Shown piece after piece: positions 1-58,320 of a DNA stretch of 58,320 nucleotides. The stretch is from Planctomycetales bacterium (GTDB taxonomy: Bacteria; Planctomycetota; Planctomycetia; Isosphaerales; Isosphaeraceae): assembly GCA_027449865.1 (NCBI GenBank), contig DAIDKV010000123.1, forward strand, positions 1 to 58,320. Reading direction: 5' to 3'. The notes under the pieces were generated by a model that was not told where the DNA came from, did not search any database, and worked only from the letters and a program-made list of their open reading frames with translations. The translations under genes were made by a program, and so were the position numbers. The stretch's first letter is position 1, and each line of letters begins with the position of its first letter.

Positions 1-103
1 TGCGCCGCGGTCGCCGGGCCGCCGAAGGAGAAGCACGGCACGGATCATGAGATCCCGTCACCAGGGACCAGGAGAGTGCCATGCGCCCGGTCAGCAGGCG
101 ATT

Positions 104-140
104 CGGCGGTCCATGGCAAATGTCGAGCCGAACAGTCGTG
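104..140 (+). repeat. 37-bp direct duplication, left copy
   Basis: The 37 bases at 104-140 recur identically at 1476-1512. Both copies border the REP-like arrays, here just upstream of the left array. The duplication brackets the AT-rich immunity-like gene and suggests local rearrangement or template switching through the repeats. Confidence 0.9.
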
Positions 141-363
141 GGGACGGAGATAATTAGGGGACGAAAAAAGGGACGATTAGGGACGAAATAAGGGACGTAG
201 ATAAGACGAAAAAGGAGACGTAAAGACGAAAAAGGGGACGGAGATAATTATCAGAATAAATTATCTCCGTCCCCTTTTTCGTCCCTAAATTATCTCCGTC
301 CCCTTTTTCGTCCCTAAATTATCTCCGTCCCCTTTTTCGTCCCCGTCCCCTTTTTCGTCCCCC
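138..363. repeat. REP-like palindromic repeat array, left copy
   Basis: Units built on the words GGGGACGGAGATAATT and its complement fill this stretch in both orientations. Positions 225-248 and 260-283 are perfect 24-bp inverted arms around an 11-nt spacer (249-259). Three direct 29-bp units then start at 261, 290 and 319, followed by a truncated unit to about 361. Upstream, 138-224 holds degenerate units in the opposite orientation. A near-identical core of about 65 bp (222-286) recurs at 1413-1477. The architecture resembles REP/BIME elements mobilised by RAYT (Y1) transposases; no such transposase lies in this window, so mobility is inferred. Confidence 0.85.
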
Positions 364-581
364 TCAGCCGTGCCGACGCCGTCGAGGCGATTCGCCGTGC
401 ATCGGGGCGACCGGCGCGGGGGAAGGGCAGGGGGGCGCGTCGGCCGACGACGCGGGTGTTCCGCCGCGCGGCCGGCTGCACGGTGACGGTCGAGAACGCC
501 CGGGGCCTCGACCCGGCGATGATCCGTGCCGCCCTGGCCGAGGCGATGGCCCGCCTGGACGCCGAGGAGCGGGCCGCCTGA
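363..581 (+). pseudogene. C-terminal remnant of a ParB-like partition protein
   Basis: An open frame with no start codon emerges straight out of the repeat array and ends with TGA at 579-581. It encodes about 72 residues, finishing in a charged helix of the type 'GLDPAMIRAALAEAMARL'. The preceding Arg/Gly-rich stretch followed by a TVTVE strand is what I recall from the C-terminal part of planctomycete ParB/RepB-like proteins. The N-terminal ParB nuclease and HTH domains are absent, so this is a decapitated fragment and probably non-functional. The family call rests on memory of the C-terminal pattern only and could be wrong; the coding character is clearer than the identity. Confidence 0.4.
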
Positions 582-664
582 TCGGCCTCGGGTTTCGAGA
601 GCACCCAATCGCCCTCGCGGAGGTCTTCAATCGGCATGGACCCATTTGTCCATGTAGCTCCCAT
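575..664 (-). pseudogene. HINT (pretoxin/intein-like) domain N-terminal fragment
   Basis: Reading the minus strand from 664 gives a segment containing 'NGSMPIEDLREGDWVLSKPE'. This matches the opening block of HINT domains in polymorphic toxins and inteins (small residue, G-x-pIEdL-x-GDwVLs). The frame runs out into sequence antisense to the ParB-like remnant near 580, so only about 25-30 residues survive. It overlaps the last codons of the upstream immunity-like gene in another frame, so that gene's final residues appear to come from this HINT sequence. In polymorphic toxin loci, HINT fragments carried with displaced toxin/immunity cassettes are the usual explanation. Confidence 0.5.
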
Positions 665-1298
665 TTTTTATTTTTATATATTGACCATTGTAGAATATGG
701 TCTTGTATTGACCTGATATTTCAACACAACAACCTGTTGGTAGTGCCAGAAACCCTGCTATGTGTGGCGCATCGAGAATTGCCTGGTAGACCGAAATGCG
801 TCGCAAATTAGAAGGATTGTTATAGTCGATTTCGGTATCAAGTTGGCCAACAAACCAACCTGAATCCAAGCCGTCATGGTCCGAGCGTTCGAGGACTAGT
901 GTATCAAGCCTTTCAGTCCAATCGGCACCAACCAAAAGACTATAACGTATAGACGGGAAATTAAGTTCATCCCCAAACCCGACGCTTTCACCGATGTCCT
1001 TTTGTAGCCGCAGCAGCTTCATAGAATTTGTTATTCCCTCTGTCCAAGAAATTGGAATCGTTCGCAGATCTGGCTCTTGCAGAGCCAAATCGTCATTTAA
1101 AGCAACTAGACGGATGAGCATAGACCCAAAATCGATTGTCTCTCCGTCGCCGAATTTCTTGCCGCTCTGAACAGATTCCTTCAAAAAATCAATCATCGCG
1201 TCTACATCTGACTGTGGAATAGCCGAGTCGACCACAAGTCGAAAATTAGGGTGCTTATTCTGCGAGCAATTTATGATGAACGTTCTTGTGTCACTCAT
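627..1298 (-). CDS. Probable orphan immunity protein, DUF2185/Imm33-like
   Basis: This 223-residue cytosolic protein has no signal peptide. Its C-terminal third holds a D-S-G-W motif followed by a 'NPSNLRRISVYQ' stretch, a proline-rich turn and 'FLALPTG'. That order resembles the DUF2185/Imm33 immunity family, whose members neutralise toxins of contact-dependent or secreted polymorphic systems. The ATG at 1298 has a good ribosome site (TGGAGG). Base composition is clearly more AT-rich than every neighbour, which points to recent acquisition. No toxin gene is beside it; downstream on the same strand only a HINT remnant remains, and REP-like arrays flank both sides. The family assignment is by motif recognition, so it stays moderate. 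The gene itself looks intact except that its last few residues may derive from the HINT junction. Confidence 0.65.
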   Translation of the reverse strand: MSDTRTFIINCSQNKHPNFRLVVDSAIPQSDVDAMIDFLKESVQSGKKFGDGETIDFGSMLIRLVALNDDLALQEPDLRTIPISWTEGITNSMKLLRLQKDIGESVGFGDELNFPSIRYSLLVGADWTERLDTLVLERSDHDGLDSGWFVGQLDTEIDYNNPSNLRRISVYQAILDAPHIAGFLALPTGCCVEISGQYKTIFYNGQYIKIKNGSYMDKWVHAD

Positions 1299-1366
1299 TA
1301 CGTGCCTCCAAGGAATGCGTTGATTTGGTCCTGAAGCTTGTTCGCCAAAGCCTGTTGCAGCTCACA

Positions 1367-1540
1367 GACGAAAAAAGGGACGGAGATAATTATCAGACGA
1401 AAAAGGGGACGTAAAGACGAAAAAGGGGACGTAGATAATTATCAGAATAAATTATCTCCGTCCCCTTTTTCGTCCCGGCGGTCCATGGCAAATGTCGAGC
1501 CGAACAGTCGTGCTCCGTCCCCTTTTTCGTCCCATATTCA
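1367..1540. repeat. REP-like palindromic repeat array, right copy
   Basis: This is the second copy of the 'gacgaaaaaggggacggaga' type repeat. Arms at 1416-1439 and 1451-1474 are inverted with one mismatch and share the same 11-nt spacer sequence as the left array. An identical 37-bp duplication (1476-1512) is inserted within the array and followed by another truncated unit to about 1534. Together with the left array it encloses the immunity-like gene. Confidence 0.85.
1476..1512 (+). repeat. 37-bp direct duplication, right copy
   Basis: Identical to 104-140. Here it lies inside the palindromic array, between two 'cgtccc' ends, which shows that the array was broken and rejoined rather than simply copied. 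Confidence 0.9.
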
Positions 1541-1586
1541 ACATATCCCTTGATCCCTTCCCGATTTTGTTGCTTATGTTCAGGGC

Positions 1587-2195
1587 TCACGGTAGGATGT
1601 CGGCCACCGCGATCTCGCCCATGGCAACACCATCGATCACCAAGTTCAGCACATGACCCGGGGCGAGAACCTCGTGCGTCCGATAGCCGTCCGGTCCAGG
1701 GTTGGAATGGACCTCGACCTGGCCATCGATCAGGTTGACGATCCAGTAGGACGGGATGCCGCCGGCGCCGTAGATGTCGGCCATCGCCCGGTCCTCGTTT
1801 AGGCTGGAGAAAGCGACCTCGACGACCAGGGCGGTATCGGCCGGTTCGGGGAAACGGGCCAGGTAATCCCGCTGCTTGCCTCGCACAATGGCAAGGTCAG
1901 GACGCGGCAGGCTGACCTGTGACGGAATTCTCAACCCCTTCTCCCCGCGAATGTGCCACGAAGCCAGCAGTATCGCTTCTATGGCCACGCGAATCACTTC
2001 GCAGACAGCACCATGCAAGGGGGATTCCGCCATCCGGTTCACCAGATATCCGTTGATGAAGTGGACATCGTCCCGCTTTCCGAAGAAGCCCGAGGCGATC
2101 AGCGACTCGTACTTCTCCAGCGTCATGCGGTAGAGGGACGACGGAACCCAACGCGGCCGGGCCGCCGTCGAGTCGGTTATTGCCGCCGTGGACAT
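1587..2195 (-). CDS. Uma2 family endonuclease-fold protein (DUF820)
   Basis: A 202-residue protein with the Uma2/DUF820 pattern: an N-terminal 'Y.MTLEKYESLIASG' segment, 'LINGYLVNRM', then the PD-(D/E)xK-like core with 'PRPDLAIVRG' and 'ADTALVVEVAFSS'. A C-terminal strand region follows ('YGAGGIPSYWIVNLID'). The visible acidic residues and the E-V pair fit the restriction-endonuclease-like fold. Biological roles in this hugely expanded cyanobacterial and planctomycete family are unsettled, so nuclease activity is inferred from fold only. The gene stands alone on the minus strand, beside the repeat-scarred patch. The ATG at 2195 sits downstream of a GGAG about 17 nt away, so a weak ribosome site leaves the start slightly uncertain. 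Confidence 0.85.
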   Translation of the reverse strand: MSTAAITDSTAARPRWVPSSLYRMTLEKYESLIASGFFGKRDDVHFINGYLVNRMAESPLHGAVCEVIRVAIEAILLASWHIRGEKGLRIPSQVSLPRPDLAIVRGKQRDYLARFPEPADTALVVEVAFSSLNEDRAMADIYGAGGIPSYWIVNLIDGQVEVHSNPGPDGYRTHEVLAPGHVLNLVIDGVAMGEIAVADILP

Positions 2196-2291
2196 GGCTT
2201 TTTTCTCGCTCCCCTCGCCCCGGGGTGATTCGTCGGACGAACTTCAGCGCGGACCCTTCCTCCGTATTGGCTCATGTATCGGCTGGGGACG

Positions 2292-2522
2292 TCAAGATGG
2301 TTCGGGTTCCTGGCGAAGCGTCGACGACGGTCTCGGCCGTCGTTCCGAAAAGACTTTCTCGAAGGAGCAGAGCCAGAATTGCCAGATCTCCCAGCCAGGA
2401 TCGAGATCGACGATACGACGACCTGTATTGACCTGGCCGAGCGGCATACTATCGAAGAATTCTTCGTTCTCCTTGCCTTCTTCGTGAAGCAGACGTGCAA
2501 GCTGGCGACCGCGTCGGCCCAA
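2292..2522 (-). CDS. Small hypothetical protein (76 aa), doubtful
   Basis: A 76-residue reading frame starts at an ATG (2522) preceded by CAGGACAG, which could serve as a ribosome site. It lies just downstream of the GH38-like gene on the same strand. The predicted peptide is charged at both ends with a Trp/Phe-rich middle ('WEIWQFWL'). I do not recognise it. Third-position GC is less biased than in neighbouring genes, so it may be non-coding. It occupies most of the otherwise empty 2196-2551 interval. Confidence 0.3.
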   Translation of the reverse strand: MGRRGRQLARLLHEEGKENEEFFDSMPLGQVNTGRRIVDLDPGWEIWQFWLCSFEKVFSERRPRPSSTLRQEPEPS

Positions 2523-2551
2523 CTGTCCTGAGAAGCAGATTGGTCGTGATC

Positions 2552-5437
2552 CTATCCCAGCGTGACCTCCACGCGAGCCAGTTCGTGCGGAGTCAGGTCG
2601 ATCCGGACGGCGTCCTCGTCGGCCGTGAGGTCCACGATCGTCTCGCCCAGGAAATCAACCTGGCGGGCCCAGGTCGGGTTGCGGAAGAGGCGGAGTCGCG
2701 ACCGGGCCGACTGGCCGGCGGTCTCCAGCAGGTGGAAAATCAGGCCCCAGCCGCGATCGCCGGCGTTCTCGGTAAACTCGACCCGCGTGATCGCGATCGC
2801 CGGGTGATCGACTCGCGCCAGCCATCCCACCACACCCTGCGCGGGAGGGCCGTCGACCGCGACCACCATCGGCGGCGTCACGAAATCCTGAGTGGCCTGG
2901 AACGGATGCTCCAGGTCGAGCGCCACACCCAGCTCAAACGTACGCGACGCCTCGGCACCGGCGATCAGGAGGGTGTCGAGCATCCGAGAGGCCGGCTTCC
3001 GATGATGGGCCAGGCCGCCGAAGAGGATCGCCGTCCGCTGGGTTCGGGTCGTGATGTCGATCGCCTCGGGCGTCTCGGGTCGCTCCTGCTCCGTCATCTC
3101 GGCCGAGCCGAGCAACAGGCGACGGATCATCGAGCTGGCATCCGGCCACGCCCATCGACAGGCCAGGTACGACGTCCAAGGGTCCGACCGGCGCAGGCGT
3201 TCGGACCAGTCGGGATCGAGATCCGTCAGGGCGATCCGGATTTCCAGGATCGGCCGGCCGGTCCAGAGCCGGTATCGTTGCTCGAAGGTCGCCAGCGTCT
3301 TTTCCTCGCGGGGGTCGACGATCCGGCCCGTGGAGGTTGCCTGCGCCAGCGCCGGTCCGGCGAAGTCGATCTCTCGACGATCGCATCGCATCTGCGTGGC
3401 GATCGCCTTGCCGTCCAGCTCGTGGAGCCCCACAATCGCGATCTGCTGACCCAGCCGCGCCGAGGGCTCGTCGGGACGGCGGATTCCCCTCAACCCGCCC
3501 GTCGCCGCGTCGATCTCGATCGACATCGAATCGTTTCGCAGTTCGCGGTCGCGGGCCGAGAGCCCGGCGGATTCGGCGATCGGAAGGGAGAGATCCGTCT
3601 CGGCCGGGACCCAGGCGAAGCCGAACGGCGGGAGGTCGACGACCGCACAAACCCCTTCCTCGACAAGCTGCGCCGAGCGCAGGGGGCCCTCGGGACGGAG
3701 GTCGGGCGAGGCGTCCGGGAGGATCACCGAGGCGCGTCGGGCGATCCCGATCGGATTGAGGACGAGGTAGCCTCGTCGCGTCGTCGAGCCTTCGCGACGT
3801 CCGACGATCCGATCCGAGAGAGCCCTTGCGCGGATCTTTTCCGCCTCATCAAGGTCGCGCCCGGCTTCGGCGGGACGTCGACACTCGATCGATTCCTCAA
3901 TCGAGAGGAGGTCGGGACCGGTCCCGAATGATCTCGAATCGTCTCCGGCCGTCGAGGCGATCGCGTGGGCCATGGCCTCGGCCATCCGGGCGGCGTCGAG
4001 GCGCGCTCGCAAGCGTCGATGACGGGCGAGCCAGGAGATCGGGGCCTCGTCGTCTCGGGCGACGGCCTGGGCCAGGTAGGGCGAGACGTAGGCGTCGGGT
4101 TCGGGACGGAAGTTCTCGTAGGGTCGATCGGTCAGGTGGAAGAAGTCGCCGAGCGTTGTCCATCGACCGAGTACCGGCGAGTAGGAGCCCACGCGTCGGA
4201 GGTCGAGTAGCCAGGGTGCCACTGGGCTCGGCCATCGGACGATCGGCATGGCGGCGGTGTGGTCGTCGCGCATGGTTGCGGCGAGCCGCCAGGCAAGGCG
4301 CCAGCCGTGCGAGGGACGGTCGCCGGCCATCGGCGGGCGGACCATGGCCTCCAGGCTGCTGCCGTCTGGGGCTTCCCAGAGTCGCTTCGTTTCGGGTCGG
4401 AGCGGGAATCGACCCGCATCGAACGACATGTGAAGCGCATATCGAATGCCGAACCGTTTGGCGATCTGCGGGAGCTGAGGGAACAGGCCGAAGCGCCGGC
4501 GCGCGAAGGTCTCCACGCCGCGATCGTCGAGGTGGGCGTGGTAGACGTCGCCGCCCCTGGCGTACTGCCAGAGGATTGATTCCATCGGCAGGAGGGCGTC
4601 GTCGGATTCGAGGTACGTCCCGCCGATCACGTCGGCCCATCCGTCGGTGATTGCCTGACGGAGCGCGGCGATCCGGTCGGGATCGGCGGCGGCCTGAGCC
4701 TCGATCGCGACCGCTGGGGCCAGGATCGTGATCGGGACGGGATCGGCCATCGGGCCGGCCAGCGCGCCTCCCGGAAGTGCTGGGTCGAGCAGACAGATAT
4801 CCAGCAGGTAAGCCTCGACCGGATAGAACCGCTCGCGGGCCTGGGTGAGCAATTCGAAGCCCGCGCGGAGGCGATTCGTCGCGCCGGGGAAGTCGCCGGA
4901 CTGCCAGGCCAGCGCGCCTGCCGCTAGCTCGCGCCAGAGGCTCTCGCGATCGACCTCCTCGGAATGACCCATCGCGGTGGTGAGGTCGCGGAGCATCCAT
5001 CGAGCGGCGCCGAGGGCCAGGAAGTCGGCGGCCGTCGCGGTCTCGTCGGGGCCGTCGGCGGCGATCCGCTCGCGGATGCGACGGATCAAATCGTTGCGAT
5101 CGGTGCCCGAATCGATCAGAGCGGTACCGATGTCCTCGGCCTGGACCTGGTAGCCGGAGGGGAGCCGATCGCGGGTGCCCTCAACGATCACGCGGACCTC
5201 GTGCGGGCCGGGGGATGAGGGCGACTCGATGGACTCGAACCGGGGCAGGGCTTGGGCTCTCGCGAGGATCGACGGATGCCAGATCGCGGTCGCCGCGCAC
5301 CAGGCGGCGAGGGCCATTTCCTCGGAGACGGACGCGGGCGGCTCCTGGCCGTCGTGCGGGAGCATCACGATCAGCGACCAGCCCTCAACGGATGGGGCGG
5401 CGTCGAGGGATTCGGTTGGGATGTCTTGCGAGTCCAT
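2552..5437 (-). CDS. GH38-like alpha-mannosidase family protein lacking the usual nucleophile
   Basis: A 961-residue protein with a GH38-type organisation. An N-terminal catalytic-like barrel includes 'IGGTYLESDDALLPMESILW' (about 271-290) and 'FGLFPQLPQIAKRFG' (about 316-330). Helical and beta-sandwich C-terminal parts follow ('RGYLVLNPIGIARRA', 'GLRGIRRP'). GH38 enzymes cleave alpha-mannosides through an Asp in a W-x-x-D-x-FG block; here the equivalent block reads 'FARRRFG' (311-317), with Arg where the Asp is expected. The protein may be a divergent or non-hydrolytic relative. I chose the ATG at 5437 because it begins 4 nt after the stop of the YceH gene, implying translational coupling; a longer frame would overlap that gene. 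There is no clear signal peptide. Confidence 0.75.
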   Translation of the reverse strand: MDSQDIPTESLDAAPSVEGWSLIVMLPHDGQEPPASVSEEMALAAWCAATAIWHPSILARAQALPRFESIESPSSPGPHEVRVIVEGTRDRLPSGYQVQAEDIGTALIDSGTDRNDLIRRIRERIAADGPDETATAADFLALGAARWMLRDLTTAMGHSEEVDRESLWRELAAGALAWQSGDFPGATNRLRAGFELLTQARERFYPVEAYLLDICLLDPALPGGALAGPMADPVPITILAPAVAIEAQAAADPDRIAALRQAITDGWADVIGGTYLESDDALLPMESILWQYARGGDVYHAHLDDRGVETFARRRFGLFPQLPQIAKRFGIRYALHMSFDAGRFPLRPETKRLWEAPDGSSLEAMVRPPMAGDRPSHGWRLAWRLAATMRDDHTAAMPIVRWPSPVAPWLLDLRRVGSYSPVLGRWTTLGDFFHLTDRPYENFRPEPDAYVSPYLAQAVARDDEAPISWLARHRRLRARLDAARMAEAMAHAIASTAGDDSRSFGTGPDLLSIEESIECRRPAEAGRDLDEAEKIRARALSDRIVGRREGSTTRRGYLVLNPIGIARRASVILPDASPDLRPEGPLRSAQLVEEGVCAVVDLPPFGFAWVPAETDLSLPIAESAGLSARDRELRNDSMSIEIDAATGGLRGIRRPDEPSARLGQQIAIVGLHELDGKAIATQMRCDRREIDFAGPALAQATSTGRIVDPREEKTLATFEQRYRLWTGRPILEIRIALTDLDPDWSERLRRSDPWTSYLACRWAWPDASSMIRRLLLGSAEMTEQERPETPEAIDITTRTQRTAILFGGLAHHRKPASRMLDTLLIAGAEASRTFELGVALDLEHPFQATQDFVTPPMVVAVDGPPAQGVVGWLARVDHPAIAITRVEFTENAGDRGWGLIFHLLETAGQSARSRLRLFRNPTWARQVDFLGETIVDLTADEDAVRIDLTPHELARVEVTLG

Positions 5438-5441
5438 CAGG

Positions 5442-6188
5442 TCAGGCTCCGAGGGCCGATTTGAGGTCGCGGACCTCCGCGGCCAGTTTCTCAAGCTGGC
5501 CGCGGAGGTCATCCACCTGGGCCCGAAGCGTGGCGACCTCCTCGACCCAGCCGGGCGCCGCGGCGGTCGCGGCGACCTGCTCGCGGGCTGGCGAGAGACG
5601 GGTGGGGACCTCGTCGTCCTCAACGACACGGTTGGCGAACGCCTGCCGGACCCGCTCGAACTCCTCGGGCGGATAGAGGCCATGAGCCACGAAGACGCCA
5701 CGCTTCTGGCCGGGCGGCGAGAGGAAGTGGACCAGCTTGCGCGGGACCAGCCCCTCCAAAATGGTCCGAAGCACCCCGAGATCGGCGAGCGGCTCCATCC
5801 GGCTCGCCCGGGCGCGAAGGTCGCCCTCGGTTTGCGGTCCTCGCATGAGCAGCTCGGCGATCACCGCGAGCTCGACCTTGCTCACCTTGAGCCAGTCATA
5901 AAGGGTGTGCTTCCATCGGGAGACACGACCGCCCCCCTCGATCAAGATGGTCGCGCCTTTCTTGCGAAGGCCCTGAAGCGTGTCCTCCACGTCGTCGGCG
6001 TCGTAATTGGTGATGGGGTCGCGGTTGGACTTCTGGTTGCAGGCGGTGACAATCGCCGCGATCGTCATCGGGTAGTATTCGGGCGTTGTCTTGGCCTTCT
6101 CGACCATGACGCCCAGGACGCGTCTTTCCCTGGGATTGAGGGGGACCCACGACGGTCCCGCGCCCGCCACGCTCGGATTTTCGGTCAT
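5442..6188 (-). CDS. yceH: DUF480 / YceH family protein
   Basis: A 248-residue protein matching YceH. It has the N-terminal block 'RRVLGVMVEKAKTTPEYYP' followed by 'TACNQKSNRDPI', typical of the paired winged-helix fold. 'AELLMRGPQTEGDLRARASRM' marks the second winged helix. The C-terminal 40 residues form a predicted coiled coil (LRAQVDDLRGQLEKLAAEV). The molecular function of YceH is not established; the winged-helix fold suggests nucleic-acid binding or protein interaction. Its stop is 4 nt from the start of the GH38-like gene, so the two are probably co-expressed, although no functional link is known. Confidence 0.9.
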   Translation of the reverse strand: MTENPSVAGAGPSWVPLNPRERRVLGVMVEKAKTTPEYYPMTIAAIVTACNQKSNRDPITNYDADDVEDTLQGLRKKGATILIEGGGRVSRWKHTLYDWLKVSKVELAVIAELLMRGPQTEGDLRARASRMEPLADLGVLRTILEGLVPRKLVHFLSPPGQKRGVFVAHGLYPPEEFERVRQAFANRVVEDDEVPTRLSPAREQVAATAAAPGWVEEVATLRAQVDDLRGQLEKLAAEVRDLKSALGA

Positions 6189-6219
6189 GTGTCGATATCC
6201 TGAATCGTATCGGGCGAGG

Positions 6220-6738
6220 TCAGGGAAGCTCCATGCGGAGAGTTCCGGTGACGCGGTTGGTGAGGTTGGCGAGGCCGACCGTCATGGCCAGCTCGATGAG
6301 TTCGCGGTCGCTGAGCGACTCCTTGAGCCGGGCGAAAAGGGAGTCTTCGACGTGGATTCGCCGCGTGACCTGCTCGGCGTATTGCATGACCAGGCGCTGG
6401 AGGTCGGTGTAGGCGTCGCTCTGTTCGAACGAGGACGTCTCGTTGACCTGCCGATCGGTCAGTCCGGCGGCCTTGCCGAGGACCCTGTGATGGTGGAGGC
6501 AGTAGGCACAGTCGTTCAGCTCGGAGGTTTTGATGTAGGCCAGCTCGCGAAGCTTGCCGTCGAGCTTTGTCGTCGGCAGGGCGTTGTTGAGGGCCAGGAA
6601 ACCCTGGAGCATCTCGGGGTTGTGGGCCATCGCCCGAAAGACATTGGGCACGGCCCCGAGGGCCTTTTCCATGGCGGCGAAGACCGGCTGGACCTTCGCG
6701 CCGGCCTCCTGATCCGAGACATAGCTGACCAGAGCCAT
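6220..6738 (-). CDS. Carboxymuconolactone decarboxylase / AhpD-like peroxidase
   Basis: A 172-residue all-helical protein with the CMD/AhpD signature 'LNDCAYCLHHHRVLGKAAGL'. The CxxC pair and the following His form the redox centre used by AhpD-type alkylhydroperoxidases. The pattern around it ('KLRELAYIKTSEL', 'YAEQVTRRIHVED') fits the peroxidase-related subgroup, which acts in the cytoplasm on peroxides using thiol electrons. I chose the ATG at 6738 over an upstream one at 6819 because it has a strong GGGAGG site. It lies downstream of the asparagine synthetase gene on the same strand and upstream of yceH (31-nt gap). No partner AhpC is visible. Confidence 0.85.
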   Translation of the reverse strand: MALVSYVSDQEAGAKVQPVFAAMEKALGAVPNVFRAMAHNPEMLQGFLALNNALPTTKLDGKLRELAYIKTSELNDCAYCLHHHRVLGKAAGLTDRQVNETSSFEQSDAYTDLQRLVMQYAEQVTRRIHVEDSLFARLKESLSDRELIELAMTVGLANLTNRVTGTLRMELP

Positions 6739-6823
6739 CGCCGTTGCCTCCCGGTAGATCCTACCGTCCTCGGTTGCAGAACCGGGATCATGGTAGCCGC
6801 CGGGGCGCGGCGGGTTCAAGCGG

Positions 6824-8779
6824 TCAGGCGGCTCGACGGATCGAGGTTGGCTCCCAGGTTGGCAGGTCGCAGAGGCCGCCGCCGAGGAAGAGGTGATGCC
6901 AGAGCTGGGTCGAAACGACGCAGGTTAGCGCCACGTCGAAGACGAACCGGGCGGGTGTGATTCGGGGAATGCTCACCTGCCAGGAACGTTGCATGGCGAC
7001 GGCCCTGGGGTCGAAATACCCGGTGGCACGGAGCGATTCGGGGCTGAGAAGCTGGTCGACCCAGGTCGGGCGATGCGGGCCGAGGAACGTTCCCGACATC
7101 GTCGCGCGGAACATGGTCTTGGGTCTCCGAGCGATCCGCTCGGGAAGGATACGCGCCGCGGCCTGGCGGAGAATCCACTTCTCGACCCGTCCCCGAAGCT
7201 TGTACTCGGGCGCGATCCCCGCGCAGAAGGCGATCAGGTCGTCGTCGAGGAACGGGTATCGCGTTTCGACGGAGGCATTCATCGCGATCCGGTCTCCCTT
7301 GGCGATCATCAGGAGCCCGGCGAGCATGACCTTGTAACCCACGTAGAGCGACTGATTGAGCGGGGCCCATCGGCCGATCCGCTCGTTGGTGATGTCGAGG
7401 TCGGCATAGGGATCGTGATCGCCCAGCCGGTCCCACATGCCGGCCGAGTAGACGGTCGGCTTGGCCTGCGCGACGAACTCGAACATCTCCTGCTGCGCGG
7501 GGCGGACGCCCGCGATGGCGCGCTCGGGCGGCAGGATCGGCCGGCCGCCCGCGATCGCGCGCATGATGGCCTTCCGAAGCAAGCGAGGGCCGGTCGTTCC
7601 CACCCGGCCGACGACCGCGTTCCGGATGGCCTGGGCCTTGTACCAGGCATATCCGGCGAGGGCCTCATCCGAGCCCTCGCCCGTCAGCGCGACCTTGTAT
7701 CCGCGGTCGTGCACCGACTGCGCCAGCCGCAGGAGCGCCGCACACGAGGTATCCAGGACCGGTCCTTCCGCCGCACGGATCAGCTCGGGATACGCGTGGA
7801 CCAGGCCGGCGCGGTCGAGCGTGATGGTCTGGAGCGGCGAGCCAAGGACCTCGGCGGCCTCGGCGGCGTGCGAGCGTTCGTCGGGACCGGCGTTGTCGAA
7901 GCCGATGGTGAACGATGGGATCGGCTCGCGGCGCTGCCGGGTCGAGCATCCGAGTACGACCGTCGAATCGAGACCGCCACTGATGTACGAGACGACCGGG
8001 ACATCGCTACGAAGTCGGCGCTCGACGGCCTGCATCAGCAGGCCCTCAAGCTCCTCGACCATGGGTGTCGGGTCATCCATCCGGCGTTCCTGGCCGGCGT
8101 CGGGGAAATCGAGGTCCCAGTAGCAATGGTGGCTGACCCGGCCGTCGCGAACCCGGAGGAAATGCCCGGGCGGCAACGATAGAATTCCGTCGAAAAACGT
8201 GCGTGACGTTCCCGCGCAGAAGAACGTGAAGAGGTGATCGACGCCCTTCGGATCGCTCCGGGCGGCGACCATCCCCGAGGCGAGGATTGCCTTGATCTCC
8301 GAGCCCCAGAGGAGCCAGCCGTCGACCTCCGCGTAATAGAGCGGGCAGATCCCGACCCGGTCGCGGCCGAGGATCAGCGTCCGGGTGTTGCGGTCCCAGA
8401 GCGAAACGGCGAACTGGCCGCGCGCCCGGTCGAACATCGCCTCGCCGCGGTCCTCATAAAGATGGACCCAGGCTTCGGTGTCGCATCGTGTGGAGAGCCG
8501 GTGGCCGTCGGCGAGGAGTTGCCGGCGCAATTCGGGATACTCGAACAACTCGCCGTTGAACGCGACCCAGATCGTCCGATCCTCGTTGGCGATCGGCTGA
8601 CGCCCGCCCGCCAGGTCGATAATCGAGAGCCGACGCGCCCCAAGAGCCACGCCAGGCTCGACGTGGAACTGCTCGTCGTCAGGTCCCCGGTGGGCGATCG
8701 CCCCGGTCATGCTCGCGAGACGATCCCAGGGAAACTCACGCGTTCCCTTCAGGTCGACGGCGCCGGCGATGCCGCACAT
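6824..8779 (-). CDS. asnB: Asparagine synthase, glutamine-hydrolysing
   Basis: A 651-residue class II amidotransferase starting MCGIAGA, where Cys2 is the glutaminase nucleophile. The glutaminase half includes the RGPD block (31-34) and 'VAFNGELFEY' (72-81). The synthetase half carries the PP-loop SGGLDS at 267-272 for ATP binding, then 'GEGSDEALAGY' in place of the commoner GEGADElfgGY. It converts aspartate, glutamine and ATP to asparagine. Long AsnB paralogs of this kind are often part of surface-glycan or secondary metabolite clusters, but here the neighbours (AhpD-like, nitrilase) give no such hint. Length and both active sites are complete. Confidence 0.92.
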   Translation of the reverse strand: MCGIAGAVDLKGTREFPWDRLASMTGAIAHRGPDDEQFHVEPGVALGARRLSIIDLAGGRQPIANEDRTIWVAFNGELFEYPELRRQLLADGHRLSTRCDTEAWVHLYEDRGEAMFDRARGQFAVSLWDRNTRTLILGRDRVGICPLYYAEVDGWLLWGSEIKAILASGMVAARSDPKGVDHLFTFFCAGTSRTFFDGILSLPPGHFLRVRDGRVSHHCYWDLDFPDAGQERRMDDPTPMVEELEGLLMQAVERRLRSDVPVVSYISGGLDSTVVLGCSTRQRREPIPSFTIGFDNAGPDERSHAAEAAEVLGSPLQTITLDRAGLVHAYPELIRAAEGPVLDTSCAALLRLAQSVHDRGYKVALTGEGSDEALAGYAWYKAQAIRNAVVGRVGTTGPRLLRKAIMRAIAGGRPILPPERAIAGVRPAQQEMFEFVAQAKPTVYSAGMWDRLGDHDPYADLDITNERIGRWAPLNQSLYVGYKVMLAGLLMIAKGDRIAMNASVETRYPFLDDDLIAFCAGIAPEYKLRGRVEKWILRQAAARILPERIARRPKTMFRATMSGTFLGPHRPTWVDQLLSPESLRATGYFDPRAVAMQRSWQVSIPRITPARFVFDVALTCVVSTQLWHHLFLGGGLCDLPTWEPTSIRRAA

Positions 8780-8960
8780 GCGGTGTCCTCATTGACTCGG
8801 TTCGCGCGGATTCGGGGAGAACCACGCCATCCTCCCCGGACCATCCATCCCTCACGTCGCCCGCGTCCGGACGATCCACGGCCTTCCCGGCTCCCTGGCG
8901 GGGAACCGAAAGGATACCCGGATCGCGACCATTCGAGAATCGGAACCGGCTCTGGGCCGA

Positions 8961-9116
8961 TCAATCGGGCAGCGAAAAGGCCATCGAGGGGGGAACCACG
9001 GACCGTCGGCGCCGGCGAGCCGCCAGAAAGTAGACGATCCCTCCCAGAATCCCGATCAGGATGGTGCCGACGCGGAACAGGACCCCGCGAATGCCGAGGG
9101 GGACGTAATAGGCCAC
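8961..9116 (-). CDS. Small single-pass membrane protein (51 aa), GTG start
   Basis: A 51-codon frame begins with GTG at 9116, 8 nt after an AAAGGA ribosome site, and ends TGA at 8961-8963. It encodes one strongly hydrophobic segment (roughly residues 11-32, 'VLFRVGTILIGILGGIVYFL') followed at once by a cluster of five arginines. This is a textbook inner-membrane helix with a positive cytoplasmic flank. It overlaps the 3' end of the nitrilase gene in another frame, so the two may be translationally coupled. No family is recognised. The alternative is that a frameshift near 9116 separates the nitrilase from a natural membrane tail. Confidence 0.5.
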   Translation of the reverse strand: MAYYVPLGIRGVLFRVGTILIGILGGIVYFLAARRRRRSVVPPSMAFSLPD

Positions 9117-9916
9117 GATTTCGGTCCTTTCGAGCGATGAAGGGTGATGGGAGCGATCAGGAGCCGGGGCTCGTCATCCGCCCGGACCGGTTCCCCATGG
9201 CGTCCGTCGCAGATGCTGCTCAGGCCGGCGAACCGGTCCTCGATTCGGGTTCTCAGCAAGGGGACGATCGTCCGGGTCTCGCCGCACTGGTTGGCGAAGA
9301 CGACCGGAATTCCCAGATCCGAGGCCACCCGCTCGGGGATCGAGGAGGAAAGCGGTCCGACGTGGCCGAGAAGCCAGTGGCGACGTCCGGAATCCCGGCA
9401 TGCAAAGTTGGGCCAGGCCGCCGAGACCACCGCGAGGTCAATCCGCTCGCGATAACCTTCCCAGACCTTCCGATAAATCATGTCGGCACAGATGGCGAAA
9501 CCTAGCCTTCCCCAGGGCGTCGAGACGACCAGCGGGGCCCGTCCCGGCTGGAAGCGGTAACGCTCCCAGAAGACCAGGTTGCGCTTCCGGTAGATCCCGA
9601 CGTTCCCCTCGGCATCGACGTAGGCGACCGAGTCGTAGAGATGCCGGCCATCCCGCTCCACGAAACCCGCGGCAATCCCCATCTTCCATTGCCGCGACCG
9701 GCGCCTGAGGTGAGTGATCGTCGGACCCTCGGCCGTTTCACTGACCGGCCCGAAGTCGGGGCAGAGCGAGTACCCGGTGTTGAACATCTCGGGAAGCACC
9801 GCCAGCTCCACCCCCTGCTTGTGGGACGATCGGAGGAGGTCATCGGCCCGCTGGAGATTGCTGGGCACGTCGAGGACATCGGAGGCCATCTGGACGGCGG
9901 CTACCAGGATCTTCAC
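9056..9916 (-). CDS. Carbon-nitrogen hydrolase (nitrilase superfamily)
   Basis: A 286-residue amidase/nitrilase-fold enzyme. The catalytic triad is visible: Glu43 in 'LPEMFNTGY', Lys111 in 'YRKRNL', and Cys143 in 'FAICADM'. It should hydrolyse an amide or nitrile in the cytoplasm; the substrate cannot be deduced. I chose the GTG at 9916 (sequence GTGAAGATCCTG) because it is preceded by GAGAGGGAA and opens directly on the first beta strand (KILVAAVQM); an upstream ATG at 9952 would add 12 unstructured residues. The last 17 or so residues (ITSPSAFAGSCSASAPS) look unlike the family and overlap a small membrane-protein frame, so the C-terminus may be altered. Confidence 0.85.
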   Translation of the reverse strand: MKILVAAVQMASDVLDVPSNLQRADDLLRSSHKQGVELAVLPEMFNTGYSLCPDFGPVSETAEGPTITHLRRRSRQWKMGIAAGFVERDGRHLYDSVAYVDAEGNVGIYRKRNLVFWERYRFQPGRAPLVVSTPWGRLGFAICADMIYRKVWEGYRERIDLAVVSAAWPNFACRDSGRRHWLLGHVGPLSSSIPERVASDLGIPVVFANQCGETRTIVPLLRTRIEDRFAGLSSICDGRHGEPVRADDEPRLLIAPITLHRSKGPKSWPITSPSAFAGSCSASAPS

Positions 9917-10083
9917 GGTCGTTCCCTCTCTGAGTGCCCGACGATCTCCCATGGCTCGCCTAGCTCAGAGATCGGCCGCGAATCCCCGCCGGATCAGCAC
10001 AATCCGACGGTCACCATCCCGTATCCAGGCCCAGGATTGAGGGCTCGGCGGATGAGGTAAAGCCGGTCGACCTCTCGTGCAAA

Positions 10084-10548
10084 TCAAAAGCCGAAGAAGC
10101 CGAGGATGCCGCCGCGTCTCGGGGGCGGAAGCACCTGCGCCTCGCTCCGGAGGGCCTCGGCGCGAGCCTGGACCTCCTCCTGCGTCGGCGTTCGCGCGGG
10201 CTCCATCTTGTAAGTGAATTCGCGCTCGTCCCGAACGACCCAGGGGACCAGATTCTCGGTGAAGAACTCGGTCAGGTAGTTATCCCACCACGGCGCCTGG
10301 ATCGGCTGGATGAGCGTTTTGGTCTCGTACCCATCCTTGATGAGAGTGATCTCGCGGTTGCCGTAGTAATAGAAATTGTGCGACGCCGGAGCCAGGCCGA
10401 GGGATTCGCCATTGACGATCACCTGGGCGCCGGGCGGATCGGTGCGAACCGTGTATCGACGCTCGACGCAACCACAGGCCAGGCCAGCCAGAAGGGGAAG
10501 GAAAAGAAGATTCGCCGACCGTCGGCGGGCGGGGTGGGAAACAACCAT
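10084..10548 (-). CDS. PEGA-domain probable lipoprotein
   Basis: A 154-residue exported protein. Residues 1-27 form a signal peptide with an Arg-rich n-region and a hydrophobic core ending 'LAGLACGC', an imperfect lipobox, so lipidation is likely but not certain. A PEGA-type beta unit follows ('YTVRTDPPGAQVIVNGESLG'), the characteristic Pro-Gly-Ala strand-turn. The C-terminus is charged, ending in a Pro/Arg/Gly stretch and 'GILGFFGF'. PEGA domains are thought to mediate surface or cell-wall contacts. The ATG at 10548 has a GGGAGAG site and gives a proper signal peptide, whereas an upstream ATG at 10614 would bury it. Confidence 0.8.
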   Translation of the reverse strand: MVVSHPARRRSANLLFLPLLAGLACGCVERRYTVRTDPPGAQVIVNGESLGLAPASHNFYYYGNREITLIKDGYETKTLIQPIQAPWWDNYLTEFFTENLVPWVVRDEREFTYKMEPARTPTQEEVQARAEALRSEAQVLPPPRRGGILGFFGF

Positions 10549-10778
10549 CCGTGGCTCTCCCGTCAACAGTTCAGGCGGATCGGATCGGCGAGAGCCTTTC
10601 CAGGCGAGCTCCACCGATTTCTTCGAGCGACTCCGTTCGCAATGTGGGGATTCTAGCGATCGCCCGGATGCGTGGCAAGACGGCTTGGCGCGGGACGGTC
10701 TCTCGGATTAGTGATGGTTGAGGACTCTCCCCGAAATCCGCTTCACCATGCCTTCCTCGACCCCGACCCGAGAACACG

Positions 10779-12248
10779 ATGAAGATTCAGCTCATCAGGC
10801 AGTCCGTTGACGCGATCCCGTCACGATGGATCATTCTGGGGATATTTGAGGACGAGTCGGGGCCTCCGCGGGATCTGGCGGGAACATCGGTGGGCGAGAC
10901 GGTGGATCGGCTCCGGGCCTCGAAGGACATTTCCGGCTCCTCGGGTGAGGTGACCGTCCTCCACGACCCGGTCGTCTCGGTGATCGTCGTCGGGCTCGGC
11001 AAGAAGGACCGTCTTGACGGCGGGACGGCGTTTTACGCGATGGTGGCCGCGACGAAGCGTATCGCCGGCAAGCCGCGTGAAGACGTGGCCCTCGTTCTAC
11101 CGGATGTTCCCGATCGAGCGGCCATTGCCGAGGCGATGATCGAGGGTGCGATCGTCGGAACTCGAGGGCCGGGGCTGAAACTCGCCGAGCCGAACCGACA
11201 TGCGTTCCGCTCGCTTTCGATCGTGGTGACGTCCGACGGCAACCCGATCGAAATCGACTCCATCCGACGTGCTGAAGTGATCGGCGCGTCTGTCAATCTG
11301 GCCCGCGATCTCGTCAATACGCCCCCCGGCGAGAAGTCGCCCGCTCGGCTTGCCGATCAAATCCGGGCGGTCGCCGAGGAGGCCGGTCTCTCGGTCGAAA
11401 TCTGGGACGCCGATCGGATTCGGGCCGAGCGATTCGGCGGATTGCTGGGCGTCGCGGCCGGGTCTGACGAGCCGCCGAGGTTCGTGATCCTCCGCCACGG
11501 CAAGGGAGGCAACGCTCCAACGCTGGCCCTCGTGGGCAAGGGAGTGACCTTCGACTCCGGCGGTCTGAGCCTCAAACCCAGCGCCTCGATGGAGGACATG
11601 AAGTCCGACATGACGGGTGCCGCTGTCGTCGTGTCGACCCTGCAAGCCGTCGCCCGGCTCGGCTTGCCGGTGAACGTCGCTGGATACCTCGCCCTCACCG
11701 AGAACATGACCGGCGGCCACGCGATGAAGCTTGGTGATGTTCTGACCATGCGAAACGGCAAGACTGTCGAGGTTCTGAACACCGACGCTGAGGGCCGGCT
11801 CATCCTCGCCGATGCCCTGAGTTACGCCGCGGAACATTCTCCCGCCCGAATAATTGACCTCGCGACACTCACTGGAGCCTGCATGGTCGCCCTCGGCCCG
11901 CAGATCGCGGGTCTTTTCGGCAACAATGATCCCCTGTGCGAGGAATTGCAGAAGGTCACCCAGCGAACGGGAGAGCGCGCCTGGCGCATGCCGCTCGACG
12001 ACGACTTCAAGGAAATGCTCAAGAGCCAGGTGGCCGACCTGAAGAATATTGGCGGCAAATGGGGCGGCGCGATCACCGCGGCGAAATTCCTGGAGCAGTT
12101 CGTTGGCTCGACGCCCTGGGCCCATCTCGACATCGCCGGCCCATCGTGGTCTGACTCGGATCAGCCCCGACGCGACGCGGGCGGGACTGGTTGCTTCGTC
12201 CGAACCCTTGTCCGGTTTATCGCCCAGACGGCCGAGAATGGCGGCTAG
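10779..12248 (+). CDS. pepA: Leucyl aminopeptidase (M17)
   Basis: A 489-residue cytosolic M17 aminopeptidase. The C-terminal catalytic domain has the metal- and substrate-binding block 'GKGVTFDSGGLSLKP' (253-267) with its Lys and Asp ligands, and the family signature NTDAEGRL at 334-341. Both zinc sites appear complete. The N-terminal 180 residues form the usual macro-like domain. It removes N-terminal residues, preferably Leu, from peptides during turnover. It is the only plus-strand gene in its neighbourhood and converges on the 148-residue unknown gene. The ribosome site is weak (GAGAACACG). Confidence 0.93.
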   Translation: MKIQLIRQSVDAIPSRWIILGIFEDESGPPRDLAGTSVGETVDRLRASKDISGSSGEVTVLHDPVVSVIVVGLGKKDRLDGGTAFYAMVAATKRIAGKPREDVALVLPDVPDRAAIAEAMIEGAIVGTRGPGLKLAEPNRHAFRSLSIVVTSDGNPIEIDSIRRAEVIGASVNLARDLVNTPPGEKSPARLADQIRAVAEEAGLSVEIWDADRIRAERFGGLLGVAAGSDEPPRFVILRHGKGGNAPTLALVGKGVTFDSGGLSLKPSASMEDMKSDMTGAAVVVSTLQAVARLGLPVNVAGYLALTENMTGGHAMKLGDVLTMRNGKTVEVLNTDAEGRLILADALSYAAEHSPARIIDLATLTGACMVALGPQIAGLFGNNDPLCEELQKVTQRTGERAWRMPLDDDFKEMLKSQVADLKNIGGKWGGAITAAKFLEQFVGSTPWAHLDIAGPSWSDSDQPRRDAGGTGCFVRTLVRFIAQTAENGG

Positions 12249-12280
12249 GTTCGATCGGGTGGTTCACCAGACAACGCTTC

Positions 12281-12727
12281 TCAACAGGGCCGCGGGTCGA
12301 ATCGACATTCGATCCGCCGGCTGTTGACGTCGAGCGCCTCCAGAATCTCGCGGACTTCTTCCATGGGCAAGCCGTGATTCAGCGCCCAGAGGATGATGTC
12401 CAGATTTTCACCGCCTTGCTTGACGTGCTCGAGAATGGGATCGATCAGTGAGGAACCGCGAAAGGCCCGCTGAAGCAGGCCGAAGTCGCAATGGTCGAGC
12501 TCGATCCAGTAGGTCTTGCCCTGAAGATGCTCAAGCCATCGCTGCCGGAGGAAGCCATTCCAGTGCTGTCCGATCCAGGAGCGGATCGCGGTCTCTCCCA
12601 GGTCGCGCCCGGCCTTCTCGCTTTCGATCCACTTGTACCGCTGAGCTTCTTCTTCGCCGTACTGATGAAGGCTCTGTCGGGCCTCGGCCGAGAGCTCGAA
12701 TGCGGACGCCATCTCGTACGATCTCAT
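12281..12727 (-). CDS. Conserved hypothetical protein (148 aa)
   Basis: A 148-residue soluble, acidic, Trp-rich protein ('RSWIGQHWNGFLRQRWLEHL'), apparently mostly helical, without signal or transmembrane segments. I recall similar sequences in other planctomycetes, but no named domain, and do not assign a function. The ATG at 12727 is chosen because a strong GGAGGA site precedes it; a longer frame to 12865 adds a non-conserved-looking hydrophobic lead. It converges with pepA and lies downstream of the beta-propeller gene, separated by 279 bp. Confidence 0.7.
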   Translation of the reverse strand: MRSYEMASAFELSAEARQSLHQYGEEEAQRYKWIESEKAGRDLGETAIRSWIGQHWNGFLRQRWLEHLQGKTYWIELDHCDFGLLQRAFRGSSLIDPILEHVKQGGENLDIILWALNHGLPMEEVREILEALDVNSRRIECRFDPRPC

Positions 12728-13006
12728 CGAGTCCTCCAAGCCGAGTCGACCGCCCACTCCCTGGTTCGAGGCCAGCACATCTGTCAGGACTGACAGAAAG
12801 AAACCAAGCCTCCACGATCTCAGCTTGATCAAAAACCAGTAGCAGATATCGTGCCACCGTCGCACGAGCGCGTTCCATGTCGGCAGCGACAGTGGAGAGA
12901 CTCCGAGGTCGAAAGTACAGATTGAGTTTATCTCGCGAGGGCTCGAACGGCAAGTGAAACGATCGGACGTTGCCGGGAGTGAACATGGTGCTGCTCGGGG
13001 GGCACG

Positions 13007-15007
13007 TCACGGGATCGGGGCGGGGTTGTCGCGGAACCAGGCGAGGGATCGGCCGACCAGTACGGCGACGCCCGGGGGCCCCGCGGCGATGGGACCTGGG
13101 GGCTGGCTGAGGATGGTTCGCCATCGGACCCGACCGTCGAGCGCGGCGTCGATGACGTGAACGTCGCGCCGGCTGATCCGGATCGGAGCGCCGGAGGCAT
13201 CGACGGAGAAGAGATCGCTGGCCTCTCCTGGGGCGGTGGATGTCGGGGCCAGCTCGCCCTGGGTGGTGCAGACCAGGGCGGAGCCGTCGGCCGAGGTGGC
13301 GACGGCGAATGAGCCGAGTCGGTGAAGGGCCCAACCTTCCCAGGGTGTTGGACGCTCCCAGAGGACCCGGCCGCGAAGGTCGTGACCGCGGAGGAGCTGG
13401 GCTCGTCGCGAGAAGGTGATCCAGGCGAGAGGTGGCGGGGCGTCGTCGGGGGCTTCGATAACCAGTGGCGGGTCGATGGGTGGGTAGGTGAGTCCGACGG
13501 TCGCCTCACCCGCCGGGTCGAAGACGAGCAATTCGCCGCCGTTTGTGCTGGCCACGACAAATCCGTAGGCTCCGATGGCGATTTCCTCGATGGCCGAGCG
13601 CAACTCCTGCTTCCAGATCCATCGGCCATCGACCGAGAGGCGGCCGATCCGGTCGCGTTCCTGCACGAGGAGCAGGCCGAAGTCATCGGGGCGGATCGCC
13701 AGATGAGTCAGCTCGACGAGGCTGACGTCGATGCGCCTCGAAGTCTCCTTGCGAAGGTCGTTCAGCAGGATCTGCCGGTCGGTTGCGGCGGCGAGCCAGC
13801 CGGGAGCCGTGCGAAGCAGGCGGCCGACACCGGCCAGGTTCGGCGACTGGCCGAGCTTGCGTCCATCGGTCGCGAAGAGTTGCAGCCGGTGCGGGCTGCT
13901 AAAAACCGCGATCGCGGGTGGCTCGGAGGTCACGGCCAGGACCGCGGTTTCGGCCTGAGACTCGGTCTCGACCGCTGGAACCATCCAGTCGGGCTCGCGG
14001 ACGCCTCCGCCCGACGGACCCCGGGCCGGAGCGCTCGCCGTTTCGCGGGACGCGATCCTGCGGGAAGGGCGGGGCGACGACCGGCCAGGCGCCCCGCCGA
14101 GAAGGTCAAGGCGTACGATCTCGCCGGAGGCATGGCCGTAGACCAGATAGCGGCCGAGCGGATCCATCTCCAGCGACGTGACGGGACGGGGCAGGGTGGT
14201 TCGCCATCGAACGTTCCCCGCCGAGTTCATCAGGGCGAGGTCACCCTCGAGGGTCGCCGCGGCGATGGACCGGCCAGGGAAGTCGGGAACGGCGTGCGAG
14301 ACGGTCCCGCCGAGATGATAGGAGCCCTCGTTCCGGCCTCGGAGGTCGAACTTCTGGATGCCCAGCGTGTAGCAGCTCGCCAGGATCATCCCGCCGTCGC
14401 CGCTCACCGCGAGCCGCCCGACGCTCGACATCAGCCGTTCCTGCCAGAGGATCTCGGTTTCCAGCCGGCCGGCGCGGCCCGGGTCGATCGCGACCGCGAG
14501 CATCATCCCGAACGCCGCGGCGCCGATCGCGATGGAACGATCGGGGACGAAGCAGAAATGCGCGATCGTGTCGAGCGTCTCGATTCGGCCCGCGGGGCGG
14601 CCGTATCGGTTGATCAGGTGGAGCAGGCCATGGCGAGTACCGATCGCCACGTATCGGCCGTGCGGATCGATCGTCACGAAGGTGGAGTCGGTGGGCGCCA
14701 CCTTCTGATCGCGGACCTGGAAATCGGCGTCGAGGAGGAGACATTCCGTCTCAGAGCCCTCGACCAGAAGCGCGATGACGCTTCCCTCGTCGCTGATCGC
14801 GCCGGAGAGCACCGGCCCGGGAACGCGAGACTGCGAGAGTGAGTCGCCGTGGAGATCGAAAAGATAGAGCTGGTTGCGCTCGTCCCAGGCGAGGATCGCG
14901 CCGGATTCTCGCGCCATGGCGAGACCCTTCAAGGGAGAGTCCGTGACTACCGTCCAGGCAGTCTCGGGGTCGATCCTCGACGATGTGCGGCCGGCGGTAT
15001 CTCTCAT
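13007..15007 (-). CDS. WD40/PQQ-like beta-propeller protein
   Basis: A 666-residue protein made of repeating four-strand units. Recurrent motifs such as 'VSGDGGMILASC', 'DPHGRYVAIGTRHG', 'DPLGRYLVYGHASG' and 'RIDVSLVELTHLAIRPDDFG' mark successive blades, suggesting two propellers separated by an Arg/Pro-rich linker near residues 315-345. There is no signal peptide, so it is probably cytoplasmic and acts as a scaffold or sensor; no catalytic residues are evident. The ATG at 15007 follows a GGGAG site; a start 27 codons earlier is possible but weaker. The exact partner is unknown. Confidence 0.75.
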   Translation of the reverse strand: MRDTAGRTSSRIDPETAWTVVTDSPLKGLAMARESGAILAWDERNQLYLFDLHGDSLSQSRVPGPVLSGAISDEGSVIALLVEGSETECLLLDADFQVRDQKVAPTDSTFVTIDPHGRYVAIGTRHGLLHLINRYGRPAGRIETLDTIAHFCFVPDRSIAIGAAAFGMMLAVAIDPGRAGRLETEILWQERLMSSVGRLAVSGDGGMILASCYTLGIQKFDLRGRNEGSYHLGGTVSHAVPDFPGRSIAAATLEGDLALMNSAGNVRWRTTLPRPVTSLEMDPLGRYLVYGHASGEIVRLDLLGGAPGRSSPRPSRRIASRETASAPARGPSGGGVREPDWMVPAVETESQAETAVLAVTSEPPAIAVFSSPHRLQLFATDGRKLGQSPNLAGVGRLLRTAPGWLAAATDRQILLNDLRKETSRRIDVSLVELTHLAIRPDDFGLLLVQERDRIGRLSVDGRWIWKQELRSAIEEIAIGAYGFVVASTNGGELLVFDPAGEATVGLTYPPIDPPLVIEAPDDAPPPLAWITFSRRAQLLRGHDLRGRVLWERPTPWEGWALHRLGSFAVATSADGSALVCTTQGELAPTSTAPGEASDLFSVDASGAPIRISRRDVHVIDAALDGRVRWRTILSQPPGPIAAGPPGVAVLVGRSLAWFRDNPAPIP

Positions 15008-15208
15008 CGACGACTCCCGGGGTCGGTCACCGGACCAGGCAAGCGGTCGCCTTGACCCGCGTTCCGTCTCCGAGATTGATCCTACCACGCTCGTTCCGCC
15101 GGCTCGACTCGAAAGCAGGAAAGGGCGTTTGAGAGGAGGCGGCGTCCGCCCGGGATCGGCGCGTCGGAGTCGGTCATCGGAATCCGGGACGACGACCGGG
15201 CGGGTGCC

Positions 15209-16885
15209 TCAGCGATTGGATACGGAGCGTTGTCGGGCCGCGCGAAGGGTAGCGGCGAGGACGGGGTCGTGCTGCGGGTCGCCGTAGTCGGCTTCCTCTC
15301 GGAGCCGAGCGGCATCGTCGGTTGGCCGGGCGGCCGATCGGGCGAGGATCGGGAGGTCGGGCGTGACGCCCTGCTCGCTGTAGGGACGGTCCTTCGGAGA
15401 GTAGAACTTCGCCGTTGTGAGCTTGAGCCCGGCCGGGGCCGAACGGAGCGAGAAGATGCTCTGCACGGAACCCTTGCCATAGGTTCGGGCCCCCACGATC
15501 GTCGCCCTTCGATGGTCCTGAAGGGCGCCGGCGAGAATCTCGCTGGCGCTGGCGCTGTCGTGGTCGACCAGGACGTAAATGGGCATCGTCCACTGAGCCT
15601 TCCCCGAGGCGTGGTAGGATTGCGTCTGGCCCTGGGCACGGCCCCGAGTCGAGACAATGATCCCCTCGTTGACGAATCGCCCGGCGATCTCGACGGCGAC
15701 ATTCAGCAGGCCGCCCGGATTGCCGCGCAGATCGAGGACGAGCACGCGCATTCCCCGCGTCGACATCGCGGCGATCGCCGCGTCGATCTCCTCGGTTGAG
15801 GATTTCTGAAAGGTCGTAAGCCGAAGATAACCGATACCCGCGTCGGGATCGACCATTCGTGTCTTGACGACACTCTCGACCTCGACGTGCCGGCGGACCA
15901 GCCGAAGCGATTGCGATCGGCCGTCCCGCTTCTGGACCACCAGCCCGACGGTGCTTCCTTCCAGCCCCTGAAGCCGGTTGGCCGCATCGTCGAGAGTCAT
16001 CCCCTTGAGAGCGACGCCGTCGATCTGAACGATCAACTCACCGGCGACGAGACCCGCCTCCCAGGCCGGCCCACCCCGAATCACGCCGACCAGCCGAAGC
16101 CCTTCCTTGTCGTTCTTCAATTCGATGCCGAGACCGACGAAATTGCCGTCGATCATCGCATAGAGATCTTCCAGCTTGTCGGGAGTCAGGTAGCTGGTGA
16201 AGTCGTCGAGCGCGTCGCAGGCGCCGCAGGTGAATTCGAGGAGTACCGGCGTAAGGTCGAGCCGAAGCGATTTACCGGCGAGGTCCGCGCAGGCCATCGC
16301 CATGCCGAGGGCCGAGGGACGGTCGGGGATTGCCAGACCGGTTCGGTACTTGCGCAGGGTCTCGCGCACCTCGTTGATCCGCTCGGCCGGGGCGTCGAGA
16401 TGATTCGCTCGGAGGAAGACCGGGTCGCGAAGAGCGACCTCAAGGTTGTCGATGCCGTGGCGGACCAGCGGTTCCATCGCGACGGAATCGACGTAGTTCG
16501 ACTGAATCCGCTCCAGAACTTCCTCGTAGAGCTCGGTGGATCGCTCGGGAGGCAGGGCGAGGAGGATGTTCCGAAAGCTGGGATCGGCGTATCGTCGGTT
16601 GAGCTTGAAATGGATCTCGCAGAGACGAAGCCGACGGCCGAACTCGACGCGGCTTGGCCACTGCTGGAGGGCCTCGCGATAGATTTCCATCGCGCCGGCC
16701 CAGTTGCGATCGCGCTCGCGATCGAGGCCGCGGTCCATCGCCTCGTCGGCTCCCAACTGGGAATCCGCGGTCGTCTGGCCTGGAGGGACTTTCGGTGAAG
16801 GCGAATCGATCCGGCCGAGCGCCGGCGCGTCGGAGATCGAGCACGCCAGCAGGAGAAAGCCCAGGGTGAAGATGAGCCGACGCAT
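15209..16885 (-). CDS. S41 family C-terminal processing protease
   Basis: A 558-residue exported tail-specific protease. It has a signal peptide at 1-24 (RRLIFTLGFLLLACSISDA), a TPR-like helical region (about 45-100) and a PDZ domain (about 245-330) with 'GLGIELKND' and 'GGPAWEAGLVAGELIVQIDG'. The S41 catalytic core follows: 'VLVLDLRGNPGGLL', then the nucleophile region 'DHDSASASEI' (441-450) and the general-base Lys in 'TYGKGSVQ' (Lys471). It should cleave proteins from the C-terminus in the periplasm. The start at 16885 gives the signal peptide and a GGGAGA site. It is a different subfamily from the second S41 gene at 30194-32293. Confidence 0.88.
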   Translation of the reverse strand: MRRLIFTLGFLLLACSISDAPALGRIDSPSPKVPPGQTTADSQLGADEAMDRGLDRERDRNWAGAMEIYREALQQWPSRVEFGRRLRLCEIHFKLNRRYADPSFRNILLALPPERSTELYEEVLERIQSNYVDSVAMEPLVRHGIDNLEVALRDPVFLRANHLDAPAERINEVRETLRKYRTGLAIPDRPSALGMAMACADLAGKSLRLDLTPVLLEFTCGACDALDDFTSYLTPDKLEDLYAMIDGNFVGLGIELKNDKEGLRLVGVIRGGPAWEAGLVAGELIVQIDGVALKGMTLDDAANRLQGLEGSTVGLVVQKRDGRSQSLRLVRRHVEVESVVKTRMVDPDAGIGYLRLTTFQKSSTEEIDAAIAAMSTRGMRVLVLDLRGNPGGLLNVAVEIAGRFVNEGIIVSTRGRAQGQTQSYHASGKAQWTMPIYVLVDHDSASASEILAGALQDHRRATIVGARTYGKGSVQSIFSLRSAPAGLKLTTAKFYSPKDRPYSEQGVTPDLPILARSAARPTDDAARLREEADYGDPQHDPVLAATLRAARQRSVSNR

Positions 16886-17308
16886 GGACGACGATCTCCC
16901 GCTCGGGAGAGGGCGCGAAAGCTCGTCGGGGCGGCGGCCGGGAAATGGGGAGGGTCCGCCGAGAAGGGCGAACGATCCATCCAACCCGGTGGGAAAGGGC
17001 ACGGCGCTCGTTTGAGTTACCGGGGAACCTCGCTCACCGCTACGACCACTCTCAAGGACTTCGCGCACCGCTCCGTCGTTGCCGATCTAAGGGAGTCAAT
17101 CCGATTCAAAGCGGGCACGACAATCCGCGGGACCACCCTCCAGGGCAGCTCGCGTCGCCGTTCCAGGTTGGGGCCGTCTGGTCCAGCCCCTCGCTCGCCT
17201 GAATTATAACACATCGATCGAACGGGCACGGAGCAATCGGCCGGTGGCCCCCGCGCGTAAAATGGCGAGGAAAACATCGACCCGCTCCTACCCCACCGAG
17301 GTCTCGAG
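16886..17308. other. Divergent intergenic region between S41 protease and MFS genes
   Basis: This 423-bp gap separates divergent genes. I see no credible gene. A perfect TATAAT box on the minus strand (complement of 17203-17208) could be a -10 element for the S41 gene, but it has no convincing -35 partner and would leave a leader of more than 300 nt. Confidence 0.4.
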
Positions 17309-18622
17309 ATGGCTTCCGACGAATCCCCCGACCCGGTCGACTCGCGGATCAGCGGCCGGGAAATGATGCTCCTGCTGCTCCTTGCCTCCGTTCAGTTTAC
17401 CAGCATCGTCGATTTCATGGTGGTAATGCCCCTTGGGCCGGAGCTAACCGAAAGGCTCTCGATCTCGGCCTCGCAGTTCGGGCTGATCGTTTCGTCGTAC
17501 ACGATCGCGGCGGGCGTCGCGGGGATTTTTGCCTCGGGGATCATGGATCGCTTCGGGCGGAAGTCGGCTTTCCTGACGCTCTATGCGGGTTTCCTGATCG
17601 GAACGTTGTTCTGCGGGCTGGCGGAAAGCTACGGCGAGTTGCTCGCCGCCCGCGTGCTGACAGGATCCTTCGGCGGGATTCTGGGAGGGATGGCGTTGGC
17701 GATCGTCGGCGACGCGTTCCCCGAGCACAAGCGGGGCCGTGCCACGGGAATGCTAATGTCGGCGTTTGCACTGGCCTCGGTGGTGGGGGTGCCGGTTGGG
17801 ATCAAGCTAAGTAACTGGTCGGACTGGCACACTCCGTTCCTGGTCCTGGCGGCGCTTGGAGTACCGGTGCTGCTGGCCTCGCTGAATCTCTTGCCGGCGA
17901 TGCGGGATCACCTTGACCAGGTCGGACACGCCCACCCGATGGCCCGCCTGGCGGAGACCTTTCGCGAGCCGAACCACCTGCGCGCCTTCGCGCTGGTCGC
18001 CACGATGATGTTCGGCGGTTTTTCCGTCATCCCGTACATCGCGGTCTTTCTGGTGGGGAACGTGGGCCTCGCGAAGGCGGATCTGCCGACGATCTACGTC
18101 GCGGGCGGGCTGCTCACCCTTTTTGGCGCTCCGATCGTTGGGAAGCTGGCCGACCGGTTTGGCAAGTTGCCTGTGTATCGGGTGGTCGCGGTTCTCTCGG
18201 CCGGGATGATGTTCGTGGTGACCCACCTGCCCGCGGTTCCGCTTGTGATCGCGGCGGCGGCTACGGGGACGCTCATGCTCACCAACGCCGGCCGGATGGT
18301 CGCGGCGATGGCGATGGTGACGGGGAGTGTCGAGCCCTCAAGGCGGGGCGGCTTCATGAGCGCGAACTCGGCCGTCCAGCATTTCTCGACCGGAATGGGA
18401 GCCTACATCGGCGGCCTGATCCTGGTCAGCGATCCGGCGAGCCACTCGCTCCTTCATTTCGAGGTGGTCGGTTACATCGCGATCGCGGCGACGATCGCGA
18501 GCCTCTGGCTGGCCGGCCAGGTCCGCCCGGCACCCAAACCTGCTCAGACGAAGCCCGAGGGGGCCCTCGCGATGTTCGACGCGGTTCTCGACGACCCGCT
18601 CTCGGCGGCCGAGACGCTCTGA
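17309..18622 (+). CDS. MFS transporter (DHA1-like)
   Basis: A 437-residue polytopic membrane protein with about 12 hydrophobic segments. The loop between segments 2 and 3 carries 'GIMDRFGRKSA', the major facilitator signature motif, and 'AFPEHKRGRATG' follows segment 4. The first helix reads 'QFTSIVDFMVVMPLGPEL', typical of drug/proton antiporters of the DHA1 group and of sugar-efflux relatives. It exports an unknown small molecule using the proton gradient. The ATG at 17309 has a GAGG site. The gene is isolated between divergent and same-strand neighbours with no co-operonic clue. Confidence 0.88.
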   Translation: MASDESPDPVDSRISGREMMLLLLLASVQFTSIVDFMVVMPLGPELTERLSISASQFGLIVSSYTIAAGVAGIFASGIMDRFGRKSAFLTLYAGFLIGTLFCGLAESYGELLAARVLTGSFGGILGGMALAIVGDAFPEHKRGRATGMLMSAFALASVVGVPVGIKLSNWSDWHTPFLVLAALGVPVLLASLNLLPAMRDHLDQVGHAHPMARLAETFREPNHLRAFALVATMMFGGFSVIPYIAVFLVGNVGLAKADLPTIYVAGGLLTLFGAPIVGKLADRFGKLPVYRVVAVLSAGMMFVVTHLPAVPLVIAAAATGTLMLTNAGRMVAAMAMVTGSVEPSRRGGFMSANSAVQHFSTGMGAYIGGLILVSDPASHSLLHFEVVGYIAIAATIASLWLAGQVRPAPKPAQTKPEGALAMFDAVLDDPLSAAETL

Positions 18623-18735
18623 TCCGCCCCTCGGCGCGAGAATCTCGCCTTGCTCGATCCCTGGACCTGCGCCATGATCCGGACCAGGTCTTCCCGTTGA
18701 TCCGAATCGCCTCTCGTTCCTGGAGGATCGCGGCC

Positions 18736-20193
18736 ATGGCAGGCCAAGCCGGAACCCGATCGATATTCGTCGTCGCTCTGATTCTAGCTGTTGTCCCCGC
18801 CAGAGGCGCCGAGGCTCCCGAGCCGCCGAAGCTTCGGTTTGGGATCGCGCTTCAGGCGAAGCCCTCCCGGAATCATTTCCAGGATGTGGTGCAGAAGACG
18901 CCTGACCTCGTTCTGGTCGACGGCGCGAAGACGATCCGTCCCGAGCGGCCCGGGCTGATCTACCACATCGAGCGCGCCGAGGGGAATCGATACCTCGTCA
19001 CCCTCCCCGGACAGGGACTTTATGGGTGGGTCGATCGAGACGCGGTCATCCCGTACAGCGAGGCCGAGGGTTATTTCACCAACGAGCTGGAAATTGAGAA
19101 AGCGACGCCCTTCGGCTACCTGATGCGTGCCATCGTCTGCGAGGATAACGAGAGATTTCAGCGGTCATTTGCCGATCTCGCCGAGGCGCTCAAGCTCGAT
19201 CCGGGTTACGTTCCCGCGATGATCGAGCGTGCGATGCTCTGGGCGACGCGGAACCGGATGGACCTTGCCCTTCTGGATACCGAGCGAGCGATTCGAGCCG
19301 ATCCTCGGTCGTCCGAGGCTCGTCTGGAACGAGGCGTTTTCTACTTCAAGCTCAAGGATTACGGGAAGGCTCTCGCCGATCTCGACCGGGCGCGGGAACT
19401 GGGCTCTCGATCGATCCACGTTCCCATGGTTCGGGGTTCGATTTACGTCGAGCGCCGGCAAATCGACGATGCGATCCAGGCCTTTCAGGAGGCGGTCTCG
19501 ATTGACCCGAAAAACTATGATGCGCACCTGATGCTCGGCTCATCCTATCTTCTGCGGTCGCAGCCGCAGCGGGCCGTGCAGGCCTTTTCCGAGGCCGTGA
19601 AGCTTGAGCCGGAGAAGGGGTCGGGATATGGCGGGCGGGCGGTGGCGCGCATGGGCCTCGGTCAGCGGGAACTGGCCCTCGTCGATCTCAACCAGGCGAT
19701 CCGGTACGAGTCGATGCGTGCCGACCTGTTTCGGGATCGTGGGCAAATCCACGCGATGGAGGGTCGGTGGCCGCAGGCGATGGCCGACTTCGAGACGGCT
19801 CTCCGGGTCGATCCGAACGATGTCGAGGCGAACATCGTCCGGGCCTGGACGCTCGCGACCTGTCCCGACCAGCGCGTTCGGAACGGAGCCAGCGCCGTGG
19901 CCTCGGCCACGCGGGCCTGCGAGCTGACCCAGTGGAAATCGCCTCGGGCGCTGGCGACGCTCGCCGCGGCCTATGCGGAGTCGGGCGACTACACGGCCGC
20001 CGCCCAGATGCAGGGCAAGGCGATCGCCGTCACGCCGCCCGGAGATCCTGTTCTCGGTTACTACCAGGCCTCCCTCAATCGATACCGGTCCGGCAAGCCC
20101 TGGCACCGCGTCGGACTGCTCGAGGAGATCGGGCTCCATCGCCGGTCACCGGCCAAGCAGGATACCCAGGTTCAACAAACCCGGGGGAAATAA
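18736..20193 (+). CDS. Exported tetratricopeptide repeat protein
   Basis: A 485-residue protein with a signal peptide (1-24, 'SIFVVALILAVVPARGAEA'), an SH3-like N-terminal segment ('YLVTLPGQGLYGWVDRDAVI', about 80-110) and a long TPR solenoid (about 125-450). Repeats include 'RAIRADPRSSEARLERGVFY' and 'AFQEAVSIDPKNYDAHLMLG'. It probably scaffolds periplasmic complexes; no enzyme residues are seen. I chose the ATG at 18736, preceded by TGGAGG at good spacing, over a TTG at 18697. It converges with the DUF1501 gene across a hairpin-forming repeat region. Confidence 0.82.
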   Translation: MAGQAGTRSIFVVALILAVVPARGAEAPEPPKLRFGIALQAKPSRNHFQDVVQKTPDLVLVDGAKTIRPERPGLIYHIERAEGNRYLVTLPGQGLYGWVDRDAVIPYSEAEGYFTNELEIEKATPFGYLMRAIVCEDNERFQRSFADLAEALKLDPGYVPAMIERAMLWATRNRMDLALLDTERAIRADPRSSEARLERGVFYFKLKDYGKALADLDRARELGSRSIHVPMVRGSIYVERRQIDDAIQAFQEAVSIDPKNYDAHLMLGSSYLLRSQPQRAVQAFSEAVKLEPEKGSGYGGRAVARMGLGQRELALVDLNQAIRYESMRADLFRDRGQIHAMEGRWPQAMADFETALRVDPNDVEANIVRAWTLATCPDQRVRNGASAVASATRACELTQWKSPRALATLAAAYAESGDYTAAAQMQGKAIAVTPPGDPVLGYYQASLNRYRSGKPWHRVGLLEEIGLHRRSPAKQDTQVQQTRGK

Positions 20194-20230
20194 CCACAGC
20201 GCGGTCGGGCCGCATCCCATCAGAACGGAT

Positions 20231-20433
20231 TCACCACAGAGTCACAGAGATCACAGAGATCACAGAGAAGAATATCTTTAGAATACTCTGTGTGAAGAAT
20301 GGTTGCGTGATTTGCAGTGATGAAATCGTGCGCGGCGTACAAGATTCTCAAAGTGAGTAGTACAGAGATAGAGACACAGAGAAAAGGCAAAGGATTTTCT
20401 TCCTTTGAATTCTCCGTGTCTCTGTGTTGTTGA
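20231..20433. repeat. CACAGAG-rich intergenic repeat with long hairpin
   Basis: Low-GC sequence packed with CACAGAG words: 20231-20266 on the plus strand and again at 20362-20382, with the complementary CTCTGTG at 20285-20292 and 20417-20427. Positions 20371-20394 pair imperfectly with 20400-20422 around a short T-rich loop, forming a long hairpin between two convergent genes. The position suits a bidirectional terminator. Repeats of this wording are widespread in planctomycete intergenic DNA. Confidence 0.65.
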
Positions 20434-20444
20434 GGTTGAGGAGG

Positions 20445-21815
20445 TCAGATCAGCTCGCGGATGGGTTCCTTCTCGTCGAGCAGGGTCATTGGACGGCCGC
20501 CGCGATCGGAGACGGCCGTGGCCGGGTCGATCCCCAGGTTGTGATAGAGCGTTGCGAAGACGTTCTGGAAAGAGACGGGGTGGTCGACCACGTAGGCGGC
20601 ATGCCGGTCGGTCGCGCCGATGACCTGTCCAGTCCGCATCCCGCCGCCGGCGAGAAGGGCACAGTTGACGGCGGGCCAGTGGTCGCGGCCGGCGTTCTTG
20701 TTGATGGTTGGCGTTCGGCCGAACTCGCCCCAGACGATCACCGAAACATCACGATCGAGCCCGCGGTCGTACAGGTCTTCCAGCAGGGCCGAGAGCGCCA
20801 TGTCGAGCTTTGGGATGCGGGTTCGGTTGGTCGAGAAGTTCCGAGAATGCGTGTCCCATCGGCCGAAGCCGAGGGTGACCACCCTGGCGCCGGCCTCGAC
20901 CAGTCGCCGGGCCATCAGGAACTGGTCCATCCAGGCGGGAGGGCCGTCGTTTTCGTGGACGTCGTTGCCTCCGCCGTATCGAGCACGGACCTTCGGGTCT
21001 TCGCGAGTGACGTCGAGGGCATCGTAAACCCGGCGGGAAGTTAAGACCTCGAAGGCCCGCTGGGTGAAGCTATCCATGCCTCGGACGGCGTCGTCGTTAT
21101 CGAAGGCGCGCCGGAATCCGTCGAGCTGGGCCAGGAGCGATCGGCGGCCGGCGAGTCGAGTGGCGTCGATGGCCGCGGCGTCGAGGTTGGCACCGCCACC
21201 GGCGGGAACGGATGGGCTCGTCCTCGACTCGGATCGGAAGGGCGTGAACGGCGCGTGGGCCAGTCCCAGGTAACCGGGATCGCCGGGATTCCCCCATCGG
21301 GGCTCGCCGGTCCGGGGCGAGAGGCCGACAAAGACCGGGACATCCGGATGCACGGGACCCTTCAATTGCGAGACCAGGGCGCCCAGGCTGGGCCGCCCGC
21401 CCTGGGCCTTGCTCACGAGGTCCTTGTAGCCGGTCAGGCACTGGCCGGCCGAATGGTCCGGACCGGCACCGACGATCGATCGGACGATCGCGAATCGGTC
21501 CATCATCCCCGCGAGCCGGGGCATGTGCTCGCAAATCTGGATTCCCGGCACACTGGTCGGGATTGGGCGGAACTCACCCCGGATGCCTTCCGGCGCATCG
21601 GGCTTCATGTCGAACATGTCCTGGTGGGGCGGACCCCCCGCCAGGAAGACCATGATCACCGCCTTGTGGGAGCGATGGAGGTTTGCACGGCTCTCGGCCT
21701 GCAACAATCCCGAGAAAGAGAGGCCGCCGAGGGCCAATCCCCCGACCTTCAGGAAGTCGCGCCGCGATACACCATCGCAGTAACCCGCTCGCGCCGGTCC
21801 GAAGAGGCTCAACAT
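20445..21815 (-). CDS. DUF1501 domain-containing protein (Tat-exported)
   Basis: A 456-residue protein with a twin-arginine signal ('SRRDFLKVGGLALGGLSFSG', about 17-36), so it should be exported folded. The body matches DUF1501 of the alkaline phosphatase/sulfatase-like superfamily: 'FLAGGPPHQDMFDMKPDAP', 'GMMDRFAIVRSI', 'WDTHSRNF' and 'IVWGEFGRTPTIN', with the terminal His-rich 'GRDHWP'. Enzyme activity is not established. In planctomycetes DUF1501 genes usually sit next to a cytochrome-domain DUF1549/DUF1553 gene, but none is adjacent here, so this is an orphan. The ATG at 21815 has a GGAAGG site and gives the Tat signal near the N-terminus. Confidence 0.9.
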   Translation of the reverse strand: MLSLFGPARAGYCDGVSRRDFLKVGGLALGGLSFSGLLQAESRANLHRSHKAVIMVFLAGGPPHQDMFDMKPDAPEGIRGEFRPIPTSVPGIQICEHMPRLAGMMDRFAIVRSIVGAGPDHSAGQCLTGYKDLVSKAQGGRPSLGALVSQLKGPVHPDVPVFVGLSPRTGEPRWGNPGDPGYLGLAHAPFTPFRSESRTSPSVPAGGGANLDAAAIDATRLAGRRSLLAQLDGFRRAFDNDDAVRGMDSFTQRAFEVLTSRRVYDALDVTREDPKVRARYGGGNDVHENDGPPAWMDQFLMARRLVEAGARVVTLGFGRWDTHSRNFSTNRTRIPKLDMALSALLEDLYDRGLDRDVSVIVWGEFGRTPTINKNAGRDHWPAVNCALLAGGGMRTGQVIGATDRHAAYVVDHPVSFQNVFATLYHNLGIDPATAVSDRGGRPMTLLDEKEPIRELI

Positions 21816-22292
21816 GCCGTTAGCCCTTCCTTCCCGCTGGACACCCGCTTCACGAGTGTTTAACAAGATTGTGCGCCCGGGACTGGTATCTGGCAAATGG
21901 GTGTCGGAAAGGCGTTGATTCCGGTCAACGTGACCTTACCGACGATGCCTCGTGGCATCGTGACCATTACCAAATTCCCGGCCGATCCCGGGGCCGGATC
22001 GATCGCACGACCGTCTTCTGATCGAAGGGGCCTCCCTGTCTCGGTCGGATACGAAGGCGGGCGCCTCGCGCATCACGATTTCTTCTTCATCGACACGGTT
22101 GGGGACCGGACTTGCTCCATAAAATTTCCAGGGCGCGGACGCCGATCGCGGCCCCCGCGGGTCGTCATCTCGGTTCTGGCACCATCGCCGCGGCGTCAGG
22201 TCGCGGCAAGGGAAGTGGAGGCCGGGATTGTCATGGCCTCCACTTCCATTCTACGCCCGAAACGGAAAATGGTTACACCGCCCTGTGAAGGC
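21816..22292. other. 477-bp intergenic region
   Basis: Between two minus-strand genes. A plus-strand frame (21897-22337) runs through it but shows no domain and overlaps the next gene antisense, so I do not call it. The only clear structure is the hairpin at 22211-22247. Promoters for the DUF1501 gene are expected here, but I see no convincing pair of boxes. Confidence 0.5.
22211..22247 (-). terminator. Hairpin downstream of CRTAC1 gene
   Basis: A perfect 13-bp inverted repeat (22211-22223 with 22235-22247) encloses an 11-nt loop. It lies 45 bp past the stop of the CRTAC1 gene on the minus strand. The tract after it is not T-rich, so it may stabilise the mRNA 3' end rather than act as a classical intrinsic terminator. 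Confidence 0.5.
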
Positions 22293-24083
22293 TCAGGGCG
22301 AGGACGGAGTCTCCTCGATCCGTATCACCTGGTTTGACTCCAGGTTCGATCGTTTTGTCTCCTTCCCCGACGGCCATCGAATCGTCAATTCGTCGACCCT
22401 TGACGCCGAACCGAGGCCGAAGGTGAGCGGAAACTCGACGGAGGAAAGGTAACTCTTGGAGGGGAAGAGCTGGCGATCGCAGGAAAGCTCGCCGGCCTTC
22501 AATTGCACTCTCGCGCCGATGGCGTCGCGGTTGGACTTCTTACCGTCTCCGATGAGGACCAGACGGAGCCAGTGGTTCCGGTGGCCGCCCTCGTTTCGGA
22601 AGAGATGCGGTGTGCCGTTATTGACGGTGATCAGGACATCAAGGTCACCGTCGTTATCAATATCGGCGTAGGTACAGCCACGGCCGACGATTGGCCGGAA
22701 CAGGTCGGGCCCAGCCTGCTCGGGGCCGACCATCGTGAAGAGCGTACGTCCGGGCCGACCCGAGTTCCAGAACAACTGGACCGGCTGCTCGTAATGCTCG
22801 CTGGCCTGAACGCGCGAGATCTCCGGTTCGAGATGTCCGTTGGCCGAGAGCAGGTCGAGCCGGCCGTCGAGGTCGTAGTCGAAGAAAAAGAGCCCGAACT
22901 TCAAAGGAGGCTGCGTCGGAGCCCCGAGGCCATAAACGTTGGCGAGGTCGGAGAAGACCATCGATTCGGGCTGATCGCAGACGTAAAGCGCGGTCATCTC
23001 GTTGGCGAAATTGCCGACGGCCAGGCCAAGGTGCTCGTCGTTGAGGAACGCGGCCCAGTCCACGCCCATGCCACCACGGGGTGAGCCGTTTGAGTCGAAC
23101 GCCACTCCGCAGAGGAGCGCCGTTTCCTCGAACTTCCCGCCGCCCCGGTTGTGGAAGAAGAAATTCTGGACCGTGTCGTTGGCGACCGCAATATCGACAA
23201 GACCGTCACCATCGACATCGTAGGGCGCGACGCCCAGCGACTTGCCGACCGGAACCTGGAGATCCGGTGTCCGGACCTGCACGCCCGAGGAGTCGCTGAT
23301 ATCCACGAAGCGTCCCCCGTCGTTCCGGAGGAGCGTGCAGAGCGAGCCGCGGAACGAGGCCGGAGGGCCATAGGCCCGGCCAACCCCCGTGAGCTGAAAG
23401 CCCTGCACCTTGTCAATCTCCGGCGACCAGGTGATGTAGCTGGCGATGAAAAGATCCAGATCTCCGTCGTTCTCGATGTCGAGAAAGGCGGCGCCGGTGA
23501 GCCAGGCATTTGGGCCGCCCGCGTTGGCATCGCGGGTTACCTCGTCGAAATGTCCCTTCCCGTCGTTGCGGAAGAGGTGTCCACCGCCGACGGCCGTGAC
23601 GAAGAGGTCGTCGTCGCCATCGTTGTCGTAATCGCCGATGGCGACACCCTGGCCATAGAAGGTCCGGTCGAGGCCGGCGGACTTCGTGACGTCCTCGAAG
23701 TGTCCCTTGCCGTCGTTCCGATAGAGGGCCTGGGTCGGCATGGGCTCGACCTTCCGGCCGGGCCAGGTCGACGAGTTGACGAGGAACAGGTCGGGATCGC
23801 CATCGCGGTCGTAATCGAAGAAGGCCGCGCCCGAGCCCATCGTTTCGGGGAGGAGCTTCTCGCCGGTCGCTCCATTGAAGTGCCGGAACGTGATGCCGGC
23901 TTCCTTCGTCACGTCCACGAATCGAACGTTCGGGATCGATGCCTGCCGGACCTCTTTCGGCCGGACCGGTGCCTCGGGCGCGGCCACCCGGGGCGGTTCC
24001 GGAGCTTTGCCGCATCCGCAGGAGGCGAGCCAGGGCAGGGCGGCAACCGCGAGGGCCGCGTATCGGGGGATTCTCGTGCTCAT
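22293..24083 (-). CDS. CRTAC1 family FG-GAP/ASPIC-UnbV lipoprotein
   Basis: A 596-residue exported protein with a lipoprotein signal ('AALPWLASCGCG', lipobox LASC). Multiple FG-GAP/VCBS calcium-binding blades follow, each with a D-x-D-G-D-x-D loop ('YDRDGDPDLFLVN', 'YDNDGDDDLFVTA', 'IENDGDLDLFIAS', 'IDNDGDLDVLITV'), forming a beta-propeller. The C-terminus is an ASPIC/UnbV domain ('SNRDAIGARVQLKAG' ... 'LTIRWPSGKE'). The role is probably surface or periplasmic binding; no enzyme activity is known. Its ATG overlaps the stop of the pentaheme cytochrome gene by 4 nt (ATGA), so the two are translationally coupled and likely work together at the outer face of the cytoplasmic membrane. Confidence 0.9.
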   Translation of the reverse strand: MSTRIPRYAALAVAALPWLASCGCGKAPEPPRVAAPEAPVRPKEVRQASIPNVRFVDVTKEAGITFRHFNGATGEKLLPETMGSGAAFFDYDRDGDPDLFLVNSSTWPGRKVEPMPTQALYRNDGKGHFEDVTKSAGLDRTFYGQGVAIGDYDNDGDDDLFVTAVGGGHLFRNDGKGHFDEVTRDANAGGPNAWLTGAAFLDIENDGDLDLFIASYITWSPEIDKVQGFQLTGVGRAYGPPASFRGSLCTLLRNDGGRFVDISDSSGVQVRTPDLQVPVGKSLGVAPYDVDGDGLVDIAVANDTVQNFFFHNRGGGKFEETALLCGVAFDSNGSPRGGMGVDWAAFLNDEHLGLAVGNFANEMTALYVCDQPESMVFSDLANVYGLGAPTQPPLKFGLFFFDYDLDGRLDLLSANGHLEPEISRVQASEHYEQPVQLFWNSGRPGRTLFTMVGPEQAGPDLFRPIVGRGCTYADIDNDGDLDVLITVNNGTPHLFRNEGGHRNHWLRLVLIGDGKKSNRDAIGARVQLKAGELSCDRQLFPSKSYLSSVEFPLTFGLGSASRVDELTIRWPSGKETKRSNLESNQVIRIEETPSSP

Positions 24084-27000
24084 GGTCGCGTCTCCGAAGC
24101 GGGCCGAGCGGGGGCGCCAAAGGCGACCTTCGCCGCGGGAGGATCGATCCCCGGCGCTCCGGGGCGATGGAGTGAATGGATCACGATCGATTGAGCGTTC
24201 TGGTTGGCGGCGGGATCTCGCTTCCGGGCCGAGGCGAAGGCCTGGCCCTCCGCGGTCTCGTCGGGCTTGAGGCGCTCGTGAAGCCGACGATGCGTCACTT
24301 CCAGAACGTGGGCCAGCTCGGCCCGGGTCGGCTCGTCGAGTTCGCGGTTCCAGACTGGTCCGAGCCTGGCGGCCATTTCGTGCAGCGGCTCGAGCCGAGA
24401 CTGATCCGTCGGTCGTGAGCCCTCCATGTAACCGATCACTCCCGAGGCGAGCCGACGCAAATCCCCAACGCGCTGGGCCAGATTCCCAGGGTCGAGACCG
24501 GCCAGCGAGTTGGCGAGGGAAACCAGATCCTCGGGCGACATGCGCTCGGCCGGCCCGGTGGTCGTCGCCGTTTTCCAGGTTGGATCGTGGTACGCCTGGG
24601 CCAGGCCGTAATGGGCCTCGACGTCCTCGGATTCGATGGTGAGCGTTCGCTGATAGGACGCGATCGAGCGCATCAGGTGATCGCGACGCTCGGGACTGCC
24701 GACCTTCTCCAGGCGGGCCCTCATGAAGAGCGCTCCGGCCAGCTCGTTGATGACCCGGAAATCGAGGCTGAGGTCAATCTTTCGCTCGGGAATACGCGTC
24801 TCCAGAACGGCCTGGAAGTTTCGAATGGCTTCATCGAGCATCGCGTTGCGTACGTTGATCTGCCCCGTTAGCCAGTTGATGACCCAGGGCGCCGGCGACT
24901 CTGGATGCGAGGCCGCCTTCTCCAGCGCGGCGAGAGCGTCGGGAATCCGGCCCTCCCTTTGATAGACCCGCGCGAGATTGATCCAGCCGTCGGCTCGGCC
25001 GAGATCGGCCACCTTGCGGAAAACCTCCTCGGCCTGCCTCAGCTCGCCCTTCTGGCCACCCTTTACCTGACCTTCGAGCAGGAGCCCAATCCCATAATCG
25101 TTCCACCGCTGCCACTCGGCCTCGATCGGCGAGGGCTTGTTCGTCGCCGAAGGCCCGCCCGCCACGCCGATCTTGACCGCGTCGCGAGCCATGACAACGA
25201 TCGGCAACTCCTGCCCCTTCCCCTTGCCGAAGACGTAATCCATGAAGATTCGATCGAACTTACGATAATTGACCTTTGCCTCCAGCTCGATCGGTCCCTT
25301 CAATCCAGCCGGCACTTCGAGCCCGAAATGGACGACCTGACCGGCACCAGGCGGGATCTGCTTGTTGTAGAGAGGAACGAAGATGTCCTGGGCGTTGCGG
25401 CGATCGATCCGATTACCGTGGCGATCGAGCATGTAGACATTGATAAAGTGAGCATAGGGATCAACGTAACCCTCGCCGTCGATCCCGCCCGCCCGACCGA
25501 TCACCTTTCCGTCGGATCGGGCCACCAGTTCGACCCAGATTTCGTTGGAATCGACGGTTCCCTGGCTGAAGAGGTGGCCGATGTTGAGGGTTCTCACGAC
25601 GACCTCGACGAGGTAGGGCTTCCCGGGCGTGAGGGTCGGCGAGGCGGGGCGAAGTGGGGCGATCAAGGCACCGTCGATCGCGCCGCCCTCGCGAAGACCA
25701 AAGAGATCGACTCTCACCTTCTGCTGGGCGAGGAAGCCGGCCTGGCGCGTGGCGGCCCCGGTGTCGCCAAACAGCGTGGGAAGCGCCGTGTTCGCTCCGA
25801 GGAAGAAGTGGTCGTGGATCTCTCGGCCTGGGCTGCCATCGAGATCGACGGCTCCAAAGTCGGTCGAGGGCTTCATCGCCATGTGGCACTCCGTGCAGGT
25901 CGTCTTCGCGACCTCCGGATAGTAGAAACTCTGCGCTCCGTGACCCGAAACCCCGGAGACCAGCCACGAGTCGTAATGATTCTGTCCGCGGACAAAATCC
26001 TTGTAGTGGTTGACACCGTAGGGAATGCCGACCTTGTGACAGGTCGAGCAAAACTCCGCGGTCTTGATCACGGGTTTGAGGAAGGTTTTCTTGTGCATCT
26101 CGGGCTTCGCCTTGACCAGCGTTTCGTTGATCCATTGCAGGACCGGATTCTTGCTGTTGGCGAACGGGTAATGCACAGGCTCTTCAATGGTGTAGGCCGC
26201 GTTGCCCCTGGTGTTGTTCACGGTGGTGATGGAGTGGCATCCGGTACAGGTGATGCCGGCCTGACCGGTCGGATCATTCACCATGTCAAAATTTGGGTCG
26301 TCGAATTTCCCTGAGAAGAAGGGGACGAGGTCGTGGCAGCCGGCGCACCATCGGGCGGCCTGTGTATTTCCGTCTCGCTCCATCGAGACCTTGCGGGTCT
26401 CCTGGATGGAGAAGAGATAGGGCTTGTTGTTGAACGAGCTCAGGTGATGAGCGGAATGAGACCAGCCGTCGTAGGCGTCCTTGTGGCACTTCAAACAGTA
26501 CTCGTCCATCATCAGCGTCTCGGCGGGGATGAAGTTGCCGGTTGCTGTGACGGCCTCGGAGGGATAGAAATACTTCTTCCCCTCCCGGGGACCCTGAACC
26601 CCGAACGCGCGGGGGTCGCCGCGATGCAGCAATCCCATGAGGATCACGAACCCAGCCACCGCGACACTGAATCGGCGGGCCCAGTGCCATCGGATCATCG
26701 GGCCGGCGAGCCTGTGCTTGACGTAGAGCCCGATCGCCACGATCGGAACCGCGACGTGGAGCCAGTAGCCGATCTCCCGGGCCATCGGATCGCGGATCTC
26801 AAATCCTCCGATCCGGACCAGTACGATCCCCGAGACCAGGATCACGATCCCGGCCGCGAGCAGCGCCAGGCCGTAGCGGACGGCCGTGCGATTGGGACGC
26901 CGCCATGAGGTCAGCAGGTGGACCACACCGAAGGCGACAAACGGCACGATGATCAGAAATCCAAGAAACAGGTGCAAAAGCACCATGAGCATATAGAAGA

Positions 27001-27184
27001 ACGTTTGCTGAGTTGTGCCGAGATACCAGGTCAGTGCCGTAACGCTGGCGAGATAGACGCCGTTGGCGCCCAGTACGGCGAAAGCGATCAGGACGGACCA
27101 GAGCAGGGGACGCAGGCGGGGGCCGATGGCGGGAGTGTAGGCCCTCCCGCGGCGGTCCTTCATCGGTCGGACCTCGGATGCCAT
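24080..27184 (-). CDS. Membrane pentaheme c-type cytochrome with TPR domain
   Basis: A 1034-residue protein combining three modules. First are about five transmembrane helices (about 25-190) with His residues in helices 2 and 4 (LLHLFLG, GVVHLL, YWLHVAV, LYVKHRL) that could ligate b-type hemes. Next is a periplasmic cytochrome domain with five CxxCH motifs at about residues 230 (CLKCH), 280 (CAGCH), 313 (CTGCH), 379 (CSTCH) and 430 (CTECH), plus distal His candidates. Last is a TPR solenoid (about 700-860). The cytochrome part resembles cytochrome c554-type proteins. It probably passes electrons from the quinone pool to an extracytoplasmic partner; the donor and acceptor are unknown. Candidate starts are GTG 27199, ATG 27184 (preceded by TGGAG, chosen) and ATG 27163. 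It is coupled to the CRTAC1 gene. Confidence 0.82.
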   Translation of the reverse strand: MASEVRPMKDRRGRAYTPAIGPRLRPLLWSVLIAFAVLGANGVYLASVTALTWYLGTTQQTFFYMLMVLLHLFLGFLIIVPFVAFGVVHLLTSWRRPNRTAVRYGLALLAAGIVILVSGIVLVRIGGFEIRDPMAREIGYWLHVAVPIVAIGLYVKHRLAGPMIRWHWARRFSVAVAGFVILMGLLHRGDPRAFGVQGPREGKKYFYPSEAVTATGNFIPAETLMMDEYCLKCHKDAYDGWSHSAHHLSSFNNKPYLFSIQETRKVSMERDGNTQAARWCAGCHDLVPFFSGKFDDPNFDMVNDPTGQAGITCTGCHSITTVNNTRGNAAYTIEEPVHYPFANSKNPVLQWINETLVKAKPEMHKKTFLKPVIKTAEFCSTCHKVGIPYGVNHYKDFVRGQNHYDSWLVSGVSGHGAQSFYYPEVAKTTCTECHMAMKPSTDFGAVDLDGSPGREIHDHFFLGANTALPTLFGDTGAATRQAGFLAQQKVRVDLFGLREGGAIDGALIAPLRPASPTLTPGKPYLVEVVVRTLNIGHLFSQGTVDSNEIWVELVARSDGKVIGRAGGIDGEGYVDPYAHFINVYMLDRHGNRIDRRNAQDIFVPLYNKQIPPGAGQVVHFGLEVPAGLKGPIELEAKVNYRKFDRIFMDYVFGKGKGQELPIVVMARDAVKIGVAGGPSATNKPSPIEAEWQRWNDYGIGLLLEGQVKGGQKGELRQAEEVFRKVADLGRADGWINLARVYQREGRIPDALAALEKAASHPESPAPWVINWLTGQINVRNAMLDEAIRNFQAVLETRIPERKIDLSLDFRVINELAGALFMRARLEKVGSPERRDHLMRSIASYQRTLTIESEDVEAHYGLAQAYHDPTWKTATTTGPAERMSPEDLVSLANSLAGLDPGNLAQRVGDLRRLASGVIGYMEGSRPTDQSRLEPLHEMAARLGPVWNRELDEPTRAELAHVLEVTHRRLHERLKPDETAEGQAFASARKRDPAANQNAQSIVIHSLHRPGAPGIDPPAAKVAFGAPARPASETRP

Positions 27185-27345
27185 GAACGGACGCTCCACT
27201 ACGAACCCGATCGGTCAGTCGATCGGGCGAACAGGGTAGGAATTGAGCAAGATAAAAGATGAAGCGACGACAAGAGTGCGCGACCGGGTCGGCTGAATTG
27301 GCCGAACCGGCGTGGGTTCAGGTCGAGGGGATCGAGGCAGTCCGA

Positions 27346-27741
27346 TCAGGCTTCGGGCGGACGTTCCAGGCGGAAGGGATGGGGATTGGGAATTTCGTCC
27401 TCGTCGGTGATGCGAAGGTCGGGCGGCGATCCCGCGACGATCGTGGGACTCGGGCTTGTGCGGAGGAGTCCGACGACGGGCATCGATCCGATGGTTGGAT
27501 GTGCTGACTCGTCTGGGCAGACGGGTCGCTCCAGGACATGGGCCGGGGAGGCCTGGGTGTCGCTGGACCACTTCCAGACCGGGAGCTGTCCGGCGGTCTC
27601 GCGGGCGAGGATGGGCCGTTCGTCCAGGTGGCAGCCCGCCGCCCTCGTTGGCCGGACGCCGACCGCCGGCGCGAGCCAGAGGATCGTCGCCAGGGCAAGG
27701 ATCGCCGGGCGAATCGGGGGGGTGGAACGGGGCCAGGTCAC
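27346..27741 (-). CDS. Small secreted hypothetical protein (131 aa)
   Basis: A 131-residue frame beginning GTG at 27741 with a clear signal peptide (about residues 12-34, 'AILALATILWLAPAVGVRPTRAA') and likely cleavage after Ala-Ala. The mature part is short, Pro-rich, with two Cys residues ('GCHLDER', 'RPVCPDE') that might pair. I do not recognise a domain, though short proteins of this style recur in planctomycetes. A longer overlapping minus-strand frame (27215-27832) is Arg/Pro-rich in the way out-of-frame GC-rich DNA usually is, so I prefer this one. Confidence 0.6.
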   Translation of the reverse strand: MTWPRSTPPIRPAILALATILWLAPAVGVRPTRAAGCHLDERPILARETAGQLPVWKWSSDTQASPAHVLERPVCPDESAHPTIGSMPVVGLLRTSPSPTIVAGSPPDLRITDEDEIPNPHPFRLERPPEA

Positions 27742-27828
27742 TCGCGATCGCTCTCGAAGGTCGTTTCCGAATTTGCAGAAAGGCTCTTACTGATGGTATG
27801 TCGGTCGCCCGCGAGCTGTCAATCGGCC

Positions 27829-28632
27829 TCAATCACGAGCGTCTCGAGCCTGCTTCCAGAGTTGGTGCAATTCTTCCAGACCGCGGACGTGCAGATCCAC
27901 TTCAGGTGGTGGTGGGCCCTGATGCTGGGCGTTCAGCCAGACGGTGAACATCCCGGCGGCTCGTCCTCCGGCGATATCCGAGGCGGTACTATCGCCGACC
28001 ATCGCCGCGAGGTTGGCCTCGCAGCCCAGCCGGGTAATCGCCGCGCGGAAGAGGGGAAGCTCCGGCTTGCCGATCCCGATCGGACGTCCGCCTCCCGCGA
28101 CGGCAACCGCCTCGGCGAGTGAGGCACAGCCTGGATCAAAGAGTCCGGGGCCCACGGGGAACCGGCGATCCATGTTCACCGCGAAGAGGGCCGCTCCGGC
28201 CGAAACCGCCCGCGCGGCGGCCCTTAAACGTTCGTAGCTGAAGTGGGGGTCAATCCCCACGACCACGGCCTCGGACCTCGGCCAGTCCTCGTCCGCAATG
28301 ACCTCGTGGCCGCTCGCGTGGAGGATATCCACCAGTTCATCGGTTCCAACGGCCAGGACCCGGATCGAGCCCATCCGCCGACGGACCTCCTCGCCGGCCA
28401 GGTCGAGGGCGGCGAGCATCTCGCCTGGTCCCGAGTTGATCCCCAGTTCGGCCAACCGACGGGCGAGAACCCTGGCGCCATGGCGCGAGGAATTGGAGGC
28501 AAAAACCACCCCCAGCCCAGCCGATCGAAGCTCGTCGACCAGATCCACCGCCCCGTCCATTAGCCGCGGCCCTTCCCAGATGGTTCCATCCAGGTCGAAC
28601 GCGAATCCCCTGATCTCGGCCAGCCGCTTCAT
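27829..28632 (-). CDS. HAD-IIA family hydrolase (NagD-like phosphatase)
   Basis: A 267-residue HAD phosphatase. Motif I is 'FAFDLDGTIWEG', with the nucleophile Asp and the acid/base Asp. Motif II is 'VFASNSSRHG', the Lys-bearing block is 'IGIGKPELPLFRAA', and motif III is 'AAMVGDSTASDIAGGRAAGM'. The cap between motifs II and III is of the C2A type, placing it with NagD/NMP-phosphatase/PGP relatives. It should dephosphorylate a small cytosolic metabolite, perhaps a nucleotide or phosphoglycolate; specificity is not deducible. It stands alone, divergent from the transaldolase gene across a 252-bp promoter region. Confidence 0.88.
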   Translation of the reverse strand: MKRLAEIRGFAFDLDGTIWEGPRLMDGAVDLVDELRSAGLGVVFASNSSRHGARVLARRLAELGINSGPGEMLAALDLAGEEVRRRMGSIRVLAVGTDELVDILHASGHEVIADEDWPRSEAVVVGIDPHFSYERLRAAARAVSAGAALFAVNMDRRFPVGPGLFDPGCASLAEAVAVAGGGRPIGIGKPELPLFRAAITRLGCEANLAAMVGDSTASDIAGGRAAGMFTVWLNAQHQGPPPPEVDLHVRGLEELHQLWKQARDARD

Positions 28633-28801
28633 GGTTTTCCCGTGGTCCTCTTGTCCGATGTCCGGGTTTTGCGGTCCGATTCCAGAGCTCCGACGACCTT
28701 CCTCAGATCAGGGGATGGGACAGCCATCGTCCGGATCCTCGCCTCGAGGCAACCGAGTCAGCCTACAACGGACCACCGGCCAGGGACAACCGACAAGGGG
28801 G

Positions 28802-28836
28802 TTAAGTAGCGATCCGAAGGCTCGACATGCTATAGT
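28802..28836 (+). promoter_or_regulatory. Candidate extended -10 promoter for transaldolase
   Basis: TGCTATAGT at 28828-28836 reads as an extended -10 box (TGn plus TATAGT), about 50 nt before the tal start. A TTAAGT at 28802-28807 is too far away for a standard -35, so activity would rely on the extended -10 element. Based on wording only. Confidence 0.4.
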
Positions 28837-28884
28837 AACTCTCTCAATGGGACTGCCCCGATCCTCCGGCCGGAGAGCCCTGGA

Positions 28885-29859
28885 ATGAATCAGCTCGAGC
28901 AATTGCGACAGATGACTGTCGTCGTCGCGGACACGGGTGATTTCGAGACGCTGGCCCAGTACAAGCCGCGAGACACCACGACCAACCCGTCGCTGCTGTT
29001 CAAGGCCGCTCAGATGCCCGGGTATCGTCGGCTCCTTCAAGAGTCCATCCATTCGGCCCAGGGCGAGACCAAGGATCATGAGACCGCGGTCAACGCCTGC
29101 ATGGACCGCTTGCTGATCGCCTTCGGCAAGGAGATTCTCAAAATTGTTCCGGGTCGCGTCTCGACCGAGGTCGACGCTCGTCTTAGCTTCGACACCAAGG
29201 GAACGATTGAGAAAGCTCACCGGCTGATCTCGCTTTACGAGGCCGATGCGATCGATCGCAACCGCATCCTGATCAAGATCGCCTCGACCTGGGAAGGCAT
29301 TCGCGCCGCCGAGGTTCTCGAGAAGGAGGGGATTCACTGCAACCTGACCCTCCTGTTTAGCTTTGCTCAGGCCGTCGCCTGCGCCGAGGCGGGTGTCACG
29401 CTGATCTCCCCGTTCGTCGGCCGGATTCACGACTGGTATCTCAAGAAGCAGGGCGTCCCGAAGTTCGCGCCGGCCGAGGATCCCGGCGTGCAGTCGGTCA
29501 CAAAAATCTATCACTACTACAAGAAGTTCGGCTACAAGACCGAGATCATGGGCGCCAGCTTCCGGAACGTCGGCGAGATCACGGAACTGGCAGGCTGCGA
29601 CCTGCTGACCATCTCTCCGGACCTCCTCGGCGAACTCCAGAAGTCGGACGCTCCGATTGAGCGGAAGCTCTCGGCCGCTTCGGTTGGCTCGGAGAACATG
29701 GAGAAGCTCCACCTCAACGAGGAGCATTTCCGGTGGATGCACAACGAGGACGCCATGGCGACCGAACTCCTGGCTGATGGGATTCGCCGCTTCAATGCGG
29801 ATGCCGTCAAGCTCAAGGAGTTCGTCAGCAAGTCCATGCGAGAGCCGGTGACCGCCTGA
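28885..29859 (+). CDS. tal: Transaldolase
   Basis: A 324-residue class I aldolase-type barrel of the TalB group. The Schiff-base Lys131 lies in '[11 protein letters not shown]', with '[13 protein letters not shown]' (31-43) as the first signature and '[19 protein letters not shown]' following. It transfers a dihydroxyacetone unit between sedoheptulose 7-phosphate and glyceraldehyde 3-phosphate in the non-oxidative pentose phosphate pathway. Length and catalytic blocks are complete. It is a single-gene unit bounded by a candidate promoter upstream and a strong intrinsic terminator downstream. Confidence 0.96.
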
Positions 29860-29894
29860 TCCGACGCGCCCAGGGGCGACCTGCCGGCCACCCG

Positions 29895-29935
29895 ACGGGG
29901 TCCGTGTTCGTTCGGACCCCGTTTCTGTCTTTTTC
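29895..29935 (+). terminator. Intrinsic terminator of tal
   Basis: A 10-bp GC-rich stem (29895-29904 with 29913-29922) and 8-nt loop are followed by a T-rich run (TTCTGTCTTTTT), 35 bp after the tal stop. This is a classical rho-independent terminator. Confidence 0.9.
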
Positions 29936-30116
29936 CGACCTCTATTAGTACTATGCGCCTGTGGTTCACGATTCGAAAAAGCCCCGACTTCCTTTCGGAA
30001 CGCTGGACGACGTAAGTTATTCGGGGGTTTGACTTACGAGGGTTTCGCTTTTTTGAGGCGATGGAGCCTCCTGGCCGGGTGCCTGGCGCGGCCGGACGAG
30101 ACTTCCGGGAAAAGCA

Positions 30117-30157
30117 CAGGGGCGTGGGACTCGTCGATGGAGAGTCCCACGCCCCTG
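30117..30157 (-). terminator. 16-bp hairpin terminator of the Prc-like gene
   Basis: A perfect 16-bp inverted repeat (30117-30132 with 30142-30157) has a 9-nt loop. On the minus strand it starts 37 nt after the stop of the S41 protease at 30194 and is followed by TGTGCTTTTCC. Good fit to an intrinsic terminator. The rest of the 29860-30193 interval shows no gene. Confidence 0.8.
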
Positions 30158-30193
30158 TTCATGGACGTTGCTGATGGCGGTCGGATCACTCGC

Positions 30194-32293
30194 TCACTTG
30201 CCGGCCAGCCGGATCTTTTCCTGGGCCGCCGTCAGGACTTTTGATCCGAGGTGGAGGTAGTCGGTGACGATCCGGATGATCTCGTCGTTGTAGAAGTCGT
30301 TTGGCCAGATATCCCGCTCGATGAATTTTTTCTTCTTTCGATCCTTCTTGGCCTTCTCGTCGGCCGCTTTATCCTCGTCATCATCAGGGATGAACTCGGC
30401 CTTGAACTTGGCCTCGTTCAAGGAGATTTCGTGCTTCGCCTTGCGGGCGACAAACTTCTTGATCTGGTCATCGAGTTTCCGGAACTTCGCGTCCGACTTC
30501 CGGCGCTCCTCGGAACGAGTCTTGAGGACGGTCACGAGATCGGCGGGAGTCTCCTCATAATCGTCGTGGGGCAGGGCGGCGACCGTGTCGAAGGAGATGG
30601 CGTTATCCATCTTCCCCTCGCTGAAGTCGCGATGGTCGAGCATCGACGGAAGGTGGATGTGCGGCGTGACGCCGTGAATTTGCGTGCTCTCGCCGTTGGC
30701 CCGGAAGAACTGCTGGATGGTCAGTTTCAGGGCGCCATGGTTTCCGGCCTCGCCGCCACCGGGGCCACGATCGGCGAACCGCATCCGCCGTCGGCCATGC
30801 TCCTGGATCATCACGATGCTCTGGACCGTCCCCTTGCCGAAGGTGCTGCCGTCGCCAATGATCAGTCCGCGATCGTAGTCCTTGATCACGCCGGCAAAGA
30901 TCTCCGAGGCACTGGCGCTGGCCTTGTCGATCAGGAGGACCAGCGGTCCGTCCCAGGCCATTCCTCGTTCCTCGTCGTCAAGGTGCTTGACCCCGAGCGC
31001 TTCCTTCACCTGGACCACGGGGCCTGTGTCGATGAAGAGCCCCGAAAGCGTCTTGGCCTCCTCAAGCAGGCCGCCGCCGTTGGAGCGCAGGTCCATGACG
31101 ACCAGTTCGACATGGTCCTTGCGGAAACCTTCCAGGATCTTCCGGCAGTCGGCCGTCGCACTCACGGCCTCGGGATCACCCCGGAGCATTCCCATTGTGT
31201 CGCCATAGAAGGCCGGCAGGTTGATGATCCCGATCTTGTAGGTATGGTCGGGTCCCTTGGCCTCAAGGATCTTACCCTTGGCGTGCTGTTCTTTCAGTTC
31301 GATCCGATCGCGGGTCAGCTCGTAGGTCCGTTTTTCCTTGGAGCCTTCGGGCAGGACGATCAGGCGGACCTTGGTCCCTCTCGGCCCTCGGATGTAGCGA
31401 ACGACGTCGCTGAGCTTCTTTTCGACGAGGTCGATTTCCTCACCGTTCTCCTTCTGGACGCCGACGATCTTGTCCTCGGGCTGGAGCCGGCCGTCCTTGT
31501 CGGCGGCCATTCCCGGGACGATCTCGGTGACGACCGCGTAGCCGTCCTCGGACCGGAGCTGGGCTCCGATTCCTTCCAGTTGCAGATGCAACTGCTGATT
31601 CACCAGATCGTCGAGACTTTTCTGGTTGAGGTAGGAGGAGTGCGGATCGAAGGTCTCGGTCAGGCTGGTCAGGTAGAACTCCAGGAGGTCGCCGGAGTCG
31701 ACCTGGTGCCAGAATCGGTTGATGTCATGGTATCGAATCGAGAGCTTGCGGACGGCTTCCTCCGGGGTCTGATGATCGACGACCTTCGCGAACAGGACGT
31801 CGAATTTCACCTTCTTCCGCAGTCGTTCATTGGCGGCCGCGTCATCGACTGGATAATCCAGCTTGTCGAAGTCGTCGCTGATGGACTCATCCCTGGTGAA
31901 ATCGAACTTCTCCTTGAGGAGATCCTTTTCGATCTTGAAGCGAGCATCGACGCGCTGGAGGAAGCGGTCGAAGACCTTGTGGGCGAAGTCGATGTTTCCC
32001 TCGCGGATCTTGTCGTCGAGGGTCGTGGCATCCTTGCGGAACTCCTCCACGTCGGCCTTGAGGAAGTGGTACTTCCGGGGGTCGAGTTTCTTGAGGAAGT
32101 TGTCGCACCACTTCAGAGCGATCTCGTCATTGATCTGGGGGCGAGCCATGTGGTTGCGCTCGACCAGATCAACGACCTCCCGCGCGGTCTCCTGATCTTC
32201 GGGCTGGGGCACTGGGGCCTGAGCACCGACAATGACGGCCATCAGGGCCAGGACCGAAATCAGCACCAGCGGACGGAAGGCGATCCGGGGCAT
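30194..32293 (-). CDS. prc: Carboxy-terminal processing protease, Prc/Tsp type (S41A)
   Basis: A 699-residue exported protease with a signal peptide at 1-25 ('VLISVLALMAVIVGAQA'). The N-terminal helical Tsp domain is about 35-215. The PDZ domain is about 235-320 ('GIGAQLRSEDGYAVVTEIVP'). The S41 core has 'VMDLRSNGGGLL', the nucleophile region 'DKASASASEIFAG' (about 456-468) and Lys487 in 'TFGKGTVQS'. The C-terminal DUF3340-like helical region is Lys/Glu-rich. E. coli Prc degrades SsrA-tagged and misfolded periplasmic proteins and trims cell-wall enzymes; a similar role is inferred. The ATG at 32293 carries the signal peptide and an AGGAA site. A strong terminator follows. Confidence 0.92.
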   Translation of the reverse strand: MPRIAFRPLVLISVLALMAVIVGAQAPVPQPEDQETAREVVDLVERNHMARPQINDEIALKWCDNFLKKLDPRKYHFLKADVEEFRKDATTLDDKIREGNIDFAHKVFDRFLQRVDARFKIEKDLLKEKFDFTRDESISDDFDKLDYPVDDAAANERLRKKVKFDVLFAKVVDHQTPEEAVRKLSIRYHDINRFWHQVDSGDLLEFYLTSLTETFDPHSSYLNQKSLDDLVNQQLHLQLEGIGAQLRSEDGYAVVTEIVPGMAADKDGRLQPEDKIVGVQKENGEEIDLVEKKLSDVVRYIRGPRGTKVRLIVLPEGSKEKRTYELTRDRIELKEQHAKGKILEAKGPDHTYKIGIINLPAFYGDTMGMLRGDPEAVSATADCRKILEGFRKDHVELVVMDLRSNGGGLLEEAKTLSGLFIDTGPVVQVKEALGVKHLDDEERGMAWDGPLVLLIDKASASASEIFAGVIKDYDRGLIIGDGSTFGKGTVQSIVMIQEHGRRRMRFADRGPGGGEAGNHGALKLTIQQFFRANGESTQIHGVTPHIHLPSMLDHRDFSEGKMDNAISFDTVAALPHDDYEETPADLVTVLKTRSEERRKSDAKFRKLDDQIKKFVARKAKHEISLNEAKFKAEFIPDDDEDKAADEKAKKDRKKKKFIERDIWPNDFYNDEIIRIVTDYLHLGSKVLTAAQEKIRLAGK

Positions 32294-32694
32294 GGGCTTG
32301 TATTCCTGATCTGGGAGCGACCTGCGTCGATCGAAAAGGCCCGTCTCCAGCATTGGTTATCCTAACGGTCGGCCTACTTGGGGACAAGGTCAGGGCCGGC
32401 GCTGGCCGGTCCCGCGTCTTTTCCCCAGTACGAAGCGAGCCCGCTTTCGGATCGGTCCCCGCCCGACTTCTTCTCGATCTTATCGGTCGAGCCTGGCTGG
32501 CCGGCCGTGAGGGAGTGATCCCCATCTCCGGTTTCTTCGGCCATTCCGCTCCGACCCGCCAGTCGGGAACTCTCAATTTCGTCTTCCAGGAAAAATCGGG
32601 GGAAGGCCTCAAGTTTCCCTGGTTAACGGACGATGATCAGGGATACGACACCCAATGAAGCGGCTTCTCGATTGGCATCAGGCGCGACACCATC
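32294..32694. other. 401-bp divergent intergenic region
   Basis: Between the divergent prc and LysM-like genes. A 101-codon plus-strand frame (32353-32658) occurs but has no signal, domain or consistent codon use, so I do not call it. No clear promoter pair or repeat was seen. Confidence 0.5.
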
Positions 32695-33255
32695 ATGACT
32701 CGACAGGCGTTTCCCAGCATTTTGCTCAGCGTCGCGATTGTCTGTTTCTTCGCGGTGGCGCTCTATCGACGCGATCCCGATCCGCCTGTGGCCGGCAAGA
32801 CGGCCGCGCATTCCCGGGCGAAGACCAGGGAGGATTCGGTCGCGGTTCGAACCATCGGCCTCCAGGATCGACGCCCGATTCGCCCTGCGCAGGCTCCTGT
32901 TCCGGGTCGGTTGGATTCGGGCGCGAGCATCCTCCCGGCTGGATCCGGGGCGGAACCTCGAAAGGTGGTCTCGGCGGTGAGCCGGGTTGCCGAGCGAAGT
33001 CCCGCGGTGGAACGGCCATCGAGACCGCCCGCGCAGCCCGCGATGGAGCCTCGGCCCTCGACAGTCAAGGCAGGACGTCCGGCCCTGACGGTCGCTCGAT
33101 CCGGTGAGACGATCGCCGATGTCGCTCGGCGCGTCTATGGGCGAGAGATCGGCGCCGAGGCTCTTTTGCGGGCCAATCGCGAGGTCGTCCGCGATCGCGA
33201 GACAGCGATCCCGGCCGGGACCGTGCTGAGGACTCCCGTCTCGCCCTCGAGATGA
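32695..33255 (+). CDS. Membrane-anchored LysM-like protein
   Basis: A 186-residue protein. Residues 7-24 ('PSILLSVAIVCFFAVALY') form one N-terminal membrane anchor. A long Pro/Arg/Ala-rich disordered linker follows (25-125). The C-terminal 55 residues ('TVARSGETIADVARRVYGRE ... LLRANREVV ... IPAGTVL') look like a LysM or phage-tail-X-like peptidoglycan-binding module. It probably tethers the inner membrane to the cell wall. The ribosome site is weak (CAGGCGCGACACCATC). The product is small and no partner gene is adjacent. Confidence 0.7.
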   Translation: MTRQAFPSILLSVAIVCFFAVALYRRDPDPPVAGKTAAHSRAKTREDSVAVRTIGLQDRRPIRPAQAPVPGRLDSGASILPAGSGAEPRKVVSAVSRVAERSPAVERPSRPPAQPAMEPRPSTVKAGRPALTVARSGETIADVARRVYGREIGAEALLRANREVVRDRETAIPAGTVLRTPVSPSR

Positions 33256-33293
33256 GAGAACAGGAACGGTCCCTTCGAAGGGCCGGATTATCT

Positions 33294-34316
33294 TTAAAGG
33301 GCGCTTCGGAAGTAGATCACGTCGCCATCCTTGACGATGTAATCCTTTCCTTCGAGGCGCTGCAGGTGCCTGGCCTTGGCCTCCTTGATGGATCCGGCCT
33401 GACGAAGTTCCTCGAACGCCGTGACCTCGGCGCGAATGAATCCGCGGGCGAGGTCGGTGTGGATTTTCCCGGCCGCCTCGACGGCGTTCGATCCCCGTTC
33501 GAGGTTCCAGCCGCGCACCTCGGGCTCGCCCGCCGTGAAATATGTGATGATCCCGACCGCGTCATAGGCGGCCCGGATGATCCGATCGCGGCCGAGGTCG
33601 GTGATCCCGAGGTCGGCCATGAATCCCGCCCGCTCCTCGGCATCGAGCTGGGAGAGTTCGAGCTCGAGCTTGGCGTCGATCGAGAGCGCCTCCGGAGCGA
33701 GGGCACGCAGGGCGTCCGGGAGGCCGGCATCCTGGGGCCCGTTCAGAACGACGACCTGCGGCTTGTCGGTCAGTATGCCGAAGGAGCGAATCGGCTTTTT
33801 TTCCTCGTCGCTCAGTCCCATTGAGGCGACCGTCTGTCCCTGTTCGAGCGTCGCCTGGATCGATTTGACGAGCTCCAGCTCCTTGAGCTGGGCTTCGCGA
33901 TCGGGGCGGGGCTTTTTGACGCTGGCCTCCAGCCGCTCGACGCGGTTGGTGATCACGCCGAGGTCGGCAAAGTGCATTTCCTCGCGGAAGCTGGTCAGCT
34001 CGGCGGCGGGGTCGCCTCCGGCGAATCCGGCCAGGACGATCAGCAGGGCATCCCCCTCGCGGATCAGGGCCAGACGCTGGGGATTGTCGGCGTGAGAGCC
34101 GGCCAGCAGCCCCGGCGTGTCGAGGAACTCGACCGTCGCCGGAGTGATTTTCTTTGGCTGGTGAAGTTCGGCGAGGAAATTCAGTCGAGGGTCCGAGAGT
34201 GTCGCGACCCCAACCTGCCCCGAATGGATCTTGCCCGGGTCCGGCCGCGCCCCGGTCAGGAGCTCGAACAGCGTGCTCTTGCCGCTTCCGGCGAACCCGA
34301 CGATTCCGACTCGCAT
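33294..34316 (-). CDS. YchF-like GTPase/ATPase with TGS domain
   Basis: A 340-residue P-loop NTPase of the Obg/YchF group. The G1 motif is 'GFAGSGKST' (7-15) and the switch II motif is 'FLDTPGLLAG'. A helical insertion carries the coiled-coil segment 'RVERLEASVKKPRP'. The C-terminal TGS/DUF933 domain reads 'AAGKIHTDLARGFIRAEV ... RLEGKDYIVKDGDVIYF', nearly canonical for YchF. It differs from standard YchF (GlpNvGKSTLFnalT), so it looks like a divergent paralog. A ribosome-associated, stress-related role is inferred from YchF. The ATG at 34316 has a GGGAG site; an upstream TTG is less likely. Confidence 0.82.
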   Translation of the reverse strand: MRVGIVGFAGSGKSTLFELLTGARPDPGKIHSGQVGVATLSDPRLNFLAELHQPKKITPATVEFLDTPGLLAGSHADNPQRLALIREGDALLIVLAGFAGGDPAAELTSFREEMHFADLGVITNRVERLEASVKKPRPDREAQLKELELVKSIQATLEQGQTVASMGLSDEEKKPIRSFGILTDKPQVVVLNGPQDAGLPDALRALAPEALSIDAKLELELSQLDAEERAGFMADLGITDLGRDRIIRAAYDAVGIITYFTAGEPEVRGWNLERGSNAVEAAGKIHTDLARGFIRAEVTAFEELRQAGSIKEAKARHLQRLEGKDYIVKDGDVIYFRSAL

Positions 34317-34418
34317 CGTGTCTCCCGTGCTCAAGAATCCTGGATTCGACGTCCGTCCTTCGAGGCGATTCTTGATCCGGAATCCCGTCCGGATCGAGGC
34401 GGCCTGGCTGGGTGGGGA

Positions 34419-36680
34419 TTATCCGTTCCCGGCCAGGCTGGCTTCCAGCGCATCGAGGCGGGCATCCAGTTCTCGGAGTGAAGCCGGGTCGAGCTCCAGG
34501 TGCCCGAACCGGACCCGATAAAAAGCCTCGACGACCTGTTGCGGGACGTCGACGACCGACGGCCCGGATTGGCCCCGGTTCGAGAGCATCCGGGATGCCC
34601 TCACGGCAAACTCGGCCTGGGTTTCGGCCGGTGTCCGGTCGAGCTCCAACCGAGAGAGAAGCTGAGAAAGGCGGCGATAGAAGAGAATTCCCGCGGTCAG
34701 CGAGTCCTCATCCTCCCGCGGCCCTCGGAGCCAGTTCAGAAGGCGCCGGCTGATCCAGAGGGCCAGTTGCACCAGCCCAGCCAGGATCACCAGCACCAGA
34801 AAGGTCACCAAAAAACCGCGAATGCTGATGAATGAGCCAACGTCCTGGAAGGTGAACAGGAAGCCGAGTCCCTTCCTCGCGAGCCGCCAGAGTTGGAGAT
34901 ATTTCTCGCGCATCCACTGGAGCATCTGCTTCATCGGCGTGTAGAGGAGGCGGTTCTGACGCTCTCCGTCGTAGCCGACGATGTAGAAGACCCAGACGTG
35001 TCGGATGGTATCGGTGAAGGGTCGAAATGTCCCAGCGATCCCGCCGACCTGCGCCACGGACTGATCGCGCTCGAGTCCGGGAGTGGGATCCAGGGTGATC
35101 CAGTAGGGTTGACCTTCCCGATCCCGTCCGAGGTAAGCCTCGACCCAGCTATGAGCGTGTTTCTGGCGAACGTTCATGGTCTGGGTCAGGTTGTTCCAGT
35201 CTCCTCCCTTGAAGCCGTTGACGAGCCGGGTTGGGATGTCGATGGATCGGAGCAGGAGGGCCAGTGCGCTCGCGTAATATTCGCAGTGGCCTTCTTTTCG
35301 ATTGACGAGGAAGTCCAGGACCGGGTCAAGGTTGGGATCCACTCGCTCCATCCGGAGCGAGTAGGTGAACACCCCCGAATCGCGGAGGTACGACTCAAGC
35401 GCCCGGGCCCGTTTTTTGATGCCGTCCGGCCCCTCCGCGGAGATCCGGCCGACCACCGATTCAGCGATCGGGCGGAGTCGTTCGCGGAGTGACGGCGAGA
35501 TCGCGGTCAGGTACTCGTTATGGACGGTGTCGGGCGGATTCTCGCCAAGCTGGATACCGTCAGGGTTGGGATCGGAGAGGACGATGTAGTCGTACGAGCC
35601 GACCCGTTGATCGGGGCGCTGGAGCGTTCCGTCCATCGGGTTGAGGTAAGGAGGAAGTCGCGAGATCGAGTGGGTTCCGGCGTCGGTCGATCGGATCGGA
35701 CGGATGGCGAAGAGCGTGGTCGAGTCGTTGGCCTCGAGTTTGATCTTCTGGCGAAGCACGTCTGGCGGCAGCGGCCGGACCGGAAAACCGACGTACATTT
35801 GCGAGCTTCGACGACTCTGGCGACGCCATCGACCCCGCTCATACCGAATCATCGTGACGCCTCGCCAGAGCGGTTCGGCGACGGGTTGAATCGTCTTGCC
35901 GTCGCGGTCGGTGAACTCGACGGTCATCACGACGGTATCGTTCTCGAGAATCTCTCCGAACTGGCCGAGGGTGACCTCCTCATCGAAGCCGGTGAGATGC
36001 TGAGCCATCTGGTTGCCGGGCTGTGATCGGGTCGCGCCCGCCTGGCGGGGGAGGGTCAGGAAGATCAAGCCGCCGAGGGCGAGGGTCGAGGCGAGCACCC
36101 GGGTCGTGGAGAGAACATAGGGGACGTCGATCAGTCCGTTATAAGGGTCGACCGCCTCGGCCTGAAGGATCGGGGAGGGGACCACTGCCGAGAGGTCGCG
36201 GAACCGCTGCGCCTCGCGCTGGAGGAAAAACTGTCCGAGGACCCAGATCGCGAGCATCGCCCAGAGAAAGAGCCAGATTCCGACTCGATCTCCCTGGCTG
36301 ACCACCGATCCGATCAGGACCTCGATGAGCCCGATGAGAAAGAGGAACCAGTCGTAAGTGGCTGTCTTGCCGAGGGCATAGATGATCAACTGGAGATAGA
36401 CCAGCCAGTGCCCCAGCGCTCGGACGAGTTGGGTTTCGTCGAGCTGAGACTCGTAATAGAGCAGGAGCAGGGTGAGGAGTGCCAGGACATTGGCGAATGG
36501 GCGGGGAAGGGCGAGGCTGGGTTTTCGGTCGACCGTAAACAGTGCGGCGAGCCCGGCGATGCCGACGAAGGCGGGGAAGAGCTGGAAGATCCGGGTTTCG
36601 CCGATGTCGCCGCTGAGGGCGTTGGTCGAGACGGTCAGCATCAGGTACAGGCTGGCCCTGTAGATGAAATAGCTATTCAC
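34419..36680 (-). CDS. Transglutaminase-like membrane protein (DUF3488-TGase)
   Basis: A 753-residue protein with about six N-terminal transmembrane helices (to about residue 215), a periplasmic transglutaminase-like domain and one further helix near 635. The papain-like triad is visible: Cys466 in 'KEGHCEYYASALA', His510 in 'KHAHSWVEAY' and Asp531 in 'WITLDPTPG'. Proteins of this type act as cysteine proteases or amidases outside the membrane. Its ATG overlaps the stop of the DUF58 gene by 4 nt. With the upstream DUF58 and MoxR genes it forms the widespread MoxR/DUF58/TGase module, thought to assemble or activate an unknown envelope target. Confidence 0.92.
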   Translation of the reverse strand: MNSYFIYRASLYLMLTVSTNALSGDIGETRIFQLFPAFVGIAGLAALFTVDRKPSLALPRPFANVLALLTLLLLYYESQLDETQLVRALGHWLVYLQLIIYALGKTATYDWFLFLIGLIEVLIGSVVSQGDRVGIWLFLWAMLAIWVLGQFFLQREAQRFRDLSAVVPSPILQAEAVDPYNGLIDVPYVLSTTRVLASTLALGGLIFLTLPRQAGATRSQPGNQMAQHLTGFDEEVTLGQFGEILENDTVVMTVEFTDRDGKTIQPVAEPLWRGVTMIRYERGRWRRQSRRSSQMYVGFPVRPLPPDVLRQKIKLEANDSTTLFAIRPIRSTDAGTHSISRLPPYLNPMDGTLQRPDQRVGSYDYIVLSDPNPDGIQLGENPPDTVHNEYLTAISPSLRERLRPIAESVVGRISAEGPDGIKKRARALESYLRDSGVFTYSLRMERVDPNLDPVLDFLVNRKEGHCEYYASALALLLRSIDIPTRLVNGFKGGDWNNLTQTMNVRQKHAHSWVEAYLGRDREGQPYWITLDPTPGLERDQSVAQVGGIAGTFRPFTDTIRHVWVFYIVGYDGERQNRLLYTPMKQMLQWMREKYLQLWRLARKGLGFLFTFQDVGSFISIRGFLVTFLVLVILAGLVQLALWISRRLLNWLRGPREDEDSLTAGILFYRRLSQLLSRLELDRTPAETQAEFAVRASRMLSNRGQSGPSVVDVPQQVVEAFYRVRFGHLELDPASLRELDARLDALEASLAGNG

Positions 36681-38107
36681 GGCCGTTCTCCCGCTTCAGA
36701 GCCGTTGAGTTTCGGGACGGGAGTTCGGGAGTTTTCTTCCCTGGAGTCGTCGGATGCCGTGCCCTGTCGTCGGGCCGCGGCTGCGCCTCGGGCCAGTCCG
36801 GCGGCAACGGGCCGTTGCTGGATCAGGTTCTGAGCGGCCTGGTCGTCGTGCTGGAAGAGCGGAAGGAGGTCTCCCTGGGTGGCGTTCAGCAGGGAGATCC
36901 GCCCGGCGATCCCGCGAGCCGCGGTCCCCGCGAGACGCTTCGATCGTTCGGCCTCCTCGGCGAGGTTGAGTGGTCGCGTCGAGATCACGATGACGATCGC
37001 CTCGCGGAGGATGGCGGGCGGAAGGATATCGAGCAGTTCGGCCAGGCCTCCTTCGCTTGTGGAGCGAAGGATCGCCAGTTGTTCGAGCAACTCGTGGAGG
37101 AGCTTCACGGATGCTGGTCCGTGCCGGACACCTGGCGCGGGGCCTGTCCAACCGAGCAATAATCGGCGTCCCTGGTGGCGGCAAGTCTCAAGGCAGACGC
37201 TGGCCGCGAAGGAGATGGCCTGCTCGACGGCCTCGCGCTGCTCGTTGGTCGCCTTGGTTCTCGGCAGCCAGGGATCCACGAGAATCGCGAGGTCCTGCTC
37301 GTTCTGCTGCTCGAATTCCTTGACCATCAGCTCGCCCCGGCGCGCTGAGGTCCGCCAGTGAATCCATCGGGGGCTATCGCCCGACCGGTAATCGCGCAGG
37401 CCGTGATACTCGATCTGCTGTGCGGATCGGTCGTGCCGCTGTCCGCGGCGGTTTTCGCTGGCCTGTCGCTGAAGCAGCATCCAACGGCGGCTCAACTGAC
37501 CGATCCGAGGATAAACGATCAGTTCATCGACGAGAGGGACGGTCACGCGATGCTCGACGATTCCGAACGGCGATCGGGTGCCGATGTCGAGGTCGCGGAA
37601 TCGATACCGGCCGCGTCGGGGGCTTGGGCATTGCCACTGCTGTCGCACACGCTCCAGCCCGGGCACTCTGGGGAAGAAGACACGAGGGATGATCGTGGTG
37701 GCGCCCGGGACGGTCCGATCGGAGGGGACCAGGGAATCCTCGATGAAGAGGGCCAGGGCGGTCGTCCATCGCCGGCCGCTTTCCAGCGCGTAGTCAATGA
37801 CCAGGGGGTCGCCCGAGAAGACATAGCCCGGCGCCCGGCGGACGACGCTAAGTCTTCGAAGCATCGATCGGCCGCCGAAGATCGAGGCCATGAATGGGCC
37901 GGCCGCCAGTGTGAAAACGAGGAGGATCAGGTTGACCTGCTGGATCAGTCCGGCGAGCAGAAGCGTGAGAGCCAGGAGGAAATAGAAGAAGCCCTCGCGC
38001 GTGAGGATCGATCGCTCGGTCGGTCCGAGGGCTCCGAGCAGACTCCTCGCCAGTCGACGGAGCCGCCCCGATCCCAGGCGGATGGCGGACCTCTCTTCGA
38101 CGTTCAT
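36677..38107 (-). CDS. DUF58 domain-containing membrane protein
   Basis: A 476-residue protein with two membrane helices near residues 40-90 ('GFFYFLLALTLLLAGLIQQV'). The cytoplasmic DUF58 region carries the hallmark 'GLRDYRSGDSPRWIHWRTSA ... ELMVKEFEQQ' and a von Willebrand A-like fold ('LAILVDPWLP'). The C-terminus is Ala/Arg-rich. DUF58 proteins act with MoxR AAA+ ATPases, which may remodel them. It lies 30 nt after moxR and overlaps the transglutaminase gene by ATGA, so all three are one operon. A GGGAGG site precedes the ATG. Confidence 0.92.
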   Translation of the reverse strand: MNVEERSAIRLGSGRLRRLARSLLGALGPTERSILTREGFFYFLLALTLLLAGLIQQVNLILLVFTLAAGPFMASIFGGRSMLRRLSVVRRAPGYVFSGDPLVIDYALESGRRWTTALALFIEDSLVPSDRTVPGATTIIPRVFFPRVPGLERVRQQWQCPSPRRGRYRFRDLDIGTRSPFGIVEHRVTVPLVDELIVYPRIGQLSRRWMLLQRQASENRRGQRHDRSAQQIEYHGLRDYRSGDSPRWIHWRTSARRGELMVKEFEQQNEQDLAILVDPWLPRTKATNEQREAVEQAISFAASVCLETCRHQGRRLLLGWTGPAPGVRHGPASVKLLHELLEQLAILRSTSEGGLAELLDILPPAILREAIVIVISTRPLNLAEEAERSKRLAGTAARGIAGRISLLNATQGDLLPLFQHDDQAAQNLIQQRPVAAGLARGAAAARRQGTASDDSREENSRTPVPKLNGSEAGERP

Positions 38108-38137
38108 CGTCGCCTCCCATCGGGGGCCGTGTCGAAC

Positions 38138-39115
<978 letters not shown>

Positions 39116-39169
39116 GCGTTCCACTCGGGCTACGGTGCGTCGTTGGTGGCGCCGGATGTAAGACGGGAT

Positions 39170-39199
39170 AGTATAAACTTAATGAGGCGGCGAATCCAA
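39170..39199 (-). promoter_or_regulatory. Sigma70-type promoter of the moxR operon
   Basis: On the minus strand, TTGGAT (complement of 39194-39199) and TATACT (complement of 39170-39175) are spaced by 18 nt, close to consensus. A start site near 39163 would give a leader of about 48 nt to the moxR ATG. It lies in the divergent gap with the glycosyltransferase gene. Confidence 0.6.
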
Positions 39200-39230
39200 C
39201 GGCCGGTCGGGGCAACGGAAGAAGCCGACC

Positions 39231-40376
39231 ATGAGCCGTGACCACTGGAGCCGCGAGCGGGGGCAGTTGATGGGTGAATCGGAAGCCCCTCTCTTTGAGA
39301 AAGGCGAGGGAAAACGGGTCTTGATCCTCGCCGGACGCCTGGGACGTCACGATGGGCGATGGCCGCTGGCCTCCTGGCTCGATCGACTGGAAAGTCGGGG
39401 GTTTCAGATCCAGCTTCTCTGTCTTTCGCGGGGGAACGTGTTGACGGAGGACGTTCGCGTCTTTGAGCTGCCGGCACTGGGAAATCGATGGTCCCGGGGA
39501 TGGGCGGTCCGATCGCTTTGGTCGGAGGAGGGGCTCCGACGTCCGGATCTGATCCACTCGGTCCATGATGAGATGAGCGAGCCGGCCCTTTTGATCGCGG
39601 AGGCATCGAAGCTCCCGTATCTTCAGTCGGTTGCGGACTTCCGAACTCTGGAGCGAGGGCTTCGGCTGAGCCGGCGTTGGTGCCGGAAGCTCATCGCGAT
39701 CCGACCAGATCTGGCCGTCGGTCTGATCGAGCAGTTGTGCCTTCCGGAATCGCGCGTCGAGGTGATCGCGCCGGGAATCGCGTTGCCGGATGAGGCGGGG
39801 CACGAGCGGATGGAGGACCGGTTGCCCGTGATCGGGGCGAGCGGCCCCTTTGACGATCCGTCGGGGTTGTTCGTCTTCCTTGAGGCCGCCCACCGAATTC
39901 TGGAGGCAGGCCGCGACGCCGAATTTGTCATCGCCGGTCCAGGAGCCGGCCAGGCGGAGCTTCGTCAGCATGCTCAGAGCCTCCGGATCACCGAGCGGGT
40001 CACGGTTGCCGATTTCCCCTCGGTAGGCGCCGACTACTGGTCGGTCATGGATATCTACTGTCAGCCCTCGGTCGCCTCGAATGCTGGGGTGCCGCTTTTG
40101 CAGGCGATGGCGCACGCGGTTCCCTGTGTCGCCACCGCGGTATCAGGGCTTCGCGGATTGATCGAGCCCGGTCAGAGCGGAATCGTCGTGCCCTTCGCCA
40201 ATCCCAGAGCGCTTGAGGAGGCCATCGTGGGGTTGCTCGACCGTCCGGAGGAGGCCAGGCGCCTCGGACAAAACGCTCGCGATCGCGTCCGGCTGCTCTT
40301 CGATCCCGAGGCCGAGGTCGATCGCCTGGCCAGGCTCTATGTCGAGATTCTCCGCCCGAAGGCTGCCTCGGCCTGA
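39231..40376 (+). CDS. GT4-like glycosyltransferase with degenerate EX7E motif
   Basis: A 381-residue GT-B-fold protein. The C-terminal half has the Rossmann-like nucleotide-sugar region ('DRLPVIGASGPFDDPSGLFV', 'AEFVIAGPGAGQAELRQHAQ'), typical of GT4/GT1 enzymes. The usual E-x7-E catalytic motif is replaced by 'SNAGVPLLQAMAH', with both glutamates missing, so the activity may be altered. The N-terminal acceptor domain is short. The start has a GGAAGAAG site. It is divergent from moxR, about 1.8 kb from the polysaccharide locus and on the opposite strand, so a shared pathway is possible but not shown. Confidence 0.75.
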   Translation: MSRDHWSRERGQLMGESEAPLFEKGEGKRVLILAGRLGRHDGRWPLASWLDRLESRGFQIQLLCLSRGNVLTEDVRVFELPALGNRWSRGWAVRSLWSEEGLRRPDLIHSVHDEMSEPALLIAEASKLPYLQSVADFRTLERGLRLSRRWCRKLIAIRPDLAVGLIEQLCLPESRVEVIAPGIALPDEAGHERMEDRLPVIGASGPFDDPSGLFVFLEAAHRILEAGRDAEFVIAGPGAGQAELRQHAQSLRITERVTVADFPSVGADYWSVMDIYCQPSVASNAGVPLLQAMAHAVPCVATAVSGLRGLIEPGQSGIVVPFANPRALEEAIVGLLDRPEEARRLGQNARDRVRLLFDPEAEVDRLARLYVEILRPKAASA

Positions 40377-40747
40377 GGCTCTCGGAAAATCCGAGCCGGC
40401 GATGGCACGCCCCGGCTCGGATTGGGCATGAGAGTCACGGATGATGCCCGACGAGTTGAGGACGTCGCGGCGGGAAACGATCGAATGATTCGATCCGCCC
40501 TGCTTCGGCCAGTGATCCTCGTGCCGGACCGCTCGAACCCCCCGGAATCCTTTCCCGACCCGCCGAATCCCGAGGGCTTGACCAGGCCCAAGAATCGGCA
40601 GAGAAGGTCAAGTTTCCTCAAGGGTTTGAACGATCCTGCCGATCCAACTCAACGAAACGTCTATTCTCGCCGGGAGCCACGAAGGCCGGTCAGGATGACC
40701 GGCCGGAATTCGCCGATGGGGTCGGGCGTTTCGCCCAGGGAGGGGCC
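40377..40747. other. 371-bp intergenic region with hairpin
   Basis: No gene seen. An inverted repeat of 12 bp (40388-40399 with 40412-40423, 12-nt loop) lies 11 bp after the glycosyltransferase stop and may end its transcript, though no T-run follows on the plus strand. Confidence 0.5.
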
Positions 40748-42037
40748 ATGTTCGCGAAGGATGACGCTGGTCGGAACGGGAACGTGGGATCGCGACGCCG
40801 CGCGAAGTTCCTTGGTACGGTCGAGGAGGTCGAAGGGCGGGTTCTTCTCTCGTGGGCCCATCACGCCCATTTTGCTCGAAGAGCAGAATTCCTGGTTCAT
40901 CGTGGCCATCATCCGGGGATAGCCGCGGTCAATAATCACTGGCGAATCCTTCGGCGAGAGCTTTCTCCGGCTGTGCTCGGACTGACGACCGGGATGGGGA
41001 CTGGCACCACGGGCCAGCAGGGTCCGACCAGCGGAACCCAGGGCGGATATGGCCATCACCACGGTCGGTTCCGGATGAGAGCCACGGCCATGGCCTCGAT
41101 CGGCAACTCGCCGACCATTGAGGTTCGGCCCGTGATCAACGTGGATCCGTCGATCAACGGCGGGTCGTCGGGCACCTCGACCTCGTCCACCACGACGACC
41201 TCTTCCGCGGGCACCAGCACGCCCATGCCGACCCCGACGCCCACGCCCACGCCCAACCCGACGCCCACGCCCACGCCCAGCACGACGCCGGCCCCGACGC
41301 CCACGCCGACCGCCACGTCGAATTCGAATCCCTCTTCGACCCCACAGAACGGAGTGAGCACGGGGGGAGCGGCGAACTGGTGGACCGGCATCTCGACCGG
41401 AACCACGGCGGCGACGCCGACACCAACCCCATCGCCGACGCCCGCCCCGACACCCACTCCTAGCCCGACCTCCACCGGTGGCGCCACGGCCACGACCACG
41501 ACCTCTTCCACCACGTCGGCCGGTTCGAGTGGCTCAACAGCGACGGCAACCACCGGTAGCAACTCGTCCACGTCGTCGGGCAACGGCTCGAACACCTCGG
41601 CGCCCTCGACGGGAGCAGCGAGCAGCGGCACCGGGTCGAGCACCAACACGAACCCGACCCCCACCGGAACGACGAACGCGCAGGGCTCGGGCTCGAACAC
41701 CGCGAGCACCGGCGCCGGCAGCACAGCCTCCGGACAGAGTTCCAGCGGCAACGGCAGCAATCAGTCGAACAGTCAGAGTCCGGCGGGAACCTCGACACCA
41801 ACTCCGTCATCCACGGATACCGGGACGGCGTCCACGACGACCTCGTCGGGAGGGTCGGCCCAGGTCGGCGCGGGCTCGGGCGGGACCGCGGGGACGACGA
41901 CCTCGACCGGCTCGACGGCCAACACCGGCCAGGACGGATCGAGCAACACGACGACGACATCCTCAACGACCTCGACGGCCAGCAACGGCGGGTCGAGCCA
42001 GACGAATTCCTCGACCACCAGCCATGCCGGAGGATGA
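40748..42037 (+). CDS. Pro/Thr/Ser-rich surface protein with planctomycete LLS-type signature
   Basis: A 429-residue protein that is almost entirely low complexity after residue 120. The N-terminus holds a basic stretch and '[11 protein letters not shown]' (about 26-36), a version of the LE-x-R-x-LLS signature found near the start of many planctomycete exported proteins. A short His-rich segment follows, then '[16 protein letters not shown]' and similar Pro-Thr tracts, and Ser/Thr/Gly/Asn-rich runs to the end. Such chains are usually extended, O-glycosylated wall-spanning linkers, yet no C-terminal binding domain follows here. A GGGAGGGG site supports the ATG. Beside it stands the glycan locus, so glycosylation by those enzymes is conceivable. 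Confidence 0.75.
41222..41318 (+). repeat. Pro-Thr-coding hexanucleotide-like tandem repeats
   Basis: Repeats of CCCACG/CCGACG encode alternating Pro-Thr within the surface protein; a second block occurs at about 41410-41470. Tracts like this vary in length by slippage, so alleles of different length are expected. Confidence 0.75.
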
Positions 42038-42062
42038 TCCCCGGAATGCGATCCGAATCGAT

Positions 42063-42108
42063 CCACGGCCGAGCTCGCGTCGAAAAGTTGGCGCGAGTTC
42101 GGCCGTGG
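42063..42108 (+). terminator. Hairpin between convergent surface-protein and FkbM genes
   Basis: A 17-bp stem with one mismatch (42063-42079 with 42092-42108) sits 25 nt after the surface-protein stop and 25 nt before the FkbM stop. The position and stability suit a bidirectional terminator. Confidence 0.65.
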
Positions 42109-42133
42109 GTCGTCGACGAATTCGGTCGCCGCC

Positions 42134-42973
42134 TCAAATGCGAGGGGCCGCCGCGAGCAACGGAGTGACCGAGGGCTCGTTGCGAGCTTCCTGCACCGGC
42201 GCGGGTGAGGTCGCCCTGGGCTCGGTCGGCAGAAAGAGGAAGCTGGCGTTGCTGCGCGGGTCGCGGAACTCGCCGAGCGAATCATCGAGTGGGATCGGCT
42301 CGTCGTGGTAGCCGCAGCTCTCCAGGAGCGCGAGAACCTCGTCTCGCGGAACGCCTGGGTGGATCTCAAGAACGAGCTTCGGTCGGGAGCGGGCGAGGGT
42401 CCATTCCATCCCGCGCAGGGCCTCGAGCTCCATTCCCTGGATGTCGATCTTGATCCCGTGGATTGTCGGATCAGGCGGGGCGATCCCGTTCCAGATGGCG
42501 TCGAGGCCGACGGCCATCACCTGCGCTGTCTCGGTCGAGTCGTCCGCAGTCAACTGCGAATCGATCATGCCGCGATCCGAGGTGAATCGGAGGATGGTCG
42601 GGGCGGGGGCATCCGAGAGCGCCAGCGGGACGGCCACCAGTTGATCGAAGCCGTTGACCTGACCGGTTCGTTCCAGGCAGGCCGCGGTCGCCAGTGCCGG
42701 CTCGAAGGCATAGACGCGGCCCGTTGGTCCCACGCGACGGCAGAGCGCGAGGCTGGTGTATCCGCAATTGGCGCCGACATCCAGCCAGGTCTCGCCGCGA
42801 CGGGCATTGGCGAGCAGCCAGTGAACGAGCCGGGGCTCAGTATAACCGCAGATGGCGGCCGGGTAGTCGTGCCAGGACGTCACGATCCGGAGCCCGCGCA
42901 GGGGGCCGCTGAGGATCCGGTGCGGGACGTGACGGCGGGGCAGCAGTCTCCTCACGATCGATTTCAGTCCCAT
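42134..42973 (-). CDS. FkbM family methyltransferase
   Basis: A 279-residue SAM-dependent methyltransferase. 'ETWLDVGANCGYTSLALCRR' is motif I of the Rossmann fold, 'GRVYAFEPALATAACLE' motif II, and 'HGIKIDIQGMELEALRG' the FkbM signature. The C-terminal tail is Pro/Ala-rich. FkbM enzymes O-methylate sugars or polyketides; next to four glycosyltransferases this one most likely methylates the glycan. It is the last gene of the polysaccharide operon, 67 nt after the preceding gene. Confidence 0.88.
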   Translation of the reverse strand: MGLKSIVRRLLPRRHVPHRILSGPLRGLRIVTSWHDYPAAICGYTEPRLVHWLLANARRGETWLDVGANCGYTSLALCRRVGPTGRVYAFEPALATAACLERTGQVNGFDQLVAVPLALSDAPAPTILRFTSDRGMIDSQLTADDSTETAQVMAVGLDAIWNGIAPPDPTIHGIKIDIQGMELEALRGMEWTLARSRPKLVLEIHPGVPRDEVLALLESCGYHDEPIPLDDSLGEFRDPRSNASFLFLPTEPRATSPAPVQEARNEPSVTPLLAAAPRI

Positions 42974-43040
42974 CGGATTCGGCCTCCGGGTTTACGTTGG
43001 GGGTTCCACACAGTGCGAGAAGGGACCGGGCCTGGATCGA

Positions 43041-44369
43041 TCACTGGTCGATGGTCCGGTCGATCGCGTCGAGCACATCGACGTGATAGCGTGGCCAGTC
43101 AAAAGCCTCAGCGCGTCGGCGGGCCTGGGCCGACATCTCCGCGCGCAGCTCGGGATTGGTACCAAGTCGTTCCATCGCGGCGGCCGTCGCCTCGACGTCG
43201 CGGACGGGAACAAGGATTCCTTCCTGGCCGTCGCGGACAACCGAGCCGGCCTCGGCCGTGACGATGCTCGGAAGACCGCAGGCGATCGCCTCGTAGGTGA
43301 CGACGGCCGAGCCCTCGAACAATGAGGGGAAGACAAAGACGTCGGCCGCGGCCATCCGCGCGGGAACATCGGCGTGCGGGAGACGTCCCAGCCATTCCAC
43401 CTCGTCGAGATAGGAAGCCAGCGGCCGGGGATCGGCCGGCAGCCCGCCGAGCAACTGCAACCGCCAGCCTGGCCGACGGACTCGCCGCCAGGCTTCCAGG
43501 ACGTACTTGATTCCCTTCCGCTGTGTGATACCTCCGGCGAACAGGAACGTGCAGCCCTCGCCGTGCCGCCTTGACGCGTCGGGCACAAACCGACGGGTAT
43601 CCGCCGCGTAAGGGATCACCGAGATCCGATCGCGGGGTGTCCCGTGTCGTTCAAGCTCGCTGGCGATGTGCTCGGACGGAACGAGGACGCGGTCGGCGCC
43701 CTCGAGGTCGAGCAATCGACGCTCGTGTAACCAGTCGAGCTCGGCTCGATCGATCGGGCCGTCTGCCAGATAGATCGAGAAGAAGTCGGGCGCGGCGTCA
43801 GCCTCTATCTCAAGAACCCTCCGCTCCTCGCGGACATCACCGTGAACCATGCTGAGGACCGCGGCGATTCCGTGCTCCCGGCAGGCGGGAAGGGCGAATT
43901 CCGACCCGACGTCGCTGAAGACCAGCGCCGCGGCGGGCCTGTGGCGGGCGAGGTCGCGGGCCACGATCCGGTCGAACTGCCGGGTTCGCCAGCGGGCGAG
44001 GGCGTGTCGCATGCCAGGCCGACTCGCCCCGAGCTTCCGCTCGGCGGCCAGGGCCAGGTCGAAGCCAGACCAGGTTCGGACGCGATCGACCGGGATGCCC
44101 GGCTCGTGGCGGCGGCGCAGGTAGCGATCGAGCCGATCGGCCCGCGCGGGTGCCAGCGTTCGGACCACCGAGGGCGGACCGCCCCGGTAGTAGTACCCGG
44201 TCACGAAGCCATCGAGCCGATCGCGATCCGCGCAGGCAACCGCCGCCTGATAGGCCGGCGGACGTGCGTCAGGGCAGGCCACCCGAATGCTCCCGCCCAG
44301 CGAACGCGATACCGGCGCGGCAATTCCCGGGGCGTGGCAAGGCTCGGTGGGTCGTGTCGAGGTGGTCAC
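43041..44369 (-). CDS. GT4 family glycosyltransferase
   Basis: A 442-residue GT-B enzyme. It has 'VLVPSEHIASELERHGTP' in the hinge, 'CTFLFAGGITQRKGIKYVLE' as the donor-binding loop, and the E-x7-E motif in 'SLFEGSAVVTYEAIACG'. The N-terminal domain is unusually basic, with a stretch around residues 75-90 of Arg-rich character. It should transfer a sugar from a nucleotide donor in the cytoplasm. The GTG start at 44369 follows AAGGA. It is the fifth gene of the locus. Confidence 0.88.
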   Translation of the reverse strand: MTTSTRPTEPCHAPGIAAPVSRSLGGSIRVACPDARPPAYQAAVACADRDRLDGFVTGYYYRGGPPSVVRTLAPARADRLDRYLRRRHEPGIPVDRVRTWSGFDLALAAERKLGASRPGMRHALARWRTRQFDRIVARDLARHRPAAALVFSDVGSEFALPACREHGIAAVLSMVHGDVREERRVLEIEADAAPDFFSIYLADGPIDRAELDWLHERRLLDLEGADRVLVPSEHIASELERHGTPRDRISVIPYAADTRRFVPDASRRHGEGCTFLFAGGITQRKGIKYVLEAWRRVRRPGWRLQLLGGLPADPRPLASYLDEVEWLGRLPHADVPARMAAADVFVFPSLFEGSAVVTYEAIACGLPSIVTAEAGSVVRDGQEGILVPVRDVEATAAAMERLGTNPELRAEMSAQARRRAEAFDWPRYHVDVLDAIDRTIDQ

Positions 44370-44441
44370 GTCGATCGTCCTTGATCCAGATGCGTCGGGC
44401 CTCGTACCCAGGCGAATTCTAATGCCGGAGACGCCGATGCG

Positions 44442-45401
44442 TCAAGAACGTCCGGCAACCGCGGCCGAATCCATCCGCCCTGGCACTCGATGGCACTCGG
44501 TGGCATTCCCGAGCGATTGTTCGTACCGGTTCGCCGTCGCAAGAAAATCGTAGAAGGCAAGCAGGACGCAAAAAATCAGCCCCGGACGGCCGTCGAGAAA
44601 TCCAAGTCTCAAAACGTAAGAATAGATAAACCGAATGGCCGGTCGCATCGGGAGCCGCCAGGCGATCCGTTTGAGGTGCCGTTTGAACCGTTTGCCCCGG
44701 CCGATTCCGGCTGGGATGGGCTCGGCGCGGATGCGGTCGTACTGCGCGGCTTCCCAGATAGCGTAGCGATTGTGCTTCTCGACCCAGACGGCGACGGTCG
44801 GATAGGCGTGGTGTTCGAGCATATGTTCGAGTCGGAGCGCTCGCCCGGAGAGCTCCACGTGTTCGTGGGCCTCGTTGTCGCCGCAGCGACCGCCCGTGGC
44901 GTCGGGCATCCGTTCGTAGCGGCCGAGCGAGTGTCGGAAGAGCCGGAGGTTCCAGCATTCGGAGTAGCCGCAGTGCCGGATCCGACGGCCGAGGAAGTAA
45001 TACTGCGAGTTGAGGTAATAGCCCTCGGCCTCGCCCGACTCGATCCGTCGGGCAATCTCCTCGGCCAGCTCGGGAACCACGACCTCGTCGGCGTCGACGA
45101 TCAGGACCCACTCGTTGCGGAACGGGAGATTCTCCAGCGCCCAGTTCTTCTTCTTCGGGTACGAGCCGTTGAAGTGGAACTGGACGACCGAGGCCCCGTG
45201 CTCGGCGGCCACTTCCTCGGTTTCGTCGGTACTCTGGCTATCGACGACGAAGACCTCGTCGGCCCAGGACAGAGCGGGGAGACACCGGCGCAGGTTTTCG
45301 GCCTCGTTTTTCACCGGGACGATCACGCTGACGGGTACGGCTCGTCGCTGGTCGCGGTGGTGAAGGTCGATCGTATCTGGTTCGTCGGCCTGGGTGATCA
45401 T
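44442..45401 (-). CDS. GT2 family glycosyltransferase (WaaE/KdtX-like)
   Basis: A 319-residue GT-A enzyme: 'VSVIVPVKNEAENLRRCLPA' opens the nucleotide-binding fold, 'VFVVDSQSTDET' follows, and 'VLIVDADEVV' gives the metal-binding DxD. Two C-terminal hydrophobic segments ('AIRFIYSYVLRLG', 'LIFCVLLAFYDFL') suggest membrane association. The pattern resembles WaaE/KdtX and related glucosyltransferases of lipopolysaccharide and capsule synthesis. It lies 39 nt downstream of the preceding GT4 gene. Confidence 0.88.
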   Translation of the reverse strand: MITQADEPDTIDLHHRDQRRAVPVSVIVPVKNEAENLRRCLPALSWADEVFVVDSQSTDETEEVAAEHGASVVQFHFNGSYPKKKNWALENLPFRNEWVLIVDADEVVVPELAEEIARRIESGEAEGYYLNSQYYFLGRRIRHCGYSECWNLRLFRHSLGRYERMPDATGGRCGDNEAHEHVELSGRALRLEHMLEHHAYPTVAVWVEKHNRYAIWEAAQYDRIRAEPIPAGIGRGKRFKRHLKRIAWRLPMRPAIRFIYSYVLRLGFLDGRPGLIFCVLLAFYDFLATANRYEQSLGNATECHRVPGRMDSAAVAGRS

Positions 45402-45440
45402 CGCGTGTCCCTCGCCTGGGTTGACCGCATCCCTGTTCGT

Positions 45441-46649
45441 TCATCGAAGTTCGACGCAACTGGGCGACGGCCCGCCGCCGGCGAGCCAGCCGTAGATCGA
45501 GGCCAGCCGCTCGGCCTGGCGGTGCCAGGTGTACTCGCGTTCGACGAGGGCTCGCCCGCGCTGGCCCAGTTCGGCTCGCTGTTCGGGCGAACGTTCGAGC
45601 ATTTCCACTAGTCCGCGCGTGACACCTTCCATGGTCGGCTCGACGACCACCGCCGCGCCCTCGGCGTCGGCCTCGGGGAAGTAGCAGGCGGTCGTGATGA
45701 GCGCGGGAAGGCGGCAGGCCATGGCCTCCAGAACCGCCATGCTGAAGCCCTCGCTGTAGCTGGGCAGGACGAAGGCGTCGGCGGCGGCCCAGGTGCGCCG
45801 GGCCGACTCGCCCGAGACGTGGCCGAGGTACGTGATCCGGTTCGAAAGGCCGGCCTCCTCGATCCGAGCCCGGAACGGGGCCCAGGCGCCGTCGTCGTTG
45901 CCGGCGATCAGGAGATGGAGCTCGCTCGAAGTCGGCGCGACGCGACGCAGGGCCTCGGCGAGAAGGTCGAGCCCTTTTTTGAGGTGGAGTCGCGAGAAGA
46001 AGAGCAGGACGAACTTCCCGCGCAGCTCGGGGTGGTCTCGCTCCAGCTCGGAGCGCTCGGGAAGCTTCTCGAACCGGTCGAGGTCGACGCCGTTGGGGAC
46101 GAAGCCGATCGGCACGTTGGGGACGAGGGCGCGCTGGTGCTCGATCTCCGGGCGCGAGAGCGCGTGAAGGCAGGCGGCACGGCGAAGGTTCCGCGATTCC
46201 ACCAGGGCGAGGTACAGCCGTTTCTTCCAGTATTTCTGGCGGAGGGCCCAGGGGTCGGCCATCCCGTGCGTGGCGACCAGGTAAGGCACCCGCTCGGCGA
46301 TCGCCGCTCGCGCTCCTCGACGGGTTTGCGCCTGCCAGAGCCCGTGCAGATGGACGACCTCCGCCCCTCGGACGGCTTCCTCGATCGGCGTCTCCGGGCC
46401 CTCCAGCCGGACCCGAGGCGAGGGCGCGCCAGGCTCGAGCCGAGACGGGGTGGGCGTCACGATCGTCACGTCGTCTCGCAGGCCCGAGAGCGCCCCGGTC
46501 ATCCCCAGGATGCTCGGGACCATCCCGCCATCGCGACGCGGATCCAGCCCGTTGCAGACGTGAAGCCAGCCTCCGTGGCCCCGATCGGCGGTCCGACGTC
46601 GCGACGTCCTCGATCGTCGGAAGGTCATCGTTCGGGTTGATTCGCTCAT
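45441..46649 (-). CDS. GT4 family glycosyltransferase
   Basis: A 402-residue GT-B enzyme. 'VPNGVDLDRFEKLP' and 'LFFSRLHLKKGLDLLAEAL' are the usual GT4 donor-domain blocks, and 'SYSEGFSMAVLEAMACRLP' carries E-x7-E. The N-terminal 'CNGLDPRRDGGMVPSI' region resembles the glycogen-synthase-like acceptor loop. I chose the ATG at 46649 with its GAGGTGAAAAC site; it lies 4 nt after the stop of the upstream GT gene, so the pair is translationally coupled. Confidence 0.9.
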   Translation of the reverse strand: MSESTRTMTFRRSRTSRRRTADRGHGGWLHVCNGLDPRRDGGMVPSILGMTGALSGLRDDVTIVTPTPSRLEPGAPSPRVRLEGPETPIEEAVRGAEVVHLHGLWQAQTRRGARAAIAERVPYLVATHGMADPWALRQKYWKKRLYLALVESRNLRRAACLHALSRPEIEHQRALVPNVPIGFVPNGVDLDRFEKLPERSELERDHPELRGKFVLLFFSRLHLKKGLDLLAEALRRVAPTSSELHLLIAGNDDGAWAPFRARIEEAGLSNRITYLGHVSGESARRTWAAADAFVLPSYSEGFSMAVLEAMACRLPALITTACYFPEADAEGAAVVVEPTMEGVTRGLVEMLERSPEQRAELGQRGRALVEREYTWHRQAERLASIYGWLAGGGPSPSCVELR

Positions 46650-46653
46650 GTTT

Positions 46654-47850
46654 TCACCTCGGCACGGAAGTGGAGAGAGCCCTTGACCCACGACGACGAC
46701 CGGAGGCGAGCCGGATGGCCTCGACGACTCCCTCGGCGAATCGGTCGGGACCCCATTGCGAGACCACCTCCAGGGCCCGACGTCCCATCGTGGATCGGTC
46801 CTCGTCGGAGGCGCCCGCGACCCGCGCGAGGGCCGTGGTCAGGTCGTCCACGTCGGCCGGATCGAACGAGTAACCGGTCGTGCCGGGAGGCTCGGGCACG
46901 AGCGTCCCCGCGCACCCGGCGCGCTGAGAGATCAAGAGCGGCAGGCTGCTTGCCGCGGCCTCATTCGCGACGAGCCCCCAGGGCTCCATCAGGCTCGGCA
47001 GAACGAAGGCACCGGCGTGGGCGTACCATCGGGGGAGTTCGTCGACCTGGAGGAAGCCCGGCCGATGGATCGCCTCGCCGAACCCGCTTGCGGCAACGGC
47101 CGCCTCGACCGGATCCCGACCGGGACCGTCGCCGCAGAGGACAAGATCCCAGGCGCGATCGACGGCCGCCTCTTTTCGATATCGGGCGAACGCCTCGACC
47201 AGAAGAACCAGGTTCTTCTCGGGGACGAACCGGCAAACGCTGAGGAAGTAGGGGCGATTTGGGAGCCCCTCCCGACCGGACGGAGCCTCACGCCAGTTGC
47301 GGGCCTCGCGGGCGAAGTGGTCGTTGTCGACCGCGTTGTAGCCCAGTGTGATCCGGTCGACGGGCATGCCGAGCCGAACGAGGTAATCGCGGTGCGAATT
47401 CCCGCCCACCAGTGCCGAGTTGAAGAGGCGGACGCGACGGGCCTTGGCCATCTCCTTCCACCAGGTGCGCGGGCGGTCGATTCCCTGGCTCTCGGACATC
47501 AGGATCGAGGGCCTGCGCGACCGGGCCGCCCATCGGGCCGCGGCCATCGATTCGGGCCGGGCGTAGCCGACGATCCCGACGACGTCGGGCCGATCGCGGT
47601 CGAGAGCCTCGACCATCGTCCGTCGACATTCCGCGGGCGGGATCGACTCCAGAACGCGGTCGGGGAAGAGCGTGACCCAGGCGAACGGCTCATCAAGCTG
47701 CCGGCGTTCCCAGGGATAGGTGCGCTCGGAGCCGGCGACCTCATACGCGATCAGCCGGTCGCCCCGCGCTTCGAGCCGGCGGGCGAGGGCACGAAGGCGG
47801 GCGAGGTGATACGGCCCGAAATTGGTGAAGCAGACCGAGATCGTGGACAT
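46654..47850 (-). CDS. GT4 family glycosyltransferase
   Basis: A 398-residue GT-B enzyme: 'VCFTNFGPYHLARLRALA' at the N-terminus, 'LSVCRFVPEKNLVLLVEAF' as the donor block, 'LVLCGDGPGRD', and E-x7-E in 'SLMEPWGLVANEAAASS'. It is probably a hexosyltransferase acting on the growing lipid-linked oligosaccharide. It is the second gene of the locus, 37 nt after the polymerase. Confidence 0.9.
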   Translation of the reverse strand: MSTISVCFTNFGPYHLARLRALARRLEARGDRLIAYEVAGSERTYPWERRQLDEPFAWVTLFPDRVLESIPPAECRRTMVEALDRDRPDVVGIVGYARPESMAAARWAARSRRPSILMSESQGIDRPRTWWKEMAKARRVRLFNSALVGGNSHRDYLVRLGMPVDRITLGYNAVDNDHFAREARNWREAPSGREGLPNRPYFLSVCRFVPEKNLVLLVEAFARYRKEAAVDRAWDLVLCGDGPGRDPVEAAVAASGFGEAIHRPGFLQVDELPRWYAHAGAFVLPSLMEPWGLVANEAAASSLPLLISQRAGCAGTLVPEPPGTTGYSFDPADVDDLTTALARVAGASDEDRSTMGRRALEVVSQWGPDRFAEGVVEAIRLASGRRRGSRALSTSVPR

Positions 47851-47887
47851 GATAGCGGCTTTTCCTTCCGTGGATGGCCTGCCAATC

Positions 47888-49240
47888 TCAACCCACCGCG
47901 ACCGGTCGTCCGGCCGCGAGGGGCTCTCCCAGCTTGTTCACGAACCAGGTCAGAATGACCAGCGGGAACACCATGAATCCCCAACTGAAGTAGAACCAGA
48001 CGAGCGGATCGTCGGTCACCACCATCAGCCAGGCGTTGTAGTAAGTGACCGACCAGAAGAATTGCGTCCAGGGGAGCTCGGCGTATCGGAGGAAATAGTC
48101 GTACGCCGCCCGGATCGTCGCGGCGGCCACGGCCATCACGATGAAGGTGGCGAACGCACCACCGTTGAGCTGAGTCGCGCCCAGAATGCCGATCGCCGGA
48201 CTCGCGAAGTCGTCCTCCCGATTGAACTCCGAACCCACCACCCAGGCGTGCCGCCAGGCCTCCCGGCCAAAGATCGGCTTGTCCTTCCACACAATCCGCG
48301 GGATGAACGTCGAGAACGCCTTGAGATAGTTCATTCCATAGTCATATTCCGACTTGTCCGGAACCGTGTCCATCATCAGCAGGAATCCGCCGTATTCCTC
48401 GGTCTCGTGGCTGATCTCTTCCTCGCGATCGCCTTCGCCTTCCGCCAGGTTCAGCCGCTCGAGCGCCTCTGAGGGATCGAAATCCACCAGAAACGCGAAG
48501 AAGCCGCCGAGGTTTCGGGGATGGGTCGTGTCCATCCGCCAGGCCAGCGCCATCGTGACGACCAGAACTCCCACCAGGCCGCTGGAAATCAGGACGGTCC
48601 ACGAGGGGCGGCGAAGGCGTGTGATATAGAGCGCACACAGGGTCGTCAAGAAGGCGATCAACGACGGGGACCGCTTGCCGAGGAAGATCCACAACGCGAT
48701 GTAGAATCCCGATGTGAACACGCCAGCCATCGTGAACGCCGGACGAGGCGCGTCCCTGTTCCGGCCGGTGACGATCAGGAGGATTGCCGCGACATTCATC
48801 ACGAAGGGAAACGAGGCCAGAATTCGGGCCTCGGGCGATTGCGCGGCCTCGTTTTCATTCCAGTACATCACGGCCCGGGCGCAGTAGAGCCCCCAGACGA
48901 TCAGCAAGGGCGAGACGACCCCCACGAGCCCTGGCGACCACGCTCGAGGCGGGCGCGGAATCGCCGATGTGAACAGGCGGAACGGGTTCAGGTGATAGAC
49001 GGCCAGGAACCAGAGCAACGACCAGAGGATCCGGAAGTTGGCGTCGGCGACCAGCCGGGCGCCGCGAACCCCGACGGCCCAGTCGTGGTAGGTCCACGGC
49101 TGGAGCACATAAAGCTGCGCGTATCCCAGGAGGAACATCCAGACGGATTCGAACGGGTCGACCTTGCCCAGAGCCAGGCGGACGAGGAAATAGCCCGCGA
49201 TAACGGCTCCAGTCGCATAGATGTAGATGAGCTCATTCAC
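47888..49240 (-). CDS. Wzy-like O-antigen/oligosaccharide repeat-unit polymerase
   Basis: A 450-residue integral membrane protein with about 10-12 hydrophobic segments and a large polar loop around residues 245-320 containing 'GGFLLMMDTVPDKSEYDYG'. That loop is a hallmark of EpsG/Wzy-type polymerases, together with 'FIPRIVWKDKPIFG'. It joins lipid-linked repeat units on the periplasmic side in Wzy-dependent glycan synthesis. It is the first gene of the polysaccharide operon and has a strong GAGGAGGG site. No Wzx flippase, Wzz/Wza or initiating transferase is in this window. Confidence 0.85.
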   Translation of the reverse strand: MNELIYIYATGAVIAGYFLVRLALGKVDPFESVWMFLLGYAQLYVLQPWTYHDWAVGVRGARLVADANFRILWSLLWFLAVYHLNPFRLFTSAIPRPPRAWSPGLVGVVSPLLIVWGLYCARAVMYWNENEAAQSPEARILASFPFVMNVAAILLIVTGRNRDAPRPAFTMAGVFTSGFYIALWIFLGKRSPSLIAFLTTLCALYITRLRRPSWTVLISSGLVGVLVVTMALAWRMDTTHPRNLGGFFAFLVDFDPSEALERLNLAEGEGDREEEISHETEEYGGFLLMMDTVPDKSEYDYGMNYLKAFSTFIPRIVWKDKPIFGREAWRHAWVVGSEFNREDDFASPAIGILGATQLNGGAFATFIVMAVAAATIRAAYDYFLRYAELPWTQFFWSVTYYNAWLMVVTDDPLVWFYFSWGFMVFPLVILTWFVNKLGEPLAAGRPVAVG

Positions 49241-49536
49241 GACGATCCGCCCTCCTCTCCTCGATCGGGCGGGCGGAGTCTAGCGGCGTCTGGGGCACCG
49301 CCATTGGCGGGAAATCCCGATCCTTGGGGCGACGCATCCTTGCTCCTCCTGGTGAGTTCTCTCAGGTGGGGGCTTCCGCACAGGCCGTTCGCTCCGCGAG
49401 CGGGTACGTGCGGGGTACGGATGTGGATTCCCGACTACGAGATTCCATTCGTGTGCCAGGGAAATAGAACCGCCGTACGAACTTCATGCACCACAACGTG
49501 TCCAGGCTAGAGCGTGTCACCGTTGGATGGCCGATT
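49241..49536. other. Upstream region of the polysaccharide operon
   Basis: About 300 bp between the polymerase start and the YQPDAPARV repeats. The polysaccharide operon promoter is expected here, but I see no convincing boxes. No gene is supported. Confidence 0.4.
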
Positions 49537-49538
49537 TC

Positions 49539-49640
49539 TCCTACCAACCCGACGCGCCAGCGAGGGTTTCTCCTACCAACCCGACGCGCCAGCGAGGGTC
49601 TTCGTGTCGGAACCCTCGCTGGCGCGTCGGGTTGATAGGA
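49539..49640. repeat. Planctomycete YQPDAPARV-type repeats
   Basis: Two direct copies with period 32 (starting at 49539 and 49571) contain 'ccaacccgacgcgccagcga'. An inverted copy at 49611-49640 can pair with either of them. Translated on the plus strand they read 'SYQPDAPARV'. Such units are dispersed in planctomycete genomes, and the inverted arrangement would form a strong cruciform or hairpin. Confidence 0.85.
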
Positions 49641-49709
49641 GGAGTCCGCACCCACCGGCATCGCCCATGCAACCGTACAAGCGCTCTAACCTCGGCAAGG
49701 AAGGCATAG

Positions 49710-49949
49710 ATGCGGGGGGCGAACGGGAACTCCAGCTTCGGCTGGATGCTGCTCATCCGCGGGCAGGTGATCGCCGGGATCGGGCTGATCTGGATGCTCG
49801 CCCCCCAACTTCCTAAGTTGGGCCGGCTCCCTGGCGACGTCCTGATCGAGCGAGGCAACAGCCGCCTCGACTTTCCGATCGTCACGTGCATCGCGATCAG
49901 CGTCGTCCTGAGCCTGGTGATGTGGGCGTCCCGGGCGTTGAGTCGCTGA
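49710..49949 (+). CDS. DUF2905 small membrane protein
   Basis: A 79-residue protein with two transmembrane helices. The core 'PKLGRLPGDVLIERGNSRLDFPIVTCIAIS' matches DUF2905 (GRLPGDi-x-iERGN-x-x-x-x-FP), with 'LSLVMWASRALSR' at the end. The function is unknown; family members are often beside DNA-repair or Holliday-junction genes in other phyla, but not here. The start at 49710 has an AAGGAAGG site. The C-terminal end is intact. Confidence 0.85.
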   Translation: MRGANGNSSFGWMLLIRGQVIAGIGLIWMLAPQLPKLGRLPGDVLIERGNSRLDFPIVTCIAISVVLSLVMWASRALSR

Positions 49950-49999
49950 GAAGGACTGACTCACCGGGGCCGATGGACGCCGGGAACTCGCATCGGCCC

Positions 50000-50325
50000 T
50001 CAAGCACCTCTCTGGGCAACGAGCCAGCGACGGAGGACGGAGAGGATGTATCCCTTCTCGTCGTCCGTCAGGACATGACCCTTCGATATCCCATGCCACT
50101 TCTCCAGACAGCCCCGGCAGCAGGTGGCTGTTCCGTGCTGGACGACGAAGATCGGGTGATTCCGCATCGGGACTGCTTGCCGTCGTTCGGGATCTCGGCA
50201 GCGACGAGCCGCTCCTCGATGAACGTCTCGCCGTGCAAGATCACGGCCTCCAGGCCCTTGCGCTCGAGGTAGCCCCGCTCGGCGGCACCAAGCCGGAACC
50301 GGCGGCGGAACGATGAGCGAGCCAA
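50000..50325 (-). pseudogene. DUF4186 family protein, frameshifted
   Basis: Minus-strand sequence encodes 'FRRRFRLGAAERGYLERKGL' and 'VAAEIPNDGKQ' in one frame. After the Gln-Ser-Arg codons it continues in another frame as 'MRNHPIFVVQHGTATCCRGC', 'LEKWHGISKGHVLTDDEKGY' and on to a TGA at 50000-50002. Together these are a nearly complete DUF4186 protein (consensus NDGKQTPMRgHPvFvAQHATatCCRGCLeKWH), including the Cys-rich metal-like CCRGC cluster. A single missing base near 50159 (the tcccg/atg junction) splits it. The TTG at 50325 is the only start available in frame, and the usual N-terminal few residues are lacking. The function of DUF4186 is unknown. Confidence 0.8.
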
Positions 50326-50490
50326 CCGGTCATGAGTGGGGCCTCCGGGTGGGGTGGGGACCTGTCGCCCCGGGGCCGTCCTTGTGGGGCGACGTCCCGA
50401 TTCTCCCGCCCCTTGCCTCGTGCATCAAGGCTCCACCATCCCTGGCCTTCGCCCCGCTCGATCGCTCCGGAGGAGGCCGCCCGCAACGAG

Positions 50491-50751
50491 ATGGACGCCG
50501 ACGCTTCCCTCGAACTCGTAAGCCGATCAACAAGGCCGACGTGGGAGCAAACCGTCCGATTCACCTGGTTCGTCGCCGGAGCCCAGAGTTGGTACAAGCA
50601 CCTCGCCGTGGGCGGCGAGGTCCCATTCCTGTTCTTCCTCGCTCCCCACGCCGACAAGAATCTGGTCATGACCCGGACCCTCGAGTGGGCGATGGTCGAG
50701 ATCACCGACGAGTCTCGCCCATTCCCCTCGACCTTGCAGACGACCCTGTGA
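50491..50751 (+). pseudogene. Truncated 'WYKHL' hypothetical protein
   Basis: An 86-codon frame (ATG at 50491) reads 'RSTRPTWEQTVRFTWFVAGA' then 'QSWYKHL' and 'VPFLFFLAPHAD'. I recall this 'H/QsWYKHLP...G.PF.FFLdP.A' pattern from longer hypothetical proteins in planctomycetes and acidobacteria, where it forms the N-terminal part. The frame stops after about 86 residues and nearby downstream frames do not continue it cleanly, so I take it as truncated. The family has no known function to me. The ribosome site is poorly spaced. Confidence 0.5.
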
Positions 50752-51391
50752 GGGACTATCGGATCCTGCTGCTGGAGGGGACGGACGTCGAGCCAGTGTT
50801 CCCACTCTGGGGGACGCCGAACGACACGGCCACTCTGACCCCCGCAGGATCGAGTCGGGGCTGAGTGCGGTCTTGACCTGCGTGGATTCGAAACAGTCGA
50901 GCGAGCGCTTTGGGTTCTCCCGCAATCTCGATGATCCAGGGCGGCCAGACGGCACCCGGCTCGCGGCTTTCCTCAGGATTCTCGCTCGAATGGGACCAGC
51001 GGAGGTCTGTCGTCATCGAGAATGCGGGAGAACCGCGCTTTGCGGGCCGAGAGTATGACGACGCGTTCCTCACAGAACTCCCCGCGGAAGTTGCCCCCGC
51101 GGCAAGCGAGTGGAGTTCCACACCTTCTGCTTCCGATGCCCGGAGTACGGCGAGGAGATCGCCGTCACGACCGGCGAGGTCGTGGAACGGAACGGGTCCT
51201 GCTTCGTCATACTGGGACCGTCTTGAGGACCGCACAGCCGAGGCCAGAGCCATGACCCAAGGACGCAGACAGGCCCTCGTCCCAGTCGTGCTACGCAAGG
51301 CTCACCTGGCAGAACGTCGGCCTTGCCCCGACTCCGGCATGGGGAGACAATCAGGAGCGTCTCACGGCACAACGATCAGGATACTCGACTG
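50752..51391. other. Degenerate region with coding scraps
   Basis: No intact gene. Coding-like scraps occur on the plus strand in different frames: 'GFSLEWDQRRSVVIENAGEP' and 'GREYDDAFLTELP' (about 50970-51085), then 'GKRVEFHTFCFRCPEYGEEI' (about 51101-51160), which ends at a TGA at 51224-51226. They could be one gene broken by frameshifts near 51085. The neighbouring DUF4186 and WYKHL scraps fit a decayed zone. Confidence 0.5.
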
Positions 51392-51853
51392 ATGAAGATC
51401 CTCTTCCTTCACGGCTGGCACTCGATCCCCGGCGGGGTCAAGCCGTCCTATCTGGCCAGCCAGGGCCACGAGGTCATCAACCCGGCCCTGGACGACGACG
51501 ACTTCGACCTTGCCGTCCGCACCGCCCAGGCCGAGTACGACCGGCATCACCCCGACGTGATCGTCGGCTCCTCTCGTGGCGGGGCCGTGGCGATGAACAT
51601 CCAGTCGGGCTCAACGCCGCTGGTCCTGCTTTGCCCGGCTTGGAAGAGGTGGGGCACGGCGGGAACCGTCAAGCCGGAGACGGTCATCCTGCACTCCGAG
51701 GACGACGACGTGATCCCGATCGCTGAGAGTCGGGAACTGGTCCGGGCCAGCGGCCTCTCCGAGTCGGCCCTGGTGGTCGCCGGCACCGATCACCGGCTGG
51801 CCGACCCTGAGCCGTTGAAGGCGATGCTGGAGGCGTGCCACAAGGCGAGGTGA
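51392..51853 (+). CDS. Small alpha/beta hydrolase-fold protein
   Basis: A 153-residue protein of the small RBBP9/YdeN-like type. 'MKILFLHGWHSIPGG' is the first strand with the oxyanion turn. 'DVIVGSSRGGAVAM' is the nucleophile elbow (Ser in G-S-S-R-G-G). Asp lies in 'HSEDDDVIP' and His in 'VAGTDHRLADPEP', completing the triad. It should be a cytosolic serine esterase or amidase; the substrate is unknown. The start at 51392 opens on the first strand, while an upstream in-frame ATG at 51323 would add 23 unlikely residues. Confidence 0.85.
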   Translation: MKILFLHGWHSIPGGVKPSYLASQGHEVINPALDDDDFDLAVRTAQAEYDRHHPDVIVGSSRGGAVAMNIQSGSTPLVLLCPAWKRWGTAGTVKPETVILHSEDDDVIPIAESRELVRASGLSESALVVAGTDHRLADPEPLKAMLEACHKAR

Positions 51854-51899
51854 CGAGCCCGTTTTCGCCCTTGCCCTGAAAGATCAAGAGGAACTTCCG

Positions 51900-53639
51900 A
51901 TGATGCCACGATGCCGACCTCGCCTCGACGCCCTCCTTGCCCTCTCGATGTTCGGAGCCTTCTTGTGGCCCACGGCCCAGGCCGGAGAGCAGGACCGGAA
52001 GGCTGTCGAGACGACGGCCGGCTGGATCAAATCGCCCAGCAACCCCGTCCTCGGCGGCGACCTCGGAACCTGTTTCGATGTCTCCGTCCACAGGGATAGG
52101 TCCACCTACCGAATGTGGTTCTCCTGGCGCCCGAAGAAGAGCATCGCCCTGGTGGAGAGCCGTGACGGCATCGAGTGGAGCAAGCCGGTCATCGTGCTGG
52201 GACCAAACGACCGGACCGACTGGGAGGCCGACATCAACCGCCCCGTCGTGCTCAAGGCGGGCGACACCTATCGGATGTGGTACACCGGACAGGCACGGGG
52301 CCGGTCGTGGATCGGCCACGCCACCAGCAGGGACGGGAAGACCTGGAGACGTGAGAGCGACAGGCCCGTCCTCTCGGCGGAAGCGCCGTGGGAGAAGGTG
52401 GCCGTCATGTGCCCGCACGTCATCCACGACGAGCGGGCTGGGCTCTACCGGATGTGGTACTCCGGCGGCGAGCAGTACGAGCCGGACGCCATCGGGTATG
52501 CCACCAGCCGGGACGGAATTGTCTGGGAGAAGCACCCCAGCAATCCGGTCTTCCGGCCCGATCCCGGCTCGGCCTGGGAGAAGGACCGGGTGACAGCCTG
52601 CCAGGTCGTCCGGCAGGGCGACGGCCACGTCATGTTCTACATCGGCTTCCGGGACCGGGACCACGCCCAGATCGGCCTGGCCCGCTCGGTGGACGGCATC
52701 ACCGGCTGGGAGCGCCACCCGGCCAATCCGATCATCCGCCCCGGTCGGGAGAAATGGGACCACGATGCGGTCTACAAGCCCTTTGCCATCTTCGAGAATG
52801 GAAAGTGGCTGCTGTGGTACAACGGACGGCGGGGTGGCGTCGAGCAGATCGGACTGGCGACCCACGACGGGAAGGACCTGGGGTTCCCGGCCTCGCCTGG
52901 CCGAGAGCAGTCCTCGAAGAAGCTGCCAATCCCGGGCGAGGTTTTCGAGGTCGGAGGACACACGGCGTTCCTGATCCTGCCCAGGCCCGAACATCAGGTC
53001 GCCGGGATGCCGTGGGTCTGGTATGCCCCGACCCTTCCGGGCCTGCCGGGAGCCGAGGAGACCTGGATGTTCCAGAGGTTCCTCGACGCGGGGATCGCCA
53101 TCGCCGGGATCGATGTCGGCGAGTCCTTCGGGAGCCCGGACGGGCGGGCGATCTTCACGTCGTACTATCGGGAGCTTGCGGGTAAGCGTCGGTTCTCAGC
53201 GAAACCCTGCCTGCTGGTTAGGAGTCGGGGCGGGCTGATGCTCTACAACTGGGCGGTCGAGCATCCCAGGTCCGTGGGCGGCATCGCCGGGATCTATCCG
53301 GTCTGCAATCTTCGCACCTACCCCGGCATCGACAAGGCGTCCGGCGCCTACGGCATGACCCCGGAGGAATTGACAAGATCCCTCGCCCGGCATAACCCCG
53401 TGGATCGTGTCGAGCCGCTGGCGAAGGCCGGCGTTCCTGTATTCCATATTCACGGGGACGTGGACAGGGTGGTGCCGCTCGAATCGAACTCTGCAGAATT
53501 GGCCCGCCGCTACCGTCGATTCGGTGGCGAGATGACGCTCAAGGTGATCCAGGGCCAGGGTCACAACATGTGGCCCGGATGGTTCCAGAGCCAGGAACTC
53601 GTCGATTTCGTGATCGCTCATGCGAAGAAGGACGGATAA
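51900..53639 (+). CDS. Fusion of five-bladed beta-propeller and alpha/beta hydrolase
   Basis: A 579-residue exported protein with a signal peptide (1-28) cleaved after 'TAQA'. Residues 40-325 form a GH43/GH32-type five-bladed propeller with repeated 'YRMWYTGQARGRSWIGHATS', 'YRMWYSGGEQ' and 'WLLWYNGRRGGVEQIGLAT' blades, each followed by 'SRDGxxWxxxxxNPV'. Residues 345-579 are an alpha/beta hydrolase of the prolyl-oligopeptidase/acetyl-xylan-esterase type. Ser442 lies in 'LLVRSRGGLMLYNWA', Asp520/522 in 'HIHGDVDRVVP' and His555 in 'GQGHNMWPG'. The nucleophile elbow has Arg where Gly is normal (R-S-R-G-G). It probably binds and deacylates a glycan outside the cell. The combination of domains is unusual. 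Confidence 0.85.
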   Translation: MMPRCRPRLDALLALSMFGAFLWPTAQAGEQDRKAVETTAGWIKSPSNPVLGGDLGTCFDVSVHRDRSTYRMWFSWRPKKSIALVESRDGIEWSKPVIVLGPNDRTDWEADINRPVVLKAGDTYRMWYTGQARGRSWIGHATSRDGKTWRRESDRPVLSAEAPWEKVAVMCPHVIHDERAGLYRMWYSGGEQYEPDAIGYATSRDGIVWEKHPSNPVFRPDPGSAWEKDRVTACQVVRQGDGHVMFYIGFRDRDHAQIGLARSVDGITGWERHPANPIIRPGREKWDHDAVYKPFAIFENGKWLLWYNGRRGGVEQIGLATHDGKDLGFPASPGREQSSKKLPIPGEVFEVGGHTAFLILPRPEHQVAGMPWVWYAPTLPGLPGAEETWMFQRFLDAGIAIAGIDVGESFGSPDGRAIFTSYYRELAGKRRFSAKPCLLVRSRGGLMLYNWAVEHPRSVGGIAGIYPVCNLRTYPGIDKASGAYGMTPEELTRSLARHNPVDRVEPLAKAGVPVFHIHGDVDRVVPLESNSAELARRYRRFGGEMTLKVIQGQGHNMWPGWFQSQELVDFVIAHAKKDG

Positions 53640-53662
53640 GCCCGATCGAGGAGGATGGAGAG

Positions 53663-54050
53663 ATGGCCAGGTTCCGAAAGAAGTCCAGAGGCAGGCCAAA
53701 GCGTGACGCGGCTCGGGATCGCCGCATCACGATGGAGATCGTCGTGGACGGCCACGACGAGCGCGAGCAGACGATGGGCTGACATGGAGGAGAAGCTCCG
53801 CTCCCCGTTCCTGACCCGCTACGTCCAGGAGCGGGCGATCTCGCCCCTGCGGATCGGCGACGAGGTGCAATTCGTCGGCATGGCCCCCGAGGTCGAATGC
53901 GGGCGGGAGATGTTCGCGGAGATGCCGTGGGAGCACAAACGGACCCTGGCCGTGCCGCTGGCCCAACTGGAGGTCATCGACGCCGACGAGGAGACCCGGC
54001 AGGCCGTCGAGGACGGGAACGACTGGGTCGAGACGGGATACGGGATCTGA
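53663..54050 (+). pseudogene. CcbP-like calcium-binding protein, disrupted by small deletion
   Basis: Two consecutive frames make one CcbP-type (PF11535) protein. The first (from ATG 53663, with GGAGAG upstream) encodes a basic start and 'MEIVVDGHDEREQTMG', then stops. The second (from ATG 53784) encodes 'MEEKLRSPFLTRYVQERAIS', 'PLRIGDEVQFVGMAPEVECG', 'TLAVPLAQLEVIDADEETRQ' and 'WVETGYGI'. Homologs read 'EERAMGWYYYLEDKL' across the junction. The DNA here reads atgggctgacatggag, as if about 8 nt of a TGGTACTACTACATG-type stretch were lost, destroying the frame. The second part could still be made from its own ATG. Confidence 0.75.
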
Positions 54051-54095
54051 ACTTTTCATCGAAAACATGAGGACGCTCACAAGAAGAGGTCGAGG

Positions 54096-55130
54096 ATGGA
54101 ACGGAGATTCGTGCCAACACACAACGTCGAGAAAAACCCCATGCTCCGTCTCCTGACTCTGGCCACGGCGACCGTCCTGCTCGTCGTGCCCGGTCCTTTG
54201 AAGGCTGACGCCGATCCTCCCCTGGCCGGTATCCGCCGGGTCGTCTTCCTCGGCGACAGCATCACCTACTCCGGACAGTACGTCGAATACATCGAAACCT
54301 ACCTGCGGACCAGCCAACCGGAACTCCGGTGCGAGTTCCTCAACCTCGGCCTGCCCAGCGAGACGGTCTCGGGCCTCTCAGAGCCGGGCCACGCCGGGGG
54401 ATCGTTCCCACGCCCCGACCTCCACGAGAGGTTGGGTCGGGTGTTGGAGCAGACCAGGCCCGACCTGATCGTCGCCTGCTACGGGATGAACGACGGGATT
54501 TATTACCCCTTCGGTCAGGAGAGGTTTGAGAAGTACCAGGACGGGATGCGGAAGCTAAGAGAGCGAGCAGCGGCGATCGGTGCCAGGGTGCTGCATGTCA
54601 CGCCGCCGGTCTTCGACCCGGAGCCGATCCGGCCGAGGACGCTCCCAGCGGGCCTCGCCGAATACCGGCAGCCCTACGAAGGCTACGATGAGGTGCTCGA
54701 ACGCGACTCCGATTGGCTGCTGGCACAGAAGAAGGTCGGCTGGGATGTCGTGGACGTCCACGGCCCGATGAAGCACCACCTCGCCGTGGCCCGACAACGA
54801 GATCCGGGCTACCGGCTCGCCAACGATGGGGTCCACGTCAACGCCACCGGGCACTGGCTCATCGCCCGAGAAATCTTGCGGCACTGGGGCGTCCGAGACC
54901 GTGGCGTCGTTGAGGCGATCAACGGCGAGAAGGCCCTTGCGGACCAACCGCACGGTCTGGCCATCCTCAAACTGGTCCAGCAGAAGCAGCGGCTTTTGAA
55001 GGACGCCTGGCTGACGAGCACGGGGCACAAGCGTCCAGGAATGAAGAAAGGTCGGCCACTGGAGGAGGCCCAGCGAGAAGCCCAGGCGATCGAGGCTCAG
55101 ATCCGTACCTTGCAAGCCCGAAAGGACTGA
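54096..55130 (+). CDS. SGNH/GDSL hydrolase, exported
   Basis: A 344-residue protein with an N-terminal hydrophobic signal ('MLRLLTLATATVLLVVPG', about 16-33). The SGNH blocks are visible: 'VVFLGDSITYSG' (nucleophile Ser), the Gly-bearing 'LGLPSETVSG', 'VACYGMNDGIYYPFG' (Asn), and the catalytic Asp/His pair in 'NDGVHVNATGHWL'. It should be an esterase or deacetylase acting on surface glycans, comparable in role to the preceding fusion hydrolase. I chose ATG 54096 for its AGAGG site; ATG 54141 gives a tidier signal peptide and is a real alternative. A charged helical tail ends the protein. Confidence 0.85.
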   Translation: MERRFVPTHNVEKNPMLRLLTLATATVLLVVPGPLKADADPPLAGIRRVVFLGDSITYSGQYVEYIETYLRTSQPELRCEFLNLGLPSETVSGLSEPGHAGGSFPRPDLHERLGRVLEQTRPDLIVACYGMNDGIYYPFGQERFEKYQDGMRKLRERAAAIGARVLHVTPPVFDPEPIRPRTLPAGLAEYRQPYEGYDEVLERDSDWLLAQKKVGWDVVDVHGPMKHHLAVARQRDPGYRLANDGVHVNATGHWLIAREILRHWGVRDRGVVEAINGEKALADQPHGLAILKLVQQKQRLLKDAWLTSTGHKRPGMKKGRPLEEAQREAQAIEAQIRTLQARKD

Positions 55131-55175
55131 AAACGCTCCAGCCGCAGATCGGCTTCGAGCCGCAGTGATAAGGCC

Positions 55176-55796
55176 ATGCAGCAGCAACTCTACACGATCG
55201 GCCACTCGACCCACTCGCTCGACGAGTTCCTGGGGCTTCTGGACCGGCACGGGATCGAGGCCCTGGCGGATATCCGCCGGTATCCCGGCTCCCGCAAGCA
55301 CCCCCATTTCAACCGGGACAACCTCGCCGCGGCCCTGCCCCGAGCGGGCGTCGAGTATCACTGGTTCGAGGCGCTGGGCGGTCGTCGCAAGGGGTCCGGC
55401 GGCTCGACCCGGAACCTCGGCCTGCGGAACGAGAGCTTCCGGGCCTACGCCGACTACATGGCTACCCCGGAGTACCACGAGGCCGTGGGGCGGTTGCTGG
55501 GGCTCGCCGGGCGGAAGCGGACGGTTTTCATGTGCTCCGAGGGCCTGTTCTGGCGGTGCCACCGCCGCCTGGTGAGCGACTACCTGCTGACGAGGGGGAT
55601 CGTGGTCCAGCACATTCTGCCCGACGGCGAACTGCGTCCCCACACCCTGACCGAGGGGGCCAGGATTAATGGCGGGGAATTGAGCTACCCGCCGCCGCAG
55701 GAGGACGGGACGTTACCGCTGTTCGGAGGGCTTGCTGGGCGAGTTGACGACGATCATGGTCGTCCGGGCGAAGAGGAGCCAGGACCGGCACGATGA
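55176..55796 (+). CDS. DUF488 family protein
   Basis: A 206-residue protein opening 'LYTIGHSTHSLDEFLGLLDR', the DUF488 hallmark, with 'LADIRRYPGSRKHPHFN', 'YHWFEALGGRRKG' and 'FMCSEGLFWRCHRRLVSDYL'. The Asp, Arg and Cys residues of these blocks are conserved and point to a small enzymatic or nucleic-acid-linked function that is not established. The last 25 residues are acidic and non-conserved. It lies 45 nt after the SGNH hydrolase gene on the same strand. Confidence 0.88.
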   Translation: MQQQLYTIGHSTHSLDEFLGLLDRHGIEALADIRRYPGSRKHPHFNRDNLAAALPRAGVEYHWFEALGGRRKGSGGSTRNLGLRNESFRAYADYMATPEYHEAVGRLLGLAGRKRTVFMCSEGLFWRCHRRLVSDYLLTRGIVVQHILPDGELRPHTLTEGARINGGELSYPPPQEDGTLPLFGGLAGRVDDDHGRPGEEEPGPAR

Positions 55797-56031
55797 GGCG
55801 ATCACCGTCTATCTCCCCCGAGAGACCTGATGCGGCGGGATGCTGCCCCATCATGACGAGGACGGGCCACATATCAGCGGGGCGACCGGATGACGAGGCC
55901 CGGACTCGATCCGACGTCGCCGTGGGGACGAACACCGGGTACGATCCCCGCTCATCCAGGTGGCCGGCTCGTGCGACTCTCGGGCGGAAGTACGGCGAGA
56001 TCGGGGCCTTCGACCCAGAACCGGAGCGGCC

Positions 56032-56613
56032 ATGCACTACGAATACGTCGCCATCCCCGATGATCAGGTCCCGCAGGCAGCGGACCCGCTGTTCCAGCAC
56101 CTCGGCACGACCTACGCCAGCGAGACCAACAAGACAGCGAGCATGTGGCGAGCGATCCCCAACAACCTGCTCGACTACCGGCCACACGAGAAAACCAACA
56201 CGATCCGGGCCATCCTGGTCCACCAGATCCTCTCCGAGCGGCGGTTCTTCGCCCAGTTCGTCGGCACCGAGGAGCCGCCGGTCGATGGACTTCTGCCGCC
56301 TGGCGAGAATCCTGCGGTCCAAGCCTATCTCGATCGGTATGTCTCTTTGGCGAAGCGGCGGTTGCCCCAGCTTGCCGAAGCGAGTGCCGAGTGGTGGTTA
56401 ACCGAGATGCCGTTCTTCGGCGGCCTGAAGCGTCAACGGATCTGGACGTTCTGGAGACGTGTGCTACACACCTGCCACCACCGGACCCAGGTCCAGACCT
56501 GGCTGCGGCTGGCGGGGCAGCATGTGCCGGCGATCTACGGGCCGTCGGGCGACGTGACCTGGGACGAGGCCGACCCCACGTACTCGGTGGAGGCGGCGGA
56601 TCGGGGGGAATGA
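56032..56613 (+). CDS. DinB family protein
   Basis: A 193-residue four-helix-bundle protein. It has the metal-binding pattern of DinB/YfiT proteins, with 'AILVHQILSERRFFAQFVG' supplying one His and 'VLHTCHHRTQVQTWLRLAG' the pair on helix 4. DinB-type proteins are metal-dependent thiol or transfer enzymes; a specific role is unknown. I chose the ATG at 56032 (GGAG site) over an upstream one at 55960 that adds a non-conserved lead. It follows the DUF488 gene by 235 bp. Confidence 0.85.
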   Translation: MHYEYVAIPDDQVPQAADPLFQHLGTTYASETNKTASMWRAIPNNLLDYRPHEKTNTIRAILVHQILSERRFFAQFVGTEEPPVDGLLPPGENPAVQAYLDRYVSLAKRRLPQLAEASAEWWLTEMPFFGGLKRQRIWTFWRRVLHTCHHRTQVQTWLRLAGQHVPAIYGPSGDVTWDEADPTYSVEAADRGE

Positions 56614-56681
56614 GAAGGCCGAGGCCCGTCCCCTGTCCCATTTCGAGACCGTAAAATGCTCGCAGATCCCAGGGGTATTCC

Positions 56682-57395
56682 ATGACGACTCAAGGTCAGC
56701 GGGGGCTGCCGCCGGAACCCATCGACCGTCGCCGCCTGATCACCAGCGTGATCTGGACACTGCTCATCTTCTCCCTTTGCCTGTTCCTCCCCGCCGGGAC
56801 GTGGGCATGGCGACGAGGCTGGCTGTTCTTCGTCGTGACGCTCGCCACCTCGTTCGTGGCCACGCTCTACCTCCGACGTGTGAACCCGGATATCGTCGCC
56901 GCTCGGGTCAACCGACGCGACGGGACGAGATCCTGGGATCGAATCCTCCTGGGCCTCCTCTTCGCCGCCGTGGTGGCGATACCGATCCTGGCGGCCCTGG
57001 ACGACGAGCGTTTCCACTGGTCTCAGGTGCCGTGGTGGGTCTGCCTGCTCGGCTATGCTCTCTTCCTGACCGGGATGGCCGGCATGACTTGGGCCGAAGC
57101 GGTCAACAGGTTCTTCGAGCCGACCGTCCGCATCCAGTCGGAACGGGGACAGACGGTCATCGACAGCGGCCCCTACTCCGTCGTGCGCCATCCCGGCTAC
57201 GTCGCCGGCTCTCTGTTATTCGTGGGGATCGCCCTGTCCCTGGGCTCGCTCTGGGCGCTGGTCCCGGCCGGTCTTGCCACCCTGGTGCTGATTGTCCGGA
57301 CCCGCTGGGAAGACCAGATGTTGCAGGACGAGTTGGGCGGGTACAAGGACTACACGCAACGAGTCCGATTCCGGTGGATTCCGGGCCTCTGGTAA
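56682..57395 (+). CDS. Isoprenylcysteine carboxylmethyltransferase-like membrane protein
   Basis: A 237-residue protein with about five transmembrane helices. The C-terminal ICMT/PEMT signature is clear: 'VIDSGPYSVVRHPGYVAGSL' (RHP-x-Y) and 'RTRWEDQMLQDELGGYKDY' (the E-E/Y SAM pocket). Bacterial members methylate small lipids or thiols in the membrane. The substrate is unknown. It is a lone gene, converging with the GNAT gene. Confidence 0.9.
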   Translation: MTTQGQRGLPPEPIDRRRLITSVIWTLLIFSLCLFLPAGTWAWRRGWLFFVVTLATSFVATLYLRRVNPDIVAARVNRRDGTRSWDRILLGLLFAAVVAIPILAALDDERFHWSQVPWWVCLLGYALFLTGMAGMTWAEAVNRFFEPTVRIQSERGQTVIDSGPYSVVRHPGYVAGSLLFVGIALSLGSLWALVPAGLATLVLIVRTRWEDQMLQDELGGYKDYTQRVRFRWIPGLW

Positions 57396-57460
57396 TGCGT
57401 CCCCCCGGATCGGCGGGTCGGCCAACCAGGAGGACTCAGCGGAAGACACAAGTTCCTTCC

Positions 57461-57976
57461 TCAGGGTATTCGAAGGTCCTGGAAGGGCGCCGGATAGCGG
57501 ACCTCGCCTTGAATGCCCTGGAGGGCATACGGGACCAACTCGACGGCCATGAACGCCGGACCTGAGTACGGAGAACGCAACGGTTCGGCCAGCTTCGCCG
57601 AGAAGTCGAAGCGGGGATAGAATTCGGGATGCCCCAGGACGATCACGATTCGGTGCCCAACCTCCCGGCAAGCTCGAAGCCCCTCACGGACCAGCGACGA
57701 GCCGATCCCCCGGCGCTGGTGCGAGGGGACGACCGCCAACGGTGCCAGGGACAACGCCTTGATCTCTCCCTGGGGAGTTTCGATGGTCAGGTCGCTGAAG
57801 AGGATATGGCCGACGACCTGGCCATCCACCTTGGCCACCAGCGAGAACCTGGCGAACCCGCCCTCACGCAAAGCATCGACAAGCCAGGCTTCGCCGTCTC
57901 CATCGAAGGCGCGCCGGTTGACCTCCCGGATGGCCGCATGGTCGGCGGATGTCTCAGGCCGGATGATCGGACTCAT
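57461..57976 (-). CDS. GNAT family N-acetyltransferase (YhbS-like)
   Basis: A 171-residue acetyltransferase: 'IIRPETSADHAAIREVNRRA' opens the fold, 'LSLAPLAVVPSHQRRGIGSS' is the acetyl-CoA pyrophosphate loop (Q-x-x-G-x-G/S), and 'IVLGHPEFYPRFDFS' the YhbS-type C-terminal block. It acetylates a small molecule or peptide, substrate unknown. Its ATG overlaps the TGA of the NADAR remnant by 2 nt within TCATGA, so it was once translationally coupled to it. Confidence 0.9.
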   Translation of the reverse strand: MSPIIRPETSADHAAIREVNRRAFDGDGEAWLVDALREGGFARFSLVAKVDGQVVGHILFSDLTIETPQGEIKALSLAPLAVVPSHQRRGIGSSLVREGLRACREVGHRIVIVLGHPEFYPRFDFSAKLAEPLRSPYSGPAFMAVELVPYALQGIQGEVRYPAPFQDLRIP

Positions 57977-58146
57977 GACTTGCCCTCCGACCGCAACTCC
58001 TCCCGCAGCCGCATAAGGATCTGGCCGAGTTTGTTCCGACCGCTACCGTCACCGTCGTCGCCCCGGTATTTCGTCGTTCTCGGCGTGCTCCACGATCCTC
58101 GCATCGCCCGTGCCCAGCAGGACCGCTCGCAGGTCAGGGTGCTGTA
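57973..58146 (-). pseudogene. NADAR family protein, C-terminal fragment
   Basis: Minus-strand sequence encodes 'LQHPDLRAVLLGTGDARIVE' and 'HAENDE', then, after a one-base frameshift near 58064 (an extra A), 'YRGDDGDGSGRNKLGQILMR' and 'LREELRSEGKS'. This is the C-terminal third of NADAR/YbiA-type proteins (GTGDA-x-iVEH, WGDGGDGSGkNxLG), which hydrolyse riboflavin-synthesis intermediates. The start is missing: at a TA dinucleotide (58145-58146) homology ends abruptly. The loss fits an IS630-like insertion at TA. Confidence 0.75.
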
Positions 58147-58320
58147 ATGAAGTTGGCGAGTGGAAGTCTCGAGCGTTCGACCTGATGGATTTTGACCGTC
58201 AAAATCGGTAGAATCAGGGCAACCGGAGGCATCATTCAATGCGTGCATAGCAGCGAAGGAGCTGTCCATGGTCCGGCGCCTCACCTTGACCGAAGAGCAA
58301 CGCCAGGAACTGGTTCAGTT
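58147..58320 (+). mobile_element. Left end of an IS630-like insertion sequence (partial)
   Basis: From about 58147 the NADAR coding sequence is replaced by unrelated DNA containing a perfect palindrome (58188-58195 with 58199-58206) and then a transposase start. The junction lies at TA, the target site of IS630/Tc1 elements. The element continues beyond the window, so the right end and target duplication cannot be checked. Confidence 0.55.
58268..58320 (+). CDS. Transposase N-terminus (IS630-like), partial
   Basis: ATG at 58268 with an AAGGAG site opens 'MVRRLTLTEEQRQELVQ', the beginning of an HTH region as in IS630-family transposases of planctomycetes. It is cut off by the window end. Only 17 codons are visible, so the family is provisional. 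Confidence 0.55.
   Translation, partial: MVRRLTLTEEQRQELVQ

Follow-up and report, generated by a model that had tools for sequence, protein, structure and literature searches.

Among pentaheme cytochromes, the PHC family includes Thermochromatium tepidum c552, ExtKL, Gsu2801 and cytochromes of cable bacteria, and the cable-bacteria members have been listed as potentially catalytic owing to a pentacoordinate heme (PMC11976967). Another type of system is represented by CbcL of Geobacter sulfurreducens, an inner-membrane quinone oxidoreductase with six transmembrane (TM) helices and nine c hemes (PMC9129911). CRTAC1 genes stand beside multiheme cytochrome genes in the hydrazine-synthase-like clusters of non-anammox bacteria (PMC12758564).

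Here we describe a two-gene locus from a member of the Planctomycetales, in which a membrane domain with predicted b hemes, five c-type heme motifs, an Ig-like domain and a TPR solenoid lie in one chain, and the gene for this chain is followed directly by one for a CRTAC1-type lipoprotein. The reading that we favour, and consider fairly probable, is that the pair forms an inner-membrane complex for electron transfer between quinone and the periplasm, made up of a b2c5 cytochrome and a periplasmic CRTAC1 partner. The features lie within a stretch of 58,320 nucleotides (the window, meaning the whole stretch that was analysed) and are given below; residues of the cytochrome are numbered from the GTG at 27199, and numbers counted from the ATG at 27184 are lower by 5.

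24080..27184, minus strand: gene of the putative b2c5-TPR cytochrome (open reading frame and translation; ATG at 27184, alternative start GTG at 27199)
26627..27112, minus strand: five-TM membrane domain, residues 30-191, a predicted di-heme b cytochrome (AlphaFold2 model of the domain alone, fold neighbours, positive-inside loops)
26972..26974, minus strand: H76, TM2, periplasmic side, predicted heme b ligand (invariant in near and far homologs)
26918..26920, minus strand: H94, TM2, cytoplasmic side, predicted heme b ligand (invariant in near and far homologs)
26756..26758, minus strand: H148, TM4, periplasmic side, predicted heme b ligand (invariant in near and far homologs)
26714..26716, minus strand: H162, TM4, cytoplasmic side, predicted heme b ligand (invariant in near and far homologs)
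25760..26527, minus strand: pentaheme c domain, residues 225-480 (Pfam Cytochrome_C554, 9.5e-6; model compared with 5ze8)
26483..26497, minus strand: first CxxCH, CLKCH, C235-H239 (translation, alignment)
26333..26347, minus strand: second CxxCH, CAGCH, C285-H289 (translation, alignment)
26234..26248, minus strand: third CxxCH, CTGCH, C318-H322 (translation, alignment)
26036..26050, minus strand: fourth CxxCH, CSTCH, C384-H388 (translation, alignment)
25883..25897, minus strand: fifth CxxCH, CTECH, C435-H439 (translation, alignment)
25160..25732, minus strand: Ig-like beta-sandwich, residues ~490-680 (AlphaFold2 strands; collinear with 5ze8 35-435)
24200..25117, minus strand: TPR solenoid, residues ~695-1000 (Pfam TPR matches, AlphaFold2 helices, Z up to 15.3 against TPR chains)
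24080..24083, minus strand: ATGA overlap of the cytochrome stop and the CRTAC1 ATG (sequence)
22293..24083, minus strand: gene of a CRTAC1-type FG-GAP/ASPIC-UnbV lipoprotein (domain matches; lipobox LASC, Cys at residue 22)

Counted from the GTG, the cytochrome reading frame occupies 24080-27199 on the minus strand (1039 aa); from the ATG, which has a GGAG 9 nt on its 5' side, the protein has about 1034 aa. The AlphaFold2 (AF2) model of the whole cytochrome, made with 77 homologs (pLDDT 87.5, pTM 0.85), runs from five long N-terminal helices through a helical heme domain and a beta-sandwich to a TPR solenoid. An earlier, sequence-only reading of this DNA had placed about five membrane helices, five CxxCH motifs and a TPR solenoid in a single chain, and this anatomy proved correct: AF2 predicts five helices of membrane-spanning length, the CxxCH motifs number five (C235-H239 to C435-H439 in the list), and the solenoid is covered by both Pfam TPR profiles and AF2 helices over residues ~695-1000. 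One domain had been overlooked, namely the Ig-like beta-sandwich between the hemes and the TPR. Whole-chain Foldseek matches in the PDB to complement C3b and to TPR proteins had TM scores of about 0.1 and were discarded as not meaningful.

The five helices of the membrane domain are predicted at residues 30-60, 67-98, 104-127, 138-164 and 171-191, and the domain modelled alone by AF2 has a pLDDT of 91.8. Four of its histidines, which had been singled out as suggestively placed and which homologs were expected to align, do so throughout: H76, H94, H148 and H162 are kept in 80/80 close homologs covering the region and in 12/12 distant homologs (~30% identity overall), the latter taken from other families of the same phylum by a genome search. 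Across 86 membrane domains, with identity down to 18%, the only invariant columns are H76, G80, H94, G110, G124, H148, H162 and R163; that four of the domain's six histidines fall among these eight columns has a hypergeometric p of 2e-5. A suggestion that the distant homologs lack the membrane domain, as their profile matches began at ~207-230, was wrong, the domain being present with all four histidines. The loop charges (+3.3 at the N-terminus, then -0.2, +2.5, +0.1, +3.4, and 0 after TM5) indicate, by the positive-inside rule, that the heme domain faces the periplasm.

Cytochromes b and b6 carry two histidines in each of two parallel helices, and the helix between these has two glycines 14 residues apart. 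Bundles of the cytochrome b/b6 and b561 types (7r0w, 5oc0, 1kqf_C) share with the present domain the bundle fold, two histidines in TM2, two in TM4 and a Gly-x13-Gly in TM3, but the window protein has no recognisable sequence match to them, and the TM2 histidines are spaced by 18 here versus 14 in classic cytochrome b. The fold neighbours of the modelled domain are mostly di-heme b proteins at Z 8-10.9, including cytochrome b6 (10.9), E. coli superoxide oxidase (10.2), FDH-N gamma (9.8), Hyd-1 cytochrome b (9.5), bc1 cytochrome b and NOX5, with 1kqf_C as the top Foldseek match (prob 1.00); since helical bundles can reach a Z of about 10 through shared arrangement alone, the fold supports rather than proves a di-heme b identity, and the conservation of the histidines is the stronger evidence. 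On this evidence the domain is predicted to be a di-heme b-type module. Distant members come near to PF01292 (b561), the best value being 1.6e-6 (28.5 bits in one member, against a cut-off of 30.1); no member reaches the cut-off, and the membrane part of the window protein has no Pfam match. Weak Pfam matches of membrane segments (DUF7139, DUF3040 and others) were set aside as generic helix similarity by their look, and a membrane-domain profile searched against PDB sequences gave nothing credible.

The c-type heme motifs are equally stable: five CxxCH are found in 79/81 close sequences (the other two being truncated by the contig or having four) and in 12/12 distant ones. The AF2 model of residues 225-677 superimposes on residues 35-435 of T. 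tepidum c552 (5ze8) with Z 13.8 and rmsd 3.6 over 337 residues, and a weak but independent sequence match links the heme region to 5ze8 (E 8e-4). By model and sequence comparison, the heme and Ig region is assigned to the PHC family, with which (c552, ExtKL, Gsu2801, and the cable-bacteria sPHC and lPHC) it shares the placement of an Ig-like domain C-terminal to five c hemes. Outside the CxxCH motifs, the only histidines of this region that are invariant in near and far homologs are four (251, 369, 464 and 542), one below the heme count; four candidate distal histidines are compatible with one open heme, which might be catalytic.

A predicted di-heme b-type domain fused to five c hemes is probably linked to quinone. 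The genome also has genes for four COX1-type oxidases, a cytochrome b of the bc1 type and NrfD proteins of the Alternative-Complex-III type, so that oxygen respiration follows an ordinary chain. The cytochrome module would add to this chain and is therefore not an obvious part of an anaerobic respiration; replacement of complex III by the module was dropped as an explanation because the genome has the bc1-type and NrfD-type proteins. Given this chain, a further supply of electrons to the quinone pool would be of use, and electrons might run in reverse, the pentaheme domain (with CRTAC1) oxidising a periplasmic substrate or scavenging reactive species and passing electrons through the b hemes to the pool. 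E. coli superoxide oxidase acts so with superoxide, and the membrane domain resembles it (5oc0, Z 10.2, rmsd 3.4), although 5oc0 is only one among many matching di-heme bundles; CRTAC1 genes also flank multiheme genes of the hydrazine-synthase-like type (PMC12758564). The sequence itself does not fix which way electrons flow, and we regard reverse flow as unlikely. The PHC relative c552 is said, in a 2019 title by Chen et al., to be a low-potential cytochrome, which suits a quinol-driven reductase at least equally.

The second protein of the pair contains FG-GAP_3 (PF13517, 4.4e-34) and UnbV_ASPIC (PF07593, 1.6e-19) domains behind its LASC lipobox, and the overlap at 24083-24080 probably couples its translation to that of the cytochrome; in these respects the tie to a CRTAC1 lipoprotein described in the sequence-only reading stands. 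The gene is also the conserved neighbour that it had been supposed to be. Testable loci, those with at least 800 bases downstream, number 65 and come from several phyla; in 53 of them CRTAC1 immediately follows the cytochrome on its strand, 14 times with the ATGA overlap. In 393 genomes of the same phylum, 83 of the 109 cytochrome copies have CRTAC1 within 1.5 kb. Among the 65 loci, non-adjacent cases include one convergent CRTAC1 and one ~2 kb away, and in 11 of the 12 genomes of non-adjacent loci an ortholog (49-57%) lies elsewhere in the genome (in two, nearby). All-against-all comparison of 80 loci yielded CRTAC1 as the only conserved neighbour. Of the 107 genomes that carry the cytochrome, 89 have an ortholog at E<=1e-125, versus 5 of the 286 that lack it (Fisher p 5e-63, a value that ignores phylogeny), an association that is strong even where the genes are unlinked; the 18 apparent misses fall mostly in one family, where one detected member sits right at the threshold.

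It might be argued that CRTAC1 is merely co-transcribed and functionally separate, the cytochrome acting alone, for CRTAC1-like proteins are plentiful and CRTAC1 is not next to every copy of the cytochrome. The window's genome has 16 UnbV places and 10 Cytochrome_C554 places, and only at this locus do both share a contig. The partner, however, belongs to a single, specific ortholog group with ~50% identity between phyla; this group stands apart from the paralogs (those of the window's genome reach 43% or less over full length) and is kept when unlinked, and we give functional separation a very low probability. For a distant subgroup (L089, L091 and L092), no CRTAC1 was seen in the 2-3 kb read downstream, and the four membrane histidines and five CxxCH are kept; in this subgroup CRTAC1 may not be obligatory.

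Some further arrangements were observed around these genes. At L013:10888-14250 and L026:11017-14370, near the cytochrome locus, TPR and FG-GAP domains are fused in one protein, which hints at a joint role of TPR and CRTAC1 domains. The CRTAC1 gene adjoining the cytochrome at L030:5449-7417 is apparently split into two overlapping frames (a frameshift or an assembly error). Beyond CRTAC1 in the window are a DUF1501 protein with a Tat-like signal (20445-21896, minus strand) and a TPR protein (18697-20193, plus strand); DUF1501-like proteins are near the pair also in L006 and L047, and this is not general. Elsewhere in the same genome, a COX1-type oxidase (C148:13802-15058) and a CRTAC1-like protein of 989 aa (C148:19734-21299) are ~5 kb apart on one contig.

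As to where the partner sits, the CRTAC1 N-terminus carries a lipobox-like Cys throughout the window's own family, the window included, and in nearly all other readable loci an acidic xxDDAxIGxAxxxS lead followed by one uncleaved TM helix. This exchange of a lipid for a TM helix is most simply explained if CRTAC1 is a periplasmic protein of the inner membrane, and it argues against a propeller at the cell surface. The sequence-only reading had proposed a quinol-linked conduit docked to a surface propeller, perhaps for extracellular electron transfer; of this, the predicted di-heme b module fused to five c hemes and the CRTAC1 partnership are supported, and the surface location and extracellular role are not. 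An extracellular conduit would agree with the lipoprotein nature of the window's CRTAC1 and with the PHC relatives ExtKL and cable-bacteria cytochromes, proposed for extracellular electron transfer or conduction (PMC11976967). Yet CRTAC1 is TM-anchored in most relatives, neither an outer-membrane porin nor an outer-membrane multiheme partner is a conserved neighbour in the 80 loci, and the organism's oxygen respiratory chain is ordinary, so that such a conduit appears quite improbable.

The cytochrome is single-copy in its own genome and present in 39/45 genomes of the same family, and relatives are found in Verrucomicrobia, Acidobacteria, Latescibacterota and gammaproteobacterial MAGs; the carriers are many bacteria, mostly not known as metal breathers. 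Many of the homolog matches in genomes of the phylum (G216, G285 and G080 among them) have a single stop listed within the matched profile, which probably falls ahead of the true start or beyond the C-terminus.

Under the favoured reading of an inner-membrane complex, two b hemes, one per membrane face, would be ligated by H76 with H148 and by H94 with H162, and the five-helix domain would exchange electrons with the quinone pool. Electrons would go on to the five c hemes of the PHC-type domain in the periplasm, where the Ig-like domain and the TPR solenoid would hold the CRTAC1 propeller; this, fixed in the same membrane compartment via its lipid or TM helix, would be a docking or substrate-recognition partner. 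The likely direction would be from quinol to a periplasmic acceptor. More tentatively, and with considerable doubt, the b2c5 cytochrome could be a widespread unrecognised respiratory module, a periplasmic enzyme whose substrate a CRTAC1 propeller selects; if true, these CRTAC1 proteins would serve as subunits of redox enzymes and not in adhesion or as matrix proteins. The tie to the cytochrome gives the CRTAC1 family, which is without known molecular function, a concrete and testable partner.

No description of the fusion (predicted b-heme membrane domain, PHC, Ig and TPR) was found in an open-access library; several systems share parts of it. Known PHC members are, in the accessible part of their account, c-type cytochromes of the periplasm that have neither a b-heme membrane domain nor TPR nor a CRTAC1 partner (PMC11976967), whereas here the PHC fold continues from a membrane domain that probably reacts with quinone, the two being fused directly. 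CbcL likewise fuses a di-heme b membrane domain to a periplasmic multiheme c domain (PMC9129911); the present protein falls outside the CbcL type, with five helices and five PHC-type hemes, plus Ig, TPR and CRTAC1. In extracellular conduits of the Mtr/PCC type, the locus encodes an outer-membrane porin together with multiheme partners of the outer membrane, neither of which is conserved among the neighbours in our 80 loci. The hydrazine-synthase-like clusters contain different cytochromes, and a b-heme domain is not reported in the available part of their description (PMC12758564). Human CRTAC1 (9etn) and bacterial ASPIC/UnbV proteins have, like the window's protein, an FG-GAP propeller plus an ASPIC/UnbV domain (phmmer E 6e-13); in contrast to human CRTAC1, the bacterial protein described here is tethered to a membrane and linked genetically with a cytochrome.
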